Source: Prauserella flavalba
GTDB lineage: Bacteria; Actinomycetota; Actinomycetes; Mycobacteriales; Pseudonocardiaceae
Reading direction: 5' to 3'
Assembly (NCBI RefSeq): GCF_003202235.1
Contig: NZ_MASU01000007.1
Coordinates: 62,001-126,000, forward strand
DNA length: 64,000 nt
The notes under the pieces: model-generated
Told to the model about the DNA's origin: nothing
Databases searched by the model: none
What the model saw: the letters and a program-made list of their open reading frames with translations, nothing else
Shown here: positions 1-64,000 of the stretch, in pieces
Numbering within the stretch: position 1 is the stretch's first letter
Layout: every line of letters starts with the position of its first letter
Program-made: the position numbers and the translations under genes

Positions 1-2
1 AC

Positions 3-719
3 GCGCCCCGCGCGATCCTGCGCGCGCTCGTCGCGTCGTTCGTGATCGGCGGGCTGATCCTGCTGTTCGCGCTCATGGCGGTGGGCGACATCGCCGACCC
101 GCGCATCGCCGAGGGCGGGCTGCAGTTCATCGTGCTCGACACCCTCGGCGGCGGGCTCGGCACGGCGCTGCTGTGGTCGGTGGTCATCGCGATCACGGTG
201 TGCAACCTGGCCGTGCAGTCGGCGGCGATCCGGATGATGTTCGCGATGGCGAGGGACAACAACCTTCCCGCGGGCCGCGTTCTGGCCACAGTGGACCCGA
301 AGCACAAGACCCCGGTGGTGCCCGCGCTCGTCACCGGCGTGCTCGCGGTGGTGATCCTGGTGGTCAACGTCGGCCAGCCGCAGATCTTCACCGTGATCAC
401 CAGCATCGGCATCGTCATGATCTACCTGGCGTACCTGCTGGTGACGGTGCCGATGCTCGGCAAGCGGCTGCGCGGGCAGTGGCCGCCACCCGATGTGGGC
501 CAGGGCTACTTCTCGCTCGGCCGCTGGGGCCTGCCTGTCAACGTCCTCGGCGTCCTGTGGGGCGCCGGCATGGTCGTGAACCTGGCCTGGCCGCGCCGCG
601 ACGTCTACAACGCGGAACCGCCGTACCACTGGTACCTGCAGTGGGGCGCGGTGCTGTTCATCGGCATCGTCGCCGCGGCAGCGGCATACTGCCCGGCCGG
701 GCACTCGATGCGGACCACA
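3..719 (+). CDS. APC-family amino acid permease, C-terminal part (cut by window edge and by a junction)
   Basis: The frame is already open at the window edge, so the start lies outside. The roughly 239 visible residues are hydrophobic helices typical of the C-terminal half of amino acid/polyamine/choline (APC) permeases, with the family-like cytoplasmic stretch MMFAMARDNNLPAG and a late Trp/Tyr-rich region before the last helix. The same frame stays open to about 1268, but beyond about 700 it is only the out-of-frame shadow of the following oxidoreductase. The natural short C-terminal tail therefore appears lost and the end given is approximate. Substrate is unknown; pairing with a GMC (choline dehydrogenase-like) gene suggests a choline- or amine-like compound, which is inference. 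Confidence 0.7.
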
Positions 720-720
720 G

Positions 721-2199
721 CGACCCCGGAGACACGTGTGCCTGATCGAAGCCGGACCGTCCGATGTGGACGACCCGGCGGTGTTGCAGCTGAACCGTTG
801 GATGGCGCTGCTGGAGTCCGGCTACGACTGGGACTATCTCGTGGAGCCGCAGGAGTCCGGCAACTCGTTCCTGCGGCACGCGAGGGCGAAGGTGCTGGGC
901 GGCTGCTCGTCGCACAACTCGTGCATCGCGTTCTGGGCACCGGCGGAGGATCTCGACGAGTGGGCCTCGCTCGGCCTTCCGGGCTGGTCGGCGGCCGACG
1001 TCTTCCCGCTGTACCAGCGGCTCGAGACCAACGACGGGCCCGGAGAGCACCACGGCCGGTCCGGCCCGGTGACGATCCGCTCGGTGCCGCCGACGGACCC
1101 CGCGGGCGTCGCGCTGCTGGAGGCGTGCGCGCAGGCGGGGATCCCGCGCACGGAGTTCAACTCGGGCACCACTGTCACCCACGGCGCGAACTGGTTCCAG
1201 ATCAACGCGCGCGAGGACGGCACGCGCTCGTCGGCGTCGGTGTCGTACCTGCACCCCATTCTCGGTAAACGGTCCAATCTGGAGGTTCGTACCGGGGTGC
1301 GGGCCAAGCGGCTCACGTTCGACGGGCTGCGCTGCACCGGCGTGGAGGTGCTCACCGAGGACCTGCTGCACAGCGAGACCGTCGTGGCGCGGCGCGAGGT
1401 GATCGTGAGCACGGGCGCGATCGACACGCCCAAGCTGCTGATGCTCTCGGGCATCGGTCCCGCGGAGCATCTCACCGGCCTCGGCATCGACGTGCTCGTG
1501 GACGCCCCCGGCGTCGGCGAGAACCTGCAGGACCACCCCGAGGGCGTGATCCAGTGGGAGGCGCGCAGGCCGATGGTCACCGATTCCACGCAGTGGTGGG
1601 AGATCGGCATCTTCACCACCACGGAGCCGGGGCTGGACCGGCCGGACCTGATGTTCCACTACGGCGCGGTGCCGTTCGACCTGAACACGCTGCGGCACGG
1701 TTACCCGACGACGGAGAACGGCTTCTGCCTGACGCCGAACGTCACGCGCTCGCGCTCCACCGGCACGGTCCGCCTGCGCACGAGGGACTTCCGCGACAAG
1801 CCGAAGGTCGACCCCCGGTACTTCACCGACCCGCACGACCTGCGGGTGATGACGTACGGCATCCGGCTGGCGCGCGAGATCGTGTCGCAGCCGGCGATGG
1901 CGGAGTGGGCCGGTCCTGAGCTCGCACCGGGTATCGACACGACGAGCGACGACGAGATCGCCGACTACCTGCGCAAGACCCACAACACCGTCTACCACCC
2001 CTCGTGCACGGTGAAGATGGGTCCCGCGAGCGACCCGCTCGCGCCGCTCGACGAGCGGCTGCGCGTCCGCGGCGTCGACGGCCTGCGCGTGGCCGACGGC
2101 TCCGCGATGCCGTTCCTCGTGGCGGTGAACCCGTGCATCACCACGATGGCGATCGGCGAGAAGTGCGCGGACATGGTCGCCGAGGACGCCCGCCGCTGA
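721..2199 (+). pseudogene. GMC oxidoreductase (choline dehydrogenase-like) lacking its FAD-binding N-terminus
   Basis: Similarity to GMC flavoprotein oxidoreductases begins abruptly at VCLIEAGPSD, the end of the second beta strand of the Rossmann fold. The preceding 30 or so residues, which should carry the GxGxxG dinucleotide motif, are absent. The rest is intact: RAKVLGGCSSHN (GMC signature 1), STGAIDTPKLLMLSGIG (signature 2), and the C-terminal HPSCTVKMG plus NPCITTMAIGEK catalytic region. The first possible start is GTG at 736, with no convincing ribosome site. Without the FAD fold the product should be inactive. Either a deletion fused it to the permease upstream, or the sequence or assembly lost bases here. 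Confidence 0.7.
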
Positions 2200-2211
2200 G
2201 CCACGCCTCCG

Positions 2212-2312
2212 CGAGTCGTGCGCTCCCGTTCGCGAGTCGTGCGCTCCCGTTCGCGAGTTCCCCCTTCCGGACGGCGAGTCGTGCGTTCGGGACCGCGAGT
2301 CGTGCGTTCGCG
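2212..2312 (+). repeat. 21-bp tandem repeat array A (five units, forward orientation)
   Basis: Five units start at 2213, 2234, 2255, 2276 and 2297 (position of GAG), exactly 21 bp apart. The best-conserved part is GCGAGTCGTGCG followed by a variable CTCCCGTTC or TTCGGGACC; the third unit is degenerate. The array fills the gap between the oxidoreductase and the glycolipid-binding gene and ends about 15 bp before the latter's start. Array B, on the other side of that gene, is the same unit in the opposite orientation. There are no unique spacers, so it is not a CRISPR. Confidence 0.9.
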
Positions 2313-2326
2313 GCTACCGTTGCGGT

Positions 2327-2908
2327 ATGTCCTTCGCCGCGCCGCCCGCGAGCGCCGCCTGGTCCCACGAGGGTGCGCGATCCGGGTTCGAGGTCGCCTA
2401 CTTCGAGCCCGGCGCCGAGGGGTACCACCTGCGCGGCTGCACCACGGCCGTCGAGCACGACGTGCCCTGGATCGTCGGCTACGACATCGCGGTGGACCGC
2501 ACCTGGACGACGCGCCGGGCTGTCGTCACCGCGCGGTGGGCCACGGGCACGCGCACGACGGTGCTCGAGGCCGACGGCGAGGGGCACTGGTGGGTCGACG
2601 GCGCCGAGGCGGGTGACCTGGACGGCTGCCTCGACGTCGACCTGGAGTCCTCGGCGATGACCAACACGCTGCCGGTGCACCGCCTCGCGCTGCCGCCGGG
2701 ACGGCGGGCGTCGGCACCGGCGGCGTACGTGCGCGCGGAGGACCTCACCGTCGAACGGCTGGAGCAGGATTACGAGCACCTCGTCGACAACGGCAGGCGG
2801 CAGCGGTACGACTACTCCGCTCGCGCCTTCGAGTTCACCTGCACCCTGGTCTACGACGAGTCGGGGCTCGTCCTGTCCTACCCCGGCATCGCCGCGCGCA
2901 CGGCCTGA
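2327..2908 (+). CDS. Putative glycolipid-binding domain protein (PF06475/DUF1089-like)
   Basis: This 193-residue cytosolic protein matches the putative glycolipid-binding family typified by Pseudomonas PA1994. Features include a central Trp pair (GHWWVDG, near residue 86), the LDVDLESSAMTNTLPVHRL segment and the C-terminal YDYSARAFEFTCTLVYDESGLVLSYPG. It has no signal peptide or membrane segment. The family's name comes from a structural resemblance to lipoprotein-localisation folds, and no reaction is established. There is no ribosome site before ATG 2327, but TACCGT at 2315-2320 is well placed as a -10 element for a leaderless transcript. The gene is bracketed by repeat arrays A and B. Confidence 0.7.
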   Translation: MSFAAPPASAAWSHEGARSGFEVAYFEPGAEGYHLRGCTTAVEHDVPWIVGYDIAVDRTWTTRRAVVTARWATGTRTTVLEADGEGHWWVDGAEAGDLDGCLDVDLESSAMTNTLPVHRLALPPGRRASAPAAYVRAEDLTVERLEQDYEHLVDNGRRQRYDYSARAFEFTCTLVYDESGLVLSYPGIAARTA

Positions 2909-3006
2909 ACGCACGACTCGCGGTCCCGAACGCACGACTCGCGGTCCCGAACGCACGACTCGCGGTCCCGAACGCACGACTCGCGGTCGGGAACGCACGA
3001 CTCGCG
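2907..3006 (-). repeat. 21-bp tandem repeat array B (five units, reverse orientation)
   Basis: Five copies of GCACGACTCGCG start at 2911, 2932, 2953, 2974 and 2995, exactly 21 bp apart. They are separated by GGTCCCGAAC (GGTCGGGAAC before the last). This is the reverse complement of the unit in array A. It begins inside the stop codon of the upstream gene and ends 7 bp before the stop of the convergent gntR. Four units are nearly identical, which suggests recent amplification or homogenisation. Confidence 0.92.
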
Positions 3007-3013
3007 CAGTGGG

Positions 3014-3730
3014 TCAGCGTTGCCAGAGGGGGAGCATCGCGTCGCGGACCTCGGCGAGCAGCTCGCGCATGCCGTCCTCGGCGTCGGCGGCGCGCCCGCT
3101 CGCGACGGCGCGGGCCACCTCCTCGTGCAGGGCCAGCGCCTCGGGAACGGGCTGGTGCGGCATGAGGCCGAGCTGGGTCCGGCCACGCAGCACCACGGCG
3201 ACCACGTCGGCTAGCGCGCCGAACATCTCGTTGCCGCTCGCCTCCAGCAGCAGCCGGTGGAAGGCGATGTCGAGCTCGAGGAACTCGTCGAGTTTGCCCG
3301 CCTCGCCGAGCCCGCGCATCTGCCCCGCGACGGCCAGCACCCGCTCGCGCTCCGCCGCCGACGCGCTGCGCGCCGCCGCGGACGCCGCGAGCGGTTCGAT
3401 CGCGATCCGCAGTTCGGTGAGCGACCGCAGCTGGGCGTCCCGCCCCGACCCGGACAGGCGCCACCAGATCACCCTGGGATCGAAGACGTTCCACGAGTCG
3501 CGCGGCTGCACGGTGATGCCCACGCGGCGCCGCGACGTGACCAGCCCCATCGACTCCAGGATCCGCATCGTCTCGCGGGCGACCGTGCGCGAGACGCCGA
3601 ACCGCTCCTGGATGCGGTCGAGCGTGAGGACGTGACCGGCGGGCAGCTCACCGCAGGTGATCTCGCGTCCGATCTTGTCCAGCACCGGACTGTGCCTCGA
3701 CTCGGCACCCGGTTCGTCCCCGACTCCCAC
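3014..3730 (-). CDS. gntR: GntR-family (FadR/FCD) transcriptional regulator of gluconate genes
   Basis: The roughly 238-residue product has an N-terminal winged helix (LTLDRIQERFGVSRTVARETMRILESMGLV) and a C-terminal all-helical FCD ligand-binding domain with its metal/ligand histidines (DIAFHRLLLEASGN, ALHEEV). It is divergent from gntK across a 94-bp gap holding GntR1-like operators, so it most likely represses the gluconate/idonate operon and itself until gluconate or a relative binds. I chose GTG 3730 because TAGGCT lies 6 bp upstream on this strand, as for a leaderless start; TTG 3736 is possible. The gene ends beside repeat array B. Confidence 0.85.
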   Translation of the reverse strand: MGVGDEPGAESRHSPVLDKIGREITCGELPAGHVLTLDRIQERFGVSRTVARETMRILESMGLVTSRRRVGITVQPRDSWNVFDPRVIWWRLSGSGRDAQLRSLTELRIAIEPLAASAAARSASAAERERVLAVAGQMRGLGEAGKLDEFLELDIAFHRLLLEASGNEMFGALADVVAVVLRGRTQLGLMPHQPVPEALALHEEVARAVASGRAADAEDGMRELLAEVRDAMLPLWQR

Positions 3731-3772
3731 GCGCAAAGCCTATCCGGGAGGGCCCTCTTTCCCGGCTCCACC

Positions 3773-3810
3773 AATGGTGTTATCTTTCCGCCCCAAAGAT
3801 AGTACCTTTC
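3773..3810. promoter_or_regulatory. Inverted GntR1-like operator pair in the gntR-gntK promoter
   Basis: Two copies of AAAGATANNACC face each other: GGTGTTATCTTT at 3776-3787 and AAAGATAGTACC at 3795-3806, matching at 10 of 12 positions with a 7-bp spacer. The right copy contains GATAGTACC, the core of the Corynebacterium glutamicum GntR1/GntR2 site TATGATAGTACCAAT. The left copy, read on the other strand, continues into CCATT. The site lies just upstream of gntK and overlaps the divergent promoter zone, as expected for gluconate-responsive repression. Confidence 0.7.
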
Positions 3811-3824
3811 GACGAGGAGCGGTC

Positions 3825-4334
3825 ATGGCGTCCACGTGCCTGGTGGTGATGGGGGTGTCCGGTGCGGGCAAGACCACCGTCGCCGAGCTCATCGCCACCC
3901 GGCTCGGCTGGCGCATGGCCGAGGCGGACGAGTTCCACCCCCCGGCCAACATCGAGAAGATGACGGCGGGCACGCCGCTCAGCGACGCCGACCGGGCACC
4001 GTGGCTGCGGGCCATCCGGGACTGGATCAGCGAGCGCGCCGCGGCGGGCGAGAACGCCGTCGTGACGTGCTCCGCGCTCAAGCGCGCCTACCGCGACATC
4101 CTGCGCGGGGCCACGGCACGCGTGCGGTTCGTCCACCTCTGCGGCACCACCGAGACCGTGGGTGCCCGGCTGGCCGAGCGCTCCGGCCACTTCATGCCGC
4201 CCTCGCTCCTCGGCTCGCAGTTCGCCGATCTCGAGCCGCTCTCCCCCGACGAGGACGGCGTGACCGTCGACGTCACCCAGGGTCCCGAGCAGGTCACCGT
4301 CACCGCGCTGACACGGCTCGGCCTGCACCCGTGA
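3825..4334 (+). CDS. gntK: Gluconokinase
   Basis: Phosphorylates D-gluconate with ATP to 6-phosphogluconate, feeding the pentose phosphate pathway. The 169-residue length is typical of the GntK/IdnK P-loop kinase family. It has Walker A GVSGAGKT (residues 10-17), the substrate motif DEFHPPANIEKMTAG, CSALKRAYRDILR, and the lid/specificity region ERSGHFMPPSLLGSQF. ATG 3825 is chosen because GAGGAG lies 6-7 bp upstream. It is the first gene of an operon with gntP and two dehydrogenases, and the operators immediately upstream indicate GntR control. Confidence 0.93.
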   Translation: MASTCLVVMGVSGAGKTTVAELIATRLGWRMAEADEFHPPANIEKMTAGTPLSDADRAPWLRAIRDWISERAAAGENAVVTCSALKRAYRDILRGATARVRFVHLCGTTETVGARLAERSGHFMPPSLLGSQFADLEPLSPDEDGVTVDVTQGPEQVTVTALTRLGLHP

Positions 4335-4374
4335 CCCGCCCCACCGCGACACCGGATAGCAACGGAGCTGACGT

Positions 4375-5769
4375 ATGAACACCGACGAGTGGACCCAGAC
4401 ACTCGGCGCGGGTCCCCTGCTGGGGATCGCCGCGGGCGCGATCGCCGTGCTGCTCTTCCTCATCATCAAGCTGAAGATCCACGCCTTCCTGGCTCTGGTC
4501 ACCGTCAGCGCCGCCACGGCGTTCGCCACCGGCATCCCGGCCGGCTCGGTGATCGACACCCTCACCGACGGGTTCGGCTCGACGCTCGCGAGTGTCGCCC
4601 TGCTGGTGGGTCTCGGTGCGATCCTCGGCAGGCTCGTCGAAGTGAGCGGCGGCGCACAGGCACTCACCGACTCACTGATCCGCCGCTTCGGCGAACAGCG
4701 GGCCCCACTCGCGCTCGGCATCGCGTCGCTCATCTTCGGCTTCCCGATCTTCTTCGACGCCGGGCTCGTCGTGATGCTGCCGATCGTCTTCTCGGTCGCC
4801 AGGCGCCTCGGCGGCGGCGTGCTGCGCTACGGCCTGCCCGCGGCGGGCGCGTTCTCGGTGATGCACATCTACGTCCCGCCGCACCCCGGCCCGGTCGCCG
4901 CCAGCGGCCTGCTCGGCGCCGACGTCGGCCTCGTCATCCTGTTCGGCCTTCTCATCGCCATCCCCACCTGGTTCGTCACCAGCTACCTCTTCGGGCTGTG
5001 GGCGGGCAAGAACATCGTCCTTCCGGTGCCGGGCATCCTCGCAGGCGGCGAGCAGGGGGACGACGACGAGCGCGACGAGAACCCGCCGAAGCCGGGCACC
5101 GTCGTGGGGCTGCTGCTCCTGCCGCTCGTGCTGATCTTCGCCGACACCGGGCTGAACACCGCGGGCTCGGCGGGCTGGCTCGACGAGGACGCGGGCTGGT
5201 TCCAGGTCGCCAGGGCCATCGGCTCGACCCCGATCGCGCTGCTGATCACGGTGTTCGTCGCGATGTACGTGCTCGGCACGCGCCGCGGCCGAGGCAAGGA
5301 GACGCTGGAGAAGCTCGTCGACTCGGCGCTCGGCCCGGTGTGCTCGATCATCCTCATCACCGGCGCGGGCGGCATGTTCGGTGGCGTGCTGCGCGCCAGC
5401 GGGATCGGGGACGCGCTGTCCGACGCGATGTCCGACCTGGGCCTGCCCGTGATCGTCGCCGCGTACCTGATCGCCACCGTGCTGCGCATCGCGCAGGGCT
5501 CCGCGACGGTCGCGCTCACCACCGCGGCGGGCCTCGTGCAGCCGCTCGTGCTCGGCGGGTCGTTCAACGGCGTCGAGCTGACCGCGCTGGTGCTCGCGCT
5601 GGCGGCGGGCTCGGTGACCGCGGGCCACGTCAACGACTCCGGGTTCTGGCTCGTCGGCCGGTTCTTCGGCATGGACGTGAAGACGACGCTCAAGACGTGG
5701 ACGGTCATGCAGACCACGATCGGTCTCATGGGCTTCGCGCTGTCGTCGGTGCTGTTCGTCCTCGCATAA
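4375..5769 (+). CDS. gntP: Gluconate:H+ symporter, GntP family
   Basis: This 464-residue integral membrane protein of the GntP family imports gluconate or related sugar acids with protons. It has about 12-14 hydrophobic helices, the family hallmark FGFPIFFDAGLVVMLPI near residues 120-137, VPPHPGPVAAS, and the late RIAQGSATVALTTAAG and GHVNDSGFWLVG motifs that line the substrate path. It lies 40 bp downstream of gntK and 12 bp upstream of the dehydrogenase, consistent with one transcript. The exact sugar acid (gluconate, idonate or 5-ketogluconate) cannot be decided from sequence. Confidence 0.92.
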   Translation: MNTDEWTQTLGAGPLLGIAAGAIAVLLFLIIKLKIHAFLALVTVSAATAFATGIPAGSVIDTLTDGFGSTLASVALLVGLGAILGRLVEVSGGAQALTDSLIRRFGEQRAPLALGIASLIFGFPIFFDAGLVVMLPIVFSVARRLGGGVLRYGLPAAGAFSVMHIYVPPHPGPVAASGLLGADVGLVILFGLLIAIPTWFVTSYLFGLWAGKNIVLPVPGILAGGEQGDDDERDENPPKPGTVVGLLLLPLVLIFADTGLNTAGSAGWLDEDAGWFQVARAIGSTPIALLITVFVAMYVLGTRRGRGKETLEKLVDSALGPVCSIILITGAGGMFGGVLRASGIGDALSDAMSDLGLPVIVAAYLIATVLRIAQGSATVALTTAAGLVQPLVLGGSFNGVELTALVLALAAGSVTAGHVNDSGFWLVGRFFGMDVKTTLKTWTVMQTTIGLMGFALSSVLFVLA

Positions 5770-5781
5770 CGGGAGAAACCC

Positions 5782-6534
5782 TTGTCGCACAAGCTGTTCG
5801 ACCTCACCGGGCGGGTCGCGCTGGTCACCGGCAGCAGCCGGGGCATCGGCCACGCGATCGCGGCGGGGCTCGCCGCCGCCGGGGCCACGGTCGTGCTCAA
5901 CGGCCGGGACCCGCAGCGGCTGGAGTCCGCGCGCGCGACGCTGGGCGCGGACGCGGTCGCGTTCGACGTCACCGACGAGGAGCAGGTGACCGGCGCCGTC
6001 GAGGAGCTCACCACCCGGCACGGCGGCATCGACATCCTCGTCAACAACGCGGGTTTCCAGCACCGGCAGCCGATGCTCGACCTGGCGCTCGCCGACTGGG
6101 AGGCCGTGCTGCGCACCGACCTCACGAGCGCGTTCGTGGTCGGCAGGGCCGTCGCGCGAGGCATGATCGACCGAGGCCGCGGCAAGATCATCAACATCTG
6201 CTCGGTGCAAACGGACCTCGCCCGCCCCTCGATCGCCCCGTACACCGCGGCGAAGGGCGGGCTGCGCAACCTCACGCGGGCCATGACCGCCGAATGGGCG
6301 GGCCACGGCCTGCAGGTCAACGGCATCGCCCCCGGCTACTTCGACACGGAGCTGACCTCGGCGCTCGTCGCCGATCCGGAGTTCAGCGCGTGGGTCACCG
6401 GGCGCACCCCGGCCGGCCGGTGGGGCGCGGTGGCCGACCTGGTCGGTCCCGCCGTGTTCCTCGCCTCGGACGCCTCGGCGTTCGTCAACGGGCAGGTGCT
6501 GTTCGTCGACGGTGGCATGACCGCCGTCGTCTGA
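5782..6534 (+). CDS. idnO: SDR dehydrogenase, gluconate 5-dehydrogenase-like (5-ketogluconate reductase)
   Basis: This 250-residue short-chain dehydrogenase has TGSSRGIG (16-23) for NAD(P), NNAG near residue 90, the catalytic Ser in INICSVQ and YTAAK. It resembles Gno/IdnO proteins, which reduce 5-keto-D-gluconate to gluconate. Neighbouring gluconokinase, GntP and an idonate-type dehydrogenase support an L-idonate to 5-ketogluconate to gluconate route. The start is TTG 5782 preceded by GGGAG at 5771. A different sugar acid substrate remains possible. Confidence 0.8.
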   Translation: MSHKLFDLTGRVALVTGSSRGIGHAIAAGLAAAGATVVLNGRDPQRLESARATLGADAVAFDVTDEEQVTGAVEELTTRHGGIDILVNNAGFQHRQPMLDLALADWEAVLRTDLTSAFVVGRAVARGMIDRGRGKIINICSVQTDLARPSIAPYTAAKGGLRNLTRAMTAEWAGHGLQVNGIAPGYFDTELTSALVADPEFSAWVTGRTPAGRWGAVADLVGPAVFLASDASAFVNGQVLFVDGGMTAVV

Positions 6535-6551
6535 TCCTCCGGGAGGAAATC

Positions 6552-7568
6552 GTGGAGTACCGGGCACTGGTGGCACACGCGGCGGGCGACCTGCGGGTGG
6601 AGACCCGCACGCTGCGCGAGCCCGCGCCGCACGAGGCCGTGGTGGCCGTCGGTTACGGCGGCGTGTGCGGCTCGGACCTGCACTACCACGCGCACGGTGC
6701 CGTGGGCGAGTCCGTGCTGCGCGGGCCGATGGTGCTCGGGCACGAGGTGTCCGGCCACGTGGCCGTCGCGGCCGCCGACGGCTCCGGGCCCGCCGAGGGC
6801 ACGCCCGTGACGATCCACCCGGCGACGCCGTGCGGCACGTGCGCGTTCTGCGCCGAGGGGCGGCAGAACCTGTGCCCGCACACCACGTATCTCGGCTCCG
6901 CGGCCCGGTTCCCGCACACCGACGGGGCGTTCGCCGAGCGGCACGTGGTGGACGCGGCCCGGCTCGTGCCGCTGCCCGAGGGGCTCGCCGTCCGCACGGC
7001 CGCGCTCGCCGAACCGGCCTCGGTCGCCTGGCACGCCGTGTCGCGGGCGGGCGAGGTCGCGGGCAGGCGCGTGCTCGTGGTGGGCGCGGGACCGATCGGG
7101 GCGCTCGTGGTGTCGGTGCTGCGCCGCGCTGGTGCGGGCGAGATCGTGGTGACCGACCTGCACGAGCGCCCGCTGCGGCTGGCCAGGGAACTGGGCGCCA
7201 CCGCGACGTTCACCGGCGGAGCGCCGGAGGACCTCGGCGCCGACATCGCGATCGACTCCTCGGGCGCGGCGGCGGGCTTGGCCACGGCGGTGCGCTCGCT
7301 GCGCCGCGGCGGGCACCTCGTGCAGCTCGGCCTGCCACCGAAGCCCGAGCAGCCGTTCCCCTCCGGGCTCGTGGTGACCCGCGAGCTGACGGTCACCGGC
7401 TCGTTCCGTTTCCACGCCGAGCTGTCCGGCGTGGTCGCCGCACTCGCCGACGGCTCGCTGGTGGCCGAGCCCGTGATCAGCCACGAGTTCCCGCTCGGCG
7501 AGGCGGAAACGGCCTTCGCGACCGCCCGCGACGCGGCGTCGTCGGGCAAGGTGCTGCTGCGGTTCTAG
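6552..7568 (+). CDS. idnD: Zinc-dependent alcohol dehydrogenase, L-idonate 5-dehydrogenase-like
   Basis: This 338-residue medium-chain dehydrogenase probably oxidises L-idonate to 5-ketogluconate. Catalytic zinc ligands are in GVCGSDLHYH (Cys39) and LGHEVSGH. The structural zinc cysteines are in CGTCAFCAEGRQNLC, and the Rossmann motif is VVGAGPIGAL. The start is GTG 6552 with GGGAGG at 6541. It is the last gene of the gluconate operon, and its final 4 bp overlap the convergent methyltransferase gene. The idonate assignment rests on resemblance to IdnD and the partner genes; sorbitol- or galactitol-type substrates are alternatives. Confidence 0.78.
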   Translation: MEYRALVAHAAGDLRVETRTLREPAPHEAVVAVGYGGVCGSDLHYHAHGAVGESVLRGPMVLGHEVSGHVAVAAADGSGPAEGTPVTIHPATPCGTCAFCAEGRQNLCPHTTYLGSAARFPHTDGAFAERHVVDAARLVPLPEGLAVRTAALAEPASVAWHAVSRAGEVAGRRVLVVGAGPIGALVVSVLRRAGAGEIVVTDLHERPLRLARELGATATFTGGAPEDLGADIAIDSSGAAAGLATAVRSLRRGGHLVQLGLPPKPEQPFPSGLVVTRELTVTGSFRFHAELSGVVAALADGSLVAEPVISHEFPLGEAETAFATARDAASSGKVLLRF

Positions 7569-8758
7569 CCTCGCTCCCGCGTCAGCAGCGCCACGCACTC
7601 CACGTGGTGGGTCATAGGGAAGGCGTCGAACGCGCGCAGCTCGCGCAGCCGGTAGCCGTGCCCGGAGAACGTCGCGACGTCCCGAGCGAGCGCGGCCGGA
7701 TCGCAGGCCACGTAGACGATCCGCTCCGGCTCCGCCTCCACAATGGACTCCACGACGTCGCGGCCCGCACCCTTGCGCGGCGGGTCGAGCACCACCACCT
7801 CGGGCCGTCCGGACACGTCCCGCAGCGCGTGCTCGACGCGGGCGCACTCCCAGCGCACCTGCGGCAGGTCCGCGAGGTTCGCCCTGCCATCGGCCACGGC
7901 GCGCCGCCCGGACTCCATCGCCAGCACGCGCCCCTCCTGGCCGACCTGACCGGCGAGCACCGACGCGAACAGCCCGGCACCGGCGTAGAGGTCCCACACC
8001 GTGGCGCCGCGCGAGGCCCGCGCCCACTCCCCCACCACGCGGGCGAAGGTGTCGGCGGCCTCCGGATGCACCTGCCAGAAACCGTGCGCGGCGAGCCGCC
8101 AGTCGCGGTCGGCGGCGCGCTCCACGGCGGTGCCTCCCGTGAGCTGCCGGGGTTTGCCGCCCGGGGGCACCTCGGCGACGTGCACGCGGCCACGGGCGTC
8201 CTCGGTGGTCTCGACCTCCGTGCCCGGCCGCTTGCGCCGGGAGAGCCCGGCCGAGGCCGCCTTCTCCAGCGTGATCGGGCAGTCCTCGAGCGGGATCACC
8301 CGGTGGCTGCGGTGCGCGCGCAGTCCCGGCCTGCCGTCGCGGCCCGCGACGAAACGCACGCGGGTGCGCCAGCGCAGCAGGGAACCGGGCAGGGCCTCCA
8401 CCTCCACGGGCCACTCCACGCCCGCGAGCCTGCGCAGCTGCTCGGCCACCACGCCCGCCTTGAGCCTGCGCTGCGCGTCCCCGCTCGCGTGCTGCCAGTC
8501 GCAGCCCCCGCACAGGCCCGGCCCGGCGACCGGGCAGGGCGGCTCGACGCGGTCCGGCGAGGGACGCAGGATGCGCACGGCATCGGCACGGCAGAAGGAC
8601 TTGCCCTTGTCCTCCGTGATCTCGGCGACCACGAGCTCACCGGGCAGCGCGTGCCGCACGAACACCACGCGGCCCTCCGCGCGCGCGACGCAGTGCCCGC
8701 CGTGCGCGACGGCGCCGACCTCGACCTCCAGTGTGCGGCCCGTCCAGTTCTCGGTCAC
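7565..8758 (-). CDS. TRAM-domain SAM-dependent RNA methyltransferase (TrmA/RlmD family)
   Basis: This 397-residue m5U-type RNA methyltransferase has an N-terminal TRAM beta barrel (residues 1-60) and cysteines for a [4Fe-4S] cluster (CPVAGPGLCGGC plus LEDCPI). The Rossmann catalytic domain has LYAGAGLFASVLA (SAM), VLDPPRKGAG and the nucleophile region YVACDPAALARD. It occupies the position of M. tuberculosis Rv2689c, next to the same membrane transporter gene. The target (23S rRNA or tRNA uridine) is not decidable from sequence. It overlaps the upstream transporter gene by 4 bp, so the two are probably translationally coupled. Confidence 0.9.
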   Translation of the reverse strand: MTENWTGRTLEVEVGAVAHGGHCVARAEGRVVFVRHALPGELVVAEITEDKGKSFCRADAVRILRPSPDRVEPPCPVAGPGLCGGCDWQHASGDAQRRLKAGVVAEQLRRLAGVEWPVEVEALPGSLLRWRTRVRFVAGRDGRPGLRAHRSHRVIPLEDCPITLEKAASAGLSRRKRPGTEVETTEDARGRVHVAEVPPGGKPRQLTGGTAVERAADRDWRLAAHGFWQVHPEAADTFARVVGEWARASRGATVWDLYAGAGLFASVLAGQVGQEGRVLAMESGRRAVADGRANLADLPQVRWECARVEHALRDVSGRPEVVVLDPPRKGAGRDVVESIVEAEPERIVYVACDPAALARDVATFSGHGYRLRELRAFDAFPMTHHVECVALLTRERG

Positions 8759-10818
8759 CGCGGCGAGTCCTGCCCCTTGCTCGCGGGCCGCCGGTCCGCG
8801 GCCACCCCGTTGCTCGTGCGCTCGGGGCCGTAGAAGCCGCGCCGGACGTCACCGGCGACCGGACGGGCCCGGTCGGCCCGTTTCGACGCCCGCTTCGACG
8901 ACTCCAGCTGCCACGGCACGCTCGTCACCATCACCCTGGACTGGAACAGCAGCCTGCCCTTGAGCCGCAGGGCGCTCTGGTTGTGCAGCACCTGCTCCCA
9001 CCACCGGCCGACCACGTACTCGGGGATGAACACCGTGACGACGTTGCGGGGATGGTCGCCCCGGATCCGCTTGACGTAGTCGAGCACCGGCCTGGTGATC
9101 TCCCGGTAGGGCGACTCGACGACCTTGAGCGGGATCGAGAAGCCACGCCGCTGCCACTCGTCGACGAGCTTGCGGGTGTCGGCGTCGTCGACGTTCACGG
9201 TGACGGCCTCGAGCACGTCGGGCCGCGTGGCCTTCGCGTAGGCGAGCGCGCGCAGCGTGGGCCGGTGCAGCTGCGACACCAGCACGATCGCGTGGTTGCG
9301 GGCCGGGAGCGTCACCGGCTCGTCCTCGATCTCCCTGAGTTCCTCGGACACCCGGTCGTAGTGCTTGCGGATCGCGCCCATGATGAAGTAGATGGCGGCC
9401 ATCGCGACGATCGAGATCCACGCGCCAGCCAGGAACTTGGTCACGAGGATCACCACGAGCACCGACGCGGTCATGAACAGGCCGAAGCCGTTGATCGACT
9501 GTGCCCTGCGCATCCGCCGTCGTTCCGCCGGATCGGTCTCGTCGCGCAGCTTGCGGTTCCAGTGCCGGATCATGCCGCTCTGGCTGAGGACGAAGGACAC
9601 GAAGACGCCGACGATGTAGAGCTGGATCAACTTGGTGACCTCGGCGTCGAAAGCCACCACGAGCACGATCGCGAGCCCCGCGAGGAAGAGGATGCCGTTG
9701 CTGAACGCCAGCCGGTCGCCCCGCGTGTGCAGCTGGCGCGGCAGGAACCGGTCCTGCGCGAGGATCGAGCCCAGCACGGGGAAGCCGTTGAACGCCGTGT
9801 TGGCCGCGAGCACGAGGATCAGCCCGGTGAAGAAGATGACGTACCACGTGCCGAGCGGGAACCCGGCGAAAACGGCGCCCGCGAGCTGCGCCACGAGCGT
9901 CTTCTGCTCGTAGCCCTCGGGCGCGCCGACGAGCTGGCGCTCGGGGTCCTCGGCCATGATCGCGCCGGTCGCGTCGGCGAGGAACAGCAGTCCGAGGAAC
10001 ATGGTCACCGCGAGCGTGCCCATCATCAGCAGCGTCGTCGCGGCGTTGCGGCCCTTCGGCTTGCGGAACGCGGGCACGCCGTTGGCGATCGCCTCGACGC
10101 CGGTGAGCGCCGCGCTGCCCGAGGAGAACGCGCGCAGGATGAGGAACGCGAACCCGAGCCCGACCAGGTGGTGCTCCTCGGCGACGAGTTCGAAGCCCGC
10201 GCTCTCCGCCCGCATCTCCTCACCCAACACGAACGTCCGGAACGCGCCCCAGGCGATCATGCCGAGGATGCCGAACACGAACGCGTAGGTCGGGATCGCG
10301 AACGCCGTGCCGGACTCGCGGACACCGCGCAGGTTGATCGCCATCAGCACCAGGATCGCCACCACGGCGAACTCCACCTTGTGCGTGGCGACGAACGGCA
10401 CGGCGGAGCCGATGTTGGCCGCGGCCGAGGCGATGGACACCGCGACGGTGAGGATGTAGTCGACGAGCAGGGCGCTGCCGACCACGAGCCCCCAGCGCGG
10501 GCCGTGGTTGACCGTCGCGACCTCGTAGTCGCCGCCGCCGGAACCGTAGGCGCGCACGTTCTGCCGGTACGAGGCGACGACCGTCACCATCACGAGCGCG
10601 ACGAGCAGCCCGATCCAGGGGCTGTAGACGTACGCCGACGCGCCGGCGACCGACAGCACGAGGAGGATCTCCTCGGGCGCGTACGCCACGCTCGACATCG
10701 GGTCGGACGCGAACACCGGCAGCGCGATCCGCTTGGGCAGCAGCGTGTGCGCCAGGCGATCACTGCGGAAGGGGCGACCGAGGACGAGTCGTTTCGTCGC
10801 GGTGGCGAACTTGGACAC
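8755..10818 (-). CDS. APC-superfamily transporter, KimA-like potassium uptake candidate
   Basis: The 687-residue protein has about 12 membrane helices (residues 35-470) followed by a cytosolic UspA-like domain (about 500-620, with NHAIVLVSQLHRPTLRAL). This is the architecture of KimA/YdaO potassium transporters. Early motifs are FASDPMSSVAYAPEEIL and GSGGGDYEVA. In M. tuberculosis the orthologous position is Rv2690c, beside the TrkA genes ceoB/ceoC, which also lie nearby here; that linkage supports a role in K+ homeostasis. Cyclic-di-AMP control is known for KimA but not visible here. A general amino acid substrate cannot be excluded. Confidence 0.72.
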   Translation of the reverse strand: MSKFATATKRLVLGRPFRSDRLAHTLLPKRIALPVFASDPMSSVAYAPEEILLVLSVAGASAYVYSPWIGLLVALVMVTVVASYRQNVRAYGSGGGDYEVATVNHGPRWGLVVGSALLVDYILTVAVSIASAAANIGSAVPFVATHKVEFAVVAILVLMAINLRGVRESGTAFAIPTYAFVFGILGMIAWGAFRTFVLGEEMRAESAGFELVAEEHHLVGLGFAFLILRAFSSGSAALTGVEAIANGVPAFRKPKGRNAATTLLMMGTLAVTMFLGLLFLADATGAIMAEDPERQLVGAPEGYEQKTLVAQLAGAVFAGFPLGTWYVIFFTGLILVLAANTAFNGFPVLGSILAQDRFLPRQLHTRGDRLAFSNGILFLAGLAIVLVVAFDAEVTKLIQLYIVGVFVSFVLSQSGMIRHWNRKLRDETDPAERRRMRRAQSINGFGLFMTASVLVVILVTKFLAGAWISIVAMAAIYFIMGAIRKHYDRVSEELREIEDEPVTLPARNHAIVLVSQLHRPTLRALAYAKATRPDVLEAVTVNVDDADTRKLVDEWQRRGFSIPLKVVESPYREITRPVLDYVKRIRGDHPRNVVTVFIPEYVVGRWWEQVLHNQSALRLKGRLLFQSRVMVTSVPWQLESSKRASKRADRARPVAGDVRRGFYGPERTSNGVAADRRPASKGQDSPR

Positions 10819-10855
10819 GGCAGGAGCGTAATCGTCGGTGGCAGGAGGACCTGGA

Positions 10856-11311
10856 TCAGGACCGGACCCGGCCGCGGCGCCAGTCCTCGATCAGCTCGGG
10901 CAGTGCCCGCAGGAGGTGGGCGTAGAAGTCCCGCATCTCGGTGAGCCTGCGCCCCGCGGGGCTGTCCTCGCCCACGACCGCGATCCCCGCGTCCGCGGCG
11001 ACCTGCATCTCCTCCACCACCTTGTTCTGGCTGGACATCAGTGTGGGCCAGGCGTCGTCCGGGAACCGGTAGTGCTCGCGGCGGCTGCCGGGCACGGGAG
11101 CCCGTTCCACCATGCCCATCGCCTCGAGCATCTTGAGCGCGCCCGAGACCGAGCCCGCACTGACGTCCAGCCACTCGGCGATCTCACCCGCGGTGATCGT
11201 CTCCTGGTCGGCGAACAACAGCACGCACAGCACCCTCGCGGTCATGCGGTGCATGCCGTGCCGGGTCAGGGTCAGGGCCATCCGTTCGGCCGGGTCCCGT
11301 ACGTCCGCCAT
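10856..11311 (-). CDS. GbsR/MarR-type winged-helix regulator
   Basis: This 151-residue protein has a winged helix-turn-helix (ITAGEIAEWLDVSAGSVSGALKMLEAMGMVERA, about 38-70), followed by a wing (PGSRREHYRF) and a helical C-terminus (VVEEMQVAADAGIAVV) typical of GbsR-like MarR proteins. These often respond to osmotic or drug stress. It is 37 bp upstream of the KimA-like gene on the same strand and divergent from the first TrkA gene, so it may control local ion-transport genes. The gap ahead of it carries AACCTTCC twice (around 11343-11360), a possible binding element. Confidence 0.72.
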   Translation of the reverse strand: MADVRDPAERMALTLTRHGMHRMTARVLCVLLFADQETITAGEIAEWLDVSAGSVSGALKMLEAMGMVERAPVPGSRREHYRFPDDAWPTLMSSQNKVVEEMQVAADAGIAVVGEDSPAGRRLTEMRDFYAHLLRALPELIEDWRRGRVRS

Positions 11312-11467
11312 GCTCCTCCGCTCTTCGCTTCACCAGCCATCGTAACCTTCCCAACCTTCCGAACATCGTGAAAGCTGAGAGTGTGGATTCCCGGCCTCGC
11401 CGCGTGGGCGGAGGGTTCCGGGGGTAGGTTCTGCGCAGTCGCCGACGCACTGGAGGAGGCACCGGAC

Positions 11468-12133
11468 GTGCACGTGGTGATCATGGGATGCGGCCGGGTC
11501 GGCGCGTCCCTGGCGGCCGCGCTGGAGCGGCTCGACAACGACGTGGCCGTCATCGACCGCGACCGGGAGGCGTTCAGACGCCTCGGCAGCGACTTCCACG
11601 GCCAGCAGGTGGTCGGCATGGGCTTCGACCGGCAGGTGCTGATCGAGGCCGGCATCGAGCACGCCGGCGCGTTCGCGGCCGTGTCGAGCGGCGACAATTC
11701 CAACATCATCTCCGCGCGAGTGGCCCGCGAGACCTTCGGCGTCGAGCACGTCGTCGCGCGCATCTACGACCCGAAGCGCGCCGCTGTCTACGAGCGGCTC
11801 GGGATCCCCACCGTGGCCACGGTGCCGTGGACCACCGACCGCTTCCTGCGCACCCTGCTGCCGGAGGGCGTGGCCGCGTCGTGGCGTGACCCGACGGGCA
11901 CCGTGGCGCTGCTGCAGCTGCCCCTGCACGAGAACTGGATCGGGCACAGCGTCCGGGAGCTGGAGGACGCCACCGGCGCGCGCGTGGCGTTCGTGATGCG
12001 GTTCGGCAACGGCGTGCTGCCCGACGCGAAGACGGTGCTGCAGGCCGACGACGCGGTGTACGTCGCCGCGCACTCGGGCACCGTCGGGGACGTGACGAGC
12101 GTGGCCGCCCGCGGCCCCGAGGAAGAGAGCTAG
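11468..12133 (+). CDS. ceoB: TrkA-family potassium channel/transporter regulatory protein (first of pair)
   Basis: This 221-residue cytosolic protein has an RCK_N Rossmann domain (IMGCGRVGASLAAALE, acidic VIDRDREAF) and a C-terminal RCK_C domain (about 140-215, LPLHENWIGHSVRELE). Such proteins bind NAD(H) or nucleotides and gate Trk-type K+ uptake. GTG 11468 is chosen because GGAGGAGG lies 9-10 bp upstream; the same frame opens earlier but without a ribosome site. It matches M. tuberculosis ceoB (Rv2691) in position and is followed 167 bp later by a second TrkA. Confidence 0.88.
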   Translation: MHVVIMGCGRVGASLAAALERLDNDVAVIDRDREAFRRLGSDFHGQQVVGMGFDRQVLIEAGIEHAGAFAAVSSGDNSNIISARVARETFGVEHVVARIYDPKRAAVYERLGIPTVATVPWTTDRFLRTLLPEGVAASWRDPTGTVALLQLPLHENWIGHSVRELEDATGARVAFVMRFGNGVLPDAKTVLQADDAVYVAAHSGTVGDVTSVAARGPEEES

Positions 12134-12300
12134 ACCGTGTGTCCCGACGGTAGTTCGCCACGCGATACACCGGCCCCGCTTCCCGCCCGGGGCGTCGCCG
12201 GTCCGCCCGAGTACGGTCCAGTACGAGGACGAACCGGCGTCTTGCCGGCGGAAACCTGGATCCGCCGACTCACGCCACCGACTTCCAGCGGAGGACACTG

Positions 12301-12957
12301 ATGCGCGTCGCGATCGCGGGTGCCGGCGCCGTGGGCCGGTCCATCGCGTCGGAGCTGATCGAGGCCGGGCACCAGGTGATGCTCATCGAGCGGCAGTCCG
12401 GCCAGTTCACGCCGGGCACGGTCGAGCAGGCCGACTGGGTGCTCGGTGACGCGTGCGAGGTGTCGACGCTCGAGGAGTCCGGCATCCAGCTGTGCGACGT
12501 GGTGATCGCCGCGACCGGCGACGACAAGGTGAACCTCGTGGTGTCGCTGCTGGCCAAGACGGAGTTCGCGGTGCGCCGCGTGGTCGCCAGGGTCAACAAC
12601 CCGGCCAACGAGTGGCTGTTCAACGACAGCTGGGGCGTGGACGTCGCCGTGTCGACGCCGAGGATGCTCGCCGCGATGGTCGAGGAGGCCGTGAGCGTGG
12701 GAGACCTGGTGCGGCTCATGACGTTCCGGCAGAGCCAGGCCAACCTCGTGGAGCTCACGCTGCCGTCGGAGACGCCGCTGGCGGGCACGCCGGTGCGCGA
12801 CCTGGCGCTGCCCCGCGACGCCGCGCTGGTGACGATCCTGCGCGGGGACCGGGTGATCGTGCCGCAGCCGGACGATCCGCTGGAGCCGGGTGACGAGCTG
12901 CTGCTCGTCGCCGCCGCCGACGTGGAGCCCGACGTGCGCAAGGCGCTCGGGTACTGA
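12301..12957 (+). CDS. ceoC: TrkA-family potassium uptake regulatory protein (second of pair)
   Basis: This 218-residue TrkA/RCK protein has the N-terminal nucleotide-binding motif IAGAGAVGRSIASELIEAGH, an acidic ribose-binding ELIE/IERQ region, VIAATGDDKVNLV, and a C-terminal RCK_C domain (about 140-215, TPLAGTPVRDLALP). GCGGAG precedes the ATG. It corresponds to M. tuberculosis ceoC (Rv2692) and probably forms hetero-oligomeric rings with the first TrkA protein. The 167-bp gap between the two may hold its own promoter. It ends 4 bp before the convergent DUF3159 gene. Confidence 0.88.
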   Translation: MRVAIAGAGAVGRSIASELIEAGHQVMLIERQSGQFTPGTVEQADWVLGDACEVSTLEESGIQLCDVVIAATGDDKVNLVVSLLAKTEFAVRRVVARVNNPANEWLFNDSWGVDVAVSTPRMLAAMVEEAVSVGDLVRLMTFRQSQANLVELTLPSETPLAGTPVRDLALPRDAALVTILRGDRVIVPQPDDPLEPGDELLLVAAADVEPDVRKALGY

Positions 12958-12961
12958 GCCG

Positions 12962-13714
12962 CTACTGCGTGCCGGGTGCGGGGCTCTCCCCGTACTTGAC
13001 GCGCAGCCGCGCCTCGATCTCGGCGTCCGTGAGCTCTTCCTCGGTCTCCAGCTCCTTGAGCCGCTTGTCGGAGCGGCGCACGGCCCACACCACGACGAGC
13101 AGCGCGAGGCCGTACAGCGGATAGCCCATCGCGATCTTGGCGAAGGCCAGCCAGCCCGTGTAGTCCTCCTCGTACAGCCAGCGCTGCACCACGAACCGGG
13201 CCGCGAACACCGCGGCGAGCGCGAGCGTGGCGACGTCGTAACCGAGGCGGGAGGGCTTGTCCTTGCGCCAGGCCATGCCGCTGCCGTTGAGGTAGCTCCA
13301 CACGACACCGGCGAGCGGCCAGCGCACCGCCACGGACAGCACGAGCGCAGCGCAGTACACCAGGCTCGCCCAGATGCCGAACAGGAAGAAGCCCTTGGCC
13401 GAGCCCGTGCGGTAGGCGATGAACGCGGCGATGGCGACGCCGAAGAACCCGGAGATCGCCGGCTGCAACGGCTCCTTGCGCACGACCCGCAGTACCGTGA
13501 TCAGCACGGCGCTGCCCAGTGAGCTCCAGATCGCGACGGACAGGCCGAAGAGGCTGTTCGCGAGGACGAACACGATCACCGGGACCGACGAGTAGATCAG
13601 CCCCGAGACACCGCCCATCTGCTCAAGCAGCGTCGGCTCGCGCTCGGGCTCCGCGCCCTGCTTGGCGGCGTCCTTCGCCTCGGTGGTCCGTTCGGGCTGA
13701 TCGGGCTCAGTCAC
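12962..13714 (-). CDS. DUF3159 family membrane protein
   Basis: This 250-residue protein has an acidic/charged N-terminus (1-27), about six hydrophobic helices (residues 35-220) and a charged Glu/Arg-rich tail. It matches DUF3159, the family at the Rv2693c position of the conserved actinobacterial block. Function is unknown. The start is GTG 13714, 16 bp after the OB-fold gene stop on the same strand, so the two are likely co-transcribed. Nothing unusual is visible in length or composition. Confidence 0.85.
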   Translation of the reverse strand: MTEPDQPERTTEAKDAAKQGAEPEREPTLLEQMGGVSGLIYSSVPVIVFVLANSLFGLSVAIWSSLGSAVLITVLRVVRKEPLQPAISGFFGVAIAAFIAYRTGSAKGFFLFGIWASLVYCAALVLSVAVRWPLAGVVWSYLNGSGMAWRKDKPSRLGYDVATLALAAVFAARFVVQRWLYEEDYTGWLAFAKIAMGYPLYGLALLVVVWAVRRSDKRLKELETEEELTDAEIEARLRVKYGESPAPGTQ

Positions 13715-13730
13715 GCGCGAAAACTCTCAC

Positions 13731-14108
13731 TCAGGTGGTCTGCAACAGTTCGTAGTACGGGTTGTACAGCACCTTCTGACCGTTGCGTTCGGCCATCCGG
13801 CCGCGGACCTTGATGGTGCGCCCCGGCTCGATCCCGGGGATCCGGCGCCGGCCGAGCCACACCAGCGTGACCTCGTCCGTACCGTCGAACAACTCCGCCT
13901 CCAGAGTGGCGGCTTCGCTGGCCGGACACAAATCAACACTCCGTAACCGGCCCAGCACGGTCACTTCCTCGCCCGACCGGCAGTCACACGCGCGCTGTGC
14001 GCCACCGGCCTCTGACTTCTCGGAAAGGTCGTCGGCGTCCAGCTGCTCGATGTCACTGGTCAGTTTGCGAACCAACCGGCTGAAGTAGCCGCCCTCTTTG
14101 GCGGACAT
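13731..14108 (-). CDS. OB-fold nucleic-acid-binding protein
   Basis: This 125-residue protein starts with a charged helix (about 1-45, including a cysteine pair in RACDCRSG). It continues with an OB-fold of the tRNA-anticodon/RecG type (EEVTVLGRLRSVDL to GQKVLYNPYYELL). It is the Rv2694c equivalent in the conserved block. ATG 14108 is chosen because AGGAG lies 7-9 bp upstream on this strand; a longer frame starts at 14183 but lacks a ribosome site. Likely a single-strand DNA/RNA-binding accessory protein; its partner is unknown. Confidence 0.8.
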   Translation of the reverse strand: MSAKEGGYFSRLVRKLTSDIEQLDADDLSEKSEAGGAQRACDCRSGEEVTVLGRLRSVDLCPASEAATLEAELFDGTDEVTLVWLGRRRIPGIEPGRTIKVRGRMAERNGQKVLYNPYYELLQTT

Positions 14109-14212
14109 AGGCGCCTGCTCCTGTGCTCCGGGGCCCCCGACTTGATTGGCCCGTGCGTATTCAGCGTAGCTCTGTCGCAGCAAGGGAAGCCGACTTCCGC
14201 CAGTATCGCAAC

Positions 14213-14944
14213 GTGACCTCCGTTATGCCGAGATCAACCGCCGTCGTCCTGCCCGGAACAGGGTCGGACGAGGTTTTTGTCCGTTCCGTTTTCGAGGGTC
14301 CGCTGGGGGCGCTGGGTGTCGGGTTCGTGGCCCCGCCCCCGCCACCCGGCGACGCGGTGGTGACCGGCTGCCTCGGTCTGCTCGACGAGTGGGCCGAGTC
14401 GGTGGAGGGACCCGTGCTGGCGGGCGGGATCTCGCTCGGCGCCCACCTGGCGGCCGAGTGGGCGCTGCGCAACCCGGATCGGTGTGCGGGGGTACTGGTG
14501 GCCCTGCCAGCGTGGAACGGCGACCCCGGAGAGGCGCCCGCCGCCCTCGCGGCGAGGGCCTCGGCCGAGTTGGTGGAGCGCGAGGGCCTCGAGGCGGCAT
14601 TGGCCACGTCCACCCAGGGCGTCGCGCCGTGGCTCGCCGGGGAGCTCGACCGGGCGTGGCGCAGGCACGGCGACGGGCTTGCGGGCAGTCTGCGCTCCGC
14701 CGCCGCCCACCGCGCCCCCGAGCTGCACCGGCTGCGCGCGCTCGACGTCCCCGTCGGCATCGCGGCGTGCGTGGACGATCCGGTGCACCCCGTGTCGGTG
14801 GCGCACGCCTGGGCGGCCGCGCTGCCCAGGGCCAGCGTGTGCGAGACGAGCCTCGCGGCGTTCGGCGCCGACCGCGAGGCGCTCGGCCGGGCCGCGGTGC
14901 TCGCGTGGCTGCGGGCGCTCACCGCGGGGCCGTCCCGGCCCTGA
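14213..14944 (+). CDS. Alpha/beta-hydrolase-fold protein
   Basis: This small serine hydrolase-like protein of about 243 residues has the nucleophile elbow GGISLGAH and a late acidic position (ACVDDPVHPVS). The usual terminal His is not obvious in the Cys/Ala-rich C-terminus, so catalysis is uncertain. It sits at the Rv2695 position of the conserved block, divergent from the OB-fold gene. I chose GTG 14213, which has no ribosome site and is probably leaderless; ATG 14225 is an in-frame alternative. The substrate is unknown. Confidence 0.7.
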   Translation: MTSVMPRSTAVVLPGTGSDEVFVRSVFEGPLGALGVGFVAPPPPPGDAVVTGCLGLLDEWAESVEGPVLAGGISLGAHLAAEWALRNPDRCAGVLVALPAWNGDPGEAPAALAARASAELVEREGLEAALATSTQGVAPWLAGELDRAWRRHGDGLAGSLRSAAAHRAPELHRLRALDVPVGIAACVDDPVHPVSVAHAWAAALPRASVCETSLAAFGADREALGRAAVLAWLRALTAGPSRP

Positions 14945-14953
14945 CGGTGGGAC

Positions 14954-15643
14954 TCAGCCCTGCTGGGCCTGCCGCTCGGCGATGTGCGCCGCGATGGACT
15001 CGGGCAGCGTGATCGGCAGCGGCGTGCGCACCGGCATCGGCGAGTCGCCGCGCACCACGATCGACTCCCGCACGATGTCCCGCAGCACCATCGGCGCCTG
15101 CGCGGCCTGCGACTGCGGGCCCGCGATCACGCCACGCAGCATCCAGCGCGGGCCGTCCACGCCGACGAACCGCAGCGCCACCTCGCCGACGATCGCCGAC
15201 AGCTCGGTCCCCCACTCGCCCCGGCCGGAGGTCACCTTCGCACCATCGGCCCGCAGCTGCTCGGCCAGCTCGGCGCTCACGTCCGTCCACAGCCCGCCCG
15301 AGCGGGGCGCCGCGTAGGCGCTGACGGTGACCTGGCCGTGGGCGGTGACGATGTGCACCGCGCGGACGTTGCCGCTCTGCTGGTCCATCTCGACCTGCAC
15401 CTGCGAGCCGTCCGGCACGGGCACGCGCACGGACCCCAGGTCCATGCGCGGGCGCCCGTCGTCGGGGGCGTCGGCGACGTCGTAGGGCCCCGTGACGGGA
15501 CCGTCGTCCTCCGCCTCGATGTCCGTGTCGTCGGCGTAGCCGTCGTAGCCGTCGTAGCCGTCGTGGTCTTCGTAGGCCGCGTCGTCGGTGTACTCGTCGT
15601 CCCGCGCGCGCCCGGCCTTGCGCTTACGCCCGAAAATCCCCAC
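14954..15643 (-). CDS. DUF3710 family protein
   Basis: This 229-residue soluble protein has a basic start (MGIFGRKRKAGR), an acidic low-complexity segment rich in Asp/Tyr/Gly (residues 18-50, repeating GYDGYDGYADD), then the DUF3710 domain (about 65-215, with GGLWTDVSAELAEQL and RWMLRGVIAGP). It is the Rv2696c equivalent; the function is unknown. Its GTG start overlaps the last base of the dut stop codon, so the two are translationally coupled, an arrangement shared with other actinomycetes. Confidence 0.87.
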   Translation of the reverse strand: MGIFGRKRKAGRARDDEYTDDAAYEDHDGYDGYDGYADDTDIEAEDDGPVTGPYDVADAPDDGRPRMDLGSVRVPVPDGSQVQVEMDQQSGNVRAVHIVTAHGQVTVSAYAAPRSGGLWTDVSAELAEQLRADGAKVTSGRGEWGTELSAIVGEVALRFVGVDGPRWMLRGVIAGPQSQAAQAPMVLRDIVRESIVVRGDSPMPVRTPLPITLPESIAAHIAERQAQQG

Positions 15644-16107
15644 TACTTCTCCGTTCCGAGGGCCGCGTGCCCACCCGTCGAACCGTATCCGCCCGCGCCC
15701 CGTTCCGTGCCCTCCAGCTCGGCGACCTCCACGAACTCCGCGTGCTCGACCCGCTGCACCACCAGCTGGGCGATCCGGTCACCGCGCGACAGCTCGACCG
15801 GTTCCTTCGGGTCGTGGTTCACGAGGCACACCCTGATCTCGCCCCGGTAGCCGGAGTCGATGGTTCCCGGGGTGTTGACGATCGAGAGCCCGACCCGCGC
15901 CGCGAGGCCGGACCGGGGGTGGACGAACCCGGCGTAGCCGGGCGGGAGCCCGATCGCGATGCCCGTGCCCACGACGCCCCGCTCCCCCGGCTGCAGGACC
16001 ACGTCCGACGTGGTCACCAGGTCGGCTCCGGCGTCGCCGGGCCTGGCGTAGGCGGGGAGTGGGACACCGGGATCGAGGCGGGAGAGCAGGACCTGCACGC
16101 TGGACAC
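15643..16107 (-). CDS. dut: dUTP diphosphatase (dUTPase)
   Basis: Hydrolyses dUTP to dUMP and diphosphate, keeping uracil out of DNA and supplying thymidylate synthesis. The 154-residue trimeric-type enzyme has all five motifs: [34 protein letters not shown] (catalytic Asp), [11 protein letters not shown], and the C-terminal P-loop-like [10 protein letters not shown]. The start is GTG 16107, giving the same length as the M. tuberculosis enzyme. Only 24 bp separate it from the divergent DUF3093 start, so both transcripts are probably leaderless or nearly so. Confidence 0.96.
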
Positions 16108-16131
16108 GACACGCGAGACTACCCTGACGTC

Positions 16132-16626
16132 GTGAGCAGTAGTACACGTACGCGAGCGAAGGCGGCCCTGGCGCACTCGGAGCGCCTGTACCTGTCGTGG
16201 TGGGGCTGGCCCCTGCCGCTGCTCGGCGGGGCGCTGCTGGCCGCCGAGATCCACATGGGCTACCCCGGTGTCCGGGCGTGGCTGCCCTACGTGATCCTGC
16301 TGCCTGTCGTGGTGGTGCTGCTGCTGGGCATGGGCAGGCTCACCGTGTCGGTCACCAGCGGCTCCGAGCGGGAGCTGTGGGTGGGCGACGCGCACCTGCC
16401 GCTGCGTTTCGTCGGCGAGGTCGAGGTGATCGGCAAGGCCGCCAAGCGCAAGGCGCTCGGCCCCGAACTCGATCCCGCCGCGTTCGTCGCCCATCGCGGG
16501 TGGGTGCCCACGATGGTGCGGATCCACCTCACCGACCCCGAGGACCCCACGCCGTACTGGCTGATCAGCACGCGGCATCCGGAGCGGCTCGCGGAGCTGC
16601 TGCGCGGGCACGGCGAAGCCGGCTGA
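16132..16626 (+). CDS. DUF3093 family membrane protein
   Basis: This 164-residue protein has two hydrophobic helices (about residues 24-42 and 48-66) followed by a soluble beta-rich domain ([17 protein letters not shown] to [17 protein letters not shown]). It matches DUF3093, the Rv2698 family. The C-terminal half resembles a small PH-like fold, which is inference. GTG 16132 has no upstream ribosome site, consistent with leaderless translation from the 24-bp gap shared with dut. The role is unknown. Confidence 0.85.
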
Positions 16627-16641
16627 GCGTTCACGGGTACG

Positions 16642-16677
16642 AAACAGGGTGGCCGAGCGCACGCTCGACCACCCTTT
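16642..16677. terminator. Bidirectional hairpin between DUF3093 and DUF4193 genes
   Basis: The stem pairs AGGGTGG (16646-16652) with CCACCCT (16669-16675) and GAGCG with CGCTC around a 2-nt loop, with one mismatch between. It is flanked by an A-rich run on one side and TTTCG on the other. It lies between two convergent genes and could end transcription from both. Confidence 0.7.
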
Positions 16678-16736
16678 CGTAGAACCCCAGCCCCTCCCGG
16701 TGCCGTCACCCCCGCGCGAGGCGCCTGCGTCGTCCG

Positions 16737-17045
16737 TCAGGCGCAGTCGCGGCAGATCAGCCGTCCACCCGACTCCTCGGCCAGGCGGCTGCGGTGGTGC
16801 ACCAGGAAGCACACCGAACAGGTGAACTCGTCAGCCTGCTTCGGCACGACCTTGACGGTCAGGTCCTCACCCGACAGCCCCGACAGGTCGGCCCCCGGAA
16901 GCTCGAAGTTCTCGGCGGTCGCGTCCTCGTCCACGTCGACCACGCCGGACTGCGTCTCGTTGCGCCGCGCCTTGAGCTCCTCCAACGAGTCTTCGGCAAG
17001 CTCGTCGGCTTCGCTGCGGCGCGGAGCGTCGTAGTCGGTCGCCAT
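16737..17045 (-). CDS. DUF4193 family zinc-ribbon protein
   Basis: This 102-residue acidic protein has a C-terminal zinc-ribbon-like CSVC...CRDC (four Cys separated by about 20 residues, with HH in between). It matches DUF4193, the Rv2699c family, conserved next to dut and sigA in actinomycetes. Function is unknown; a small transcription- or ribosome-associated factor is plausible. GGGGTGAAGG lies just upstream of ATG 17045. A long 449-bp gap separates it from the divergent cei gene. Confidence 0.87.
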
Positions 17046-17494
17046 TGTCCTTCACCCCTGCGATCAGCTTCGATATCAGTACTTCGGACACCCGAGCCCG
17101 CCGCTCGTGAGTCCTTCGTGCCGCTGGTCAACGTTCCAGCGCCCGTGTTTGTGCCCGAAAAGACAGTGAGGGTCGTCTCTATCCCGAGACACTCACTTCC
17201 CGCCCGGAGCCCGGAGAGGGTAGCCCACGGCGTACCCCAACTCGAAACAGGTCACCCAAGGCCTGAAATACGTCACCCAACAGGGCTAATCCCGGGTCGA
17301 ACGGTACGGTGACCCATTCGGGGTGCACCGCGGTATCGGGCGGCTGGCCGGCGGCATGGTTCGCTTGCCCGCACGGCGCCCGCGTGGTGCCATCCGATGG
17401 GGCTTTCCGCTGCTCAGCCTGTAACGCCTAGGCTGATCAGCAACGACGTGTCTGGCGAAGGCGTGTGCGGACGGGGATCGGAAGGGACGGCGCG
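17046..17494. promoter_or_regulatory. Long divergent regulatory gap (DUF4193 / cei) with several inverted repeats
   Basis: No gene is supported in these 449 bp. Visible structure: GTGAG...GTCTC facing GAGAC.CTCAC (about 17168-17195); GTCACCCAA repeated directly about 27 bp apart (about 17249 and 17275); and an imperfect palindrome around 17412-17443 with arms GCTCAGCCT and AGGCTGATC plus outer TGCT/AGCA. The last includes TAGGCT, a plausible -10 region for cei. None can be assigned to a known regulator. Confidence 0.45.
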
Positions 17495-18178
17495 GTGGTG
17501 TCGGGGAACGGGGGCTTCCGGAGCGGGCGGGTCAAGCCGTACCGGAAGTACAAGCCGCTGCCTGCCCTGATCGTGATCGGGGTGCTGGGGCTCGTGGCGG
17601 CGTTCGTGTGGGTGAACGCCATTTCGTCGAACACCGACCTCGAAGAGGCGATCCGGTGTCAGCCGTCGCCGACTCCGACCGGAGGCGTCACCTACACCCC
17701 GCAGCCCCACGACGCGCTCGACGCCACGCAGCCCACGCCGCCGGACCGCGTGGCGGTGCGGGTGCTCAACGCGAGCGGCACGCGCGGCCAGGCCGCGATG
17801 ACCACGGAGGGTATGCGCCGGCTCGGGTTCACGCAGATCGCCGAGCCGGAGAACGACCCCGCCTACGCCAGCGCCGAGGCGAACTGCCACGGCCAGATCC
17901 GCTACGGCGCCAACGGCGAAGGCGCGGCGCGCACGGTCGCGCTGGTCGATCCGTGCCTCGAGCTGGTGCGGGACAACCGGCAGGACGCGACGGTGGACCT
18001 CGCGATCGGCACCGCGTTCAACGACGCGCGGCTGACCACGGCGGCACGGGACGTGCTCGACCGGCTCAACGCGTGGTCGGCGCAGAACCGCGGCACCGGC
18101 GATTCGGAACAGTCGACCGGCAGGGGCCCGACCATCGACCAGGCCCTCCTCGACCAGACCCGCCCCGAGCACTGCTGA
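17495..18178 (+). CDS. cei: Envelope integrity protein Cei (LytR_C domain, single-pass membrane)
   Basis: This protein of about 227 residues has a basic N-terminus (VKPYRKYKPLP), one transmembrane helix (about 28-50) and an extracytoplasmic LytR C-terminal domain (VAVRVLNASGTRGQAAMTTEGMRRLGF). It also carries a cysteine pair (EANCHGQ and VDPCLEL), possibly a disulfide. It is the Rv2700 orthologue by position; Cei is reported to be needed for mycobacterial cell-envelope integrity. GTG 17495 is chosen because GGAAGGGA lies about 8 bp upstream; GTG 17465 is a longer alternative. A strong palindrome follows. Confidence 0.85.
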   Translation: MVSGNGGFRSGRVKPYRKYKPLPALIVIGVLGLVAAFVWVNAISSNTDLEEAIRCQPSPTPTGGVTYTPQPHDALDATQPTPPDRVAVRVLNASGTRGQAAMTTEGMRRLGFTQIAEPENDPAYASAEANCHGQIRYGANGEGAARTVALVDPCLELVRDNRQDATVDLAIGTAFNDARLTTAARDVLDRLNAWSAQNRGTGDSEQSTGRGPTIDQALLDQTRPEHC

Positions 18179-18183
18179 GCCAA

Positions 18184-18240
18184 CGGCCCCCAAGGCCACC
18201 TTGGTTGCGTTGAACGCAACCAAGGTGGCCTTGGGGGCCG
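18184..18240. repeat. Double-hairpin palindrome, copy 1 (AAGGCCACCTT family)
   Basis: A perfect 28-bp inverted repeat lies around a single central base: left arm 18184-18211, right arm 18213-18240. Each arm is itself a hairpin (CCAAGG-CCA-CCTTGG), and the centre is GCGTTGAACGC. It sits between the convergent cei and suhB genes and can act as a terminator for both. Related copies lie at 47457, 53410 and (half) 58411. Confidence 0.93.
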
Positions 18241-18252
18241 ATCAATGGGTGG

Positions 18253-19089
18253 TCAGACTCCGCCCGCGCCGCATTTGACGACGGCGGTGCGCAGTGCGTC
18301 GGCGATGGAGGGTGCCGCCGCGAGCGTGCCGTCCACGCCCAGCTCCGGGTCCTCCCCCGGCAGCGAGACGACCGCGCCTGCCTCGGCGGCGATCAGGGCG
18401 CCCGCCGCCCAGTCCCAGCGGTGCAGCCCGTGCTCGAAGTACGCGTCGGTCCAGCCTGCCGCCACCGCGCACAGGTCCAGCGCCGCCGAGCCGGGCCTGC
18501 GGATGTCGCGCACGTGGCCGAGCAGGCCCGCGACCAGCTCCGCCTGACGGGCCCTGCGCTCCGGCACGTAGGCGAACCCGGTGCCGAGCAGCGCCAGATC
18601 GAGCCGCTCCGGCTCCGACACCCGCAGCGGCCTGCCGTCCAGCCACGACCCTGCCCCGCGCGTGCCGGTCCAGCGCCGCCCGCTCACCGGCTCGACGACG
18701 GCACCAGCCACGGACACGCCGCCGACCTGCGCCGCGACGGAGACGGCGAACTCCGGGAGCCCGTAGAGGAAGTTGACGGTGCCGTCGATCGGGTCGACGA
18801 CCCACGTGACGCCGTCGCCCGCCCGGCCACCCTCCTCCTCGCCCAGTACCGGCTCCCCAGGGCGCAGCTCGGCGAGCCGGGTACGGATGAGCTGCTCCGA
18901 CTCGCGGTCGACGGCGGTGACCACGTCGGTGGCGCTGGTCTTGGTGTCGACACTCACGGCGCGGCCCGCGAGCATGGACTCGCGGGCGCGCAGGACGAGC
19001 CCGGCGGCCTCGGCGGCGACCTGCTCGGCGACGGTGGTCAGGGCAGCGGCCTCGGCTGCGTCGAGTTCGGTGGCTTCGAAGGCTCCCAC
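18253..19089 (-). CDS. suhB: Inositol monophosphatase family protein
   Basis: This metal-dependent phosphatase of the SuhB/IMPase family is likely to release myo-inositol from inositol-1-phosphate, a precursor of phosphatidylinositol and mycothiol. The roughly 278 residues contain the metal-binding [17 protein letters not shown] (signature 1) and the late [15 protein letters not shown] (signature 2). It is the Rv2701c equivalent, divergent from ppgK. The start is GTG 19089 or GTG 19107; neither has a clear ribosome site. Its stop is 13 bp from the palindrome shared with cei. Confidence 0.9.
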
Positions 19090-19161
19090 GCCACCATGGG
19101 ACCACACCCGGCTACAGTCTCGGCCAATGGCTTCTGAATCGAATAGGAAGGGACGACGCCA

Positions 19162-19923
19162 ATGACGGCGACCCGGGGTTTCGGCATCGACATCGGCGGC
19201 AGCGGCATCAAGGGCGCCCTTGTCGATCTGGAGAAGGGCCAGCTGATCGGCGACCGGCTGCGGATCGACACGCCGCAGCCGGCGACGCCTGGCGCCGTCG
19301 CCGAGGTCGTGGCCGAGATCGTGGCCCACTTCGGCTGGGACGGCCCAGTCGGCATCACGCTGCCCGCCGTCATCAAGAAGGGCGTCGCGCAGACCGCGGC
19401 GAACATCGACCCGAGCTGGATCGGCACCGACGCGGACGCCCTGTTCGCGAAGCGGCTGGGCAGGCACGTCGACGACGTCGCCATGCTCAACGACGCCGAC
19501 GCCGCGGGCATGGCCGAGATGCGCTTCGGCGACCCGGCCGGGCGGCACGGCGTGGTCGCGCTGCTGACGTTCGGCACCGGCATCGGCAGCGCCGTGTTCC
19601 ACGACGGCAAGCTCGTGCCGAACACCGAGTTCGGCCACCTGGAGGTCGACGGGCACGACGCGGAGAAGAAGGCCGCCGCGTCGGTGAAGGACAACGAGGG
19701 CCTGTCGTACCCCGAGTGGGCCAAGCGCGTCGATCGTTATCTGACTGTGCTCGAGAACCTCATCTGGCCCGACCTGTTCATCGTGGGCGGCGGCGTCAGC
19801 AAGAAGTCCGAGAAGTGGGTGCCGCTGCTCGACATCCGGACACGCGTCGTGGTCGCATCGTTGCAGAACAACGCCGGGATCGTGGGCGCGGCGGCGGCCG
19901 CCGTGGAGGGCATCGAGCACTGA
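19162..19923 (+). CDS. ppgK: Polyphosphate/ATP glucokinase
   Basis: Phosphorylates glucose using polyphosphate or ATP, giving glucose-6-phosphate. The 253-residue ROK/ASKHA-fold enzyme has the phosphate-1 motif [19 protein letters not shown], the catalytic [21 protein letters not shown] and the C-terminal [12 protein letters not shown]. It has the expected length of actinobacterial PPGK (Rv2702 equivalent) and lies between suhB and sigA as in mycobacteria. ATG 19162 is preceded by GGAAGGGACGA. Confidence 0.96.
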
Positions 19924-20123
19924 CCGCGCCGCCCCCGGAGGCACACCGGCTCGCCAGGCGAAAGTTGATCGCTGGCGACGCTGGCCCGCATCGTCGTTAC
20001 AATGGAACACGGCCCTCGGCTGCGGGAGGTAAAACCGCAGGCCGGGGTATGTTCCCCGAATCTAAGGCAGCCGGGACGCATGCGTACCGGTTCGTCATGA
20101 TCGACCGCTGTGAAAGGGCGTAC
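19924..20123 (+). promoter_or_regulatory. sigA promoter and leader region
   Basis: The 200-bp gap contains GTTACAATGG with a good -10 hexamer TACAAT at 19998-20003 but no matching -35 at 17 bp. A second AT-richer segment (GAATCTAAGG, about 20058) follows. GAAAGGG lies about 8 bp upstream of GTG 20124 and sets the chosen start. The leader would be about 110 nt if TACAAT is used. Confidence 0.5.
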
Positions 20124-21506
<1,383 letters not shown>

Positions 21507-21530
21507 CGCGCCACCAGCAGGACCCCCTCA

Positions 21531-21571
21531 CCCCTCGTGAGGGTTCCGGGCACCGGAACCCTCACGAGGGG
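21531..21571. terminator. Perfect 19-bp bidirectional terminator after sigA
   Basis: CCCCTCGTGAGGG...CCGG at 21531-21549 pairs perfectly with 21553-21571 around the 3-nt loop GCA. TTCTTCTT follows on the plus strand. The right arm overlaps the last codons and stop of the convergent small membrane protein, so it can end both transcripts. Confidence 0.88.
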
Positions 21572-21768
21572 TTCTTCTTGCGCCGGGCCGAGCCGATGGT
21601 CGCGAGCACCCCGCCGAGCACGGCCATCGCGATGCTGGCCGGGACGTGCAGCGGGTCCGGCAGCGTGTGCAGCTGCACGAACCAGCTCTCCGAGCTGCTG
21701 CCGGCGATCCGGTTGACGAGCCCGCCGACGCCCTGGACGACGAGCAGGATTCCGAGAACCTCGATCAT
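21562..21768 (-). CDS. Small two-helix membrane protein (unrecognised)
   Basis: This 68-residue protein has two hydrophobic helices (about residues 3-19 and 45-60) separated by a short polar loop (GSSSESWFVQLHTLPDP), ending in a basic tail (ARRKKNPS). I do not recognise a family. ATG 21768 begins the hydrophobic stretch. The reading frame stays open far upstream but has no membrane-protein character there. The stop codon lies inside the sigA terminator stem. It is divergent from the histidine kinase gene by about 110 bp, so it could share regulation with the two-component system. Confidence 0.6.
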   Translation of the reverse strand: MIEVLGILLVVQGVGGLVNRIAGSSSESWFVQLHTLPDPLHVPASIAMAVLGGVLATIGSARRKKNPS

Positions 21769-21878
21769 GGGGCCCAGCCTGCGGCGGCGGGCGCGGCGAG
21801 GCATCGGCGAAGGGCACGAGGCCGCCGTCATCACTTGGGAGGACGCCGGGCTGCGGCGCGGTGTGCTGTGATGGTGAC

Positions 21879-23054
21879 GTGCCATCGCACTTCCAGCCGC
21901 TTCGCAGGCTGCCGCGCTGGGGCCAGGACACGGTGATCGCCGCGGGCTACTTCGGGCTCGGCGGCGTGCTCTACTCGGCGGGCCTGCACTCGCTGCTCGG
22001 CGGTGGGCACATTCCGATGTGGACACGGTACGCGCTGCTGGGCGTGCTGTGCTCGCTGCTGTTGCTGCGCAGGCGCGCACCGGGGCTCCTGCTGTGCGTG
22101 GCGCTCGTGCCACTGGCCGTGGACGCCGCCCTCGGGGTCACGGTGCCGATGCTGCTGGCGTTCGGGGACGCGCTGTACGCGGCGACGCTGTACGGCTCGC
22201 GGCGGCTGAGCAGGGCGATGGTGACGCTCACGGCGGTGGGCGCCCTCGCGGCGTCGGTGATCGCGTTGCTGCTCGTGCCCGACTGGCGGATCGCGGTGCT
22301 CGTGATCGTGGTGTACACGCCGTTCGTGGCGATTCCGGTGTGGTGGGGTACCGACATCCGGTGGCACCGCGAGCTGACCGAGACCGAACGCGCCAACGCG
22401 GCGCAGCTGGCGAGGATCGCCGAGCTGGACCGCGACGCCGCCGTGGCGGCCGAACGTGCCCGCATGGCACGGGATCTGCACGACGTCATCGCCGGCCACC
22501 TGTCGGCGATCGCGCTGCAGTCGGAGGCCGCTCTGTCCACAACGGACCCCCAGGCCGCGAGGACGGTACTGACATCGGTGCGGGAGAACAGTGTGAGCGC
22601 GCTGGAGGAGATGCGGACGATGATCGGGCTGCTGCGGGACCACGGCAACGGGGAGGTGACCGCACCCGCCAGGCTCGCCGGGCTCTCCCGGCTCACCGAG
22701 TCGGCGCGGGCGAGCGGGATGCGGCTCGACGTCCACACCGATCTCGACCCGGCCACGCCGCTGCCGGCGGCCGTGGACCTCACCGCGTACCGGATCGCGC
22801 AGGAGGCGCTGACCAACGCGGTCAAGCACGCGCCCGGCGCGAACGCGACGCTCACGATCCGGCACGCCGACGGCGTGCTCACGGTGGAGGTCACCAACGA
22901 GCTCACCGGTTCCGCGCGTGCGGGCGAGGCCGGGACCGGGCTGCTGAGCATGCGGGAACGGGCTGCCGCCGTGGGCGGGTCGTTCGCGGCGGGGCCCGGC
23001 GGGCGGGGCTGGCGCGTGCACGCCGCGCTGCCGGTGCCGGAGGCCACGGCATGA
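21879..23054 (+). CDS. Membrane sensor histidine kinase (HisKA_3/NarL-DesK type)
   Basis: The roughly 391-residue kinase has four or five N-terminal membrane helices (about 20-160) and a HisKA_3 dimerisation domain with the phospho-His in ERARMARDLHDVIAGHLSAI. The HATPase_c ATP-binding domain has an N box in YRIAQEALTNAVKHA and GTGLLSMRERAAAVGG. There is no large extracellular domain, so it probably senses the membrane or an intramembrane signal. The start is GTG 21879. Its stop overlaps the regulator ATG (ATGA), the usual coupling of a two-component pair. Confidence 0.88.
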   Translation: MPSHFQPLRRLPRWGQDTVIAAGYFGLGGVLYSAGLHSLLGGGHIPMWTRYALLGVLCSLLLLRRRAPGLLLCVALVPLAVDAALGVTVPMLLAFGDALYAATLYGSRRLSRAMVTLTAVGALAASVIALLLVPDWRIAVLVIVVYTPFVAIPVWWGTDIRWHRELTETERANAAQLARIAELDRDAAVAAERARMARDLHDVIAGHLSAIALQSEAALSTTDPQAARTVLTSVRENSVSALEEMRTMIGLLRDHGNGEVTAPARLAGLSRLTESARASGMRLDVHTDLDPATPLPAAVDLTAYRIAQEALTNAVKHAPGANATLTIRHADGVLTVEVTNELTGSARAGEAGTGLLSMRERAAAVGGSFAAGPGGRGWRVHAALPVPEATA

Positions 23055-23689
23055 GTATCCGTGTCGTCGTCGCCGACGATCACGGCGCGATCAGGGCAGG
23101 CATCGTGATGATCCTCTCCGGCGCCGAGGGGATCGAAGTGGTCGGTGAGGCCGCCGACGGCGCCGCGGCGGTCCGGCAGGCCCGGGCACTCAGGCCGGAC
23201 GTGGTGCTCATGGACGTGCGGATGCCCGACGTCGACGGCATCACCGCCACGCGCCGGCTCGTCGGCGAGAACCTGGCCGAGGTGCTGGTGCTCACGACGT
23301 TCGACCTCGACGAGTACGTGTACGGCGCCCTGCGGGCCGGTGCGGCCGGGTTCCTGCTCAAGTCGGTCGAGGCGCCCCGGCTGGTGGAGGCCGTGCGGCT
23401 GGTCGCGGCGGGCGAGGGCGTGGTGGCCCCGCAGGTGACGCGCAAGCTCATCAGCGCGTTCGCCCGGAGCTCGCCCGCACCGCCTCGGCCCGCGGGCCTG
23501 GAGCACCTCACCGCCCGGGAGCGCGAGGTGCTCGCGTGTCTCGGCGAGGGGCTGTCGAACGCCGAGATCGCGGCGAAGCTGTTCATCGGCGAGACCACGG
23601 TGAAGACCCACGTGTCGCGCGTGCTGACCAAACTGCACCTGCACTCGCGGGTCCAGGCCGCGCTGCTGGCCAGCGAGCTGGGTGGTTGA
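23051..23689 (+). CDS. LuxR/NarL-family response regulator
   Basis: This 212-residue partner of the kinase upstream has a receiver domain (1-120) with acidic VVADDH, the phospho-acceptor Asp in VVLMDVRMPDVDG, Thr in LTTFD and Lys in FLLKSVEA. The C-terminal LuxR helix-turn-helix (LTAREREVLACLGEGLSNAEIA, then TTVKTHVSRVLTKL) binds DNA. Targets are unknown; the divergent small membrane protein and the amino acid permease 43 bp downstream are the nearest candidates. Confidence 0.9.
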   Translation: MSIRVVVADDHGAIRAGIVMILSGAEGIEVVGEAADGAAAVRQARALRPDVVLMDVRMPDVDGITATRRLVGENLAEVLVLTTFDLDEYVYGALRAGAAGFLLKSVEAPRLVEAVRLVAAGEGVVAPQVTRKLISAFARSSPAPPRPAGLEHLTAREREVLACLGEGLSNAEIAAKLFIGETTVKTHVSRVLTKLHLHSRVQAALLASELGG

Positions 23690-23732
23690 GCGGTATCACG
23701 TTGCCGAGCGGCGGTCACCGGCGTGAATTACC

Positions 23733-25199
23733 GTGTCGCGGGTGGGTATTTTCCGGACGCTGAACGTCGACGACGTTCTCCAACGGCAGGAAAAGAGCGA
23801 GCTGAAGCGACGGCTCAAGGGCCGGGACCTGGTCGGCTTCGGAGTCGGGATCATCATCGGCACCGGCATCTTCACCCTCGCCGGCGTCGAGGCGAAGACC
23901 CACGCGGGCCCGTCGGTGACACTGTCGTTCCTGATCGGCGCCGTGGTCGCGGGCCTCGCGGCGCTCTGCTACGCCGAGCTGGCCTCCAGCGTGCCGACCG
24001 CGGGCAGTGCCTACACCTACGCGTTCGCGACCCTCGGCGAGGTGTTCGCGTGGATCATCGGCTGGGACCTGCTGCTGGAGTTCGCGCTCGGCGCGGCCGT
24101 GGTGTCCCGCGGCTGGTCCGGTTACCTGGCGAACCTGCTCGGCCTGCCGCAGGAGCTGTTCGGCGAGGACGCCGTGGTGAACCTCGGCGCGGTGGTGATC
24201 ATCGCCGTGCTCACGGTGATCGCCGTCGTCGGCATCCGTGAGTCAGCCGTGGTCACCAACGCGCTCGTGATCGTCAAGGTCGCCGTGTGCGTGCTGGTGA
24301 TCGGTGTCGGCGCCTTCTTCGTCAAGGCCGCGAACCTCACCCCGTTCGTCCCGCCTGCGCAACCCGCCGAGGACGGCACGAGCACCCTGCACCAGCCGGT
24401 GGTGCAGGCCGCGCTCGGACTGGAGCAGTCGGTGTACGGCCTCGCCGGGATGCTCACCGCCGCGGCCGTGGTGTTCTTCGCCTACACCGGGTTCGAGGCA
24501 CTGGCCAACCTCGGCGAGGAGACCCGCAACCCCAGCAAGGACCTGCGCGTCGGCATCCTCGGCGCGCTCGGGCTGTGCGCGCTGCTCTACCTCGGCGTGT
24601 CGCTCGTGCTCACCGGCATGGTGCCGTTCACCGACATCGACGAGGGCGCACCGCTGGCCGCCGCGTTCGGCTCGGTGGGCCAGCACTGGGTGGCCGCGCT
24701 CATCTCGCTCGGCGCCATCACGGGCCTGACGTCGGTGATGATGGTGGAGCTGGTGACGATCGGCCGGATCGGCTACGCGATGGGCCGCGACGGGCTGCTG
24801 CCGAAGCCGCTGGGCCGGGTGCACCCGCGCTGGGGAACCCCGCACCGCGTGACGATCGGCGGTGCGGTGCTGATCGCCCTGCTCGCCGCGTTCGTCCCGA
24901 TCAGCGAGCTCGCCGACATGGTCAGCATCGGCGCCCTCTCGGCGATGATCATCGTGGCGATCGCGGTGCCCGTGCTGCGCCGCACCAGGCCCGATCTGCG
25001 GCGCCCGTTCCGCGTGCCGCTCTCCCCCGTGCTGCCGGTCGTGGCCGCGCTCGCGTGCTTCTACCTCATGCTGAACCTGGACGTACTGACGTGGATCCGG
25101 TTCGGCGCGTGGCTGCTGCTGGGCCTGCTGATCTACCTGTGCTACGGGCGCAGGCACTCGCGGCTGGCCGTGGAGGAGCGGGAGAAGTCGCTCAGGTGA
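23733..25199 (+). CDS. APC-family cationic amino acid transporter (CAT/YfnA-like)
   Basis: This 488-residue permease has 12 or more helices and the motif GFGVGIIIGTGIFTLAG at the start of helix 1, YAELASSVPTAGSAYTYAF in helices 2-3, and FFAYTGFEALANLGEETRNPSKDL. These match bacterial CAT-like amino acid transporters. The start is GTG 23733 without a ribosome site; ATTACCGTG just upstream could be a -10 for a leaderless message. It is 43 bp after the response regulator and ends with an 8-bp overlap with the convergent DUF6885-like gene. The amino acid carried is unknown. Confidence 0.85.
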   Translation: MSRVGIFRTLNVDDVLQRQEKSELKRRLKGRDLVGFGVGIIIGTGIFTLAGVEAKTHAGPSVTLSFLIGAVVAGLAALCYAELASSVPTAGSAYTYAFATLGEVFAWIIGWDLLLEFALGAAVVSRGWSGYLANLLGLPQELFGEDAVVNLGAVVIIAVLTVIAVVGIRESAVVTNALVIVKVAVCVLVIGVGAFFVKAANLTPFVPPAQPAEDGTSTLHQPVVQAALGLEQSVYGLAGMLTAAAVVFFAYTGFEALANLGEETRNPSKDLRVGILGALGLCALLYLGVSLVLTGMVPFTDIDEGAPLAAAFGSVGQHWVAALISLGAITGLTSVMMVELVTIGRIGYAMGRDGLLPKPLGRVHPRWGTPHRVTIGGAVLIALLAAFVPISELADMVSIGALSAMIIVAIAVPVLRRTRPDLRRPFRVPLSPVLPVVAALACFYLMLNLDVLTWIRFGAWLLLGLLIYLCYGRRHSRLAVEEREKSLR

Positions 25200-25995
25200 G
25201 GGGCGCGGGGCTGCCGTTGTCCCACAGCTCGGCACGCAGCCCCGACCCGGTCACCACCGCACGGACGGCCTCGGCCGCGGCGGCGGGCACCACGAGCAGC
25301 AGGCCACCGGGCGCGCCGCCCTCGCGCCGCAGCGCCGCGGCGACGTGCCCGATCGGCTGCAGGTGAACCCCGTTGTCGCCCAACGACTCATAGGTGTCCA
25401 CTATGGAGACGAGGGTGCCCTCCGCGCCGGGCAGCACGCCGGCGACGAACACGAAGTGGCCGACCCGCCAGCGCGACGTCCACAGTGGAACGAGACCGGT
25501 GTCGAGGTAGTCGCGCAGCGCCCTCGGCGGGGTGTCGGGCGCGGCGAACGCGGCGGTGTCCACATTGGCGATGACGGCGACGAGCGGCAGTTCGCGCAAA
25601 CCGCCGAGCAGCCACGCCAGCACGGACGCCGACCATTCGCCGCGCGCGGGCACGGCCGCGAGCGTGCCCCCGGAGAGCGTCTCGATCGCCCGCGCCACCC
25701 CGATCGCGGACGTTCCCGCCCGCGCGGGGTCAGGCGTCCGGGGCAGGGCGAGCCGGAAGTCGGCGCGGCCCTTCTCCCCGGGCGGGAGGCTGCCGGACGG
25801 GGCACCCTCGGCGAGCACGGTGCCGGCCGCGAGCGCCACCTCGTCCTGGTCGGTCACACCGGTTCCGCCCGCACGCAACGCGACCAGACCCACGAAGGCG
25901 CCGCACAGCTCGTCCTTCTGCGGGCGTTCGGCGGCGGCCAGCGCGAGCACCGTTCCCGCGCCGGGCAGCCGGCGCACCTCGTCGGACAGCGGCAC
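25192..25995 (-). CDS. DUF6885-like protein of unknown function
   Basis: This 267-residue soluble protein is rich in Ala, Gly and Val, with no membrane helix or clear catalytic motif. Recognisable stretches are LCGAFVGLVALRAGG, GEWSASVLAWLLGGLRELPLVAVIANVDTAAF and FVFVAGVLPG; a papain-like or peptidase-C39-like cysteine in LCGAF is conceivable but unproven. I associate it with the DUF6885 family at moderate confidence. GTG 25995 begins 4 bp after the glutamine-synthetase-like stop, so it is translationally linked to that enzyme and may act on its product. Confidence 0.6.
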   Translation of the reverse strand: MPLSDEVRRLPGAGTVLALAAAERPQKDELCGAFVGLVALRAGGTGVTDQDEVALAAGTVLAEGAPSGSLPPGEKGRADFRLALPRTPDPARAGTSAIGVARAIETLSGGTLAAVPARGEWSASVLAWLLGGLRELPLVAVIANVDTAAFAAPDTPPRALRDYLDTGLVPLWTSRWRVGHFVFVAGVLPGAEGTLVSIVDTYESLGDNGVHLQPIGHVAAALRREGGAPGGLLLVVPAAAAEAVRAVVTGSGLRAELWDNGSPAPLT

Positions 25996-25999
25996 GGCG

Positions 26000-27352
26000 T
26001 CAGTACCGCCACAGGTGAGCGCCGACGATCTCGTGCAACGGCTTGCCTTCCGCCCACTCGGCGTCGGACGCGCGCACGGCCTGGAACGCGCCGAGCAGTT
26101 CCGCCCCCAGCACACCGGCGACACGGGGGCACGCGGCGAGCGCGGTCGCCTGCTCCCCGGGCGACGCGGGCAGCCTGCTCACCCCGCCGGCCTGCCGCTC
26201 CCCGGAACTCCACGTGCCGGGGTCCCCGGCCAGCGGCGCGGGCGGTTCGAGGCCGTCCTCGATCCCCGCAAGCCCCGCGGTGAACAGCACGGCGAGCGCC
26301 AGGTACGGGTTCGCGGAGGCGTCGCAGGGCTTGTACTCGACGTTGGCGTGGTCGTCGCCGAGCAGCTCCGTGCCCGGCACGTACCGCAGTGGCGCCTCGC
26401 GGTTCTCCGTGCCCCAGAACGTGAACGCGCTCGCGAAGTAGCCCGGTCGCAGCCGGGCGGTGGACACCACGCTCGGAGCCGTCACGGCGGTCAACGCGGG
26501 CAGGTCGCGCAGCAGGCCCGCGACGTAGGCCGCAGCGTCGGGTCCTGGCCGGTCCCGGCCGGCGAGGAGGTTGCGGCCCTTGCACCGCACCGAGGTGTGC
26601 ACGTGCCAGCCGTTGCCCGCGGCCTGCGGACTGACGAGCGGGGCGAAGCTCGCCCGCAGCCCGTGCGCGTGGGCGGCGGCGTGGATGGTCTGCCGGGCGA
26701 GCAGCTGGTCGTCGGCCGCCGAGACCGGATCGGTCGCGGCGAGGCTCAGCTCCAGCTGGGCAAGGCCGTACTCGGCGTGCAGCTGGCCGATCGGCAGCCC
26801 GTTGGCCTCGAAGTCGTGGAGCAGGCCCGCCACGAAGTCGTCGACGCCGACCAGCGCGTGCGGGCTGTACGCGGGTCCCGTGTGACCGGGCGAGGAAGCG
26901 ATGTCGGCGCTGCCGGCCGGTGCGATGGCGAACTCCAGCTCGAACCCGGCGCGCAGCTCGAAGCCCCTGCCCGCCGCGTCGGCGACCACGCGTTCGAGCA
27001 CGGCGCGCTGGCAGTACGGCCACGGCGAGCCGTCGGCGGAGACCTGCCGTGCGGGCGCCCACGCGAGCGAGGGCTGGCCCGCGAGCCTGCGCAGGCGCTC
27101 CAGGACCGGGAACAGCCGGATGTCAGCTGAGGGCGTGCTCAGGCCCGGATGGCCGTAGGTGATGCGGTCGTGGGTGTCGAAAACGGCGAACAGCGTGGTC
27201 GCGCCCACGCCTCGCGTCGCGGCGTCGGCGAGGCCGCCGATGGGCACGATCCGGGAGCGGGGGATGCCGTTGTTGTCGGCCCAGGCGAGGTGGACGCCGC
27301 GCACTCCGGCGAGCGCGAGGTCCTTGGCCGCCGCCGACGCCGCCTTGCTCAT
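26000..27352 (-). CDS. Glutamine synthetase-like gamma-glutamyl ligase (GlnA-related)
   Basis: The 450-residue glutamine synthetase-fold protein keeps the metal glutamates (GFELEFAI, EYGLAQLELS), NGWHVHTSV, the glutamate-binding arginine in RPGYFAS and NREAPLRY. The C-terminal VEYKPCDASANPYLAL has Lys where housekeeping enzymes have Arg, as in FluG/GlnA4-type clades that glutamylate amines. A role in gamma-glutamylation of an amine or amino acid is therefore more likely than ammonia assimilation, but that is inference. ATG 27352 follows AGGATGAG. It sits between an EamA exporter and the DUF6885-like gene. Confidence 0.82.
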   Translation of the reverse strand: MSKAASAAAKDLALAGVRGVHLAWADNNGIPRSRIVPIGGLADAATRGVGATTLFAVFDTHDRITYGHPGLSTPSADIRLFPVLERLRRLAGQPSLAWAPARQVSADGSPWPYCQRAVLERVVADAAGRGFELRAGFELEFAIAPAGSADIASSPGHTGPAYSPHALVGVDDFVAGLLHDFEANGLPIGQLHAEYGLAQLELSLAATDPVSAADDQLLARQTIHAAAHAHGLRASFAPLVSPQAAGNGWHVHTSVRCKGRNLLAGRDRPGPDAAAYVAGLLRDLPALTAVTAPSVVSTARLRPGYFASAFTFWGTENREAPLRYVPGTELLGDDHANVEYKPCDASANPYLALAVLFTAGLAGIEDGLEPPAPLAGDPGTWSSGERQAGGVSRLPASPGEQATALAACPRVAGVLGAELLGAFQAVRASDAEWAEGKPLHEIVGAHLWRY

Positions 27353-27390
27353 CGGCTCATCCTGCCAGTGAGATCGCTCACGGTCACGCA

Positions 27391-28290
27391 TCACGGCGGC
27401 TCGCGCACCGCCGTGCCCTCGTCCGGGTCGCGGGAGCGCAGGGCCACGCCCGCGACGACGGCGAGGATGCCGAGCGCCTCCAGCAGGCTGGGGACCTGCC
27501 CGAGCACCACCAGGCCGGTCACCGTGGCCGTCACCGGCAGCAGCGCCAGCAGCACCGCGAACCGGGCCTGCCCGACGCGCCGCAGCACCACCTGGTCCAG
27601 CACGTAGGGCACGACGGTGGAGAGCAGCCCGACACCGATGCCCATCACCAGCAGGTCCGGCGCACCCCAGACGCCGCCCGTGCCGAGCGCCAGGGGCGAG
27701 AGCAGCGCGGTCGCCACGGCGAAGCCCACGGCGAGGCTGTCGATGCCGTTGCCGCCGAGCGCGACCTTCCTGCCCAGCACGATGTAGCCGGCCCACGCCG
27801 CGGCGGCCGCCAGCGCGAACGCCACGCCCGACGGGCTGCCGCGCAGCTGGACGTCGGCGATGCAGACCACGCCGACCGCGACGAACACCAGCGCCGCGAT
27901 GTCGCGGCGGCCCCGCGAGCCGAACGCGGCGACCACGACCGGTCCCACGAACTCCAGCGCGACGACCGTGCCGAGCGGCAGCCGGGCGATGGCCTCGTAG
28001 AACACGACGTTCATGCCCGCCGTCACGACCCCGAACGCGCCCGCGAGCAGCAGCGGACGGCCCCGCCACGCCGCACGGCCGGGGCGGCGCCACGCCAGGA
28101 GGATCACCGCGGCACCCAGACAGCGCAACCACGCGACTCCGGACGGTGACGCCACGTCGAAAAGCCACACCGCGAGCGCCGCGCCGACGTACATCGAAAT
28201 TCCGCTGAGAACGAACAAGATCGGGGCGGGAAGCCTGTCGATCCGCCGTTTCGACGCCGCAATGTCCACGCAACGATGGTGCCTGACCAT
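27391..28290 (-). CDS. EamA/DMT-superfamily transporter (RhtA-like)
   Basis: This protein of about 299 residues has ten hydrophobic helices in two EamA repeats (about 20-150 and 160-290), with features of threonine/homoserine exporters (GAALAVWLFDVASPSGVAWLR, VALEFVGPVVVAA, YVLDQVVLRRV). It probably exports an amino acid or amine. ATG 28290 is chosen; an in-frame upstream start at 28326 and GTG downstream are possible. It is 38 bp upstream of the glutamine-synthetase-like gene on the same strand, suggesting an operon that modifies and moves the same compound. Confidence 0.82.
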   Translation of the reverse strand: MVRHHRCVDIAASKRRIDRLPAPILFVLSGISMYVGAALAVWLFDVASPSGVAWLRCLGAAVILLAWRRPGRAAWRGRPLLLAGAFGVVTAGMNVVFYEAIARLPLGTVVALEFVGPVVVAAFGSRGRRDIAALVFVAVGVVCIADVQLRGSPSGVAFALAAAAAWAGYIVLGRKVALGGNGIDSLAVGFAVATALLSPLALGTGGVWGAPDLLVMGIGVGLLSTVVPYVLDQVVLRRVGQARFAVLLALLPVTATVTGLVVLGQVPSLLEALGILAVVAGVALRSRDPDEGTAVREPP

Positions 28291-28384
28291 GGGAAACGTG
28301 GTGCGGGTGGAGTTCGCATCCTGCATGGCGGGATGGATCTAGGACATCCGGGGTAAATCGACGTGACACACCTCCCACACACGC

Positions 28385-28411
28385 GGGAACACTTGCGGGC
28401 GGCGAAACGTC
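28385..28411 (+). promoter_or_regulatory. ECF-sigma-type promoter for the zinc-ribbon gene
   Basis: GGGAAC at 28385-28390 and CGTC at 28408-28411 are separated by 17 bp. This matches the -35 GGAAC / -10 CGTC arrangement of many extracytoplasmic-function sigma factors. It lies about 110 bp upstream of ATG 28520. Which sigma factor would use it is unknown. Confidence 0.5.
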
Positions 28412-28519
28412 TGCAAGAGTGGAAGCAGCGAACACCGAGGAAGGCACCCGGCCCGACGAGGTGATCGCGGCTGAACTGATGGCATCGGCGTGCCGATGCC
28501 GGGACGGAGGGAGACTCCA

Positions 28520-28699
28520 ATGACTTCACCGACGCTCACCCGCCCCGAACTGACCGCCGCGGACCGTTGCGACCGCTGCGGAGCAGCCGCACAGATGCGC
28601 GCAGTACTCCCCAGCGGCGGCGAGCTGCTGTTCTGCGGGCACCACGGCCGCGAGTACGAAGCCAAGCTCAAGGAGCTGGAAGCCGACATCCAGCGCTGA
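28520..28699 (+). CDS. Small zinc-ribbon-like protein (DUF7455-like)
   Basis: This 59-residue protein has CDRCG near residue 17 and FCGHHGREYEAKLKELEADIQR at the C-terminus. The Cys-x2-Cys ... Cys-x-His-His pattern suggests one zinc site, followed by a short charged helix. It is conserved in actinomycetes as a DUF7455-type protein with no known function. ATG 28520 is preceded by GGAGGGAGA. It has an ECF-like promoter upstream and a strong hairpin downstream, so it is probably a single-gene transcript. Confidence 0.8.
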   Translation: MTSPTLTRPELTAADRCDRCGAAAQMRAVLPSGGELLFCGHHGREYEAKLKELEADIQR

Positions 28700-28720
28700 G
28701 CCGTCACCATCAGCCGCGAG

Positions 28721-28756
28721 AACGGGCGGGGATCCTCACCAGGGTCCCCGCCCGTT
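28721..28756 (+). terminator. Hairpin terminator after the zinc-ribbon gene
   Basis: AACGGGCGGGGA (28721-28732) pairs perfectly with TCCCCGCCCGTT (28745-28756). CCT/AGG inside the loop extends the stem. There is no T-tract, as is usual in actinomycetes. Confidence 0.8.
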
Positions 28757-28836
28757 CGGCTATCCGGAACACAGTGACTCGCACCACACCCTGAGGTTCC
28801 GGGAACCGGACCGGGCCGGCCGCCGACCTGTCAGGC

Positions 28837-30207
28837 ATGTCGACCGAGGCCGAGACCGAGACCCCGCGTGCCGAACCGCCGAACCGCTGGACACTCCGGC
28901 CACTGCTGCTGCGGCTGCACTTCTACGCGGGCATCCTCGTCGGCCCGTTCATCCTGGTCGCCGCGCTGACGGGCCTGCTCTACATCTTCGCGCCGCAGCT
29001 CGAAGAGGCGATCTACGACCACGAGCTGCACGTCCCGGCCTCGCCGGTGTCGGTGCCGCTGAGCGAGCAGGTCGCCGCGGCGCGGGCCGAGCTGCCCGGC
29101 AGCACACTCGCCTCGGTGCGGCCCTCGCCGTCGCCGACCGACACCACACAGGTGCTCTTCGACACGCCGGGGCTCGCGGAGAGCTACCACCACACCGTGT
29201 TCGTCAACCCGCACGACGGCGAGGTCCGGGGCGTGCTGGAGACCTACGGCTCGGGGCAGGCGCTGCCGCTGCGCGCGTGGCTGGACCAGCTGCACCGTGG
29301 TCTGCACCTCGGCGACGTGGGCCGCGTCTACAGCGAGCTCGCCGCGAGCTGGCTGTGGGTCGTGGTGCTCGGCGGGCTGGCGCTGTGGTGGGGCAGGCGG
29401 CGCCGCAGGCGACTCGTGCCCGACCGCGCGGCGAAGGGCAGGCAGCGCACGCTGTCCTGGCACGGCGCCACGGGCACGTGGGTGGCGCTGGTGCTGCTGT
29501 TCCTCTCGGCCACCGGGCTCACGTGGTCGCAGTTCGCCGGGGAGAACGTCGGCAAGCTCAGGGAGGCGCTCTCGTGGCAGACGCCGTCGGTGTCGGCCTC
29601 GGCCGGGGAGCACGCCGAGCACGGCGCGAGCGGGCACGCGCACGAGGGTGCGGCACCGGTCACCGACGTCGGGCTCGACCGGGTGCTCGCGTCGGCGCGC
29701 AACGACGGTCTCGCCGACCCTGTGGAGATCAGGCCGCCGTCGGCCGAGGGCGAGGTCTACGTCGTGCAGCGGACCGAGCGGAGCTGGCCCTCGGCTCAGG
29801 ACGCGGCCGCGATCGATCCGGCCACCGGCGAGGTGCTCGAGGTGCAGCGCTTCGAGGACTGGCCGCTCATGGCCAAGTTCGCGCGCTGGGGCATCGACGC
29901 CCACATGGGCCTGCTGTTCGGCCTGCCCAACCAGCTCGTGCTCGCGATCGTGTGCGTCGCCGTGCTCACGCTCGTGGTGCTCGGCTACCGCATGTGGTGG
30001 CAGCGCAGGCCCACGAGGGACGCCGCGTTCGGCGCCGGCAGGCCGTTCCCGCGCGGTGCCTGGCGGAGGATCCCGCCGTGGGGACTGGTGCTGCTCGGCG
30101 CCGCCGCGGTCACGATCGGCTGGTTCCTGCCGCTGCTGGGCGTCTCGCTCGTGGCGTTCCTGGTGCTCGACGTACTGCTGGCGTGGCGGCGGAGGGTGCG
30201 GGCCTGA
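28837..30207 (+). CDS. PepSY-domain inner-membrane protein (iron-uptake/PiuB-like)
   Basis: This 456-residue protein has four main transmembrane helices (about 25-50, 165-185, 205-230 and 370-395) plus two closing helices near the C-terminus. Two extracytoplasmic PepSY regions are present, one with a His-rich linker (EHAEHGASGHAHEG, near 255-268). It matches the PepSY_TM family, in which ferrisiderophore-reductase-like and copper-linked members are known; conserved LRLHFYAG and LHRGLHLGD carry histidines that may bind heme or metal. It is followed 1 bp later by the convergent ROK regulator. The substrate is unknown. Confidence 0.8.
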   Translation: MSTEAETETPRAEPPNRWTLRPLLLRLHFYAGILVGPFILVAALTGLLYIFAPQLEEAIYDHELHVPASPVSVPLSEQVAAARAELPGSTLASVRPSPSPTDTTQVLFDTPGLAESYHHTVFVNPHDGEVRGVLETYGSGQALPLRAWLDQLHRGLHLGDVGRVYSELAASWLWVVVLGGLALWWGRRRRRRLVPDRAAKGRQRTLSWHGATGTWVALVLLFLSATGLTWSQFAGENVGKLREALSWQTPSVSASAGEHAEHGASGHAHEGAAPVTDVGLDRVLASARNDGLADPVEIRPPSAEGEVYVVQRTERSWPSAQDAAAIDPATGEVLEVQRFEDWPLMAKFARWGIDAHMGLLFGLPNQLVLAIVCVAVLTLVVLGYRMWWQRRPTRDAAFGAGRPFPRGAWRRIPPWGLVLLGAAAVTIGWFLPLLGVSLVAFLVLDVLLAWRRRVRA

Positions 30208-30208
30208 C

Positions 30209-31378
30209 TCAGACGCTGTCGAGAACGCCTTCGAAGGCGGCCTCGGCGGCGCCGAGCAGCTTGACGTCGGCGCCGAGAGAGGACTTCTCGATCCGCACGC
30301 CGCCGACCGCGCGGCTCACCATGCTGCGGGTGCGGACCTCCTCGCCCACGCGGTCCAGCAGGGCGGGCGGCAGGGCCGTGAACAGGTCCCCGAGCACCAC
30401 CAGCTCGGGGCCCAGGAGGTTCACCACGTTGACCAGGCCGAGCGTGAGCCATTCGGCGAACTCGCCGAGCCGCGCGAGCGAGGCGGCGGCATCCTGCCCC
30501 AGCTCGCGCAGCTCGACGACGATCGCGCCACGCGGGCTGTCCTGCGGCAGCGCGAGCGCCCTGCGCAGCGCCGCCTCGCCGACCTCGGTCTCCCAGCACC
30601 CCACGTTGCCGCAGTAGCAGGCGCGGCCGTGGGGGTTGACGACCATGTGGCCGATCTCCCCCACGTAGCCCCCTGAGCCGCGCAGCGACGAGCCCTGGGC
30701 GATCACTCCCCCGCCGACGCCGATGTCCGCCGACACGAACACGGCGTCCGACGCGCCGCGTGCCGCCCCGCGCAGGTGCTCGGCCAGCGCGCCGAGCTCG
30801 GCGTCGTTGCCGACCACCACGGGCACGCCGAGGCCCGCCGACATGCGCGCGCCGAGCGCGACCTCCGACCAGCGCAGGTTCGGGGCCTCGTGCACCTGGC
30901 CGTCCGAGCGCCGCACCACGCCGGGCACCGAGATGCCGCACGCGACGGGCTTCAGGCCGAGGTCGGCGGCCAGCCACGCCGTCGACTCCAGCACGTGGGT
31001 GATCACCTCGCCCGGCTCGCCGGTGCGGCCGTGCAGGTTCCAGCTGTTACGGCCGAGGATCAGCCCGCCGAGCCCGACGAGCGCGATCGCCACGTGCTCC
31101 ACCTGGACGTCCACCGCGAGCACCACGGCGGCCTGTGGCTGCGGCAGCACCAGCAGCGACGGCCTGCCCGCGCCGCGGCCAGGCCGGGGCACCCGTTCCT
31201 CGACCACGCCCGCCTCGGCGAGGCCGTCGACGAGCGTCTTGATGGTGCTGCGGTTCAGCCCGAGCTCGGTCGCCAGGGTGGCCCTGGTGACCGGGCCGCC
31301 CACGTGGAGGAGGCGGAGCAGGCTCGATCGGTTGTACCGGCGCACCTCGTCTGGTCGGGAAACGGGTGTGCTGGTCAC
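30209..31378 (-). CDS. ROK-family transcriptional regulator (Rok7B7/XylR-like)
   Basis: This 389-residue protein has an N-terminal winged helix (ATLATELGLNRSTIKTLVDGLAEAGVV) and a ROK sugar-kinase-fold domain with ADIGVGGGVI and the zinc-binding signature CYCGNVGCWE. It is 25 bp downstream of the xylH-like permease gene on the same strand. This is the arrangement of Streptomyces coelicolor rok7B7 beside xylFGH, where the regulator affects xylose use and carbon control. It probably represses the ABC operon. A palindrome at 34918 is a candidate operator. Confidence 0.86.
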   Translation of the reverse strand: MTSTPVSRPDEVRRYNRSSLLRLLHVGGPVTRATLATELGLNRSTIKTLVDGLAEAGVVEERVPRPGRGAGRPSLLVLPQPQAAVVLAVDVQVEHVAIALVGLGGLILGRNSWNLHGRTGEPGEVITHVLESTAWLAADLGLKPVACGISVPGVVRRSDGQVHEAPNLRWSEVALGARMSAGLGVPVVVGNDAELGALAEHLRGAARGASDAVFVSADIGVGGGVIAQGSSLRGSGGYVGEIGHMVVNPHGRACYCGNVGCWETEVGEAALRRALALPQDSPRGAIVVELRELGQDAAASLARLGEFAEWLTLGLVNVVNLLGPELVVLGDLFTALPPALLDRVGEEVRTRSMVSRAVGGVRIEKSSLGADVKLLGAAEAAFEGVLDSV

Positions 31379-31403
31379 GACGTTATCGTTCCATCACCCG
31401 AAC

Positions 31404-32825
31404 TCATCGTGTCGCGGAGGCCGCCCGCCGGCGCGACAGCGCGTCGACGGTGGCGGCCAGCAGCAGCACCAGTCCGGTCACGATCGACACGACCGCGGCG
31501 GGCTGCCGCAGCAGGCCCAGACCGTTGGCGACGACGGCGAGCACGGTCCCACCGATCACCGCGTCGGACACCCGGCCCCGGCCGCCGAACAGCGACGCGC
31601 CGCCGATCACGGCCGCACCGACGGCGAACAGCAGGGTGTTCAGGCCACCCGCCTGCGGGTCCACCGAGCCGACCTTCGACGAGTAGACGATCGCGCCGAG
31701 CGCGGCGACCGACGAGCACACCACGAACACGCTCGCGCGGATCTTCGTGACGTTGACACCCGCGCGGCGTGCCGCCTCGCGGTTGCCGCCGACGGCGTAG
31801 ATGTGCCTGCCGTAGCGCGTCCGGTTCAGCACGTAGGTCCCGATCACGAGCAGGCCGAGCACGATCGGCACCACGTACGGCACACCGGTGATCACGATGT
31901 TGTCGTTGGGCGAGCGGTTGATCGTCAGCAGCGCGGTGGCGGCGATGCCGATCGCCGCGATACCGCCGACCTTGAACAGCACGATCGACGTGGGCTGCGT
32001 GACCAGGCCGCGCCGCAGGCGCGTGAAGTGCCTGCCGAGCGTCGCCGCCGCGAACCCGCCGACCGCGACCACGCACAGCAGCCAGCTGCCGAGCACCGAG
32101 AGGTTACCGTTCGCGACCTTGTCCAGCACCGGCGAGCTGCTGATGCCGATCACCCCGCCCTCGCCGATGAACTGCAGGATGACTCCTTGCCAGGCAAGGA
32201 AAAGCGCCAGAGTGACCACAAAGGACGGCATGCCGATGCGGGACACGAGGTAGCCGGTGATGCAGCCGATCGCCGTGCCCGTGCACAACGCCAGCAGCAT
32301 CTCGATCCACGGGTTGGCCGACATGCCCGACGCCGCGATCACGATGCCCAGCACGGACATCGCGGCACCGGCCCAGATGCGCAACAGCATCGCGAGCACC
32401 GCTCCGAGCCCCAGCGCGGCGAGGAAGAGGATGAAGACGGTGGAACCCATGCCGCCCAGCAGGTTCCCGTTCTCGGCGAAGTGCATCGCGAGCACCGCGC
32501 CCGCGACGCCGGAGGCCGTGCCCGCCGACAGGTCGATCTCGCCGACCAGCAGCACGAACACGATGCCCATCGCGATGATCGTCTGCCCGGCGCCCTGGGC
32601 GAGCAGGTTCGCGAGGTTGTTGAGCGACAGGAAGACGTCGGACAGCGAGGCGAACATGATGACGAGCGCGACGAGCCCGAGCAGCGCGGGCAGCGAGCCG
32701 AGCTGGCCCGCCCGCAGCCGGGAGAAGTAGTCGCGCACGGCCTCGGACGTCGACATGGTGGTGGTGTCGATACCGAAGTCGGTGATCGCCGTGTTCGGCG
32801 ACGACGCCGTGGGGGTCTGAGTCAT
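31404..32825 (-). CDS. xylH: Sugar ABC transporter permease, XylH-like
   Basis: The 473-residue permease of the ribose/xylose class (BPD_transp_2) has about 12 hydrophobic helices, including GIVFVLLVGEIDLSAGTASG and the cytoplasmic EAA-like loop TRYGRHIYAVGGNREAARRAG that contacts the ATPase. A single long permease gene (instead of two) matches XylH. It is third in the operon after the binding protein and ATPase. ATG 32825 is chosen; an in-frame GTG slightly upstream would almost touch the ATPase stop. The substrate is likely D-xylose or a related monosaccharide. Confidence 0.85.
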   Translation of the reverse strand: MTQTPTASSPNTAITDFGIDTTTMSTSEAVRDYFSRLRAGQLGSLPALLGLVALVIMFASLSDVFLSLNNLANLLAQGAGQTIIAMGIVFVLLVGEIDLSAGTASGVAGAVLAMHFAENGNLLGGMGSTVFILFLAALGLGAVLAMLLRIWAGAAMSVLGIVIAASGMSANPWIEMLLALCTGTAIGCITGYLVSRIGMPSFVVTLALFLAWQGVILQFIGEGGVIGISSSPVLDKVANGNLSVLGSWLLCVVAVGGFAAATLGRHFTRLRRGLVTQPTSIVLFKVGGIAAIGIAATALLTINRSPNDNIVITGVPYVVPIVLGLLVIGTYVLNRTRYGRHIYAVGGNREAARRAGVNVTKIRASVFVVCSSVAALGAIVYSSKVGSVDPQAGGLNTLLFAVGAAVIGGASLFGGRGRVSDAVIGGTVLAVVANGLGLLRQPAAVVSIVTGLVLLLAATVDALSRRRAASATR

Positions 32826-32854
32826 GGTGGGTTCTTTCTCGTTCACGGTGCCGC

Positions 32855-33628
32855 TCACAGCACGGCGTGCTCGGGACGGGCGAGTCCGATGTCGCCGGAG
32901 CGGCCCGCGGTGATCAGCTCCACGACCTGGCCGTGGGTGACGTTCTTGGTGTAGACCTCCGCGGCCATCCGGCCGAGGTACAGCACGGCGATGCGGTCGG
33001 CGACCTCGAAGACGTCGGCCATGTTGTGGCTGATCAGCACCACGCCGAGCCCCTGCTCGGCGAGCCTGCGGACCAGGTCCAGCACCTGCCGGGTCTGCGC
33101 GACACCGAGCGCCGCGGTCGGCTCGTCCAGCAGCACGACCTTGCTGTCCCACAGCACCGACTTCGCGATGGCCACCGTCTGCCGCTGCCCGCCGGACAGC
33201 GCGGAGACCGGGGTGCGCACGGACTTCACGGTGCGCACCGACAGCGACGCGAGGGTCTCCCGCGCCGCCTTCTCCATGCTGGCCTCGTCGAGCAGCCACG
33301 CGCTGCCGCGCTCCCTGCCGAGGAACATGTTCTGCACGATGTCGAGGTTGTCGGCCAGAGCGAGGTCCTGGTACACGACCTCGATGCCGAGCTGCGCGGC
33401 ATCCTTGGGGCTGCGGATGTGCACTTCCCTGCCCTGGAACTCGATCGTGCCGGAGTCGGCTCCGTGGATGCCCGCGATGCACTTGACGAGCGTCGACTTG
33501 CCGGCCCCGTTGTCACCGACCAGTGCGGTGACCTCACCCGCACGGACGTCGAAGTCGATGTCGTGCAGGACGTGAACCGGCCCGAAGCTCTTGTTCAGGC
33601 CGGTGATGTGCAGGATGGGCTCACTCAT
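32855..33628 (-). CDS. xylG: Sugar ABC transporter ATP-binding protein, XylG-like (single domain)
   Basis: This 257-residue ATPase has Walker A GDNGAGKST, signature LSGGQRQ, Walker B VVLLDEPTAALG and the H-loop ISHNM. It is a single nucleotide-binding domain, unlike the duplicated RbsA/XylG of E. coli, so it should work as a homodimer with the permease. This form is common for actinobacterial XylG. It is 30 bp upstream of the permease gene. Its own start at 33628 is preceded by AGGGACA. Confidence 0.87.
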   Translation of the reverse strand: MSEPILHITGLNKSFGPVHVLHDIDFDVRAGEVTALVGDNGAGKSTLVKCIAGIHGADSGTIEFQGREVHIRSPKDAAQLGIEVVYQDLALADNLDIVQNMFLGRERGSAWLLDEASMEKAARETLASLSVRTVKSVRTPVSALSGGQRQTVAIAKSVLWDSKVVLLDEPTAALGVAQTRQVLDLVRRLAEQGLGVVLISHNMADVFEVADRIAVLYLGRMAAEVYTKNVTHGQVVELITAGRSGDIGLARPEHAVL

Positions 33629-33713
33629 GCTTGTCCCTGTCGTTCTGGTCCGTGGAGCCGGGGCGGAACGCGGCGTCGGGGTGCGCGTCCCGCCCCGGTG
33701 ATCGGTGGCCGGG

Positions 33714-34847
33714 TCAGGAGATCCCGAGCTCCGAGCAGGTCGCCTGCAGATCACCCGTGCAGACCTCGCTGGCCTTGACGTAGCCCTCGTCGATCACGCG
33801 CTTGACCTCGTCCTTCGTGATCAGGTAGGGCTCCAGCAGCACGGACTTGACCTCGCGGTTGCCCTCGGGGTCGTGGCTCTTGTCCTTCGCCAGGGCGTCG
33901 GCGGCCGCCGTGTCGCCCTTGGCCAGTGCGGCGGCGAGCTTCGCCGTCGCCTCGGCCTCCTCCTGGATGGGCTTGAAGACCGTCATGTACTGGTCGCCGC
34001 GCAGGATGGCCTTGAGGCCGTCCGGGGTGGCGTCCTGGCCGGTCACGGGGACCTTGCCGGCCATGCCGTTCTTCTTGAGCACCGTGATGATCGCGCCCGC
34101 GAGCCCGTCGTTGGCGGCGACGACGCCGTCGACCTTGCCGCCGTTGGACGTCAGGATCTGCTCGAAGGTCGTGCCGCCCTTCTGGTTGTTCCAGTCGTCG
34201 ATGGGCTGGCTCTGCACGAGCTTGAGGGTGCCGTTGTCGTACAGCGGCTGCAGGACGTTGCGCTGGCCCTCGTGGAAGAGCGTCGCGTTGTTGTCCGTGG
34301 GGGCGCCCTCGATCTCGATGACCTGCGCGCCGCGCTTGCCCTCGAGCGCCTTGGCGAGGCCCTCGCCCTGGAGCTCGCCGACCTTCACGTTGTCGAAGGA
34401 GACGTAGTAGTCGGAGCCGCCGCCGAGGTTGAGGCGGTCGTAGTCGATGGTCGGGATGCCCGCGTTCTTGGCCTTGGCCGCGACCGCGCTGCCGACCTCG
34501 CTGTTGATCGAGGCGATCACGAGCACCTTCACGCCCTGGGAGATCATGCCGTCGGCCAGCGTCGTGAACTTCTGGACGTCACCCTGGGCGTTCTGCACGT
34601 CGGGGTCGAACCCCTCGGCGCGCAGCGCCTCCTCGATCATCGGCTTGTCGAAGCCCTCCCAGCGGGCCGAGGTGGCCGTCTCGGGGAGGATCACGCCGAC
34701 CTTGCCGTTCGGGGCGGCTTCTTCCTGCGCGGACGTATCGCCCGCGCCGCCCTCGTCGCCGCCCCCGGTGTTGGCACCGCAAGCCGCGAGCGTGAACGTA
34801 ACGCCCAGCACGGCGGCGGCGAATGCAAGAGGTCTCTTGGTCCGCAT
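33714..34847 (-). CDS. xylF: Sugar-binding lipoprotein of an ABC transporter, XylF-like
   Basis: This 377-residue extracytoplasmic lipoprotein has a signal peptide with lipobox LAAC (Cys22 or so), a Gly-rich linker, then a periplasmic-binding-protein type I domain. That domain has GVILPETATSARWEGF, IDYDRLNLGGGSDYYVSFDN, VVAANDGLAGAII and GQDATPDGLKAIL, all typical of XylF. It binds xylose or a similar sugar for XylG/XylH. GGAAAGG lies 7-8 bp before ATG 34847. It is the first gene of the operon; promoter and operator candidates lie upstream. Confidence 0.88.
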   Translation of the reverse strand: MRTKRPLAFAAAVLGVTFTLAACGANTGGGDEGGAGDTSAQEEAAPNGKVGVILPETATSARWEGFDKPMIEEALRAEGFDPDVQNAQGDVQKFTTLADGMISQGVKVLVIASINSEVGSAVAAKAKNAGIPTIDYDRLNLGGGSDYYVSFDNVKVGELQGEGLAKALEGKRGAQVIEIEGAPTDNNATLFHEGQRNVLQPLYDNGTLKLVQSQPIDDWNNQKGGTTFEQILTSNGGKVDGVVAANDGLAGAIITVLKKNGMAGKVPVTGQDATPDGLKAILRGDQYMTVFKPIQEEAEATAKLAAALAKGDTAAADALAKDKSHDPEGNREVKSVLLEPYLITKDEVKRVIDEGYVKASEVCTGDLQATCSELGIS

Positions 34848-34917
34848 CCGTAGAACCTTTCCGGATTTCCCAGCCGACGAGCGGCGGCCCGGAAAGGGCC
34901 GGCGCCACGTCGCGCAA

Positions 34918-34936
34918 ATGTTGTGGGCGACAACAT
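34918..34936. promoter_or_regulatory. Perfect 7-bp-arm palindrome upstream of the xylF-like gene
   Basis: ATGTTGT (34918-34924) and ACAACAT (34930-34936) flank GGGCG. The site is about 70 bp upstream of the xylF start, a place where a ROK repressor would act. It is a candidate operator for the regulator at the end of the operon, by position only. Confidence 0.55.
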
Positions 34937-35010
34937 ATGCCCGCCGAACCGGCGCCGGGAAGACCTCTGTACCGATTAAGAACACCCGTAGCGGACACGG
35001 TTTGGTAACC

Positions 35011-35287
35011 CGCGAGTCGTGCACTCCAGCCCGCGAGTCGTGCACTCCGGACCGCGAGTCGTGCGCTCAGGAACGGCGCGGCACCCGGGTTTCGACCCCC
35101 GAGCGGGCAACTCGGGCACCAGAGCGGCAACTCACGGGCTCGAGCGGGCAACTCGCGCGCCAGAGCGGGGGACTCGCGAACGGGAACGCACGACTCGCGA
35201 ACGGGAACGCACGACTCGCGAGCAGGAACGCACGACTCGCGAGCAGGAACGCACGACTCGCGAACGGGAACGCACGACTCGCGGGGC
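35011..35287. repeat. 21-bp repeat array C with two opposed halves
   Basis: Three forward units (GAG at 35014, 35035 and 35056, GCGAGTCGTGCACTC) are followed by a degenerate stretch. Six reverse units follow (GACTC at 35171, 35192, 35213, 35234, 35255 and 35276, with GGGAACGCACGACTCGCG), again 21 bp apart. AACTC at 35109, 35129 and 35150 are decayed reverse units at 20-21 bp spacing. The array fills the gap between the xylF promoter and the helicase stop codon. Same family as arrays A and B. Confidence 0.9.
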
Positions 35288-35289
35288 GG

Positions 35290-37050
35290 TTACCAGCTGC
35301 GGAGGGTGGCGATGCGCTCCTCGAGCTGCTCCACCGTGGCCATCGCGGTGGGCGGGCCGCCGCAGATGCGGCGCAGCTCGCTGTGGATGGCACCGTGGGG
35401 CTTGCGGGTGCGGTGGTGGTAGACGCCGACGAGGGTGTTGAGCTCCTTGCGCAGCGACTGGATCCGCTCGCTCACCGACCTCGGCTTCGGCGCCGCCTCG
35501 GCGGCAGGCGCCTCCGCGGCCTGCGGCTTGCGCCGCTTGGCGTCGGCGAGCTGCTCCTCCTGCCGCTTGCGCAGCAGCGCGCGCACCTGGTCCGGCTCCA
35601 GCAGCCCCGGAAGCCCCAGGTACTCCTGCTCCTCGTCGCTGCCGGAGAAGACCGCGGTGCCGAAGGAGTTCCCGTCGTAGATCACCTGGTCCAGCTCGGC
35701 GGATGCGCCGAGCGACGTGAACGCCTTCTCCTCCTCGCCGGGCTCGTCCTCGGTGCGGTTGGCGGCGACGAGCAGCTCGTCGTCCCAGCCGTCCTTCTCG
35801 CGGTGGGGCTTGCCGAGCACGTGGTCGCGCTCGGCCTCCAGCTCGCTCGCCAGCTCCAGCAGCACCGGAACGCTCGGCAGGAACACGCTCGCCGTCTCAC
35901 CCTGCTTGCGCGACCGCACGAACCGGCCGATCGCCTGCGCGAAGAACAGCGGCGTCGACGCGCTCGTCGCGTACACGCCCACGGCGAGCCGGGGCACGTC
36001 GACGCCCTCCGACACCATGCGCACGGCCACGAGCCAGCGGTCCTCCGAGTCGGAGAACTCGCCGATCCGCTTGGTGGCCTTGGGATCGTCGGAGAGCACC
36101 ACCACGGGCGGCTCGCCCGCGATCCGCGTGAGGATCTTGGCGTAGGCCCTCGCCGACTCCTGGTCGGTGGCGATCACCAGCCCGCCCGCGTCCGGGATGC
36201 CCGCGGAGCGCAGCTGCGTGAGCCGCGTGTCGGCGGCCTGCAGCACCGAGGGCACCCATTCGCCCCCGGGGTCGAGCGCGGTGCGCCACGCCCTCGCCGT
36301 CTGCTCCGCCGTCAGCGGCTCACCGAGCCGGGCCGTGAACTCGTCGCCCGCGCTGGTCCGCCACGACGCCTCCCCCGAGTAGGCGAGGAACACGACGGGC
36401 CGGACGACGCCGTCGGCGAGCGCGTCGGCGTAGCCGTAGGAGTGGTCGGCCTTGCTGCGCAGGGAGCCATCCGCGTCGGGTTCGTAGGTGACGAACGGGA
36501 TCGGCGAGTCGTCGCTGCGGAAGGGCGTACCGGTCAGCGCCAGCCTGCGCACCGCGGGCGTGAACGCCTCCGACACGGCCTCGCCCCACGACTTGGCGTC
36601 ACCGGCGTGGTGGATCTCGTCGAGGATCACCAGCGTCTTGCGGTTCTCCGTGCGCACCCGGTGCAGGTTCGGGTGGGCGGCGATCTGCGCGTACGTGACG
36701 GCGACGCCCTGGTAGTCGGACGAGGTGACGCCCGTGGTGTTGCGGAAGTTCGAGTCGATGGCGATGCCGGCCGCCGCCGCCGAGATCGCCCACTGGTGCT
36801 TGAGGTGCTCGGTCGGCGTGACGATCGTGATCGCCTCGATGGTGCGGTCGGAGAGCAGCTCGGCGGCGATCCGCAGGCCGAAGACGGTCTTGCCGGCGCC
36901 GGGCGTCGCCACGGCGAGGAAGTCCTTGGGCTTCTGCGTGAGGTACTTCGTGAGTGCCCTGCGCTGCCACGCGCGCAGGGGGCGGGCGGTGGCGTCGTGC
37001 TGGGGTTCGGGTGCGGCGAACCCGTGCTGGGCCTGGGCCGTATCCGACAC
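35290..37050 (-). CDS. DEAD/DEAH-box superfamily 2 helicase
   Basis: This 586-residue SF2 helicase of the type III-restriction/UvrB-like class has Walker A ATPGAGKT, DEIH motif II (LVILDEIHHAG), LTGTPFR motif III and C-terminal motifs (VSEGVDVPRLAVGV, QAIGRFVRSRKQG). A C-terminal helical region (about 480-586) with a charged segment (LLRKRQEEQLADAKRRK) resembles no known domain. It probably remodels DNA or RNA; there is no adjacent nuclease or methylase, so a restriction role is not indicated. GTG 37050 has GAGAGGAG upstream. The stop abuts repeat array C. Confidence 0.85.
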   Translation of the reverse strand: MSDTAQAQHGFAAPEPQHDATARPLRAWQRRALTKYLTQKPKDFLAVATPGAGKTVFGLRIAAELLSDRTIEAITIVTPTEHLKHQWAISAAAAGIAIDSNFRNTTGVTSSDYQGVAVTYAQIAAHPNLHRVRTENRKTLVILDEIHHAGDAKSWGEAVSEAFTPAVRRLALTGTPFRSDDSPIPFVTYEPDADGSLRSKADHSYGYADALADGVVRPVVFLAYSGEASWRTSAGDEFTARLGEPLTAEQTARAWRTALDPGGEWVPSVLQAADTRLTQLRSAGIPDAGGLVIATDQESARAYAKILTRIAGEPPVVVLSDDPKATKRIGEFSDSEDRWLVAVRMVSEGVDVPRLAVGVYATSASTPLFFAQAIGRFVRSRKQGETASVFLPSVPVLLELASELEAERDHVLGKPHREKDGWDDELLVAANRTEDEPGEEEKAFTSLGASAELDQVIYDGNSFGTAVFSGSDEEQEYLGLPGLLEPDQVRALLRKRQEEQLADAKRRKPQAAEAPAAEAAPKPRSVSERIQSLRKELNTLVGVYHHRTRKPHGAIHSELRRICGGPPTAMATVEQLEERIATLRSW

Positions 37051-37262
37051 CGACGCTCCAACTCCTCTCGCCGACCGGCCCGCGCCGTTCGCGGACACAC
37101 GAAGGCCCCCACGGGAGGCGTTCCCGGCTGCCGTGCCGGGTCCGCGGTGAGGGCGCGCAGCCGAGCGTACCCGCCGCCACCGACAGCGCAGCCCGGCGGC
37201 ACGCCGACGACACGGGGACCCGGCGCGCCAAATTCCGGCCCATGGACCATGCTTGAAGCGCG

Positions 37263-38459
37263 ATGGAGACGCGAGACCCGGGCAAGCAGGAGGGCGAGGG
37301 CGGTCACGCGCCTGAGCCGAGGGTCAGGCGCAAGGGACCCCTTCGCCTGATCAGCCGCACCCTGGGCAAGGCGTGGGACGGCAACATCTTCTCCGAGTCG
37401 GCCGAGGCCGCGTTCTGGCAGACGCTGTCACTCCCGCCGCTGCTCCTGGGCCTGCTGGGCAGCCTGGGCTTCCTCGGCGACTGGTTCGGCGACACCGTGG
37501 TCCGGCAGGTCCACGACAACATCATCGACTTCTCGGAGACGATCTTCAGCGGCAGCGTCGTGCACCAGATCATCGAGCCTACGGTCGACGACATCCTCAC
37601 CACGGGCAAGGGCGAGATCGTCTCCGTGGGCTTCCTGATCTCGCTGTGGGCGGGCTCGTCGGCGATGTCGTCGTTCGTCGACGCGATCACGGTGGCCCAC
37701 GACCAGTACGGCGTGCGCAACGAGGTGTGGCAGCGGATCTTCGCGCTGCTGCTGTACCTGGCGAGCCTGGTGCTGCTGGTCGTGGGGCTGCCGATCATCG
37801 CGATCGGGCCGGACCTGCTGCCGGAGTTCTTCCCACTGGACTGGCGGCCGACCATCGCGATGTGGGTCGGCACGCTGTACTACCCCACTGTCGCGGTGCT
37901 GCTGGTGCTCGCGCTCGCGACGCTCTACAAGGTGTCGCTGCCGCGCAAGCTGCCGTGGCACCGGGGGCTGCCGGGTGCCGCGCTGGCGATGGTGATCTTC
38001 CTGCTGTCCAGTGTCGGCCTGCGGATCTACATCAGCTGGATCACGACCACGGGCTACACCTACGGCGCGCTGGCGACGCCCATCGCGTTCCTGCTGTTCA
38101 CGTTCTTCATCGGGCTCGCGATCGTGGCCGGGGCCTACTTCAACTCGGCGATCCAGGAGTTGTGGCCCGCGAAGATGACGCGGCGGCAGCGGCGCCGGTG
38201 GCGCAGGCTGGAGATGGAGCGGGCCAGCGAGCGCATGCGCCAGCAGGAGGGCATGAGCCTGTGGCAGCGGACCACCATCCCGCTGCGCAGGCCCCGCAAG
38301 CCGGGGCAGGACGAGGAGCCGGCGAAACCCGAGAAGGCCGAGAAGGCCGAGAAAGCCGCCGAGCGTCCCGCCGGGGACGACGCCCCGGCGGGAACGGACG
38401 ACCAGGCCAGGCCCGAGAACGCGGGCTACTCGCCGCCGCCGGGCGGCAGGCCCTCGTAG
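37263..38459 (+). CDS. YihY/BrkB-family inner membrane protein
   Basis: This 398-residue protein has six membrane helices (about 55-290) and typical YihY motifs (ESAEAAFWQTLSLPPLLLG, LISLWAGSSAMSSFVDAITVA, SWITTTGYTYGALATPIAFLL). It ends in a long charged cytoplasmic tail (290-398) with Lys/Glu repeats (KPEKAEKAEKAAE). The family was once called RNase BN; no RNase activity is now accepted, and the function is unknown. It overlaps the convergent DUF3039 gene by 34 bp. Confidence 0.87.
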   Translation: METRDPGKQEGEGGHAPEPRVRRKGPLRLISRTLGKAWDGNIFSESAEAAFWQTLSLPPLLLGLLGSLGFLGDWFGDTVVRQVHDNIIDFSETIFSGSVVHQIIEPTVDDILTTGKGEIVSVGFLISLWAGSSAMSSFVDAITVAHDQYGVRNEVWQRIFALLLYLASLVLLVVGLPIIAIGPDLLPEFFPLDWRPTIAMWVGTLYYPTVAVLLVLALATLYKVSLPRKLPWHRGLPGAALAMVIFLLSSVGLRIYISWITTTGYTYGALATPIAFLLFTFFIGLAIVAGAYFNSAIQELWPAKMTRRQRRRWRRLEMERASERMRQQEGMSLWQRTTIPLRRPRKPGQDEEPAKPEKAEKAEKAAERPAGDDAPAGTDDQARPENAGYSPPPGGRPS

Positions 38460-38674
38460 ATCTTCTTGCAGTCCGGGCACACGGGCGAGCCGGGCTTCGG
38501 CGACTTCGTCACCGGGAACACCTCGCCGCACAGGGCCACCACGTGCGTGCCCATGACCGCGCTCTCGGCGATCTTGTTCTTGCGCACGTAGTGGAACATC
38601 TTCGGCGCGTCGTCGTCGGTGGTGTCGGTACCCTCGGGCCGGGTGTCCACCTCAGGCAAAGTCTGCGTACTCAC
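38426..38674 (-). CDS. DUF3039 family small protein
   Basis: This 82-residue protein has KMFHYVRKNKIAESAVMG, a single Cys in HVVALCGEVF and C-terminal CPDCKKIYEGLP: three cysteines and a histidine that could bind zinc. It matches DUF3039, a small conserved actinobacterial family of unknown role. The start is GTG 38674. Its 3' end overlaps the BrkB gene on the other strand by 34 bp. It diverges from psuG by about 90 bp. Confidence 0.85.
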   Translation of the reverse strand: MSTQTLPEVDTRPEGTDTTDDDAPKMFHYVRKNKIAESAVMGTHVVALCGEVFPVTKSPKPGSPVCPDCKKIYEGLPPGGGE

Positions 38675-38765
38675 GCATCCATGATGCCGCATGAGCCGGT
38701 GGCCGGAGGACCCGATCACCACCCACCGGCGGTTCCGCCACGCCCGGTAGGCGAGGATGCTCACC

Positions 38766-39695
38766 GTGATCAGCCCAGCTCCCCACCGCCTCGCCATGTC
38801 CGCCGAGGTCGCCGACGCGCTGGCCGGCGGCACCGCCGTGGTCGCGCTCGAGAGCACCATCCTGTCCCACGGCCTGCCTCCGGGCCGCAACCTGGAGGTC
38901 GGGCGCCGGCTCGAACGGACCGTTCGCGACGCCGGCGCGGTGCCCGCCACCATCGCGGTGCTCGACGGGCAGGCGCTCGTCGGCCTCTCCCCCGTCCAGC
39001 TCGAGCGCGTGTGCGCGCCTGACGCGGGGCTGGACAAGCTCTCGCTGCGTGACCTCGGCCCCGTGCTGGCCCTGGGCGGCTCCGGCGCGACCACCGTGGC
39101 GAGCACGGCGGTGCTCGCGCACGCCGCCGGGATCGGCGTGTTCGGCACCGGCGGCCTGGGCGGCGTGCACCTGCCGCTGCCGGGCGCCTCGGTGACCTGG
39201 GACGTCTCGGCCGATCTGGGGGCGCTCGCGCGCACCCCGGTGCTGGTGGTGTGCTCGGGCATGAAGTCGATCCTCGACATCCCCGCGACGCTGGAGGTGC
39301 TGGAAACCAACTCGGTGCCGGTGCTGGGCTACCGCACGGACGAGTTCCCCAGCTTCTACCTGCGCTCGTCCGGCCTGCCCGTGCCGCGCCGGGTGGACGA
39401 TCCCGCGCAGGTGGCCGCCATCGTGTCGGCGCACCGCCACTTCGCCGACTCCGGGGTGCTGCTGGCGAACCCGATCCCACCGGAGTCCGAAATGGACAGG
39501 GAACTGCACGACCGGCTGCTCGCCGAGGGCCTGGAGCTGGTGGCCTCCCGCGCGGTGAGCGGAGCCGACGTGACGCCGGTGCTGCTGGAGCACTTCCACA
39601 CCGCGAGCGGCGGCGCGAGCCTCGACGCGAACGAGGAGCTCGTGGTCGCCAACGTGCGGCTCGCGGCCGAGGTGGCGGTGGAGCTGGCCTCGTGA
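38766..39695 (+). CDS. psuG: Pseudouridine-5'-phosphate glycosidase
   Basis: Cleaves pseudouridine 5'-phosphate to uracil and ribose 5-phosphate, recycling pseudouridine from RNA turnover. The roughly 309-residue protein has family motifs VALESTILSHGLPPGRNLEV, GLSPVQLERV, GGLGGVHL, VCSGMKSILDIPATLEVLE and NPIPPESEM. GTG 38766 is preferred over ATG 38757 because GCGAGG lies about 9 bp before it. Its stop overlaps the start of psuK (GTGA), so the pair is translationally coupled. Confidence 0.93.
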   Translation: MISPAPHRLAMSAEVADALAGGTAVVALESTILSHGLPPGRNLEVGRRLERTVRDAGAVPATIAVLDGQALVGLSPVQLERVCAPDAGLDKLSLRDLGPVLALGGSGATTVASTAVLAHAAGIGVFGTGGLGGVHLPLPGASVTWDVSADLGALARTPVLVVCSGMKSILDIPATLEVLETNSVPVLGYRTDEFPSFYLRSSGLPVPRRVDDPAQVAAIVSAHRHFADSGVLLANPIPPESEMDRELHDRLLAEGLELVASRAVSGADVTPVLLEHFHTASGGASLDANEELVVANVRLAAEVAVELAS

Positions 39696-40564
39696 AGGTG
39701 GTCGTCGTCGGCGATGCCGGCCTCGACGTGGTGGCCAGGCACGACGGCCCCGTGGTGCACGGCGGCGACACGCGGGCCCGGGTGCGCCTGACCGGGGGCG
39801 GCGCGGGGGCCAACACGGCGCTGTGGCTGCGTGCGGCCGGCACCGAGCCGGTGCTGGTCGGCCGGATCGGGGACGACCTCGGCGGCCGCGCCGTGCGCGC
39901 CGGGCTGGAGGCGGCGGGCGTGGAGTGCGCGTTCGCGGTGGATGCCGAGGCGCCGACGTGCTGCGTCGTGGTGCTGGTGGACGCCGGGGGGCAGCGGAGC
40001 ATGCTGCCCGACCGCGGCGCCAACGCCCGCCTCTCCCCCGCCGACATCGACGCCGCGGCACTCACCGGGGCGCGGCACCTGCACCTGTCCGGCTACGTGC
40101 TGCTCGACCCGTCCTCGCGGCCGGCGGGGCTCGCCGCGCTGACCGCCGCGCGCGAGGCGGGGCTGACCACCTCGGTCGACCCGCAGTCGGCGGCCCTGCT
40201 CACCGACCCCGCGGCGTTCCTCGCCGACGTGCGGGGCGTGGACGTGCTGCTGCCCAACGCGGTGGAGCTGCGGGCGCTGACGGGACAGGAGGGCGTCGAG
40301 TCGGCGACGCGGCTGCTGGACACGGCCGGAGCCGTGGTGGTGACCACCGGGCTCGACGGCGCGGCGTGGGTCGGACCCGACGGGATCGTGACGGTGCCCG
40401 CCGAGCCCGCCGAGTGCGTCGACAGCACGGGCGCGGGCGACGCGTTCAACGCGGGCCTGCTCGCCGCGTGGCTGCGTGGGGAGTCCACAGAGGACAGTTT
40501 GCGCGCGGGGGTACGGCTCGGGTCGCTGGCGGTCAGCAGGGTCGGCGCGCAGCCGCCGGCCTAA
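39692..40564 (+). CDS. psuK: PfkB-family kinase, probable pseudouridine kinase
   Basis: This 290-residue PfkB sugar kinase has GGGAGANTALWLRAAG near the start, DPQSAALL, TTGLDGAAW and the catalytic signature DSTGAGDAFNAGLLAAW. It phosphorylates a nucleoside or sugar; overlap with psuG indicates pseudouridine to pseudouridine 5'-phosphate. Its 3' end overlaps the convergent DUF3099 gene by 4 bp. A general adenosine/ribose kinase activity is the alternative. Confidence 0.88.
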   Translation: MKVVVVGDAGLDVVARHDGPVVHGGDTRARVRLTGGGAGANTALWLRAAGTEPVLVGRIGDDLGGRAVRAGLEAAGVECAFAVDAEAPTCCVVVLVDAGGQRSMLPDRGANARLSPADIDAAALTGARHLHLSGYVLLDPSSRPAGLAALTAAREAGLTTSVDPQSAALLTDPAAFLADVRGVDVLLPNAVELRALTGQEGVESATRLLDTAGAVVVTTGLDGAAWVGPDGIVTVPAEPAECVDSTGAGDAFNAGLLAAWLRGESTEDSLRAGVRLGSLAVSRVGAQPPA

Positions 40565-40875
40565 CCGTCGATGACGCGGTGCTCTCGGGCTTCGAGCTGC
40601 TTGGCCTCGCGCCGGTAGCGGCTGACCTCCTCGGCCTTGCGCGGCGGCCGGTCGTTGGCGATCAGCACCGCGATCCACGGCAGCGGCACCGACAGCACCA
40701 GCAGCGCCAGCGCGAGCCACCAGGTGTGGTAGAAGACGCCGGCCAGGATCAGGCAGGGAAACCGCAGGCCCATCGTGAGGATGTACTTGCGCTTGCGCGC
40801 GGCCAGCTCGTCATCGTAGGAAGGCGCCGCCGCGGTGATCAGCACCGGATCAGAATGCCTGTCGTGCTCGTTCAC
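40561..40875 (-). CDS. DUF3099 family membrane protein
   Basis: This 104-residue protein has two transmembrane helices (about 38-55 and 57-75) and a charged C-terminal tail (RPPRKAEEVSRYRREAKQLE). It matches DUF3099, a conserved actinobacterial family of unknown function. GTG 40875 is chosen because GGAGGTGAGG lies 4-13 bp upstream. An earlier in-frame start at 40974 would overlap the amidohydrolase gene and lacks a ribosome site. Confidence 0.83.
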   Translation of the reverse strand: MNEHDRHSDPVLITAAAPSYDDELAARKRKYILTMGLRFPCLILAGVFYHTWWLALALLVLSVPLPWIAVLIANDRPPRKAEEVSRYRREAKQLEAREHRVIDG

Positions 40876-40915
40876 CGGCCTCACCTCCACCCGTCCATGC
40901 TCCCACCGCGCCCGT

Positions 40916-42190
40916 TCAGGCGATACCCGGGGAGACCAGCCAGGTGAGCGCGGCCGCGACGAGCGTCTCGACACCCGTGCGCAGCGTGGGGTGGAGCACG
41001 GGAGCGAACCGGGACGAATGGTTCGAGGGGACGTCGGTCTCGAACCGGCCCGCGCTCATCGCGTCGAGCACCATCCGCTCGTCGAGGCCGCCGACCAGCC
41101 AGAACACCGACGGCACACCCGCGGCGGTGCCCAGCTCGCCGAAGTCCTCGCTGCCAGTGACCAGCGGGGCGTCCCACACGCGGCCCTCCGGGAAGTGCTC
41201 CCGGAAGGCGGCGGTCAGACGTGCGTTGGCGTTCTCGTCGTTGGCCGTGACCGGGAACGACGCCAGCTCGGTGAGCTCGGGCTCCTTCGGCGCGCCCGCG
41301 GCCTGCGCCTCACCGCGCACGATGCGCTCGATCGCGGCGAGCACGCGGGAGCGGACCTGGGTGTCGAACGTACGGATGTTGAGCTCGAGCGTCGCCTCGT
41401 CGGGGATCACGTTGTGCGCGGTGCCGGCGTGGACGGACCCGATGGTGAGCACCGCCGACTCGGTCGCGGCCAGCTCGCGGGACACCACCGTCTGCAACCG
41501 CAGCACCACCGACGCCGCGAGCACCACCGGGTCGACCGTGGTCTCCGGCCGGGAGCCGTGCCCGCCGCGCCCGTGCAGCGTGACGCGCAGTGCGTCGGTG
41601 GCCGCCATGAGCACACCCGGCCTAGTCAGCACCCAGCCCGCGGGGCCGGGCGTGACGTGCTGGCCGAGCACGACGTCCGGCGTGCCGCCCCGTTCGAACA
41701 GCCCGTCGGCGACCATCGCCCGCGCGCCGCCCCCGGACTCCTCCCCCGGCTGGAACACCGCGAGCAGCGTGCCCGACCACGCGGAACGAGCCTCCGCGAG
41801 CAGGGCCGCGGCGCCGGAGAGCCACGTGGCGTGCATGTCGTGCCCGCACGCGTGCATCACGGGCACCTCCTTGCCGTCCTCGGTCGCGGCGCGCTCGGTG
41901 CTGGCGTACTCCAGCCCGGTCCGTTCCTCGACCGGCAGCGCGTCGATGTCGGCGCGCAGCAGCACCGTCGGGCCGTCGCCGTTGCGCAGGACGCCGAGCA
42001 CCCCGGTGCCGGCGAGCCCGGTGTGCACCTCGTAGCCCGCGCTCTTCAGCCGGGCCGCGAGCTTCGCCGCGGTCCGGGTCTCGCGGAAGGACAGCTCGGG
42101 ATGGCGGTGCAGGTCGACGTACAGGCGTTCGAGATCGGGCAGCCGCGCGCCGAGCCCGGACAGCACGCGCTCCACAGGTCGGGTCCCCAT
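40916..42190 (-). CDS. M20-family metal-dependent amidohydrolase (hippurate hydrolase-like)
   Basis: This 424-residue M20D peptidase/amidohydrolase has HRHPELSFRE, the metal-binding HACGHDMHATWL, FQPGEESGGGAR, and the dimerisation-domain motif GRGGHGSRPETTVDPV. A C-terminal metal ligand occurs in TGSEDFGEL. It hydrolyses N-acyl amino acids or related amides in the cytosol; the exact substrate is unknown. ATG 42190 is chosen. It diverges from the methyltransferase gene by about 70 bp. Confidence 0.88.
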   Translation of the reverse strand: MGTRPVERVLSGLGARLPDLERLYVDLHRHPELSFRETRTAAKLAARLKSAGYEVHTGLAGTGVLGVLRNGDGPTVLLRADIDALPVEERTGLEYASTERAATEDGKEVPVMHACGHDMHATWLSGAAALLAEARSAWSGTLLAVFQPGEESGGGARAMVADGLFERGGTPDVVLGQHVTPGPAGWVLTRPGVLMAATDALRVTLHGRGGHGSRPETTVDPVVLAASVVLRLQTVVSRELAATESAVLTIGSVHAGTAHNVIPDEATLELNIRTFDTQVRSRVLAAIERIVRGEAQAAGAPKEPELTELASFPVTANDENANARLTAAFREHFPEGRVWDAPLVTGSEDFGELGTAAGVPSVFWLVGGLDERMVLDAMSAGRFETDVPSNHSSRFAPVLHPTLRTGVETLVAAALTWLVSPGIA

Positions 42191-42262
42191 CCGTCCATCT
42201 GACCACGGCGGGCCCCGCCTCGCCGGGTGCCGCGGGGCGGCGGCGTGGGACGATGACACACC

Positions 42263-43753
42263 GTGAGCGATGATCTTCCCGAGCTGACCGCGGACCTCTG
42301 CGCCCGCCTGCGTGACGCCTTCCTCGCGGCCCGGTACGACGCCGACGGCGTGGTGGAGGCGCTCGGCGGCCAGGCGCACGCCGCGCTCGGGCGCGGCGAG
42401 CCGGTCCCGGCGCTGCGGGCGAGCCGCGACGCGGGCGCACTGGGCACGTTCATCAGGCTTTTCCTGCTCGGCGAGGCGGTGCCGGAGCGCGAGGTCGCCG
42501 CCGCGCTCGGGTCGCTGCCCCTTGGGGACGCGGTCGCGGCGGGGCTGCTGCGCGCGGACGGCGAGCGGCTGCGCGCGGGGCTCGACGTCCGCCCGCACGG
42601 CGACGAGGAGGGCTCGTGGTGGGTCGTGGCCGACCTCGACTCCGACCAGCTCGGCGGCCCCGTGCCGGAAGACCACGTGCTCGGGGTCGGGCACGCGTCG
42701 CTGAGCCTCATCAGGGCCACCAGCCGCCGTCCCGTCGGCACGCTGCTCGACCTCGGCACCGGCAACGGCGTGCAGGCACTGCACGGGAGCAGGCACGCCC
42801 AGCGCGTCACGGCGACGGACGTCTCGGCGAGGGCGCTGCGGTTGGCACAGGGCACGTTCCGGCTGAACGAGCTGGACGTCGAGCTGGTCCAGGGCGAGTG
42901 GTTCGCGCCGGTCGCACGCAGGCGCTTCGACCAGATCGTGTGCAACCCGCCGTTCGTGGTGGGCCCGCCGCGCGTCGACTACGTGTACCGCGACTCGGGG
43001 CTCGCCGGTGACGACGCGAGCGCGCTGGTGGTGCGGCAGCTGCCCGCGTTCCTGACCGAGGGCGGGGTGGGCCATCTGCTCGCGTCGTGGCTGCATGTGG
43101 AGGGCGAGGACTGGGCCGACCGGGTGAGCCGGTGGCTGCCGAAAGGCACCGACGCGTGGTTCGTGCAGCGCGACATCGCGGAGCCCGCGCTGTACGTCGG
43201 CACGTGGCTGCGTGACGCGGGCATCGACGCGCGCTCGGCGGAGGGGCGGGCCAAGGCGGAGGCGTGGCTCGACTGGTTCGCGGCGAACGACGTGGCCGGG
43301 GTCGGCTTCGGGTTCGTGACGCTGCGGCGCACGGAGGGCACGCCCACGATCGTGTGCGAGGACCTGCGGCAGGCCTACGACGACCCGCTCGGGGGCGAGG
43401 CCGCCGCATGGCTGGACCGGGTGGAGTGGTTGCGGGGCCACGGGTCCCAGTTGGCGGACACGGTGTTCCGCGTGCCGGACACGGTGGTGCTGGAACGCAT
43501 CGAGGAGCCGTCCGACGAGGGCTGGCGGACCGTGATCTCCCGGCTGCACCGCACCGACGGGCCCGGCTGGCAGCACGAGCTGGACGAGCTGGCCACGGCC
43601 CTCCTCGCCGGGTGCCGCGGCGTGCTGCCACTCGCCGATCTGCTGGGGTTGCTGGCGGTCGCCCACGACGAGGACGAGGCGGAGCTGGAGCGGGCCGCGC
43701 TGCCGATCGTGGCCGAGCTGGTGCGGCACGGGATGCTCGAGGTGGTGGCATGA
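42263..43753 (+). CDS. Class I SAM-dependent methyltransferase with NPPF motif
   Basis: This 496-residue protein has an N-terminal helical domain (1-140, DUF7059-like), a Rossmann methyltransferase core with [21 protein letters not shown] and VCNPPFVVG, and a C-terminal winged-helix-like region (about 400-496). NPP[FY] methyltransferases act on planar nitrogens of nucleic acid bases or glutamine, as in RsmC or PrmC. The architecture is a known actinobacterial conserved protein, but the target is not established. GTG 42263 starts the gene. It overlaps dtd by 4 bp (ATGA). Confidence 0.82.
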
Positions 43754-44175
43754 GGGCGGTCGCGGCGCGCGTGACGGAGGCCAGCGTGACCGTCGACGGC
43801 GAGGTCGTCGGCGCGATCGACGAGCCCGGCCTGTTGGTACTGCTGGGAATTCACAAAGACGACACACCGGAGCAGGCCGGCACGATGGCGCGAAAGCTGC
43901 ACGAGCTACGCATTCTCCGTGACGAGGAATCATGCGCGACCGCGCATGCGCCGCTGCTCGTGGTCAGCCAGTTCACCTTGTACGGCGACACACGGAAAGG
44001 CCGCCGTCCATCGTGGACCGCCGCCGCCCGCCCTGAGGCGGCGGAGAAGCTCGTGAACACGGTCGTGGAACGGCTCCGGGAGCGCGGCGCGACGGTGAGC
44101 ACCGGGCGGTTCGGGGCGATGATGGCCGTGCACAGCGTCAACGACGGCCCGTTCACCGTCCTTGTCGAGGTTTAG
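43750..44175 (+). CDS. dtd: D-aminoacyl-tRNA deacylase
   Basis: Removes D-amino acids (and glycine from tRNA-Ala) mischarged onto tRNA. The 141-residue DTD-fold protein has [11 protein letters not shown] (the SQxTL catalytic motif) and VNDGPFTV near the C-terminus (the Gly-Pro motif conserved as NxGP). The connecting loop before SQFTL is a few residues shorter than in E. coli, as usual in actinomycetes. Its ATG overlaps the methyltransferase stop. sigB follows after 246 bp. Confidence 0.94.
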
Positions 44176-44273
44176 ACCAGGTCCCGGAAACCTCCCTGAC
44201 CACAGCTCTCTCATCGTTCTCAGGAAAACCTCAGCTTTGCTCAAGGTGAGGCGCCCAACACAGCCCGGGGTCC

Positions 44274-44300
44274 GGGAACGATTTGACGCGCACCGGCGTT
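44274..44300 (+). promoter_or_regulatory. ECF-type (SigE/SigH/SigR-like) promoter of sigB
   Basis: GGGAAC at 44274-44279 and CGTT at 44297-44300 are 17 bp apart, the GGAAC-N18-GTT arrangement of actinobacterial stress sigma factors. It lies about 120 bp upstream of the sigB ATG. In M. tuberculosis, sigB is transcribed from a promoter of this kind by SigE and SigH, so the same stress cascade is likely here. Confidence 0.72.
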
Positions 44301-44421
44301 GATCCGGGTGTCCAGCCAGCAAGCTGGGCTCGCGCCGGTGGGTTCCACAGGCTCTCCGGTGCGACGCGCAACGCAGGCGTGCGTCCGCATCACACGTCAG
44401 CCCGTTGACCGGGGAGGCAGA

Positions 44422-45450
44422 ATGTCCGTCCAGACTCTCGAACGTGAGGCCCGCGGGATCCGCGAGCGGGACATCCCGATGGCCGCTCGCGCGGACGACG
44501 TGGCCACCGTTCCCACCGAGGAGCCCGACCTCGACGCACAGGGCCCCGCCGCGGACCTCGTCCGTGTGTACCTGAACGGCATCGGCAAGACCGCGCTGCT
44601 CACCGCGGCGCAGGAGGTCGACCTCGCCAAGCGGATCGAGGCCGGGGTGTTCGCCCAGCACATGCTCGACACCACCGAGCTCTCCGCCGAGCGCCGCGCC
44701 GAGCTGTCCGCGCTGGTCCGCGACGGCCAGCTGGCGAAGAACCACCTGCTGCAGGCCAACCTGCGGCTCGTGGTGTCGCTCGCGAAGCGCTACACCGGCC
44801 GGGGGATGCCGCTGCTCGACCTGATCCAGGAGGGGAACCTGGGCCTGATCAGGGCGGTGGAGAAGTTCGACTACTCCAAGGGGTTCAAGTTCTCGACCTA
44901 CGCCACGTGGTGGATCCGGCAGGCCATCACGCGCGGCATGGCCGACCAGGGCCGCACCATCCGCCTCCCCGTGCACCTGGTCGAGCAGGTCAACAAGCTC
45001 GCGAGGATCAAGCGCGACCTGCACCAGCAGCTCGGCCGTGAGGCCACCAACGAGGAGCTGGCCGCCGAGTCGGGCATCGCCGCGGAGAAGGTGTCGAGCC
45101 TGCTCGACCACGCTCGCGACCCGGTGAGCCTCGACATGCCGGTGGGCACCGAGGAGGACGCCCCGCTGGGCGACTTCATCGAGGACTCCGAGGCCACCGA
45201 CGCCGAGAGCGCCGTGATCTCGGGCCTGCTGCAGGACGACCTGCGCCGTGTGCTCGCGACGCTCGACGACCGCGAGCAGCACGTCATCCGCCTCCGGTAC
45301 GGCCTCGACGACGGCCAGCCGCGCACACTCGACCAGATCGGCAAGCACTTCGGGCTTTCCCGCGAGCGCGTCCGCCAGATCGAGCGCGAGGTGATGGCCA
45401 AGCTGCGGCAGGGTGAGCGGGCCGACCGCCTGCGGGCCTACGCCAGCTGA
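44422..45450 (+). CDS. sigB: Principal-like sigma factor SigB
   Basis: This 342-residue group 2 sigma-70 has the same regions 1.2-4 as sigA but lacks the long low-complexity N-terminus. It has [21 protein letters not shown] (1.2), [22 protein letters not shown] and [16 protein letters not shown] (2), [14 protein letters not shown] (3) and [19 protein letters not shown] (4). It probably handles stationary-phase and stress transcription. ATG 44422 has GGGGAGG about 6 bp upstream. The leader is about 115 nt if the ECF promoter is used. Confidence 0.95.
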
Positions 45451-45789
45451 CCAGCACGGTTACGCCGGGGCACCCGGGAACACCCGGAAGGCCGCGTTGA
45501 CTTATGACGTGGATCACGAGACGGTCGTGGGCGCGGCGGGGCAACGTCCCCGCCGCCCACACGTCTCCCAGGGCGTCAGGACTTCGCGGCAGGTGCTCCG
45601 GTGCCGGTCGCTTTCCCCGGAAGGTCGGGTCCGTCGGGGTGGGCCCGGCCTTCCGCATTTCCAGGGTGTTTCCCTGCTCCACGCAGGTGATCTGCGTCGC
45701 GGACGGGCACGGGTCCCGTTCTCCCGGTGACGGCGCGCGGTACGGTCGAAGCCTTTCCTGACCTGACCACGTGCGACGGAGCCCGAGCT
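45451..45789. other. Intergenic region sigB-fumarase with a GU-tolerant hairpin
   Basis: No gene is supported in these 339 bp. A 14-bp hairpin pairs GGAAGGTCGGGTCC (45619-45632) with GGGCCCGGCCTTCC (45641-45654); its two non-Watson-Crick positions are G-U, so it is stable as RNA on the plus strand only. It may be the sigB terminator or a fumarase leader element. GGAG lies about 10 bp ahead of the fumarase GTG. Confidence 0.55.
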
Positions 45790-47454
<1,665 letters not shown>

Positions 47455-47456
47455 CC

Positions 47457-47509
47457 GCAGTGAAGGCCACCTTCACTGCGTTGAACGCAGTGAAGGTGGC
47501 CTTCACTGC
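47457..47509. repeat. Double-hairpin palindrome, copy 2 (AAGGCCACCTT family)
   Basis: A perfect 26-bp inverted repeat surrounds one central base: 47457-47482 and 47484-47509. The arms read GCAGTGAAGG-CCA-CCTTCACTGC, each a hairpin by itself, and the centre is GCGTTGAACGC as in copy 1. It starts 2 bp after the fumarase stop and lies between convergent genes. Confidence 0.93.
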
Positions 47510-47527
47510 AGCCTGGCCCTAGGAACC

Positions 47528-48001
47528 CTAGGAACCCTGGGAGGTCTGGGAGCTCTGGGAGCCGTTCTCGCCGAACATGCCCGCCAGGCGGTCCAGCGTC
47601 TTGCGGATGCCGGCCTTGTTCTTGGCGGGGAACCGGGCGAGCTCGATCAGGAACGGGATGCGCGCCGTCGACCAGTCGAACGTCTCCGTCACCGAGGTCC
47701 TGCCCTCGCCGGCGGGTTCGAGCTCCCAGCGCCAGCGGTGCCCGTTGAAGTGCCGCCACGCGATGAGGCGGTTCTTCTCGTACTCGACCACGGTGTTCCT
47801 GATTTTGTACGGGGCGCCCATCTTCATGTCCATGCCGAACTTCGACCCGAGCTCCAGCCGGTCCGGGTTGCCCGCGTGAGCGGCCTGGACCGTCCCGGAG
47901 CCGTCGAGCAGCGGGTGCTTGGCCGGGTCGGTGAGCAGGTCGAAGATCTGCTCGGGTGAGGCGGCGACCGTGGTGGTGACGGAGACCTGACGGCGTGTCA
48001 T
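47528..48001 (-). CDS. SRPBCC/START-like polyketide cyclase-dehydrase family protein
   Basis: This 157-residue helix-grip-fold protein has VTTTVAASPEQIFDLLTDPAKHPLLDGSG at the start, LIAWRHFNGHRWRWELEP in the sheet, SVTETFDWSTARIP, and the long C-terminal helix (IRKTLDRLAGMF). Members bind lipids or aromatic ligands; no specific ligand is evident. The last residues are a Ser/Gln run (GSQSSQTSQGS) coded by imperfect CTGGGAG-like repeats between 47522 and 47560. It lies 20 bp downstream of the lipoprotein gene on the same strand. Confidence 0.82.
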   Translation of the reverse strand: MTRRQVSVTTTVAASPEQIFDLLTDPAKHPLLDGSGTVQAAHAGNPDRLELGSKFGMDMKMGAPYKIRNTVVEYEKNRLIAWRHFNGHRWRWELEPAGEGRTSVTETFDWSTARIPFLIELARFPAKNKAGIRKTLDRLAGMFGENGSQSSQTSQGS

Positions 48002-48021
48002 GGCGCCACCCTAAACGGTGT

Positions 48022-48519
48022 TCACTCCGTGCGCTGGGTGTACTTCAGCACCAGCAGGCGGTCACCGAGCGGCTCGTCGAGGCGGACGGTGATGGGCGGG
48101 TAGCGCATGTCCATCGTGCACATCGTGTTCTTGTCCGCGGGCTTCGTCTCCACCATCGTCACGGTGACGCGGTCGCCGCGCTGCTCGCCGACCTCGGCGC
48201 TCGCCTGGCTGCAGCCGCCCTCCTGACCGGTGATCGTGAGGGTGCCGCCCTCCCCCGCCGACACCTCGACGGGATAGCCCCTGGGCAGCGCGCCGCTGTC
48301 GATCTGCGCGGCCGGGACCGATCCGCCCTGGTCCTGAGCGGGTGGTTCGGCCGGTTTGCGGCCGGGCACCTTGGTGAGCTCCTGGGAGGCCGGAGGAGAC
48401 TCCGCGGGTGCCTGCGGTGTCGCCTGCTGCTGGCCACACGCCGTGGCGAGCACCAGCACCGCGGCGGCGCCGATCATCGTCTCTTTCCACCTCACGACGA
48501 ATCTCCCCTTTCCGCTCAT
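48022..48519 (-). CDS. Secreted lipoprotein, unknown function
   Basis: This 165-residue protein has a basic N-terminus (GKGRFVVRWKE), a hydrophobic signal and lipobox LATAC. A Pro/Gln/Ala-rich linker (about 30-75) precedes a small beta-rich domain with two further cysteines (GGCSQAS, NTMCTMDM) that may form a disulfide. I do not recognise a family. AGGAGATG lies upstream of ATG 48519. It is transcribed ahead of the SRPBCC gene with a 20-bp gap, so the two may form an operon. Confidence 0.72.
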   Translation of the reverse strand: MSGKGRFVVRWKETMIGAAAVLVLATACGQQQATPQAPAESPPASQELTKVPGRKPAEPPAQDQGGSVPAAQIDSGALPRGYPVEVSAGEGGTLTITGQEGGCSQASAEVGEQRGDRVTVTMVETKPADKNTMCTMDMRYPPITVRLDEPLGDRLLVLKYTQRTE

Positions 48520-48572
48520 CGGTCATCTCCTGGTCGGGAAGACGTAACCGGTGACGCGTTAGGTTGCACGGC

Positions 48573-49820
48573 ATGACCGCTGAACCGGGCAGGCTGGCCC
48601 GCAGGCTCGGCACGGGCGACGCCGTCGCGGTGGGCCTGTCCTCGATGATCGGCGCGGGCGTGTTCGCCGCGTTCGCCCCCGCGGCGGGCGCGGCGGGCAG
48701 CGGGTTGCTGCTCGGGCTCGCCGTCGCCGCAGTGGTGGCGTACTGCAACGCGTCGTCCTCCGCGCGGCTGGCCGCCCGTTACCCGGCCTCGGGCGGCACC
48801 TACGTCTACGGCCGCGAGCGGCTCGGCCCGTTCTGGGGGCACCTGGCAGGCTGGGGCTTCGTGGTCGGCAAGACCGCGAGCTGCGCGGCGATGGCGCTGA
48901 CCGTGGCCGTCTACGTCGCGCCGGGGGCGGAGCAGCCGTGGCGCAGCGCCGTCGCGGTCGCCGCCGTCGCGGCGGTGACGGCGCTGAACTACCGGGGCGT
49001 GCAGCGTTCGACGGGGGCGGCGACGGTGCTGGTGACGCTGAGCCTGCTGGTGCTGGCGGCCGCCGTCGCCGCGATGCTGCTGACCGGCGACCCGAGTGGT
49101 GAGCGCCTCACGCCGTTCCCCGGCACGGACGCACCCGGGGTGCTCGAGTCGGCGGGGCTGCTGTTCTTCGCGTTCGCGGGCTACGCGCGGATCGCCACGC
49201 TCGGCGAGGAGGTACGCGATCCCCAGCGCACGATCCCGAGGGCCGTGCCGCTCGCGCTCGGAATCGTGCTGGTGGTGTACGCGGCGGTGGCGTCGGCGCT
49301 GCTGCTCGTGCTCGGCCCCTCAGCGCTGGCCGCCGCGACCGACCCGGTGGCGCGGGCGGCGGCCGGGACGTCGTGGCCGTGGCTGGCCCCGGTGGTGCGG
49401 GCCGGTGCCGCACTGGCCGCGCTCGGCGCGCTGCTGGCCCTGGTGCTGGGCGTGTCGAGGACGGTGCTCGCGATGGCCCGCGACGGGCACCTGCCCCGCA
49501 CGCTCGCCGCCGTGCACCCGCGCTTCTCGGTGCCGCACCACGCGGAACTGGCCGTGGGCGTGGTGGTGGCCGTGCTCGTGTCGGTCGCCGACCTGCGCGA
49601 CGCGATCGGCTTCTCCTCGTTCGCGGTCCTCGCCTACTACGCGATCGCCAACGCGAGCGCGTGGACGCTCGGCCGCGGCCGGCTCGTGCCGGCCGTCGGC
49701 CTGCTCGGGTGTGTGGTGCTGGCGGTCAGCCTTCCGTTGTCGTCGGTGCTGGCCGGTGCGCTCGTGCTCGCGACCGGCGCCGTGGCCTACCTGCTGCGCC
49801 AGGCGCTCAGGCCGACCTGA
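48573..49820 (+). CDS. APC-family amino acid permease
   Basis: This 415-residue permease has about 12 helices. GLSSMIGAGVFAAFAPAAGAAG in helix 1, YPASGGTYVYGRERLG in helix 3 and FFAFAGYARIATLGEEVRDPQRT are APC consensus features. It is shorter than the transporter at 23733 and has no extra domain. There is no ribosome site before ATG 48573, but TAGGTT at about 48560 suggests a leaderless transcript. It overlaps the convergent NPD-family gene by 14 bp. The substrate is unknown. Confidence 0.83.
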   Translation: MTAEPGRLARRLGTGDAVAVGLSSMIGAGVFAAFAPAAGAAGSGLLLGLAVAAVVAYCNASSSARLAARYPASGGTYVYGRERLGPFWGHLAGWGFVVGKTASCAAMALTVAVYVAPGAEQPWRSAVAVAAVAAVTALNYRGVQRSTGAATVLVTLSLLVLAAAVAAMLLTGDPSGERLTPFPGTDAPGVLESAGLLFFAFAGYARIATLGEEVRDPQRTIPRAVPLALGIVLVVYAAVASALLLVLGPSALAAATDPVARAAAGTSWPWLAPVVRAGAALAALGALLALVLGVSRTVLAMARDGHLPRTLAAVHPRFSVPHHAELAVGVVVAVLVSVADLRDAIGFSSFAVLAYYAIANASAWTLGRGRLVPAVGLLGCVVLAVSLPLSSVLAGALVLATGAVAYLLRQALRPT

Positions 49821-50919
49821 TGCCGTCGAGCCGGGTGACCGCGGCGTCGAAGTCGCCGGTCAGCTCGGCGATCACGTCGGCGACCGCCCTGATCTCGGAG
49901 AGCCTGCCGACGATCTGTCCCACCGGCATCGACACCACGGACGGGTCGGCGGCAGCGTGGATCCGATCGTGCGCGGGCGCGACGAGCAGGTTCTGCAATG
50001 GCATCGGCAGCGGTTCGGGGGCGTCCGGCGCCGACCACGCGTCGGTCCAGCGGGTCTTGAGCAGCCGGGCCGGCTTGCCGGTGTAGATGCGGGTGCGCAC
50101 GGTGTCCGACGACGTCGCGCCCACCAGCGCCCGTTGCATGGCCTCCGACTCCGGCATCGTCTCCAGGTACTCCTTGGTGGCCAGCCACAGCGAGCCGGTC
50201 CACACGCCCGCCGCGCCGAGCGCCAGCGCGGCGGCGGCCTGCCTGCCGGTGCCGATGCCACCCGCGGCGAGCACGGGCGCCCGGTCCCCGACGGCGTCGA
50301 CGATCTCGGGCAGCAGCACCATCGAGGCGATCTCGCCGGTGTGCCCGCCAGCCTCGTAGCCCTGCGCGACCACGAGGTCCACGCCCTTGTCGACGTGCCG
50401 CACCGCGTGCTCGGCCTTACCGGCGAGCGCGGCGACGGGCACACCGTGCTCGTGGGCCTGCGCGATCACGTCCTCGGGCGGCGAGCCGAGCGCGTTGGCG
50501 ATCAGCGCGATCGGGTGTTCGAGCGCCACCTCCACATGTGAGCGCGCCACCGAGTGCAGCCAGCCGAGCACGCCGGCGCGCTCGTCGGTGCCCTCGGGCA
50601 GCTCCGGCACACCGAGCTGCGCGAGCGTGCGCTCGACGAACGCCTTGTGCTCGTCCGGGATCAGCTTCGTGAGGTCGACCGAGCTGCCCTCCGTCGGGAT
50701 CCTGGAGGGCATCACCACGTCGACGCCATAGGGCTTGCCGCCGGTGTTGGCGTCCATCCAGTGGAGCACCTTGTCGAGCTCGGCGGCGTCGTTGAACCGG
50801 ACGCAGCCGAGCACACCGAGCCCGCCTGCCCTGCTGATCGCCGCGGCGACGTGTTCCGACGGCGTGAACCCGACAATCGGCAGATCGATCCCGAGCGTGT
50901 CGCACAGCGCGGTGCGCAT
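49807..50919 (-). CDS. NPD-family FMN oxidoreductase (nitronate monooxygenase-like)
   Basis: This 370-residue TIM-barrel flavoprotein has SRAGGLGVLGCVRF, the FMN-phosphate motifs AQGYEAGGHTGE and AAGGIGTGRQAAAALALGA, and STDTV-like ATSSDTVRTRIYTG. It resembles M. tuberculosis Rv1533-type proteins more than IpdC (Rv3553). It is 13 bp downstream of fadD19 with an AGGAGG ribosome site, so it shares the KstR-controlled transcript and may reduce a sterol-derived enoyl intermediate; that role is inference. Confidence 0.82.
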   Translation of the reverse strand: MRTALCDTLGIDLPIVGFTPSEHVAAAISRAGGLGVLGCVRFNDAAELDKVLHWMDANTGGKPYGVDVVMPSRIPTEGSSVDLTKLIPDEHKAFVERTLAQLGVPELPEGTDERAGVLGWLHSVARSHVEVALEHPIALIANALGSPPEDVIAQAHEHGVPVAALAGKAEHAVRHVDKGVDLVVAQGYEAGGHTGEIASMVLLPEIVDAVGDRAPVLAAGGIGTGRQAAAALALGAAGVWTGSLWLATKEYLETMPESEAMQRALVGATSSDTVRTRIYTGKPARLLKTRWTDAWSAPDAPEPLPMPLQNLLVAPAHDRIHAAADPSVVSMPVGQIVGRLSEIRAVADVIAELTGDFDAAVTRLDGIRSA

Positions 50920-50932
50920 TCCTGGCTTCCTC

Positions 50933-52552
50933 CTACGCTTTCAAGAGGTCGACGGCCGGCTCGTGCTCGGCCGCGTATCGCTGGGCCCACGGGTAGTCCG
51001 GCTTGCCGCTGGGCAGCCTGCCGATCTCGTCGGTGACCCAGATGCTGCGGGGCACCTTGTACCCGGCGATCTCGGCGCGGACGTGGGCCTCGACCGCCGC
51101 GAGGTCGGGGGTGGCGCCCGGCCTCGGCTGGATGACGGCGCCGACGCGCTGGCCGAGCCGGGAGTCGGGCACGGCGATCACGAGCGCATCGAAGACGTCC
51201 GGATGCGACTTGAGCGCGCCCTCGACCTCCTCGGGGAACACCTTCTCGCCGCCGGTGTTGACGCATTGCGAGCCCCGGCCGAGGAGCGTGACGGTGCCGT
51301 CCTCCTCGTAGCGGGCGTAGTCGCCGGGCACGACGTAGCGCACGCCGTCAGCCTCGACGAAGATCGTCTCGCTCTTCGCGGGGTCCTTGTAGTAGCCGAG
51401 CGGGACGTGGCCGCGCCTGCCGATGCGGCCGATCGCGCCGGGCTCGGGCTTCACCACGACGCCGTCGTCGTCGAGCAGGATCGCGTCCTTGCCGAAGTTG
51501 ACCCTGGGCCCGGCGGAGTGGTCGGCGTCCTTGGCCATCATGCCGATGCCGGTGAACCCGCTCTCCGACGAGCCGATCGCGTCGGTGAGCACCACGGTCG
51601 GGAAGGTGTTCAGGTAGTCCTGCTTGACGGACTGGGAGAACAGGGCCGCGTGGCTGGAGACGGCGACGAGCGAGGAGGCGTCGTAGCCGCCCTCACGGTA
51701 GGCCTCGATGAGCGGGCGCGCCATGGCGTCGCCGACGATGGTGAGCACCTGGACCCGGTGTTCTTCGACGGCCCGCCAGATCGCGTGCGCGTCGAACTGC
51801 GGCACGAACACCACGGTCCCGCCCGCGAACATCGCGCCGAACGCCGCCCACTGCGCCGCGCCGTGGATCAGCGGCGCCGCGGGCAGGCGCACGAGCGCAC
51901 CCTGTTTGCCCTGCTCCGCCATCGTCCACTCGTCGGGAACGTACTCGCCGGTGACGAAGTCGATGCCGCCGCCGAGAGCGCGCCAGACGTCCTCGTGCCG
52001 CCACATCACGCCCTTCGGGTACCCGGTGGTGCCGCCGGTGTAGAGGATGTAGAGGTCGTCGGGGCTGCGCTCGCCGAAGTCGCGCTCCGGCGATCCCTGG
52101 GCCAGTGCGTCCTCGTAGGCGATGCCGCCGTGGGCGGTGAAGTCGGCGTCGCTGCCATCCTCGACGACTAAAACGTGTTTCAGTTCGGGCGCGTCGGGGA
52201 GCACGGCGGCGACCCTGTCGGAGTACTGCCGCTCGTGCACGAGAGCGACCAGGTCGGCATTGGTGAACAGGTAGGCGAGCTCGCCGTGCACGTATCGGTA
52301 GTTGACGTTGATCGCGATGGCGCGGAGCTTGTACGCCGCGAACATCGTTTCGATCATCTCGATGGAGTTGCGGGAGTAGACGCCGATGTGGTCACCCTTG
52401 CCGATCCCGTTGGCGGCGAGGTGATGGGCGAGCCGGTTGGCCCGCTCGTCCAGTTGCGCGTAGGTCAGGCACCTGCCGTCGCAGACGACCGCGGTGCGAT
52501 CCGGCACGGCGTCGACGGCGTGCTCGAGCAGATCCGCGATGTTGAGAGCCAC
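50933..52552 (-). CDS. fadD19: Steroid side-chain acyl-CoA synthetase FadD19
   Basis: The 539-residue ANL-superfamily ligase attaches CoA to C5-C8 sterol side-chain acids such as cholestenoate. It has the FadD19 start VALNIADLLEHAVDAVPDR, the P-loop LYTGGTTGYPKGVMW, an aromatic/adenine motif near GSSESGFTG, the hinge-proximal GDYARYEEDGTVTLLGRG and the C-terminal catalytic Lys in RLPSGKPDYPWA. The GTG 52552 start aligns with the M. tuberculosis protein. It is divergent from echA19 with a KstR site between, exactly as in Rv3515c-Rv3516. Confidence 0.93.
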   Translation of the reverse strand: MALNIADLLEHAVDAVPDRTAVVCDGRCLTYAQLDERANRLAHHLAANGIGKGDHIGVYSRNSIEMIETMFAAYKLRAIAINVNYRYVHGELAYLFTNADLVALVHERQYSDRVAAVLPDAPELKHVLVVEDGSDADFTAHGGIAYEDALAQGSPERDFGERSPDDLYILYTGGTTGYPKGVMWRHEDVWRALGGGIDFVTGEYVPDEWTMAEQGKQGALVRLPAAPLIHGAAQWAAFGAMFAGGTVVFVPQFDAHAIWRAVEEHRVQVLTIVGDAMARPLIEAYREGGYDASSLVAVSSHAALFSQSVKQDYLNTFPTVVLTDAIGSSESGFTGIGMMAKDADHSAGPRVNFGKDAILLDDDGVVVKPEPGAIGRIGRRGHVPLGYYKDPAKSETIFVEADGVRYVVPGDYARYEEDGTVTLLGRGSQCVNTGGEKVFPEEVEGALKSHPDVFDALVIAVPDSRLGQRVGAVIQPRPGATPDLAAVEAHVRAEIAGYKVPRSIWVTDEIGRLPSGKPDYPWAQRYAAEHEPAVDLLKA

Positions 52553-52563
52553 GTCGAACAAAC

Positions 52564-52577
52564 TAGAACATGTTATT
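52564..52577. promoter_or_regulatory. KstR-like operator between fadD19 and echA19
   Basis: TAGAACATGTTATT matches the KstR consensus TNNAACNNGTTNNA at seven of eight fixed positions (last A is T). It lies 11 bp from the fadD19 start and 34 bp from echA19, so it can repress both. Confidence 0.72.
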
Positions 52578-52611
52578 GTTTTGGGCAATGCTCCTACGAG
52601 GAGAGGCAGCG

Positions 52612-53400
52612 ATGACCGACGCGCACGCTCTGGTGGAACAACGCGGGCACACGCTCGTGGTGACGATGAACCGGCCCGAGGCACGCAACGCCCTCACCGG
52701 CGAGATGCTGGCGATCATGGTCGAGGCGTGGGACCGGGTGGACGACGATCCGGAGATCCGCGCGTGCGTGCTGACCGGCGCGGGCGGGGCGTTCTCCGCC
52801 GGGGCGGACCTGAAGTCGATGAGCCGCGACAGCCCGTCGACGGCGTTCGAGAAGGGCACATTCGACCCGAGCCACATCGACGGTCTGCTCAAGGGCCGCA
52901 GGCTCACCAAGCCGCTGATCGCCGCGGTCGAGGGCCCCGCGATCGCGGGCGGCACCGAGATCCTGCAGGGCACCGACATCCGGATCGCCGGGGAGAGCGC
53001 GAAGTTCGGCGTGTCGGAGGCGCGCTGGGGGCTGTTCCCGCTCGGCGGCTCGGCGGTACGGCTACCCCGGCAGATCCCGTACACGCTCGCGGCGGAGATC
53101 CTGCTGACCGGCAAGCACCTCACGGCGGCGGAGGCGAAGGAGATCGGCCTCATCGGGCACGTCGTCCCCGACGGCACGGCACTGGAGAGGGCACTGGAGA
53201 TCGCGGACACGATCGCCGCGAACGGACCGCTCGCGGTGCGGGCGATCCTGCGGACCATGCGCGACACCGAGGGCATGCACGAGGAGGAGGCGTTCAAGCT
53301 CGACGCCCAGTACGGCGTCGCCGTCTTCGCGAGCGAGGACGCCAGGGAGGGCCCGCGCGCCTTCGCCGAGAAGCGCACGCCGAACTTCCAGGACCGATGA
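52612..53400 (+). CDS. echA19: Enoyl-CoA hydratase EchA19 (steroid side chain)
   Basis: The 262-residue crotonase hydrates steroid enoyl-CoA in side-chain beta-oxidation. It has [28 protein letters not shown] (oxyanion hole), [19 protein letters not shown] with the second oxyanion Gly, and [24 protein letters not shown]. The C-terminus ([14 protein letters not shown]) closely follows M. tuberculosis Rv3516. ATG 52612 has GAGGAGAGG upstream. A palindrome of the AAGGCCACCTT family follows its stop. Confidence 0.93.
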
Positions 53401-53409
53401 CGACACTGC

Positions 53410-53464
53410 TGCCCCCAAGGCCACCTTCGGTGCGTTGAGCGCACCAAAGGTGGCCTTGGGGGCA
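53410..53464. repeat. Double-hairpin palindrome, copy 3 (AAGGCCACCTT family)
   Basis: 27-bp arms 53410-53436 and 53438-53464 match at 25 positions. The centre is GCGTTGAGCGC (one base different from copies 1 and 2). The arms read CCCCCAAGGCCACCTT then CGGTGCG, pairing with CGCACCAAAGGTGGCCTTGG. It separates the convergent echA19 and FadD4-like genes. Confidence 0.9.
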
Positions 53465-53479
53465 GGTCAGGGCGGGGCG

Positions 53480-55054
53480 TCAGATGGAGCGTTCGCGGCC
53501 CTGCCAGTAGGGGTCACGGAGCTTGCGCTTGTAGAGCTTGCCGTTGGGATCCCTCGGCAGCGCCTCGGTGTAGTCGATGCTGCGCGGCAGCTTGAACCTG
53601 GCGAGCCGGCCGCGCGCGTACTCCAGCAGCTCCTCGGTGAGCCGATCGGAGGGTTCCACGCCCTCCGCGGGCTGGACCACCGCCTTGATCTCCTCACCCC
53701 AGTCCTCGTGCGGCACGCCGAACACCGCCACGTCGGCGACCTTCGGGTGCAACACGAGCTCGTTCTCGATCTCGGCGGGATAGATGTTCACCCCACCCGA
53801 GATGATCATGTCGTTCTTGCGGTCGTGCAGGTACAGGTAGCCGTCCTCGTCGAGGTAACCGACATCGCCGAGCGTGAACAGGTTGCCCACACGGGCCTTC
53901 TCGGTCTTCGCCCTGTCCCTGTGGTACTCGAACGACGAGTCGCCCATGCGCATGTAGACGGTCCCGGCCTCGCCGGGCGGCAGCTCGGCGCCGTCGTCGT
54001 CGAGCACCTTGATCGTCGATCCCGGCCACGGCCTGCCGACCGAGCCGGGTTTGCGCAGCCACTCCTCGCCGCTGATCGCGGTGCCGCCGCCCTCGGTGGC
54101 CGCGTAGTACTCGGTGACCACGGGCCCCCACCAGTCCAGCATCCGCCGCTTCACCTCGTGCGGGCACGGCGCCGCGCCGTGGATCATATTCCGCAGCGAC
54201 GACAGGTCGTAGCGCTCGCGCACGTCCTCCGGCAGCGCCAGCAGCCTGCGGAACTGGGTGGGCACCATGTGGCTGTGGGTCACGCGGTGCCGCTCGATGA
54301 GCGCGAGCATCCGCTCCGGGTCCCAGCGGTCCATCAGCACGGCGGGATGCCCGAGCTGGATGGAGATCGCGACGAAGTTGAGCACCGCCGTGTGGTAGAG
54401 CGGCGAGCCGCACAGGTGCACGTGCCCGTCGAACGGCTTGAGCCCGAAGATGCCGAAGAACCACGTCGACGCGGCGGGCACGGTGTCCGGGTCGGCACCG
54501 GTGAGCGGGCGGCGCACGCCCTTGGACCGGCCGGTGGTGCCCGACGTGTAGAGCATCGGCGAGCCCGCGGTCCTGCGCTCGGGCCGCCCCTCGCCGCCGG
54601 CCGCGGCGAGCTCGGCGACGTCACGGAAACCCGGTACGGCACCGACGGCGAACCGCCCGTCGGCCGCGAGTCCCGCCTCGTCGGCGGCCGCGACGGCGAC
54701 GTCGGTGAACCGTTCGTGCGCGAGGAACGCCTTGGCCCCCGAGTCGCCGATGATGTAGGCGACCTCGGGCCCCACGAGGTGCCAGTTGACCATCACGACG
54801 TAGAGGCCGGACTGGATCGCCGCGAAGTAGGCGGCGAGCAGCTCGGAGCCGTTCGGCTGGAGCACCACGATCGCGTCGCCGGTCTCCAGCCCCAGCGCCT
54901 GCAGGCCCCTGGCGTAGGCGTTCGCCTTGCCGGCGAGCTCGCCGTAGGTGACCTCGGTGCCGTCGGGATCCACCACCGCGACGAGGTCGGGCCGCTCGGC
55001 GGCGAGGTTCCACAGGCCGATGGTGTCCGTTGCCGGAGCAGTGGTTGTGGGCAT
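53480..55054 (-). CDS. Acyl-CoA synthetase, FadD4-like
   Basis: This 524-residue ANL ligase has the P-loop LYTSGTTGRSKGVRR, AAPCPHEVKRRMLDWWGPVVTEYY, GDVGYLDEDGYLYLHDRKNDMII and the catalytic Lys in LPRDPNGKLYKR. Resemblance to M. tuberculosis FadD4 (Rv0214) is closer than to FadD3, FadD17 or FadD19. Its promoter carries a perfect KstR consensus, so it belongs to the sterol regulon here and may activate a different side-chain acid. ATG 55054 is chosen; the longer frame upstream covers the operator. It is divergent from the DUF35 gene. Confidence 0.87.
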   Translation of the reverse strand: MPTTTAPATDTIGLWNLAAERPDLVAVVDPDGTEVTYGELAGKANAYARGLQALGLETGDAIVVLQPNGSELLAAYFAAIQSGLYVVMVNWHLVGPEVAYIIGDSGAKAFLAHERFTDVAVAAADEAGLAADGRFAVGAVPGFRDVAELAAAGGEGRPERRTAGSPMLYTSGTTGRSKGVRRPLTGADPDTVPAASTWFFGIFGLKPFDGHVHLCGSPLYHTAVLNFVAISIQLGHPAVLMDRWDPERMLALIERHRVTHSHMVPTQFRRLLALPEDVRERYDLSSLRNMIHGAAPCPHEVKRRMLDWWGPVVTEYYAATEGGGTAISGEEWLRKPGSVGRPWPGSTIKVLDDDGAELPPGEAGTVYMRMGDSSFEYHRDRAKTEKARVGNLFTLGDVGYLDEDGYLYLHDRKNDMIISGGVNIYPAEIENELVLHPKVADVAVFGVPHEDWGEEIKAVVQPAEGVEPSDRLTEELLEYARGRLARFKLPRSIDYTEALPRDPNGKLYKRKLRDPYWQGRERSI

Positions 55055-55065
55055 ACCCCAGAATC

Positions 55066-55079
55066 TAGAACGCGTTCCA
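55066..55079. promoter_or_regulatory. KstR operator upstream of the FadD4-like gene
   Basis: TAGAACGCGTTCCA matches TNNAACNNGTTNNA at all eight fixed positions, 11 bp upstream of the ATG at 55054. Confidence 0.8.
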
Positions 55080-55133
55080 CTAATGAGCAAGAACGAGCAG
55101 CTTAACGCGCGATCCAATGCTTGCCGCGATCAC

Positions 55134-55147
55134 GAGAACGTGTTTCA
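55134..55147. promoter_or_regulatory. KstR-like operator upstream of the DUF35/ltp operon
   Basis: GAGAACGTGTTTCA matches the KstR consensus at seven of eight fixed positions (first T is G) and lies 9 bp before GTG 55157. That position implies a leaderless or very short leader blocked directly by the repressor. Confidence 0.7.
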
Positions 55148-55156
55148 CTTCTGTGC

Positions 55157-56161
55157 GTGACTGCCGCCGAGACCGAGACACCCGAGACACCACTGTCGGC
55201 TCCGCTCGACGTGGGCTTCGACTACACCCGTTCGGTCGGCCCCGTCCTCGGGCGCTTCGTCAACGCGCTGCGCGAGCGGCGCGTGATGGGCGTGCGGGGC
55301 GACGACGGCCGCGTGCACGTACCGCCCGTCGAGTACGACCCGGACACCGCCCGCGCGCTCACCGACTTCACGGACGTCGCCGACGAGGGCACCGTGGTGT
55401 CCTGGTCGTGGGTCGCCGAGCCGCTGGAAGGACAACCGCTCCAGCGGCCCTTCGCGTGGGCGCTGATCCGCCTCGACGGCGCCGACACGTGCCTGCTGCA
55501 CGCCGTCGACGCCGGGTCACCCTCCAAGATCAGCACCGGCATGCGCGTGAAGGCCCGCTGGGCCGACGCGACCGTGGGGCACATCCGCGACATCGTGTGC
55601 TTCACCGGCGTCGACGCGCCGCCGGACGACCCGGCACCCGCCCCTCCCGCGCCACCCGTGGCCGAACAGGCCGAGGGCGAGCCCGTGCGCACGGTCATCA
55701 CGCCGATCCACCTGCACTACCTGCATTCCGCGTCCCCCGAGGAGAGCCGCTACCTGCGCGGGCTCGCCGAGGGCAGGCTGCTCGGCCAGCGCTGTCCCGC
55801 GTGCGGCAAGGTCTACGTGCCGCCACGCGGCGCGTGCCCCACCGACGGCGTGCCGACCACCGACGAGGTGGAGCTGCCCGACACCGGGATCGTCACCACG
55901 TTCTGCATCGTCAACGTGCCCTTCCTCGGCCAGCGCATCAAGCCGCCCTACGTCGCGGCCTACATCCTGCTCGACGGCGCGGACATCGCGTTCCTGCACC
56001 TCGTGCTGGGCTGCGAGGCGTCCGAGGTGCGCATGGGCATGCGGGTGCGGGCGGCGTGGAAGCCGCGCGAGGAGTGGTCGACGACGCTCGAGAACATCGC
56101 GCACTTCGAGCCGACCGGCGAGCCCGACGCACCGTACGAGTCCTTCGCCCACCACTTGTGA
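55157..56161 (+). CDS. DUF35 OB-fold protein, two-domain, partner of Ltp thiolase-like enzymes
   Basis: This 334-residue protein (Rv3521-like) has an N-terminal OB-like domain (about 20-145) and a C-terminal DUF35 domain with a zinc ribbon (CPACGKVYVPPRGAC) plus OB fold (about 190-330). Such proteins pair with SCP-x-type thiolase/aldolase subunits to form steroid side-chain-cleaving complexes, as ChsH2 does with Ltp2. It is first in a tight operon (10 bp before ltp4, then 3 bp before ltp3). GTG 55157 lies just after a KstR site. Confidence 0.87.
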   Translation: MTAAETETPETPLSAPLDVGFDYTRSVGPVLGRFVNALRERRVMGVRGDDGRVHVPPVEYDPDTARALTDFTDVADEGTVVSWSWVAEPLEGQPLQRPFAWALIRLDGADTCLLHAVDAGSPSKISTGMRVKARWADATVGHIRDIVCFTGVDAPPDDPAPAPPAPPVAEQAEGEPVRTVITPIHLHYLHSASPEESRYLRGLAEGRLLGQRCPACGKVYVPPRGACPTDGVPTTDEVELPDTGIVTTFCIVNVPFLGQRIKPPYVAAYILLDGADIAFLHLVLGCEASEVRMGMRVRAAWKPREEWSTTLENIAHFEPTGEPDAPYESFAHHL

Positions 56162-56171
56162 GGAGTACGCC

Positions 56172-57227
56172 ATGACAGACGTGGCGGTGGTCGGGTTCGC
56201 GCAGTCACCGAGCGTGCGGCGGACCCAGGGCACCACCAACGGCGTCGAGATGCTCGTGCCGATCTTCAAGGAGGTCTTCGAGCAAACCGGACTGTCCAAA
56301 CGCGACATCGGGTTCTGGTGCTCCGGTTCGTCGGACTACCTCGCGGGCAGGGCCTTCTCCTTCATCGCCGCGATCGACGCGATCGGCGCCTTCCCGCCGA
56401 TCCACGAGTCGCACGTCGAGATGGACGCCGCGTGGGCGCTCTACGAGGCGTGGCTGAAGATCCGCATGGGCGAGGTCGACACCGCGCTCGTGTATGGCTT
56501 CGGCAAGTCCTCGGCGGGACAGCTGCGCCGGGTGCTCGCCCTGCAGCTCGACCCGTACGTGGTCGCACCACTGTGGCCGGACTCGATCTCGCTGGCGGGC
56601 CTGCAGGCCCGGCTCGGGATGGAGGCGGGGCTGTGGAGCGAGAAGGACCTCGCCGAGGTCGCCGCCCGCAGCAGGCGGGACGCGGCGGGCAACCCGTTCG
56701 CCCAGGTCTCCGGTGACACCGAGGTCGCCGAGCTGCTCGACACTCCGTTCGTCGCGGATCCGTTGCGGGCCCACGACATCGCGCCCGTCACCGACGGCGC
56801 CGCGGTGATCGTGCTGGCCTCCGCAGAGCGGGCCCGTGACCTCGCTGAGCGGCCCGCCGTCATCACCGGCATCGACCACCGCGTCGACTCCCCCGGGCTC
56901 GGCGTACGCGACCTCACCCGCTCCCCCTCGACCGCGTCGGCCGGCCGCGCGGCGGGGGCGGGCACGGACGTCGAGATCGCGGAGCTGCACGCGCCGTTCA
57001 CACACCAGGAGCTGATCGTGCGCGACGCGCTGGGCCTGGGCGAGCAGGTGCGGATCAACCCCTCCGGCGGGGCACTCACGGGCAATCCCATGTTCTCGGC
57101 CGGCCTCGTGCGCATCGGCGAGGCGGCCAGGCAGATCCTCGCCGGCAACGCGCGCCGGACCCTCGCGCACGCGACGAGCGGGCCCGCGCTGCAGCAGAAC
57201 CTCGTGGCAGTACTGGAAAGGGGCTAG
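56172..57227 (+). CDS. ltp4: Lipid-transfer/thiolase-like protein Ltp4
   Basis: This 351-residue thiolase-superfamily protein of the SCP-x-like class (Rv3522 equivalent) has VAVVGFAQSPSVRR at the start, HVEMDAAWALYEAWLKI, VTDGAAVIVLAS, and NPSGGALTGNPMFSAGLVRIGEAARQI. The usual thiolase nucleophile Cys motif is absent, as in steroid retro-aldolases. Ltp3/Ltp4 of Rhodococcus are needed for degradation of C-24-branched sterol side chains, so that is the best function. GAGGAG precedes ATG 56172. Confidence 0.88.
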   Translation: MTDVAVVGFAQSPSVRRTQGTTNGVEMLVPIFKEVFEQTGLSKRDIGFWCSGSSDYLAGRAFSFIAAIDAIGAFPPIHESHVEMDAAWALYEAWLKIRMGEVDTALVYGFGKSSAGQLRRVLALQLDPYVVAPLWPDSISLAGLQARLGMEAGLWSEKDLAEVAARSRRDAAGNPFAQVSGDTEVAELLDTPFVADPLRAHDIAPVTDGAAVIVLASAERARDLAERPAVITGIDHRVDSPGLGVRDLTRSPSTASAGRAAGAGTDVEIAELHAPFTHQELIVRDALGLGEQVRINPSGGALTGNPMFSAGLVRIGEAARQILAGNARRTLAHATSGPALQQNLVAVLERG

Positions 57228-57230
57228 GGC

Positions 57231-58397
57231 GTGGGCAAGCAACTCGCCGCCGTGCTCGGCACGGGACAGACCCACCACCGCGCGAAGCGCACCGACGTGT
57301 CCATGCCGGGGTTGCTGCGCGAGGCCGTGGACAGGGCGATGGCGGACGCGCGGGTCGACTGGCCGGACATCGACGCCGTCGTGGTGGGCAAGGCGCCGGA
57401 CATGTTCGAGGGCGTGATGATGCCCGAGCTGTTCCTCGCCGACGCGCTCGGCGCGAACGGCAAACCGCTGCTGCGGGTGCACACCGCCGGGTCGGTGGGC
57501 GGTTCGACGGCACTGGTAGCGGCGAGCCTCGTGCAGGCGGGCGTGCACCGGCGGGTGCTGACCGTGGCGTACGAGAAGCAGTCCGAGTCCAACGCGATGT
57601 GGGCGCTGTCGATCGTGCCGCCGTTCCAGATGCCGGTGGGGGCCGGTGCGGGCGGGTACTTCGCGCCGCACGTGCGTTCCTACATCCGCCGCTCTGGCGC
57701 GCCCGAGCACGTCGGCGCGATCGTCGCGGCCAAGGACCGGCGCAACGGCGCGCTGAACCCCTTCGCGCACCTGCGCCAGGCCGACATCACCGTCGAGTCG
57801 GTGCGGGCGTCGCAGATGCTGTGGGACCCCATCCGCTACGACGAGACGTGCCCCTCCTCCGACGGCGCGTGCGCGATGGTGCTCGGCGACGAGGCGGCGG
57901 GCGACGCCGTCGAGGGCGGTGCCGCGTGGATCCACGCGACTGCCATGCGCACCGAGCCCACGACGTTCGCCGGGCGGGACCAGGTGAACCCGCAGGCAGG
58001 CCGGGACGCGGCGGCGGCGCTGTGGCGGGAGGCGGGCATCACCGACCCACTGTCCCAAGTGGACGTGGCGGAGATCTACGTGCCGTTCTCGTGGTTCGAG
58101 CCGATGTGGCTGGAGAACCTCGGCTTCATGCCGGAGGGCGAGGGCTGGAAGCTGACCGAGGCCGGCGAGACGGCGATCGGCGGGCGGCTGCCGGTGAACC
58201 CGTCGGGCGGGGTGCTCTCGTCGAACCCGATCGGCGCGTCGGGCATGCTGCGCTTCTCCGAGGCGGCCAAGCAGGTGATGGGCCGCGCGGGGGACTACCA
58301 GGTCGACGATGCCCGCACCGCGCTCGGCCACGCCTACGGCGGCGGCTCGCAGTACTTCTCGATGTGGGTGGTCGGCTCCGCGAAGCCGGGGAACTGA
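57231..58397 (+). CDS. ltp3: Lipid-transfer/thiolase-like protein Ltp3
   Basis: This 388-residue thiolase-superfamily protein (Rv3523 equivalent) has VHTAGSVGGSTALVAASLVQAG where thiolases carry the nucleophile, here without an active-site Cys. CPSSDGACAMVLGDE, VAEIYVPFSWFEP, NPSGGVLSSNPIGASGMLRFSEAAKQV and GGGSQYFSMWVV follow. It probably forms a hetero-oligomer with Ltp4 and the DUF35 protein. GTG 57231 has GGAAAGGGGC upstream, only 3 bp after the ltp4 stop. It ends near a half-palindrome. Confidence 0.88.
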   Translation: MGKQLAAVLGTGQTHHRAKRTDVSMPGLLREAVDRAMADARVDWPDIDAVVVGKAPDMFEGVMMPELFLADALGANGKPLLRVHTAGSVGGSTALVAASLVQAGVHRRVLTVAYEKQSESNAMWALSIVPPFQMPVGAGAGGYFAPHVRSYIRRSGAPEHVGAIVAAKDRRNGALNPFAHLRQADITVESVRASQMLWDPIRYDETCPSSDGACAMVLGDEAAGDAVEGGAAWIHATAMRTEPTTFAGRDQVNPQAGRDAAAALWREAGITDPLSQVDVAEIYVPFSWFEPMWLENLGFMPEGEGWKLTEAGETAIGGRLPVNPSGGVLSSNPIGASGMLRFSEAAKQVMGRAGDYQVDDARTALGHAYGGGSQYFSMWVVGSAKPGN

Positions 58398-58410
58398 CAG
58401 CACACCCCAG

Positions 58411-58437
58411 CCGCAGTGAAGGTGGCCTTCACTGCGG
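58411..58437. repeat. Half-size palindrome, copy 4 (AAGGCCACCTT family)
   Basis: CCGCAGTGAAGG and CCTTCACTGCGG (12 bp each) flank TGG. This single hairpin equals one arm of copy 2. It lies between the convergent ltp3 and GDSL-hydrolase genes and supplies the stop codon and last codons of the latter. Confidence 0.9.
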
Positions 58438-59631
58438 TCGGATCGGGCACGGCGGTCCCGCGAACGGCCCGCCCTCGCCGAACACGAGCCCGGCGAAGCG
58501 CTCACCAATGCGACGGTGGGTGGCCGCGTCCGGATGCAGCCGGTCGGGCAGCGGCAGCTCCGCCTCGCCGTAGAGCCGGAGACCGTCGAGGTGGTACAGG
58601 TTCTCGTCGGAGGCCGCGCGCTCGGCGACGATGCGGGACAGCTCGTCCCTGATCACACGCAGTGTGAGCTTGCCGGACTCCCGTGGGTCGCCCGTGGCCC
58701 GGAAGCGGACCGTCCCCGTCGCGGCGTCGAACTCCGGGGCGCCGGGACCGGGCGTGTCCTCGTGGATCGGGCACAGCACCGGCGACACCACCAGCAGGGG
58801 CGTGGTGGGATGCCCGTCGCGGATGGTGTCGAGGAACCCGTGCACGGCCGGGCCGAAGGCCCGCAGCCGCATGAGGTCGGAGTTCACGACGTTGATGCCG
58901 AGCTTGAGGCTGAGCAGGTCGGCGGGCGTGTCCCGGATGGTGCGGGCGGTGAACGGATCGAGCAGCGCGCTGCCGCTCAGCCCAAGGTTGACCAGCTCGA
59001 CCCCGCCGAGCGCGGCGGTGAGCGCGGGCCACGTCGTGGTCGGGCTCGCGGCGTTGGAGCCGTGGCTGATGGAGCTGCCGTGGTGCACCCACACCCGGCG
59101 CGTTCCCGGCGGCACGGGCTCGGCCTGCGCGTCGGCGCGCAACGCGACCAGCTCGGTGATCTCGTTGTGCGGCAACCAAATCTCGACGTCCTTGACCCGG
59201 TCCGGCAGCCCGGTGAAGCGCACGGTGCCGGACGGGCCGGGCCGCAGTTCCCGGTCGCCGCTCAGCATGTCCACCAGCAGGACGTTGCCGCCGGTGACAC
59301 TCCCCCGGCCCGCGAGCTCACCGTCCACGAGCAGGTCGTAGACACCGTCGGGCCGGGGCGGCGCGCCGCGGTAGGCGATCGTGGTGCGAAGGGTCTCCAG
59401 CTCGATCATCGTGGCGCGGGTGCGCAACACCAGCCGCACGCCGGAGGGCTGCGACTCGGCCAGGAGAAGCTGCCCGTCGGCGCACTGGGCCCTGGCCCAC
59501 GCGGGCAGGCGGTGCGGCCGGATCCCGTGCGGGGTGCGCTCCAGTTCGAGCGCGCCCCGCACGAGGTCCTCGGTGACGGGGATGGTGACCCGGCTCCCGG
59601 CCGGGCCGACGGCGTCGTGCGGGTCGATCAC
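58429..59631 (-). CDS. SGNH/GDSL-type hydrolase with N-terminal beta domain
   Basis: This 400-residue protein has an N-terminal jelly-roll-like domain (about 15-150) and a C-terminal SGNH hydrolase. It has HHGSSISHG (block I Ser), VNLGLSGSALLDP (block II Gly), LKLGINVVNSDLM (block III Asn) and DRLHPDAATHRRIG (block V Asp-His). It hydrolyses an ester or acetyl group; the substrate is unknown. GTG 59631 begins 40 bp after the cyp125 stop on the same strand, so KstR control through the cyp125 promoter is likely. The last three codons lie in a repeat element. Confidence 0.82.
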   Translation of the reverse strand: MIDPHDAVGPAGSRVTIPVTEDLVRGALELERTPHGIRPHRLPAWARAQCADGQLLLAESQPSGVRLVLRTRATMIELETLRTTIAYRGAPPRPDGVYDLLVDGELAGRGSVTGGNVLLVDMLSGDRELRPGPSGTVRFTGLPDRVKDVEIWLPHNEITELVALRADAQAEPVPPGTRRVWVHHGSSISHGSNAASPTTTWPALTAALGGVELVNLGLSGSALLDPFTARTIRDTPADLLSLKLGINVVNSDLMRLRAFGPAVHGFLDTIRDGHPTTPLLVVSPVLCPIHEDTPGPGAPEFDAATGTVRFRATGDPRESGKLTLRVIRDELSRIVAERAASDENLYHLDGLRLYGEAELPLPDRLHPDAATHRRIGERFAGLVFGEGGPFAGPPCPIRPQ

Positions 59632-59671
59632 GCCGCCAGCGTGCCAGCGGGCACGCGTTCGCGCACCCGGT

Positions 59672-60898
59672 TTACTCGTAGGCGACCTGGTAGTGCTTGA
59701 TACCGTTGAGCCAGCCGGAGCGCAGGCGGTCGGGTGGGGCCAGCTCGCGGATGTTCGGCATCACGTCGGCGATCGCGTTGAAGATGAGGTCGATCTCCAG
59801 GCGCGCGAGGTTGGCGCCGATGCAGTAGTGCGATCCGGTGCCGCCGAAGCCGACGTGCGGATTGTCCTCGCGCAGAATGTCGAACTTCTCGGGCTCGTCG
59901 AACACCTCGGGGTCGAAGTTGGCGGAGCTGTAGAACATGCCGACGCGGTCGCCCGCCCTGATGTGCTGCCCGCCGAGCTCGGTGTCGGCGGTCGCCGTGC
60001 GCTGGAACGCGACCACCGGCGTCGCCCAGCGCACGATCTCGTCGGGCGCGGTCTTGGGCCGCTGCTCCTTGTAGATCTCCCACTGGTCGGGGTGGTCGAG
60101 GAACGCCTTCATGCCGTGCGTGATCGCGTTGCGCGTGGTCTCGTTGCCCGCGACGGCAAGGAGGATCACGAAGAAGCCGAACTCGTCGGACGCGAGCGAT
60201 TCACCGTCCACATCGGCCTGGACGAGCTTGGTGACGATGTCGTCCATCGGGCACTGGCGGCGCTGCTCGGCCATGTTGAACGCGTAGCCGACGAGCTCGG
60301 CCGAGGCGGCGATCGGCTCCACGTCGTACTCGGGGTCGTCGTAGCCGATCATCTGGTTGGACCAGTCGAAGATCTTGAGCCGGTCCTCCTGCGGGATGCC
60401 GATCAGTTCCGCGATGGCCTGCAGCGGCAGCTCACACGCGACGTCGGCGACGAAGTCACCTGAGCCCTTGGCCTTGGCGGTGTGCGCGATCTGCTGGGCG
60501 CGCTCGCGCAGCGCGTCCTCCAGCTTGCCGATCGCCCGCGGGGTGAACCCCTTGGACACGATGCGGCGTAGCTTGGTGTGCTGCGGCGCGTCCATGTTGA
60601 GCAGCACGAGCCGGTTGGCGTTGATGCCGTCCTCGTCCATGTTCTCGTCGAACCGGATGATGGCCGTCTTCTCCTGCGACGAGAACAGCTGGCTGTCCCT
60701 CGAGACGGCCTTGACGTCCTCGAGCCGGGTGACCACCCAGAAGCCCTCGTCCTTGAACCCGGCCTTGTTGTAGGGCTGGGCGTTCCACCACACCGGGGCC
60801 GTGCGCCGCAGCAGCGCGAACTCCTCCAGCGGCAGCCGGGTGGCGTACAGGTCGGGATCGGTGAAGTCGAATCCGGTGGGGAGCAGCGAGGGGCTCAT
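59672..60898 (-). CDS. cyp125: Steroid C26-monooxygenase, cytochrome P450 CYP125
   Basis: Oxidises the terminal carbon of the cholesterol/cholestenone side chain to the acid, starting side-chain degradation. The 408-residue P450 has the oxygen-binding AGNETT (250-255), ExxR as EIVR (287-290) and the heme loop FGGTGSHYC with Cys359. Long stretches match M. tuberculosis CYP125 (LLNMDAP, RSGWLNGIKH at the C-terminus). Divergent pairing with fadA5 is the same as in Rv3545c-Rv3546. ATG 60898 is used; a perfect KstR site lies 26 bp upstream. Confidence 0.95.
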   Translation of the reverse strand: MSPSLLPTGFDFTDPDLYATRLPLEEFALLRRTAPVWWNAQPYNKAGFKDEGFWVVTRLEDVKAVSRDSQLFSSQEKTAIIRFDENMDEDGINANRLVLLNMDAPQHTKLRRIVSKGFTPRAIGKLEDALRERAQQIAHTAKAKGSGDFVADVACELPLQAIAELIGIPQEDRLKIFDWSNQMIGYDDPEYDVEPIAASAELVGYAFNMAEQRRQCPMDDIVTKLVQADVDGESLASDEFGFFVILLAVAGNETTRNAITHGMKAFLDHPDQWEIYKEQRPKTAPDEIVRWATPVVAFQRTATADTELGGQHIRAGDRVGMFYSSANFDPEVFDEPEKFDILREDNPHVGFGGTGSHYCIGANLARLEIDLIFNAIADVMPNIRELAPPDRLRSGWLNGIKHYQVAYE

Positions 60899-60924
60899 AC
60901 GCCGTACCTCCGACAGCAGCGTCG

Positions 60925-60938
60925 TGGAACACGTTCTA
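60925..60938. promoter_or_regulatory. KstR operator upstream of cyp125
   Basis: TGGAACACGTTCTA matches TNNAACNNGTTNNA at all fixed positions and is nearly palindromic. It is 26 bp before the cyp125 start. Confidence 0.82.
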
Positions 60939-60981
60939 GAGCCTGATTGAAGCATACGGCGTTAACTACGGGAAGGGATTT

Positions 60982-60998
60982 AGTGAACGATGTTTACT
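60982..60998. promoter_or_regulatory. Second, non-KstR palindrome between cyp125 and fadA5
   Basis: AGTGAAC (60982-60988) and GTTTACT (60992-60998) flank GAT, with one mismatch in 7-bp arms. The 3-bp spacer makes it distinct from KstR sites. It may bind a second regulator. Confidence 0.4.
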
Positions 60999-61089
60999 GG
61001 ATCGATGAGGATCTTGAAACTCCTGGTAGACAACGCGTTCGCAATCGGTCACCGAATGGCGGTTGACCTCGCTGAGCGTTGCCAAGCTT

Positions 61090-61103
61090 GAGAACGTGTT
61101 CTA
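61090..61103. promoter_or_regulatory. KstR-like operator upstream of fadA5
   Basis: GAGAACGTGTTCTA matches the consensus at seven of eight fixed positions (first T is G) and is 37 bp before GTG 61141. A weaker AACGCGTT core at 61032-61039 lies between the two good sites. Confidence 0.78.
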
Positions 61104-61104
61104 G

Positions 61105-62304
<1,200 letters not shown>

Positions 62305-62307
62305 GGG

Positions 62308-62604
62308 CTACAGCTTCTCGTCCCTGACGACGTCGAGGTTGTGGAAGACGGGCGGGCCGTCGCACAGGGCCGTCATCCGCTCCGCGAACCTGCTCGTCTC
62401 GGGCAGGTCGGAGTTCTTCATGGCTTCCTCGTAGGACGGGAACTCCACCAGCTCGACATAGGTGCCCGGGTGGTCGCGGTCGCTGCCCATCACCGCGTGG
62501 GTGGCGGTCCGCTTGCCCTCCGTCTCCCGCATCCAGCTCTCCATGAGCTCGTTCATCTCGTCGTACCGCGACGTGCTGAACTCGATGAGTTGCATGAAAG
62601 TCAT
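62308..62604 (-). CDS. Small dimeric alpha/beta-barrel-like protein, unknown function
   Basis: This 98-residue protein begins MTFMQLIEFSTSRYDEMNELMESW and has TYVELVEFPSYEEAMKNS, the beta-alpha-beta pattern of the antibiotic-biosynthesis-monooxygenase/dimeric-barrel superfamily. Such small proteins can be cofactor-free monooxygenases, heme-degraders or ligand binders. I cannot assign a reaction. It is convergent with fadA5 (3 bp between stops) and has no visible KstR site, so membership in the sterol regulon is unproven. Confidence 0.7.
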   Translation of the reverse strand: MTFMQLIEFSTSRYDEMNELMESWMRETEGKRTATHAVMGSDRDHPGTYVELVEFPSYEEAMKNSDLPETSRFAERMTALCDGPPVFHNLDVVRDEKL

Positions 62605-62695
62605 GGCAGTGCCTCCAGTGCCGGCCCCCTGCGCACCGGATCATGCGCCCGGCCGGAGGAGGCCGTCAACGCAAGATTTTTCAGACCGGTGGCGC

Positions 62696-63118
62696 TCAGT
62701 CCTCCCGCGGTGGCGGGTACTGGGGCGCGTGGGGCGGAACGTCGCCCGGCGCGGCGGGCGGCCTGTGCCCGTTCACGCTGACCGGCGCCGTCTCCGCCGA
62801 GGAGAAGGACGGGCCGCCCTCGGCACGGTGGCGCGCCGCGGGCCCGTGCGGCGCCGGCTGCCGGCGAGCGGCGGGGTAGGCGGCCAGCGGGTCACCTCGG
62901 GTGGGCTTGGGCCTGCGCCGCACCAGCCCCGCGAGTCCCAGCAGGCCGGTCAGGCCGAGCAGGCCCCACAGGCCGGGGTTGCCGTCGCCGTCGCCGGAGT
63001 CGGCCGCGGGCTGCTGCTGGGCGGCCTGCGCGGGCACCTGCGGGGGCGCGGCCGCCCCCGTCAGGATCGGCAGGACGAGCGCCGCACCCAGCGCGGCCAG
63101 CCATCGCCGTGTCGTCAC
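62696..63118 (-). CDS. Secreted/membrane-anchored small protein with WGxxGLxGL segment
   Basis: This 140-residue protein has a signal peptide (TRRWLAALGAALVLPILTGAAA), a Gln/Ala/Pro linker and the hydrophobic stretch LWGLLGLTGLLGLAGLVRRR (near 50-70), resembling WGxxGxxG anchor segments followed by arginines. A long Pro/His-rich hydrophilic tail (70-140) follows. Such segments usually end proteins; here a 70-residue tail continues, which would lie in the cytoplasm. GTG 63118 is chosen. Function unknown. Confidence 0.62.
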   Translation of the reverse strand: MTTRRWLAALGAALVLPILTGAAAPPQVPAQAAQQQPAADSGDGDGNPGLWGLLGLTGLLGLAGLVRRRPKPTRGDPLAAYPAARRQPAPHGPAARHRAEGGPSFSSAETAPVSVNGHRPPAAPGDVPPHAPQYPPPRED

Positions 63119-63243
63119 CGGACCATCACCCCCAGGGAGCCGTCGTTTCCGCACGAGACGGGGCTTCCCCCGCTGCCCGCGCCCGATCGCGACGTGACCC
63201 GGTCGGATGACCGAGACAACCCATTGGGGTTTGCCCGGCCGGA

Positions 63244-63987
63244 TCAGCCCCTGCCGAGGAACGGCATCGCCGTGGCGGTGAGCGTGAGGAACTGCACGTT
63301 CGCCGACAGCGGCAGTGCCGCCATACCCAGCACGGCCTCCGCCACGTGCTCGACGTCGAACGTCGGCTCCGGCCGCACACTGCCGTCGGCCTGCCTGGCG
63401 CCGGTCGCGATGCCCGCGGTCAGCTCCGTCGCGGCGTTGCCGATGTCGATCTGTCCACACGCGACGTCGAATGCCCTGCCGTCCAGTGAGATCGACTTCG
63501 TCAGCCCGGTGATCGCGTGCTTGGTGGCGGTGTAGGCCACGGTCTCGGGCCGTGGCGAGTGCGCGGAGATCGAGCCGTTGTTGATGATCCGCCCGCCCCT
63601 CGGGTCCTGTTCCTTCATCAGCCGCACCGCGTGGTGCGCGCACAGGAACATGCCCGTGAGGTTCACGTCCACGGTCCGCCGCCACTCCTCCACCGCGAGT
63701 GTGTCGACCGAGCCCGGTGCGCCGAACGTGCCCGCGTTGTTGAACAGCACGTCCACCCGGCCCCAGTTGCGGCGTACCTCGCCGAACAACGCGGCGACCT
63801 GCGCGTCGTCGGTGACGTCCGTGGGCACGACGAGCGCCCGCTCCGAGCCGCCGGCGGTCTCGGTGAGCGGGTCCACCCGCCTGCCCGCGAGCGCGACCCG
63901 GTAACCGTCCGCGAGCATCGCCCTCGCCACGCTCCTGCCGATCCCGGAACCGGCACCCGTCACCACCGCCACGCGTTCGTGAGTCAT
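63244..63987 (-). CDS. Short-chain dehydrogenase/reductase
   Basis: This 247-residue SDR has TGAGSGIG (10-17) for NAD(P), Arg at the end of strand 2 (LAGRR), NNAG near residue 88, the catalytic Ser in NNGSISA and YTATK. The C-terminal dozen residues ([13 protein letters not shown]) are typical of SDRs annotated as YdfG-like. The substrate is unknown; the nearby sterol genes make a hydroxysteroid possible but there is no direct evidence. ATG 63987 is 13 bp from the window end, so its promoter is not visible. The stop is 125 bp upstream of the secreted-protein gene. Confidence 0.85.
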
Positions 63988-64000
63988 GGGCCGTTGATAC

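Follow-up and report, generated by a model that had tools for sequence, protein, structure and literature searches.

Tandem 21-bp repeat arrays just past stop codons form a dispersed, position-conserved gene-end element in Prauserella

Introduction

GC-rich actinobacteria have few U-tract terminators, and the way in which they end transcription is understood only in part; T-runs are rare in GC-rich DNA according to a passage in PMC12207403. In Prauserella flavalba (genome of 8.09 Mb in 39 contigs), a stretch of 64 kb (C7:62001-126000), called the window below, contains two arrays of a 21-bp repeat, which stand in opposite orientations on either side of a putative glycolipid-binding gene. The locus raises the question of whether such a pair of arrays belongs to the gene it encloses or to the genes ending outside it, and whether it is read by its sequence or by pairing of its arms.

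Two array pairs in the window

The first array pair and its surroundings comprise the following features.

736..2199, + strand, GMC oxidoreductase gene (PF00732, PF05199), array A downstream
2211..2315, + strand, array A, five 21-bp units starting at 2211, 2232, 2253, 2274 and 2295
2327..2908, + strand, putative glycolipid-binding gene (PF06475 Glycolipid_bind, E 2.2e-49), between arrays A and B
2901..3005, - strand, array B, five 21-bp units, with five exact 12-mers between 2910 and 3005
3014..3736, - strand, GntR-type regulator gene (PF00392, FCD PF07729), array B downstream

The unit coordinates confirmed that each array has five units at an exact 21-bp spacing and that the two flank the glycolipid-binding gene on opposite strands. 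An earlier note had pointed out that every GAGTC core would lie on the same DNA face; this core is present in nine of the ten units of A and B pooled and missing from unit 3 of array A, which reads GCGAGTTCCCCC, the other four units of that array carrying exact GCGAGTCGTGCG. Unit 1 of array A lies 11 nt past the stop codon of the oxidoreductase gene (TGA, 2197-2199) and unit 1 of array B 8 nt past that of the GntR-type gene (3014, - strand), each in the same sense as its gene; the far end of array B overlaps the final bases of the glycolipid-binding gene. Together, the arrays constitute a 103-nt inverted repeat with 84% complementary arms, 597 nt apart. The exact 12-mer occurred 15 times in the window as compared to 0.24 expected (as many in 0 of 100 shuffles), and GCGAGT triples at a 21-bp period 12 times as compared to 0.00 expected. 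A scan of the 64-kb window with Rfam 15 gave no match above gathering score, and a search of positions 2000-3300 for stem-loops followed by T-runs, a weak test in GC-rich DNA, gave no site.

At the corresponding locus of P. cavernicola (L181), the GMC oxidoreductase, glycolipid-binding and GntR-type genes follow in the same order (93, 78 and 88% identical). A + strand array begins 3 nt past the oxidoreductase stop and a 7-unit - strand array lies at the GntR-type stop, with a core sequence different from that of P. flavalba. Gene order and both arrays are thus kept, which excludes, for this locus, that the inverted arrays bound a cassette or a mobile gene, and indicates that the glycolipid-binding gene is merely flanked by two gene-end elements. 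The earlier idea that the element concerns the enclosed gene was not supported: both arrays come after the stops of outer genes, and most elements enclose no gene. Called genes between opposed arrays were seen at two more loci (L027 4468-4992 and L055 5044-6156).

The window holds another opposed array pair at 35012-35282, which the earlier note had not listed.

33714-34847, - strand, gene of the periplasmic binding protein family
35012..35074, + strand, distal arm in opposed orientation, with 3 units, at 164 bp from gene 33714-34847 (-)
35136..35282, - strand, proximal arm, 7 units, 7 nt past the stop of the helicase-like gene
35290-37050, - strand, helicase-like gene

Inner units of the proximal arm (35136-35282) have GCGAGTCCCCCGCTC and GCGAGTTGCCCGCTC cores.

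Anatomy of the repeat unit

Throughout the genome, 135 exact 12-mer pairs were found at 21-bp spacing and none with the reversed control pattern; when the spacing was allowed to vary between 12 and 42 bp, 149 pairs were counted. For closer analysis, 39 stretches from among the matches listed, one other stretch and the window were combined into a sample of 41 stretches (474,638 bases), which contained 74 arrays of 2-11 units each and 366 units. Intervals between units were 21 bp in 286 of 292 cases, where chaining permitted just 20-22, 41-43 and 63 bp. The expectation that the 21-bp period is kept elsewhere in the genome was thus borne out.

The unit, GCGAGTCGTGCGYTCNNGNNC, is a non-palindromic direct repeat. 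A position profile was derived from 252 units at separate loci that have GCGAGT next, so that the search itself sets positions 1-6. Of the other positions, 7-11, 14, 15, 18 and 21 were mostly constant, position 12 was mainly G or A and position 13 mainly C or T, and positions 16, 17, 19 and 20 were variable. The units closest to the consensus were the outer ones, in near and far arms alike; T at position 7, for instance, was absent from all 74 first units and present in 2 of the 74 second units and in about 20 of 61 fourth units. Spacers within arms were homogenised (similarity 0.60), and identical spacers were shared by units 2 and 3 in 34% of arms and by units 1 and 2 in just 18%, which argues against recent copying as the cause of unit 1 conservation. 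Of the 258 copies of the 11-mer GCGAGTCGTGC in the 474,638 bases, 257 lie in arrays and one elsewhere, these stretches having been chosen for arrays. Helical phase is fixed and the core conserved, as would be expected of protein-roadblock arrays, and the combination of conserved core, free spacer and 21-bp phase fits cooperative, sequence-specific binding by a putative protein.

Position relative to genes

Genes were called with a purpose-written codon-usage caller; at the orthologues tested, its stops agreed with those of relatives (0-6 extra residues). Mapping of the arrays against these genes, as proposed when the repeat was first noticed, placed none of the 74 arrays of the 41-stretch sample inside a called gene, which rules out a coding repeat, and 46 of them just 3' of a same-sense stop codon, at a distance of 1-38 nt (median 7). 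The other 28 have no same-sense stop within 40 nt; most of these are the far arm in a tandem gap, where one arm adjoins a stop and the opposite arm stands free. The sample has 184 gaps of at least 60 bp, and 46 contain arrays. Among tandem gaps the number is 30 of 94, among convergent gaps 14 of 35 and among divergent gaps 2 of 55, so that arrays are depleted in divergent gaps as compared to the rest (Fisher p 3.8e-6). The sole arrays in divergent gaps, L050 4985-5110 and L055 6010-6156, possibly reflect gene-call errors.

Orientation was likewise regular in P. flavalba. Stop-adjacent arrays of at least 3 units were same-sense in 45 cases and antisense in 7, and neighbouring opposed arrays faced each other (-> <-) in 27 of 27 pairs. 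The arrays are a dispersed, position-conserved gene-end element: tandem 21-bp units that start about 7 nt past a stop codon and often face a second array. Since they mark gene ends, long open frames running across them would probably be false gene calls, which may be of practical aid in annotation.

Ribosomes leave the RNA at the stop, and same-sense placement right past it would also suit a signal in the nascent RNA, either a Rho rut-like site or the site of a sequence-specific RNA-binding protein. Such a signal would terminate transcription, or serve in protecting or processing the 3' end. In an opposed pair, the transcript coming in from either side would meet the motif in its sense form. 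Sites of the rut type are C-rich over G, whereas the sense units are not (C/G 0.95 in 366 units), a low-specificity factor does not account for one exact core, and two other genera have arrays of mixed polarity. We regard such an RNA-level signal as highly improbable.

Retention of arrays in relatives

Orthologues of 24 gene ends were queried in relatives, and 21 ends could be examined in P. endophytica and 18 in P. cavernicola. Absence from relatives had been named at the outset as evidence against the element; arrays of at least 2 units were present at 20 of 21 P. endophytica and 12 of 18 P. cavernicola ends. Stop-anchored arrays of P. endophytica (n=23) have the same median distance from the stop as those of P. 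flavalba. The remaining P. endophytica end (L174, the orthologue of L036) has one unit per arm, forming a 15-bp stem, at a place where P. flavalba has 4 and 6 units. Among the six P. cavernicola ends without an array, some (L192, L200) may belong to paralogues; L199, a second P. cavernicola candidate for one gene end, also lacked an array, and the orthologous end at L196 has a long hairpin instead of the array.

Unit number varied between orthologous arrays, and the core differed. At the 20 ends, the first listed array of P. endophytica opens with the core CCCCCG in 13 cases and with CGTGCG/A in 2; the stop-adjacent array of P. flavalba at the same ends opens with CGTGCG/A in 18. Inner units of either genome bear the other cores at lower frequency. 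Arrays kept at gene ends between species while their sequence changes point to a kind of gene-end punctuation that would be new; no description of an element like these arrays was found in open-licence papers, in agreement with the earlier note. In a further genome of the genus, G003, 12 matches were found to the loose pattern used for the wider search (GCGAGT triples at 21 bp), as compared to 238-282 in the other three genomes, which may reflect loss or a different core.

A selfish or neutral dispersed repeat, REP-like or an expanding minisatellite, could be tolerated past stop codons without having any function, with slippage and ectopic gene conversion keeping it homogeneous. Such a repeat would agree with the patchy occurrence among genera, with the uneven number of loose matches within the genus (12 in G003 against 238-282), with the differing unit numbers of orthologues and with the within-arm spacer similarity of 0.60. 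However, the same gene ends are occupied in three species, and the arrays are anchored to strand and stop codon. Conversion and slippage should homogenise core and spacer together, yet across loci the core alone is homogeneous. Furthermore, the REP-associated Y1 transposase (PF01797) was found in none of P. flavalba, P. endophytica and P. cavernicola, in 1 of 13 array-bearing and in 3 of 13 array-free genomes. A functionless repeat therefore appears improbable to us.

Pairing between opposed arms

The opposed arrays may instead be composite hairpin terminators, in which two arrays are the arms of a giant RNA hairpin, or of a hairpin cluster, acting in both directions without a U-tract. Several observations speak for it. 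The 28 gaps with paired arrays folded far better than their shuffles (mean z -7.5; 60 control gaps -2.1), with perfect core-core stem runs of 12-27 bp, all 27 opposed pairs of P. flavalba have the -> <- arrangement, and the P. endophytica end with one unit per arm amounts to a minimal hairpin. Passages of PMC12207403 and PMC8355165 report on U-tracts that are weak or not required, in Streptomyces as well as in other bacteria. On the other hand, the 18 gaps with a lone array showed no such structure (z -0.66), and pairing alone does not explain a single core throughout the genome.

Covariation was examined by comparing the match of same-locus arms with that of arms swapped in from other loci. 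Spacers of same-locus arms matched less well than swapped ones in P. flavalba (0.393 as compared to 0.466, below all 2000 swaps) and in P. endophytica (0.385 as compared to 0.436, 4 of 1000 swaps as low); in P. cavernicola the values were 0.420 and 0.431 (303 of 1000). An excess of core match in same-locus arms was not significant (P. endophytica, 0.588 as compared to 0.568 swapped; P. cavernicola, 0.605 as compared to 0.546, 86 of 1000 swaps as high). Complementarity did not extend to the outer flanks past the arrays (4.59 as compared to 4.77 swapped, 1622 of 2000 swaps as high). A hairpin family of the same genome, used as positive control with 15 copies, gave an arm match of 0.905 as compared to 0.735 swapped (0 of 5000). 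Compensatory change, as expected of hairpin terminators, was thus not found between array arms, and the large stem-loop that the earlier note had suggested might close the message received no support from the comparison of same-locus arms.

Selection against perfect runs of at least 22 bp, conceivable with regard to RNase III, received no support (2 of 28 elements as compared to 2.8 expected); the mean longest perfect run was slightly shorter than after swapping, at 16.3 bp as compared to 18.2 bp (as low in 13 of 5000). The instability of long perfect palindromes is a plain reason for spacers to mismatch; the part that is kept must then be a core bound by its sequence. The data favour an element that is read via sequence and phase over one read via arm pairing, and composite hairpin terminators seem unlikely, if less so than a functionless repeat.

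The control family is a second dispersed family, a hairpin with a 41-bp core (AAGGCCACCTT...AAGGTGGCCTT) between convergent genes, the arms of which covary. It numbers 219 copies in P. flavalba and 176 in P. endophytica; P. cavernicola has 2 copies, and each of 23 other genomes has at most one. Copies were also seen at L020, L021, L022, L041, L047, L050 and L056; those in the window are the following.

18178-18253, hairpin family copy
47454-47528, hairpin family copy
53400-53480, hairpin family copy

Long perfect or near-perfect hairpins occurred in 13 of 35 convergent gaps, 11 of the 13 being one family by eye. They were found in 0 of 14 convergent gaps with arrays and in 13 of 21 others (p 1.9e-4), in a test that omits hairpins overlapping arrays and in gaps where arrays leave little other DNA; among tandem gaps the numbers were 1 of 30 with arrays and 11 of 64 others. 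This mutual exclusion at convergent gaps is also what composite hairpin terminators would lead one to expect.

Comparison with known systems

REP and BIME sequences of E. coli and other bacteria resemble the arrays in being dispersed, extragenic and 3' of genes. The arrays are likewise extragenic and mainly 3' of genes (0 of 74 in genes; 2 of 46 array gaps divergent). They differ in that they consist of direct, non-palindromic 21-bp units, 2-11 per array, while the REP unit is a short imperfect palindrome, and in their strict sense orientation to the stop codon in P. flavalba. Identity with REP/RAYT was ruled out, as PF01797 is missing from the P. flavalba genome and the unit is not palindromic. 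According to a passage in PMC12306157, 446 of 4,072 predicted E. coli REPs lie at most 15 nt from a stop codon, and REPs that near to it stall ribosomes, as cited there.

A weak or absent U-tract is also found among the intrinsic terminators and hairpin clusters of GC-rich genomes, with which the arrays share the gene-end position and opposed, foldable arms; in P. flavalba, arrays occupy the same kind of places as the AAGGCCACCTT...AAGGTGGCCTT hairpins. Different from such terminators, array arms show no covariation, lone arms persist, and a repeated core is conserved throughout the genome.

The DUS and USS of Neisseria and Pasteurellaceae are, like the array core, one short genome-wide sequence with opposed copies at gene ends. 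They have lineage dialects, and copies are common in genes, too. The arrays are distinct in being tandem at a 21-bp period and in having a core nearly confined to arrays (1 of 258 outside, in 474,638 bases). Opposed DUS or USS copies at gene ends replace ordinary terminator stems according to a passage in PMC1852404.

Repeated sites just past a gene are also known from TTF-I and from roadblocks, to which the likeness is by analogy only. The arrays are bacterial, lie at many ordinary genes and are opposed, and their binding protein is putative. TTF-I binds to Sal boxes, tandem terminator boxes past eukaryotic rDNA, and forms a polar block to the polymerase. In bacteria, DNA-bound proteins can act as transcription roadblocks, as described in a passage of PMC10310618.

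Proposed function of the arrays

The reading we prefer, with a probability of roughly 0.45, is that the arrays are gene-end transcription insulators made up of two-turn-spaced sites for a putative sequence-specific factor; both the factor and termination are inferred from sequence. Each unit, with its core GCGAGTYNNNCRYTC, would be a DNA site for this protein, and sites two helical turns apart would allow proteins to stack on one face of the DNA. The stacked proteins could halt or delay an RNA polymerase as it leaves the gene, and an opposed array would block polymerases from the other side likewise. Because each arm would block polymerases from its own side, the pair would insulate neighbouring transcription units and stand in for the hairpin terminators with which the genome closes other genes. 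The core dialects may have arisen by joint change of sites and factor, or by ectopic gene conversion spreading a new core.

The outermost units, which a polymerase meets first, are the best kept on both sides, and from this we infer the step from bound sites to a DNA-bound polar roadblock. In its most specific form, opposed arrays would bind one putative lineage-specific protein as polar roadblocks, constituting an insulator system that works alongside hairpin and Rho termination, and co-evolution of site and protein would shift the core throughout the genome while positions stay; we put this forward tentatively, as a possibility. A repeat class that occupies gene ends to the exclusion of hairpins, stays in place between species while its core changes throughout the genome, and lacks arm covariation would open a direct route to studying how bacteria terminate or insulate transcription by means of proteins. 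It would also be an example from bacteria of a repeated recognition sequence turning over across a whole genome.

Occurrence outside Prauserella

The wider search with the loose pattern lets dialects with a core other than GCGAGT escape. Matches were found in 62 of 297 Pseudonocardiaceae genomes, with up to 282 in one genome and merely 1-2 in several; the reversed control mostly gave 0, with up to 23 in G153. Among other genomes of the class, 2 of 245 had the pattern, with one match each. Such a patchy distribution implies that the job of the array is dispensable.

In 40 stretches from other genera, 59 of 60 arrays lay outside genes, mostly adjoining gene ends. G006, which belongs to another genus, repeats the pattern of P. 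flavalba, with 13 same-sense and 2 antisense arrays, a median distance of 7 nt and the -> <- arrangement in 5 of 5 pairs. Stop-adjacent arrays were same-sense in 2 and antisense in 6 cases in G153 (g26), and in 6 and 4 cases in g15. The opposed pairs were of the type <- -> in 4 of 5 cases in G153 and in 4 of 6 in g15, some of the stretches having been picked for opposed matches listed. This mixed polarity, together with the 7 antisense stop-adjacent arrays of P. flavalba and the patchy distribution, counts against the insulator reading, as do the 28 of 74 arrays with no same-sense stop nearby, the two arrays in divergent gaps and the six P. cavernicola ends that lack an array.

With regard to a possible phage origin, the loose pattern occurred in 64 stretches of a viral collection, 58 of them with a single match. 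In G153 (L069-L076) and g15 (L077-L086, L092-L094), some of the <- -> arrays share a central ACTCGCGAGT palindrome.
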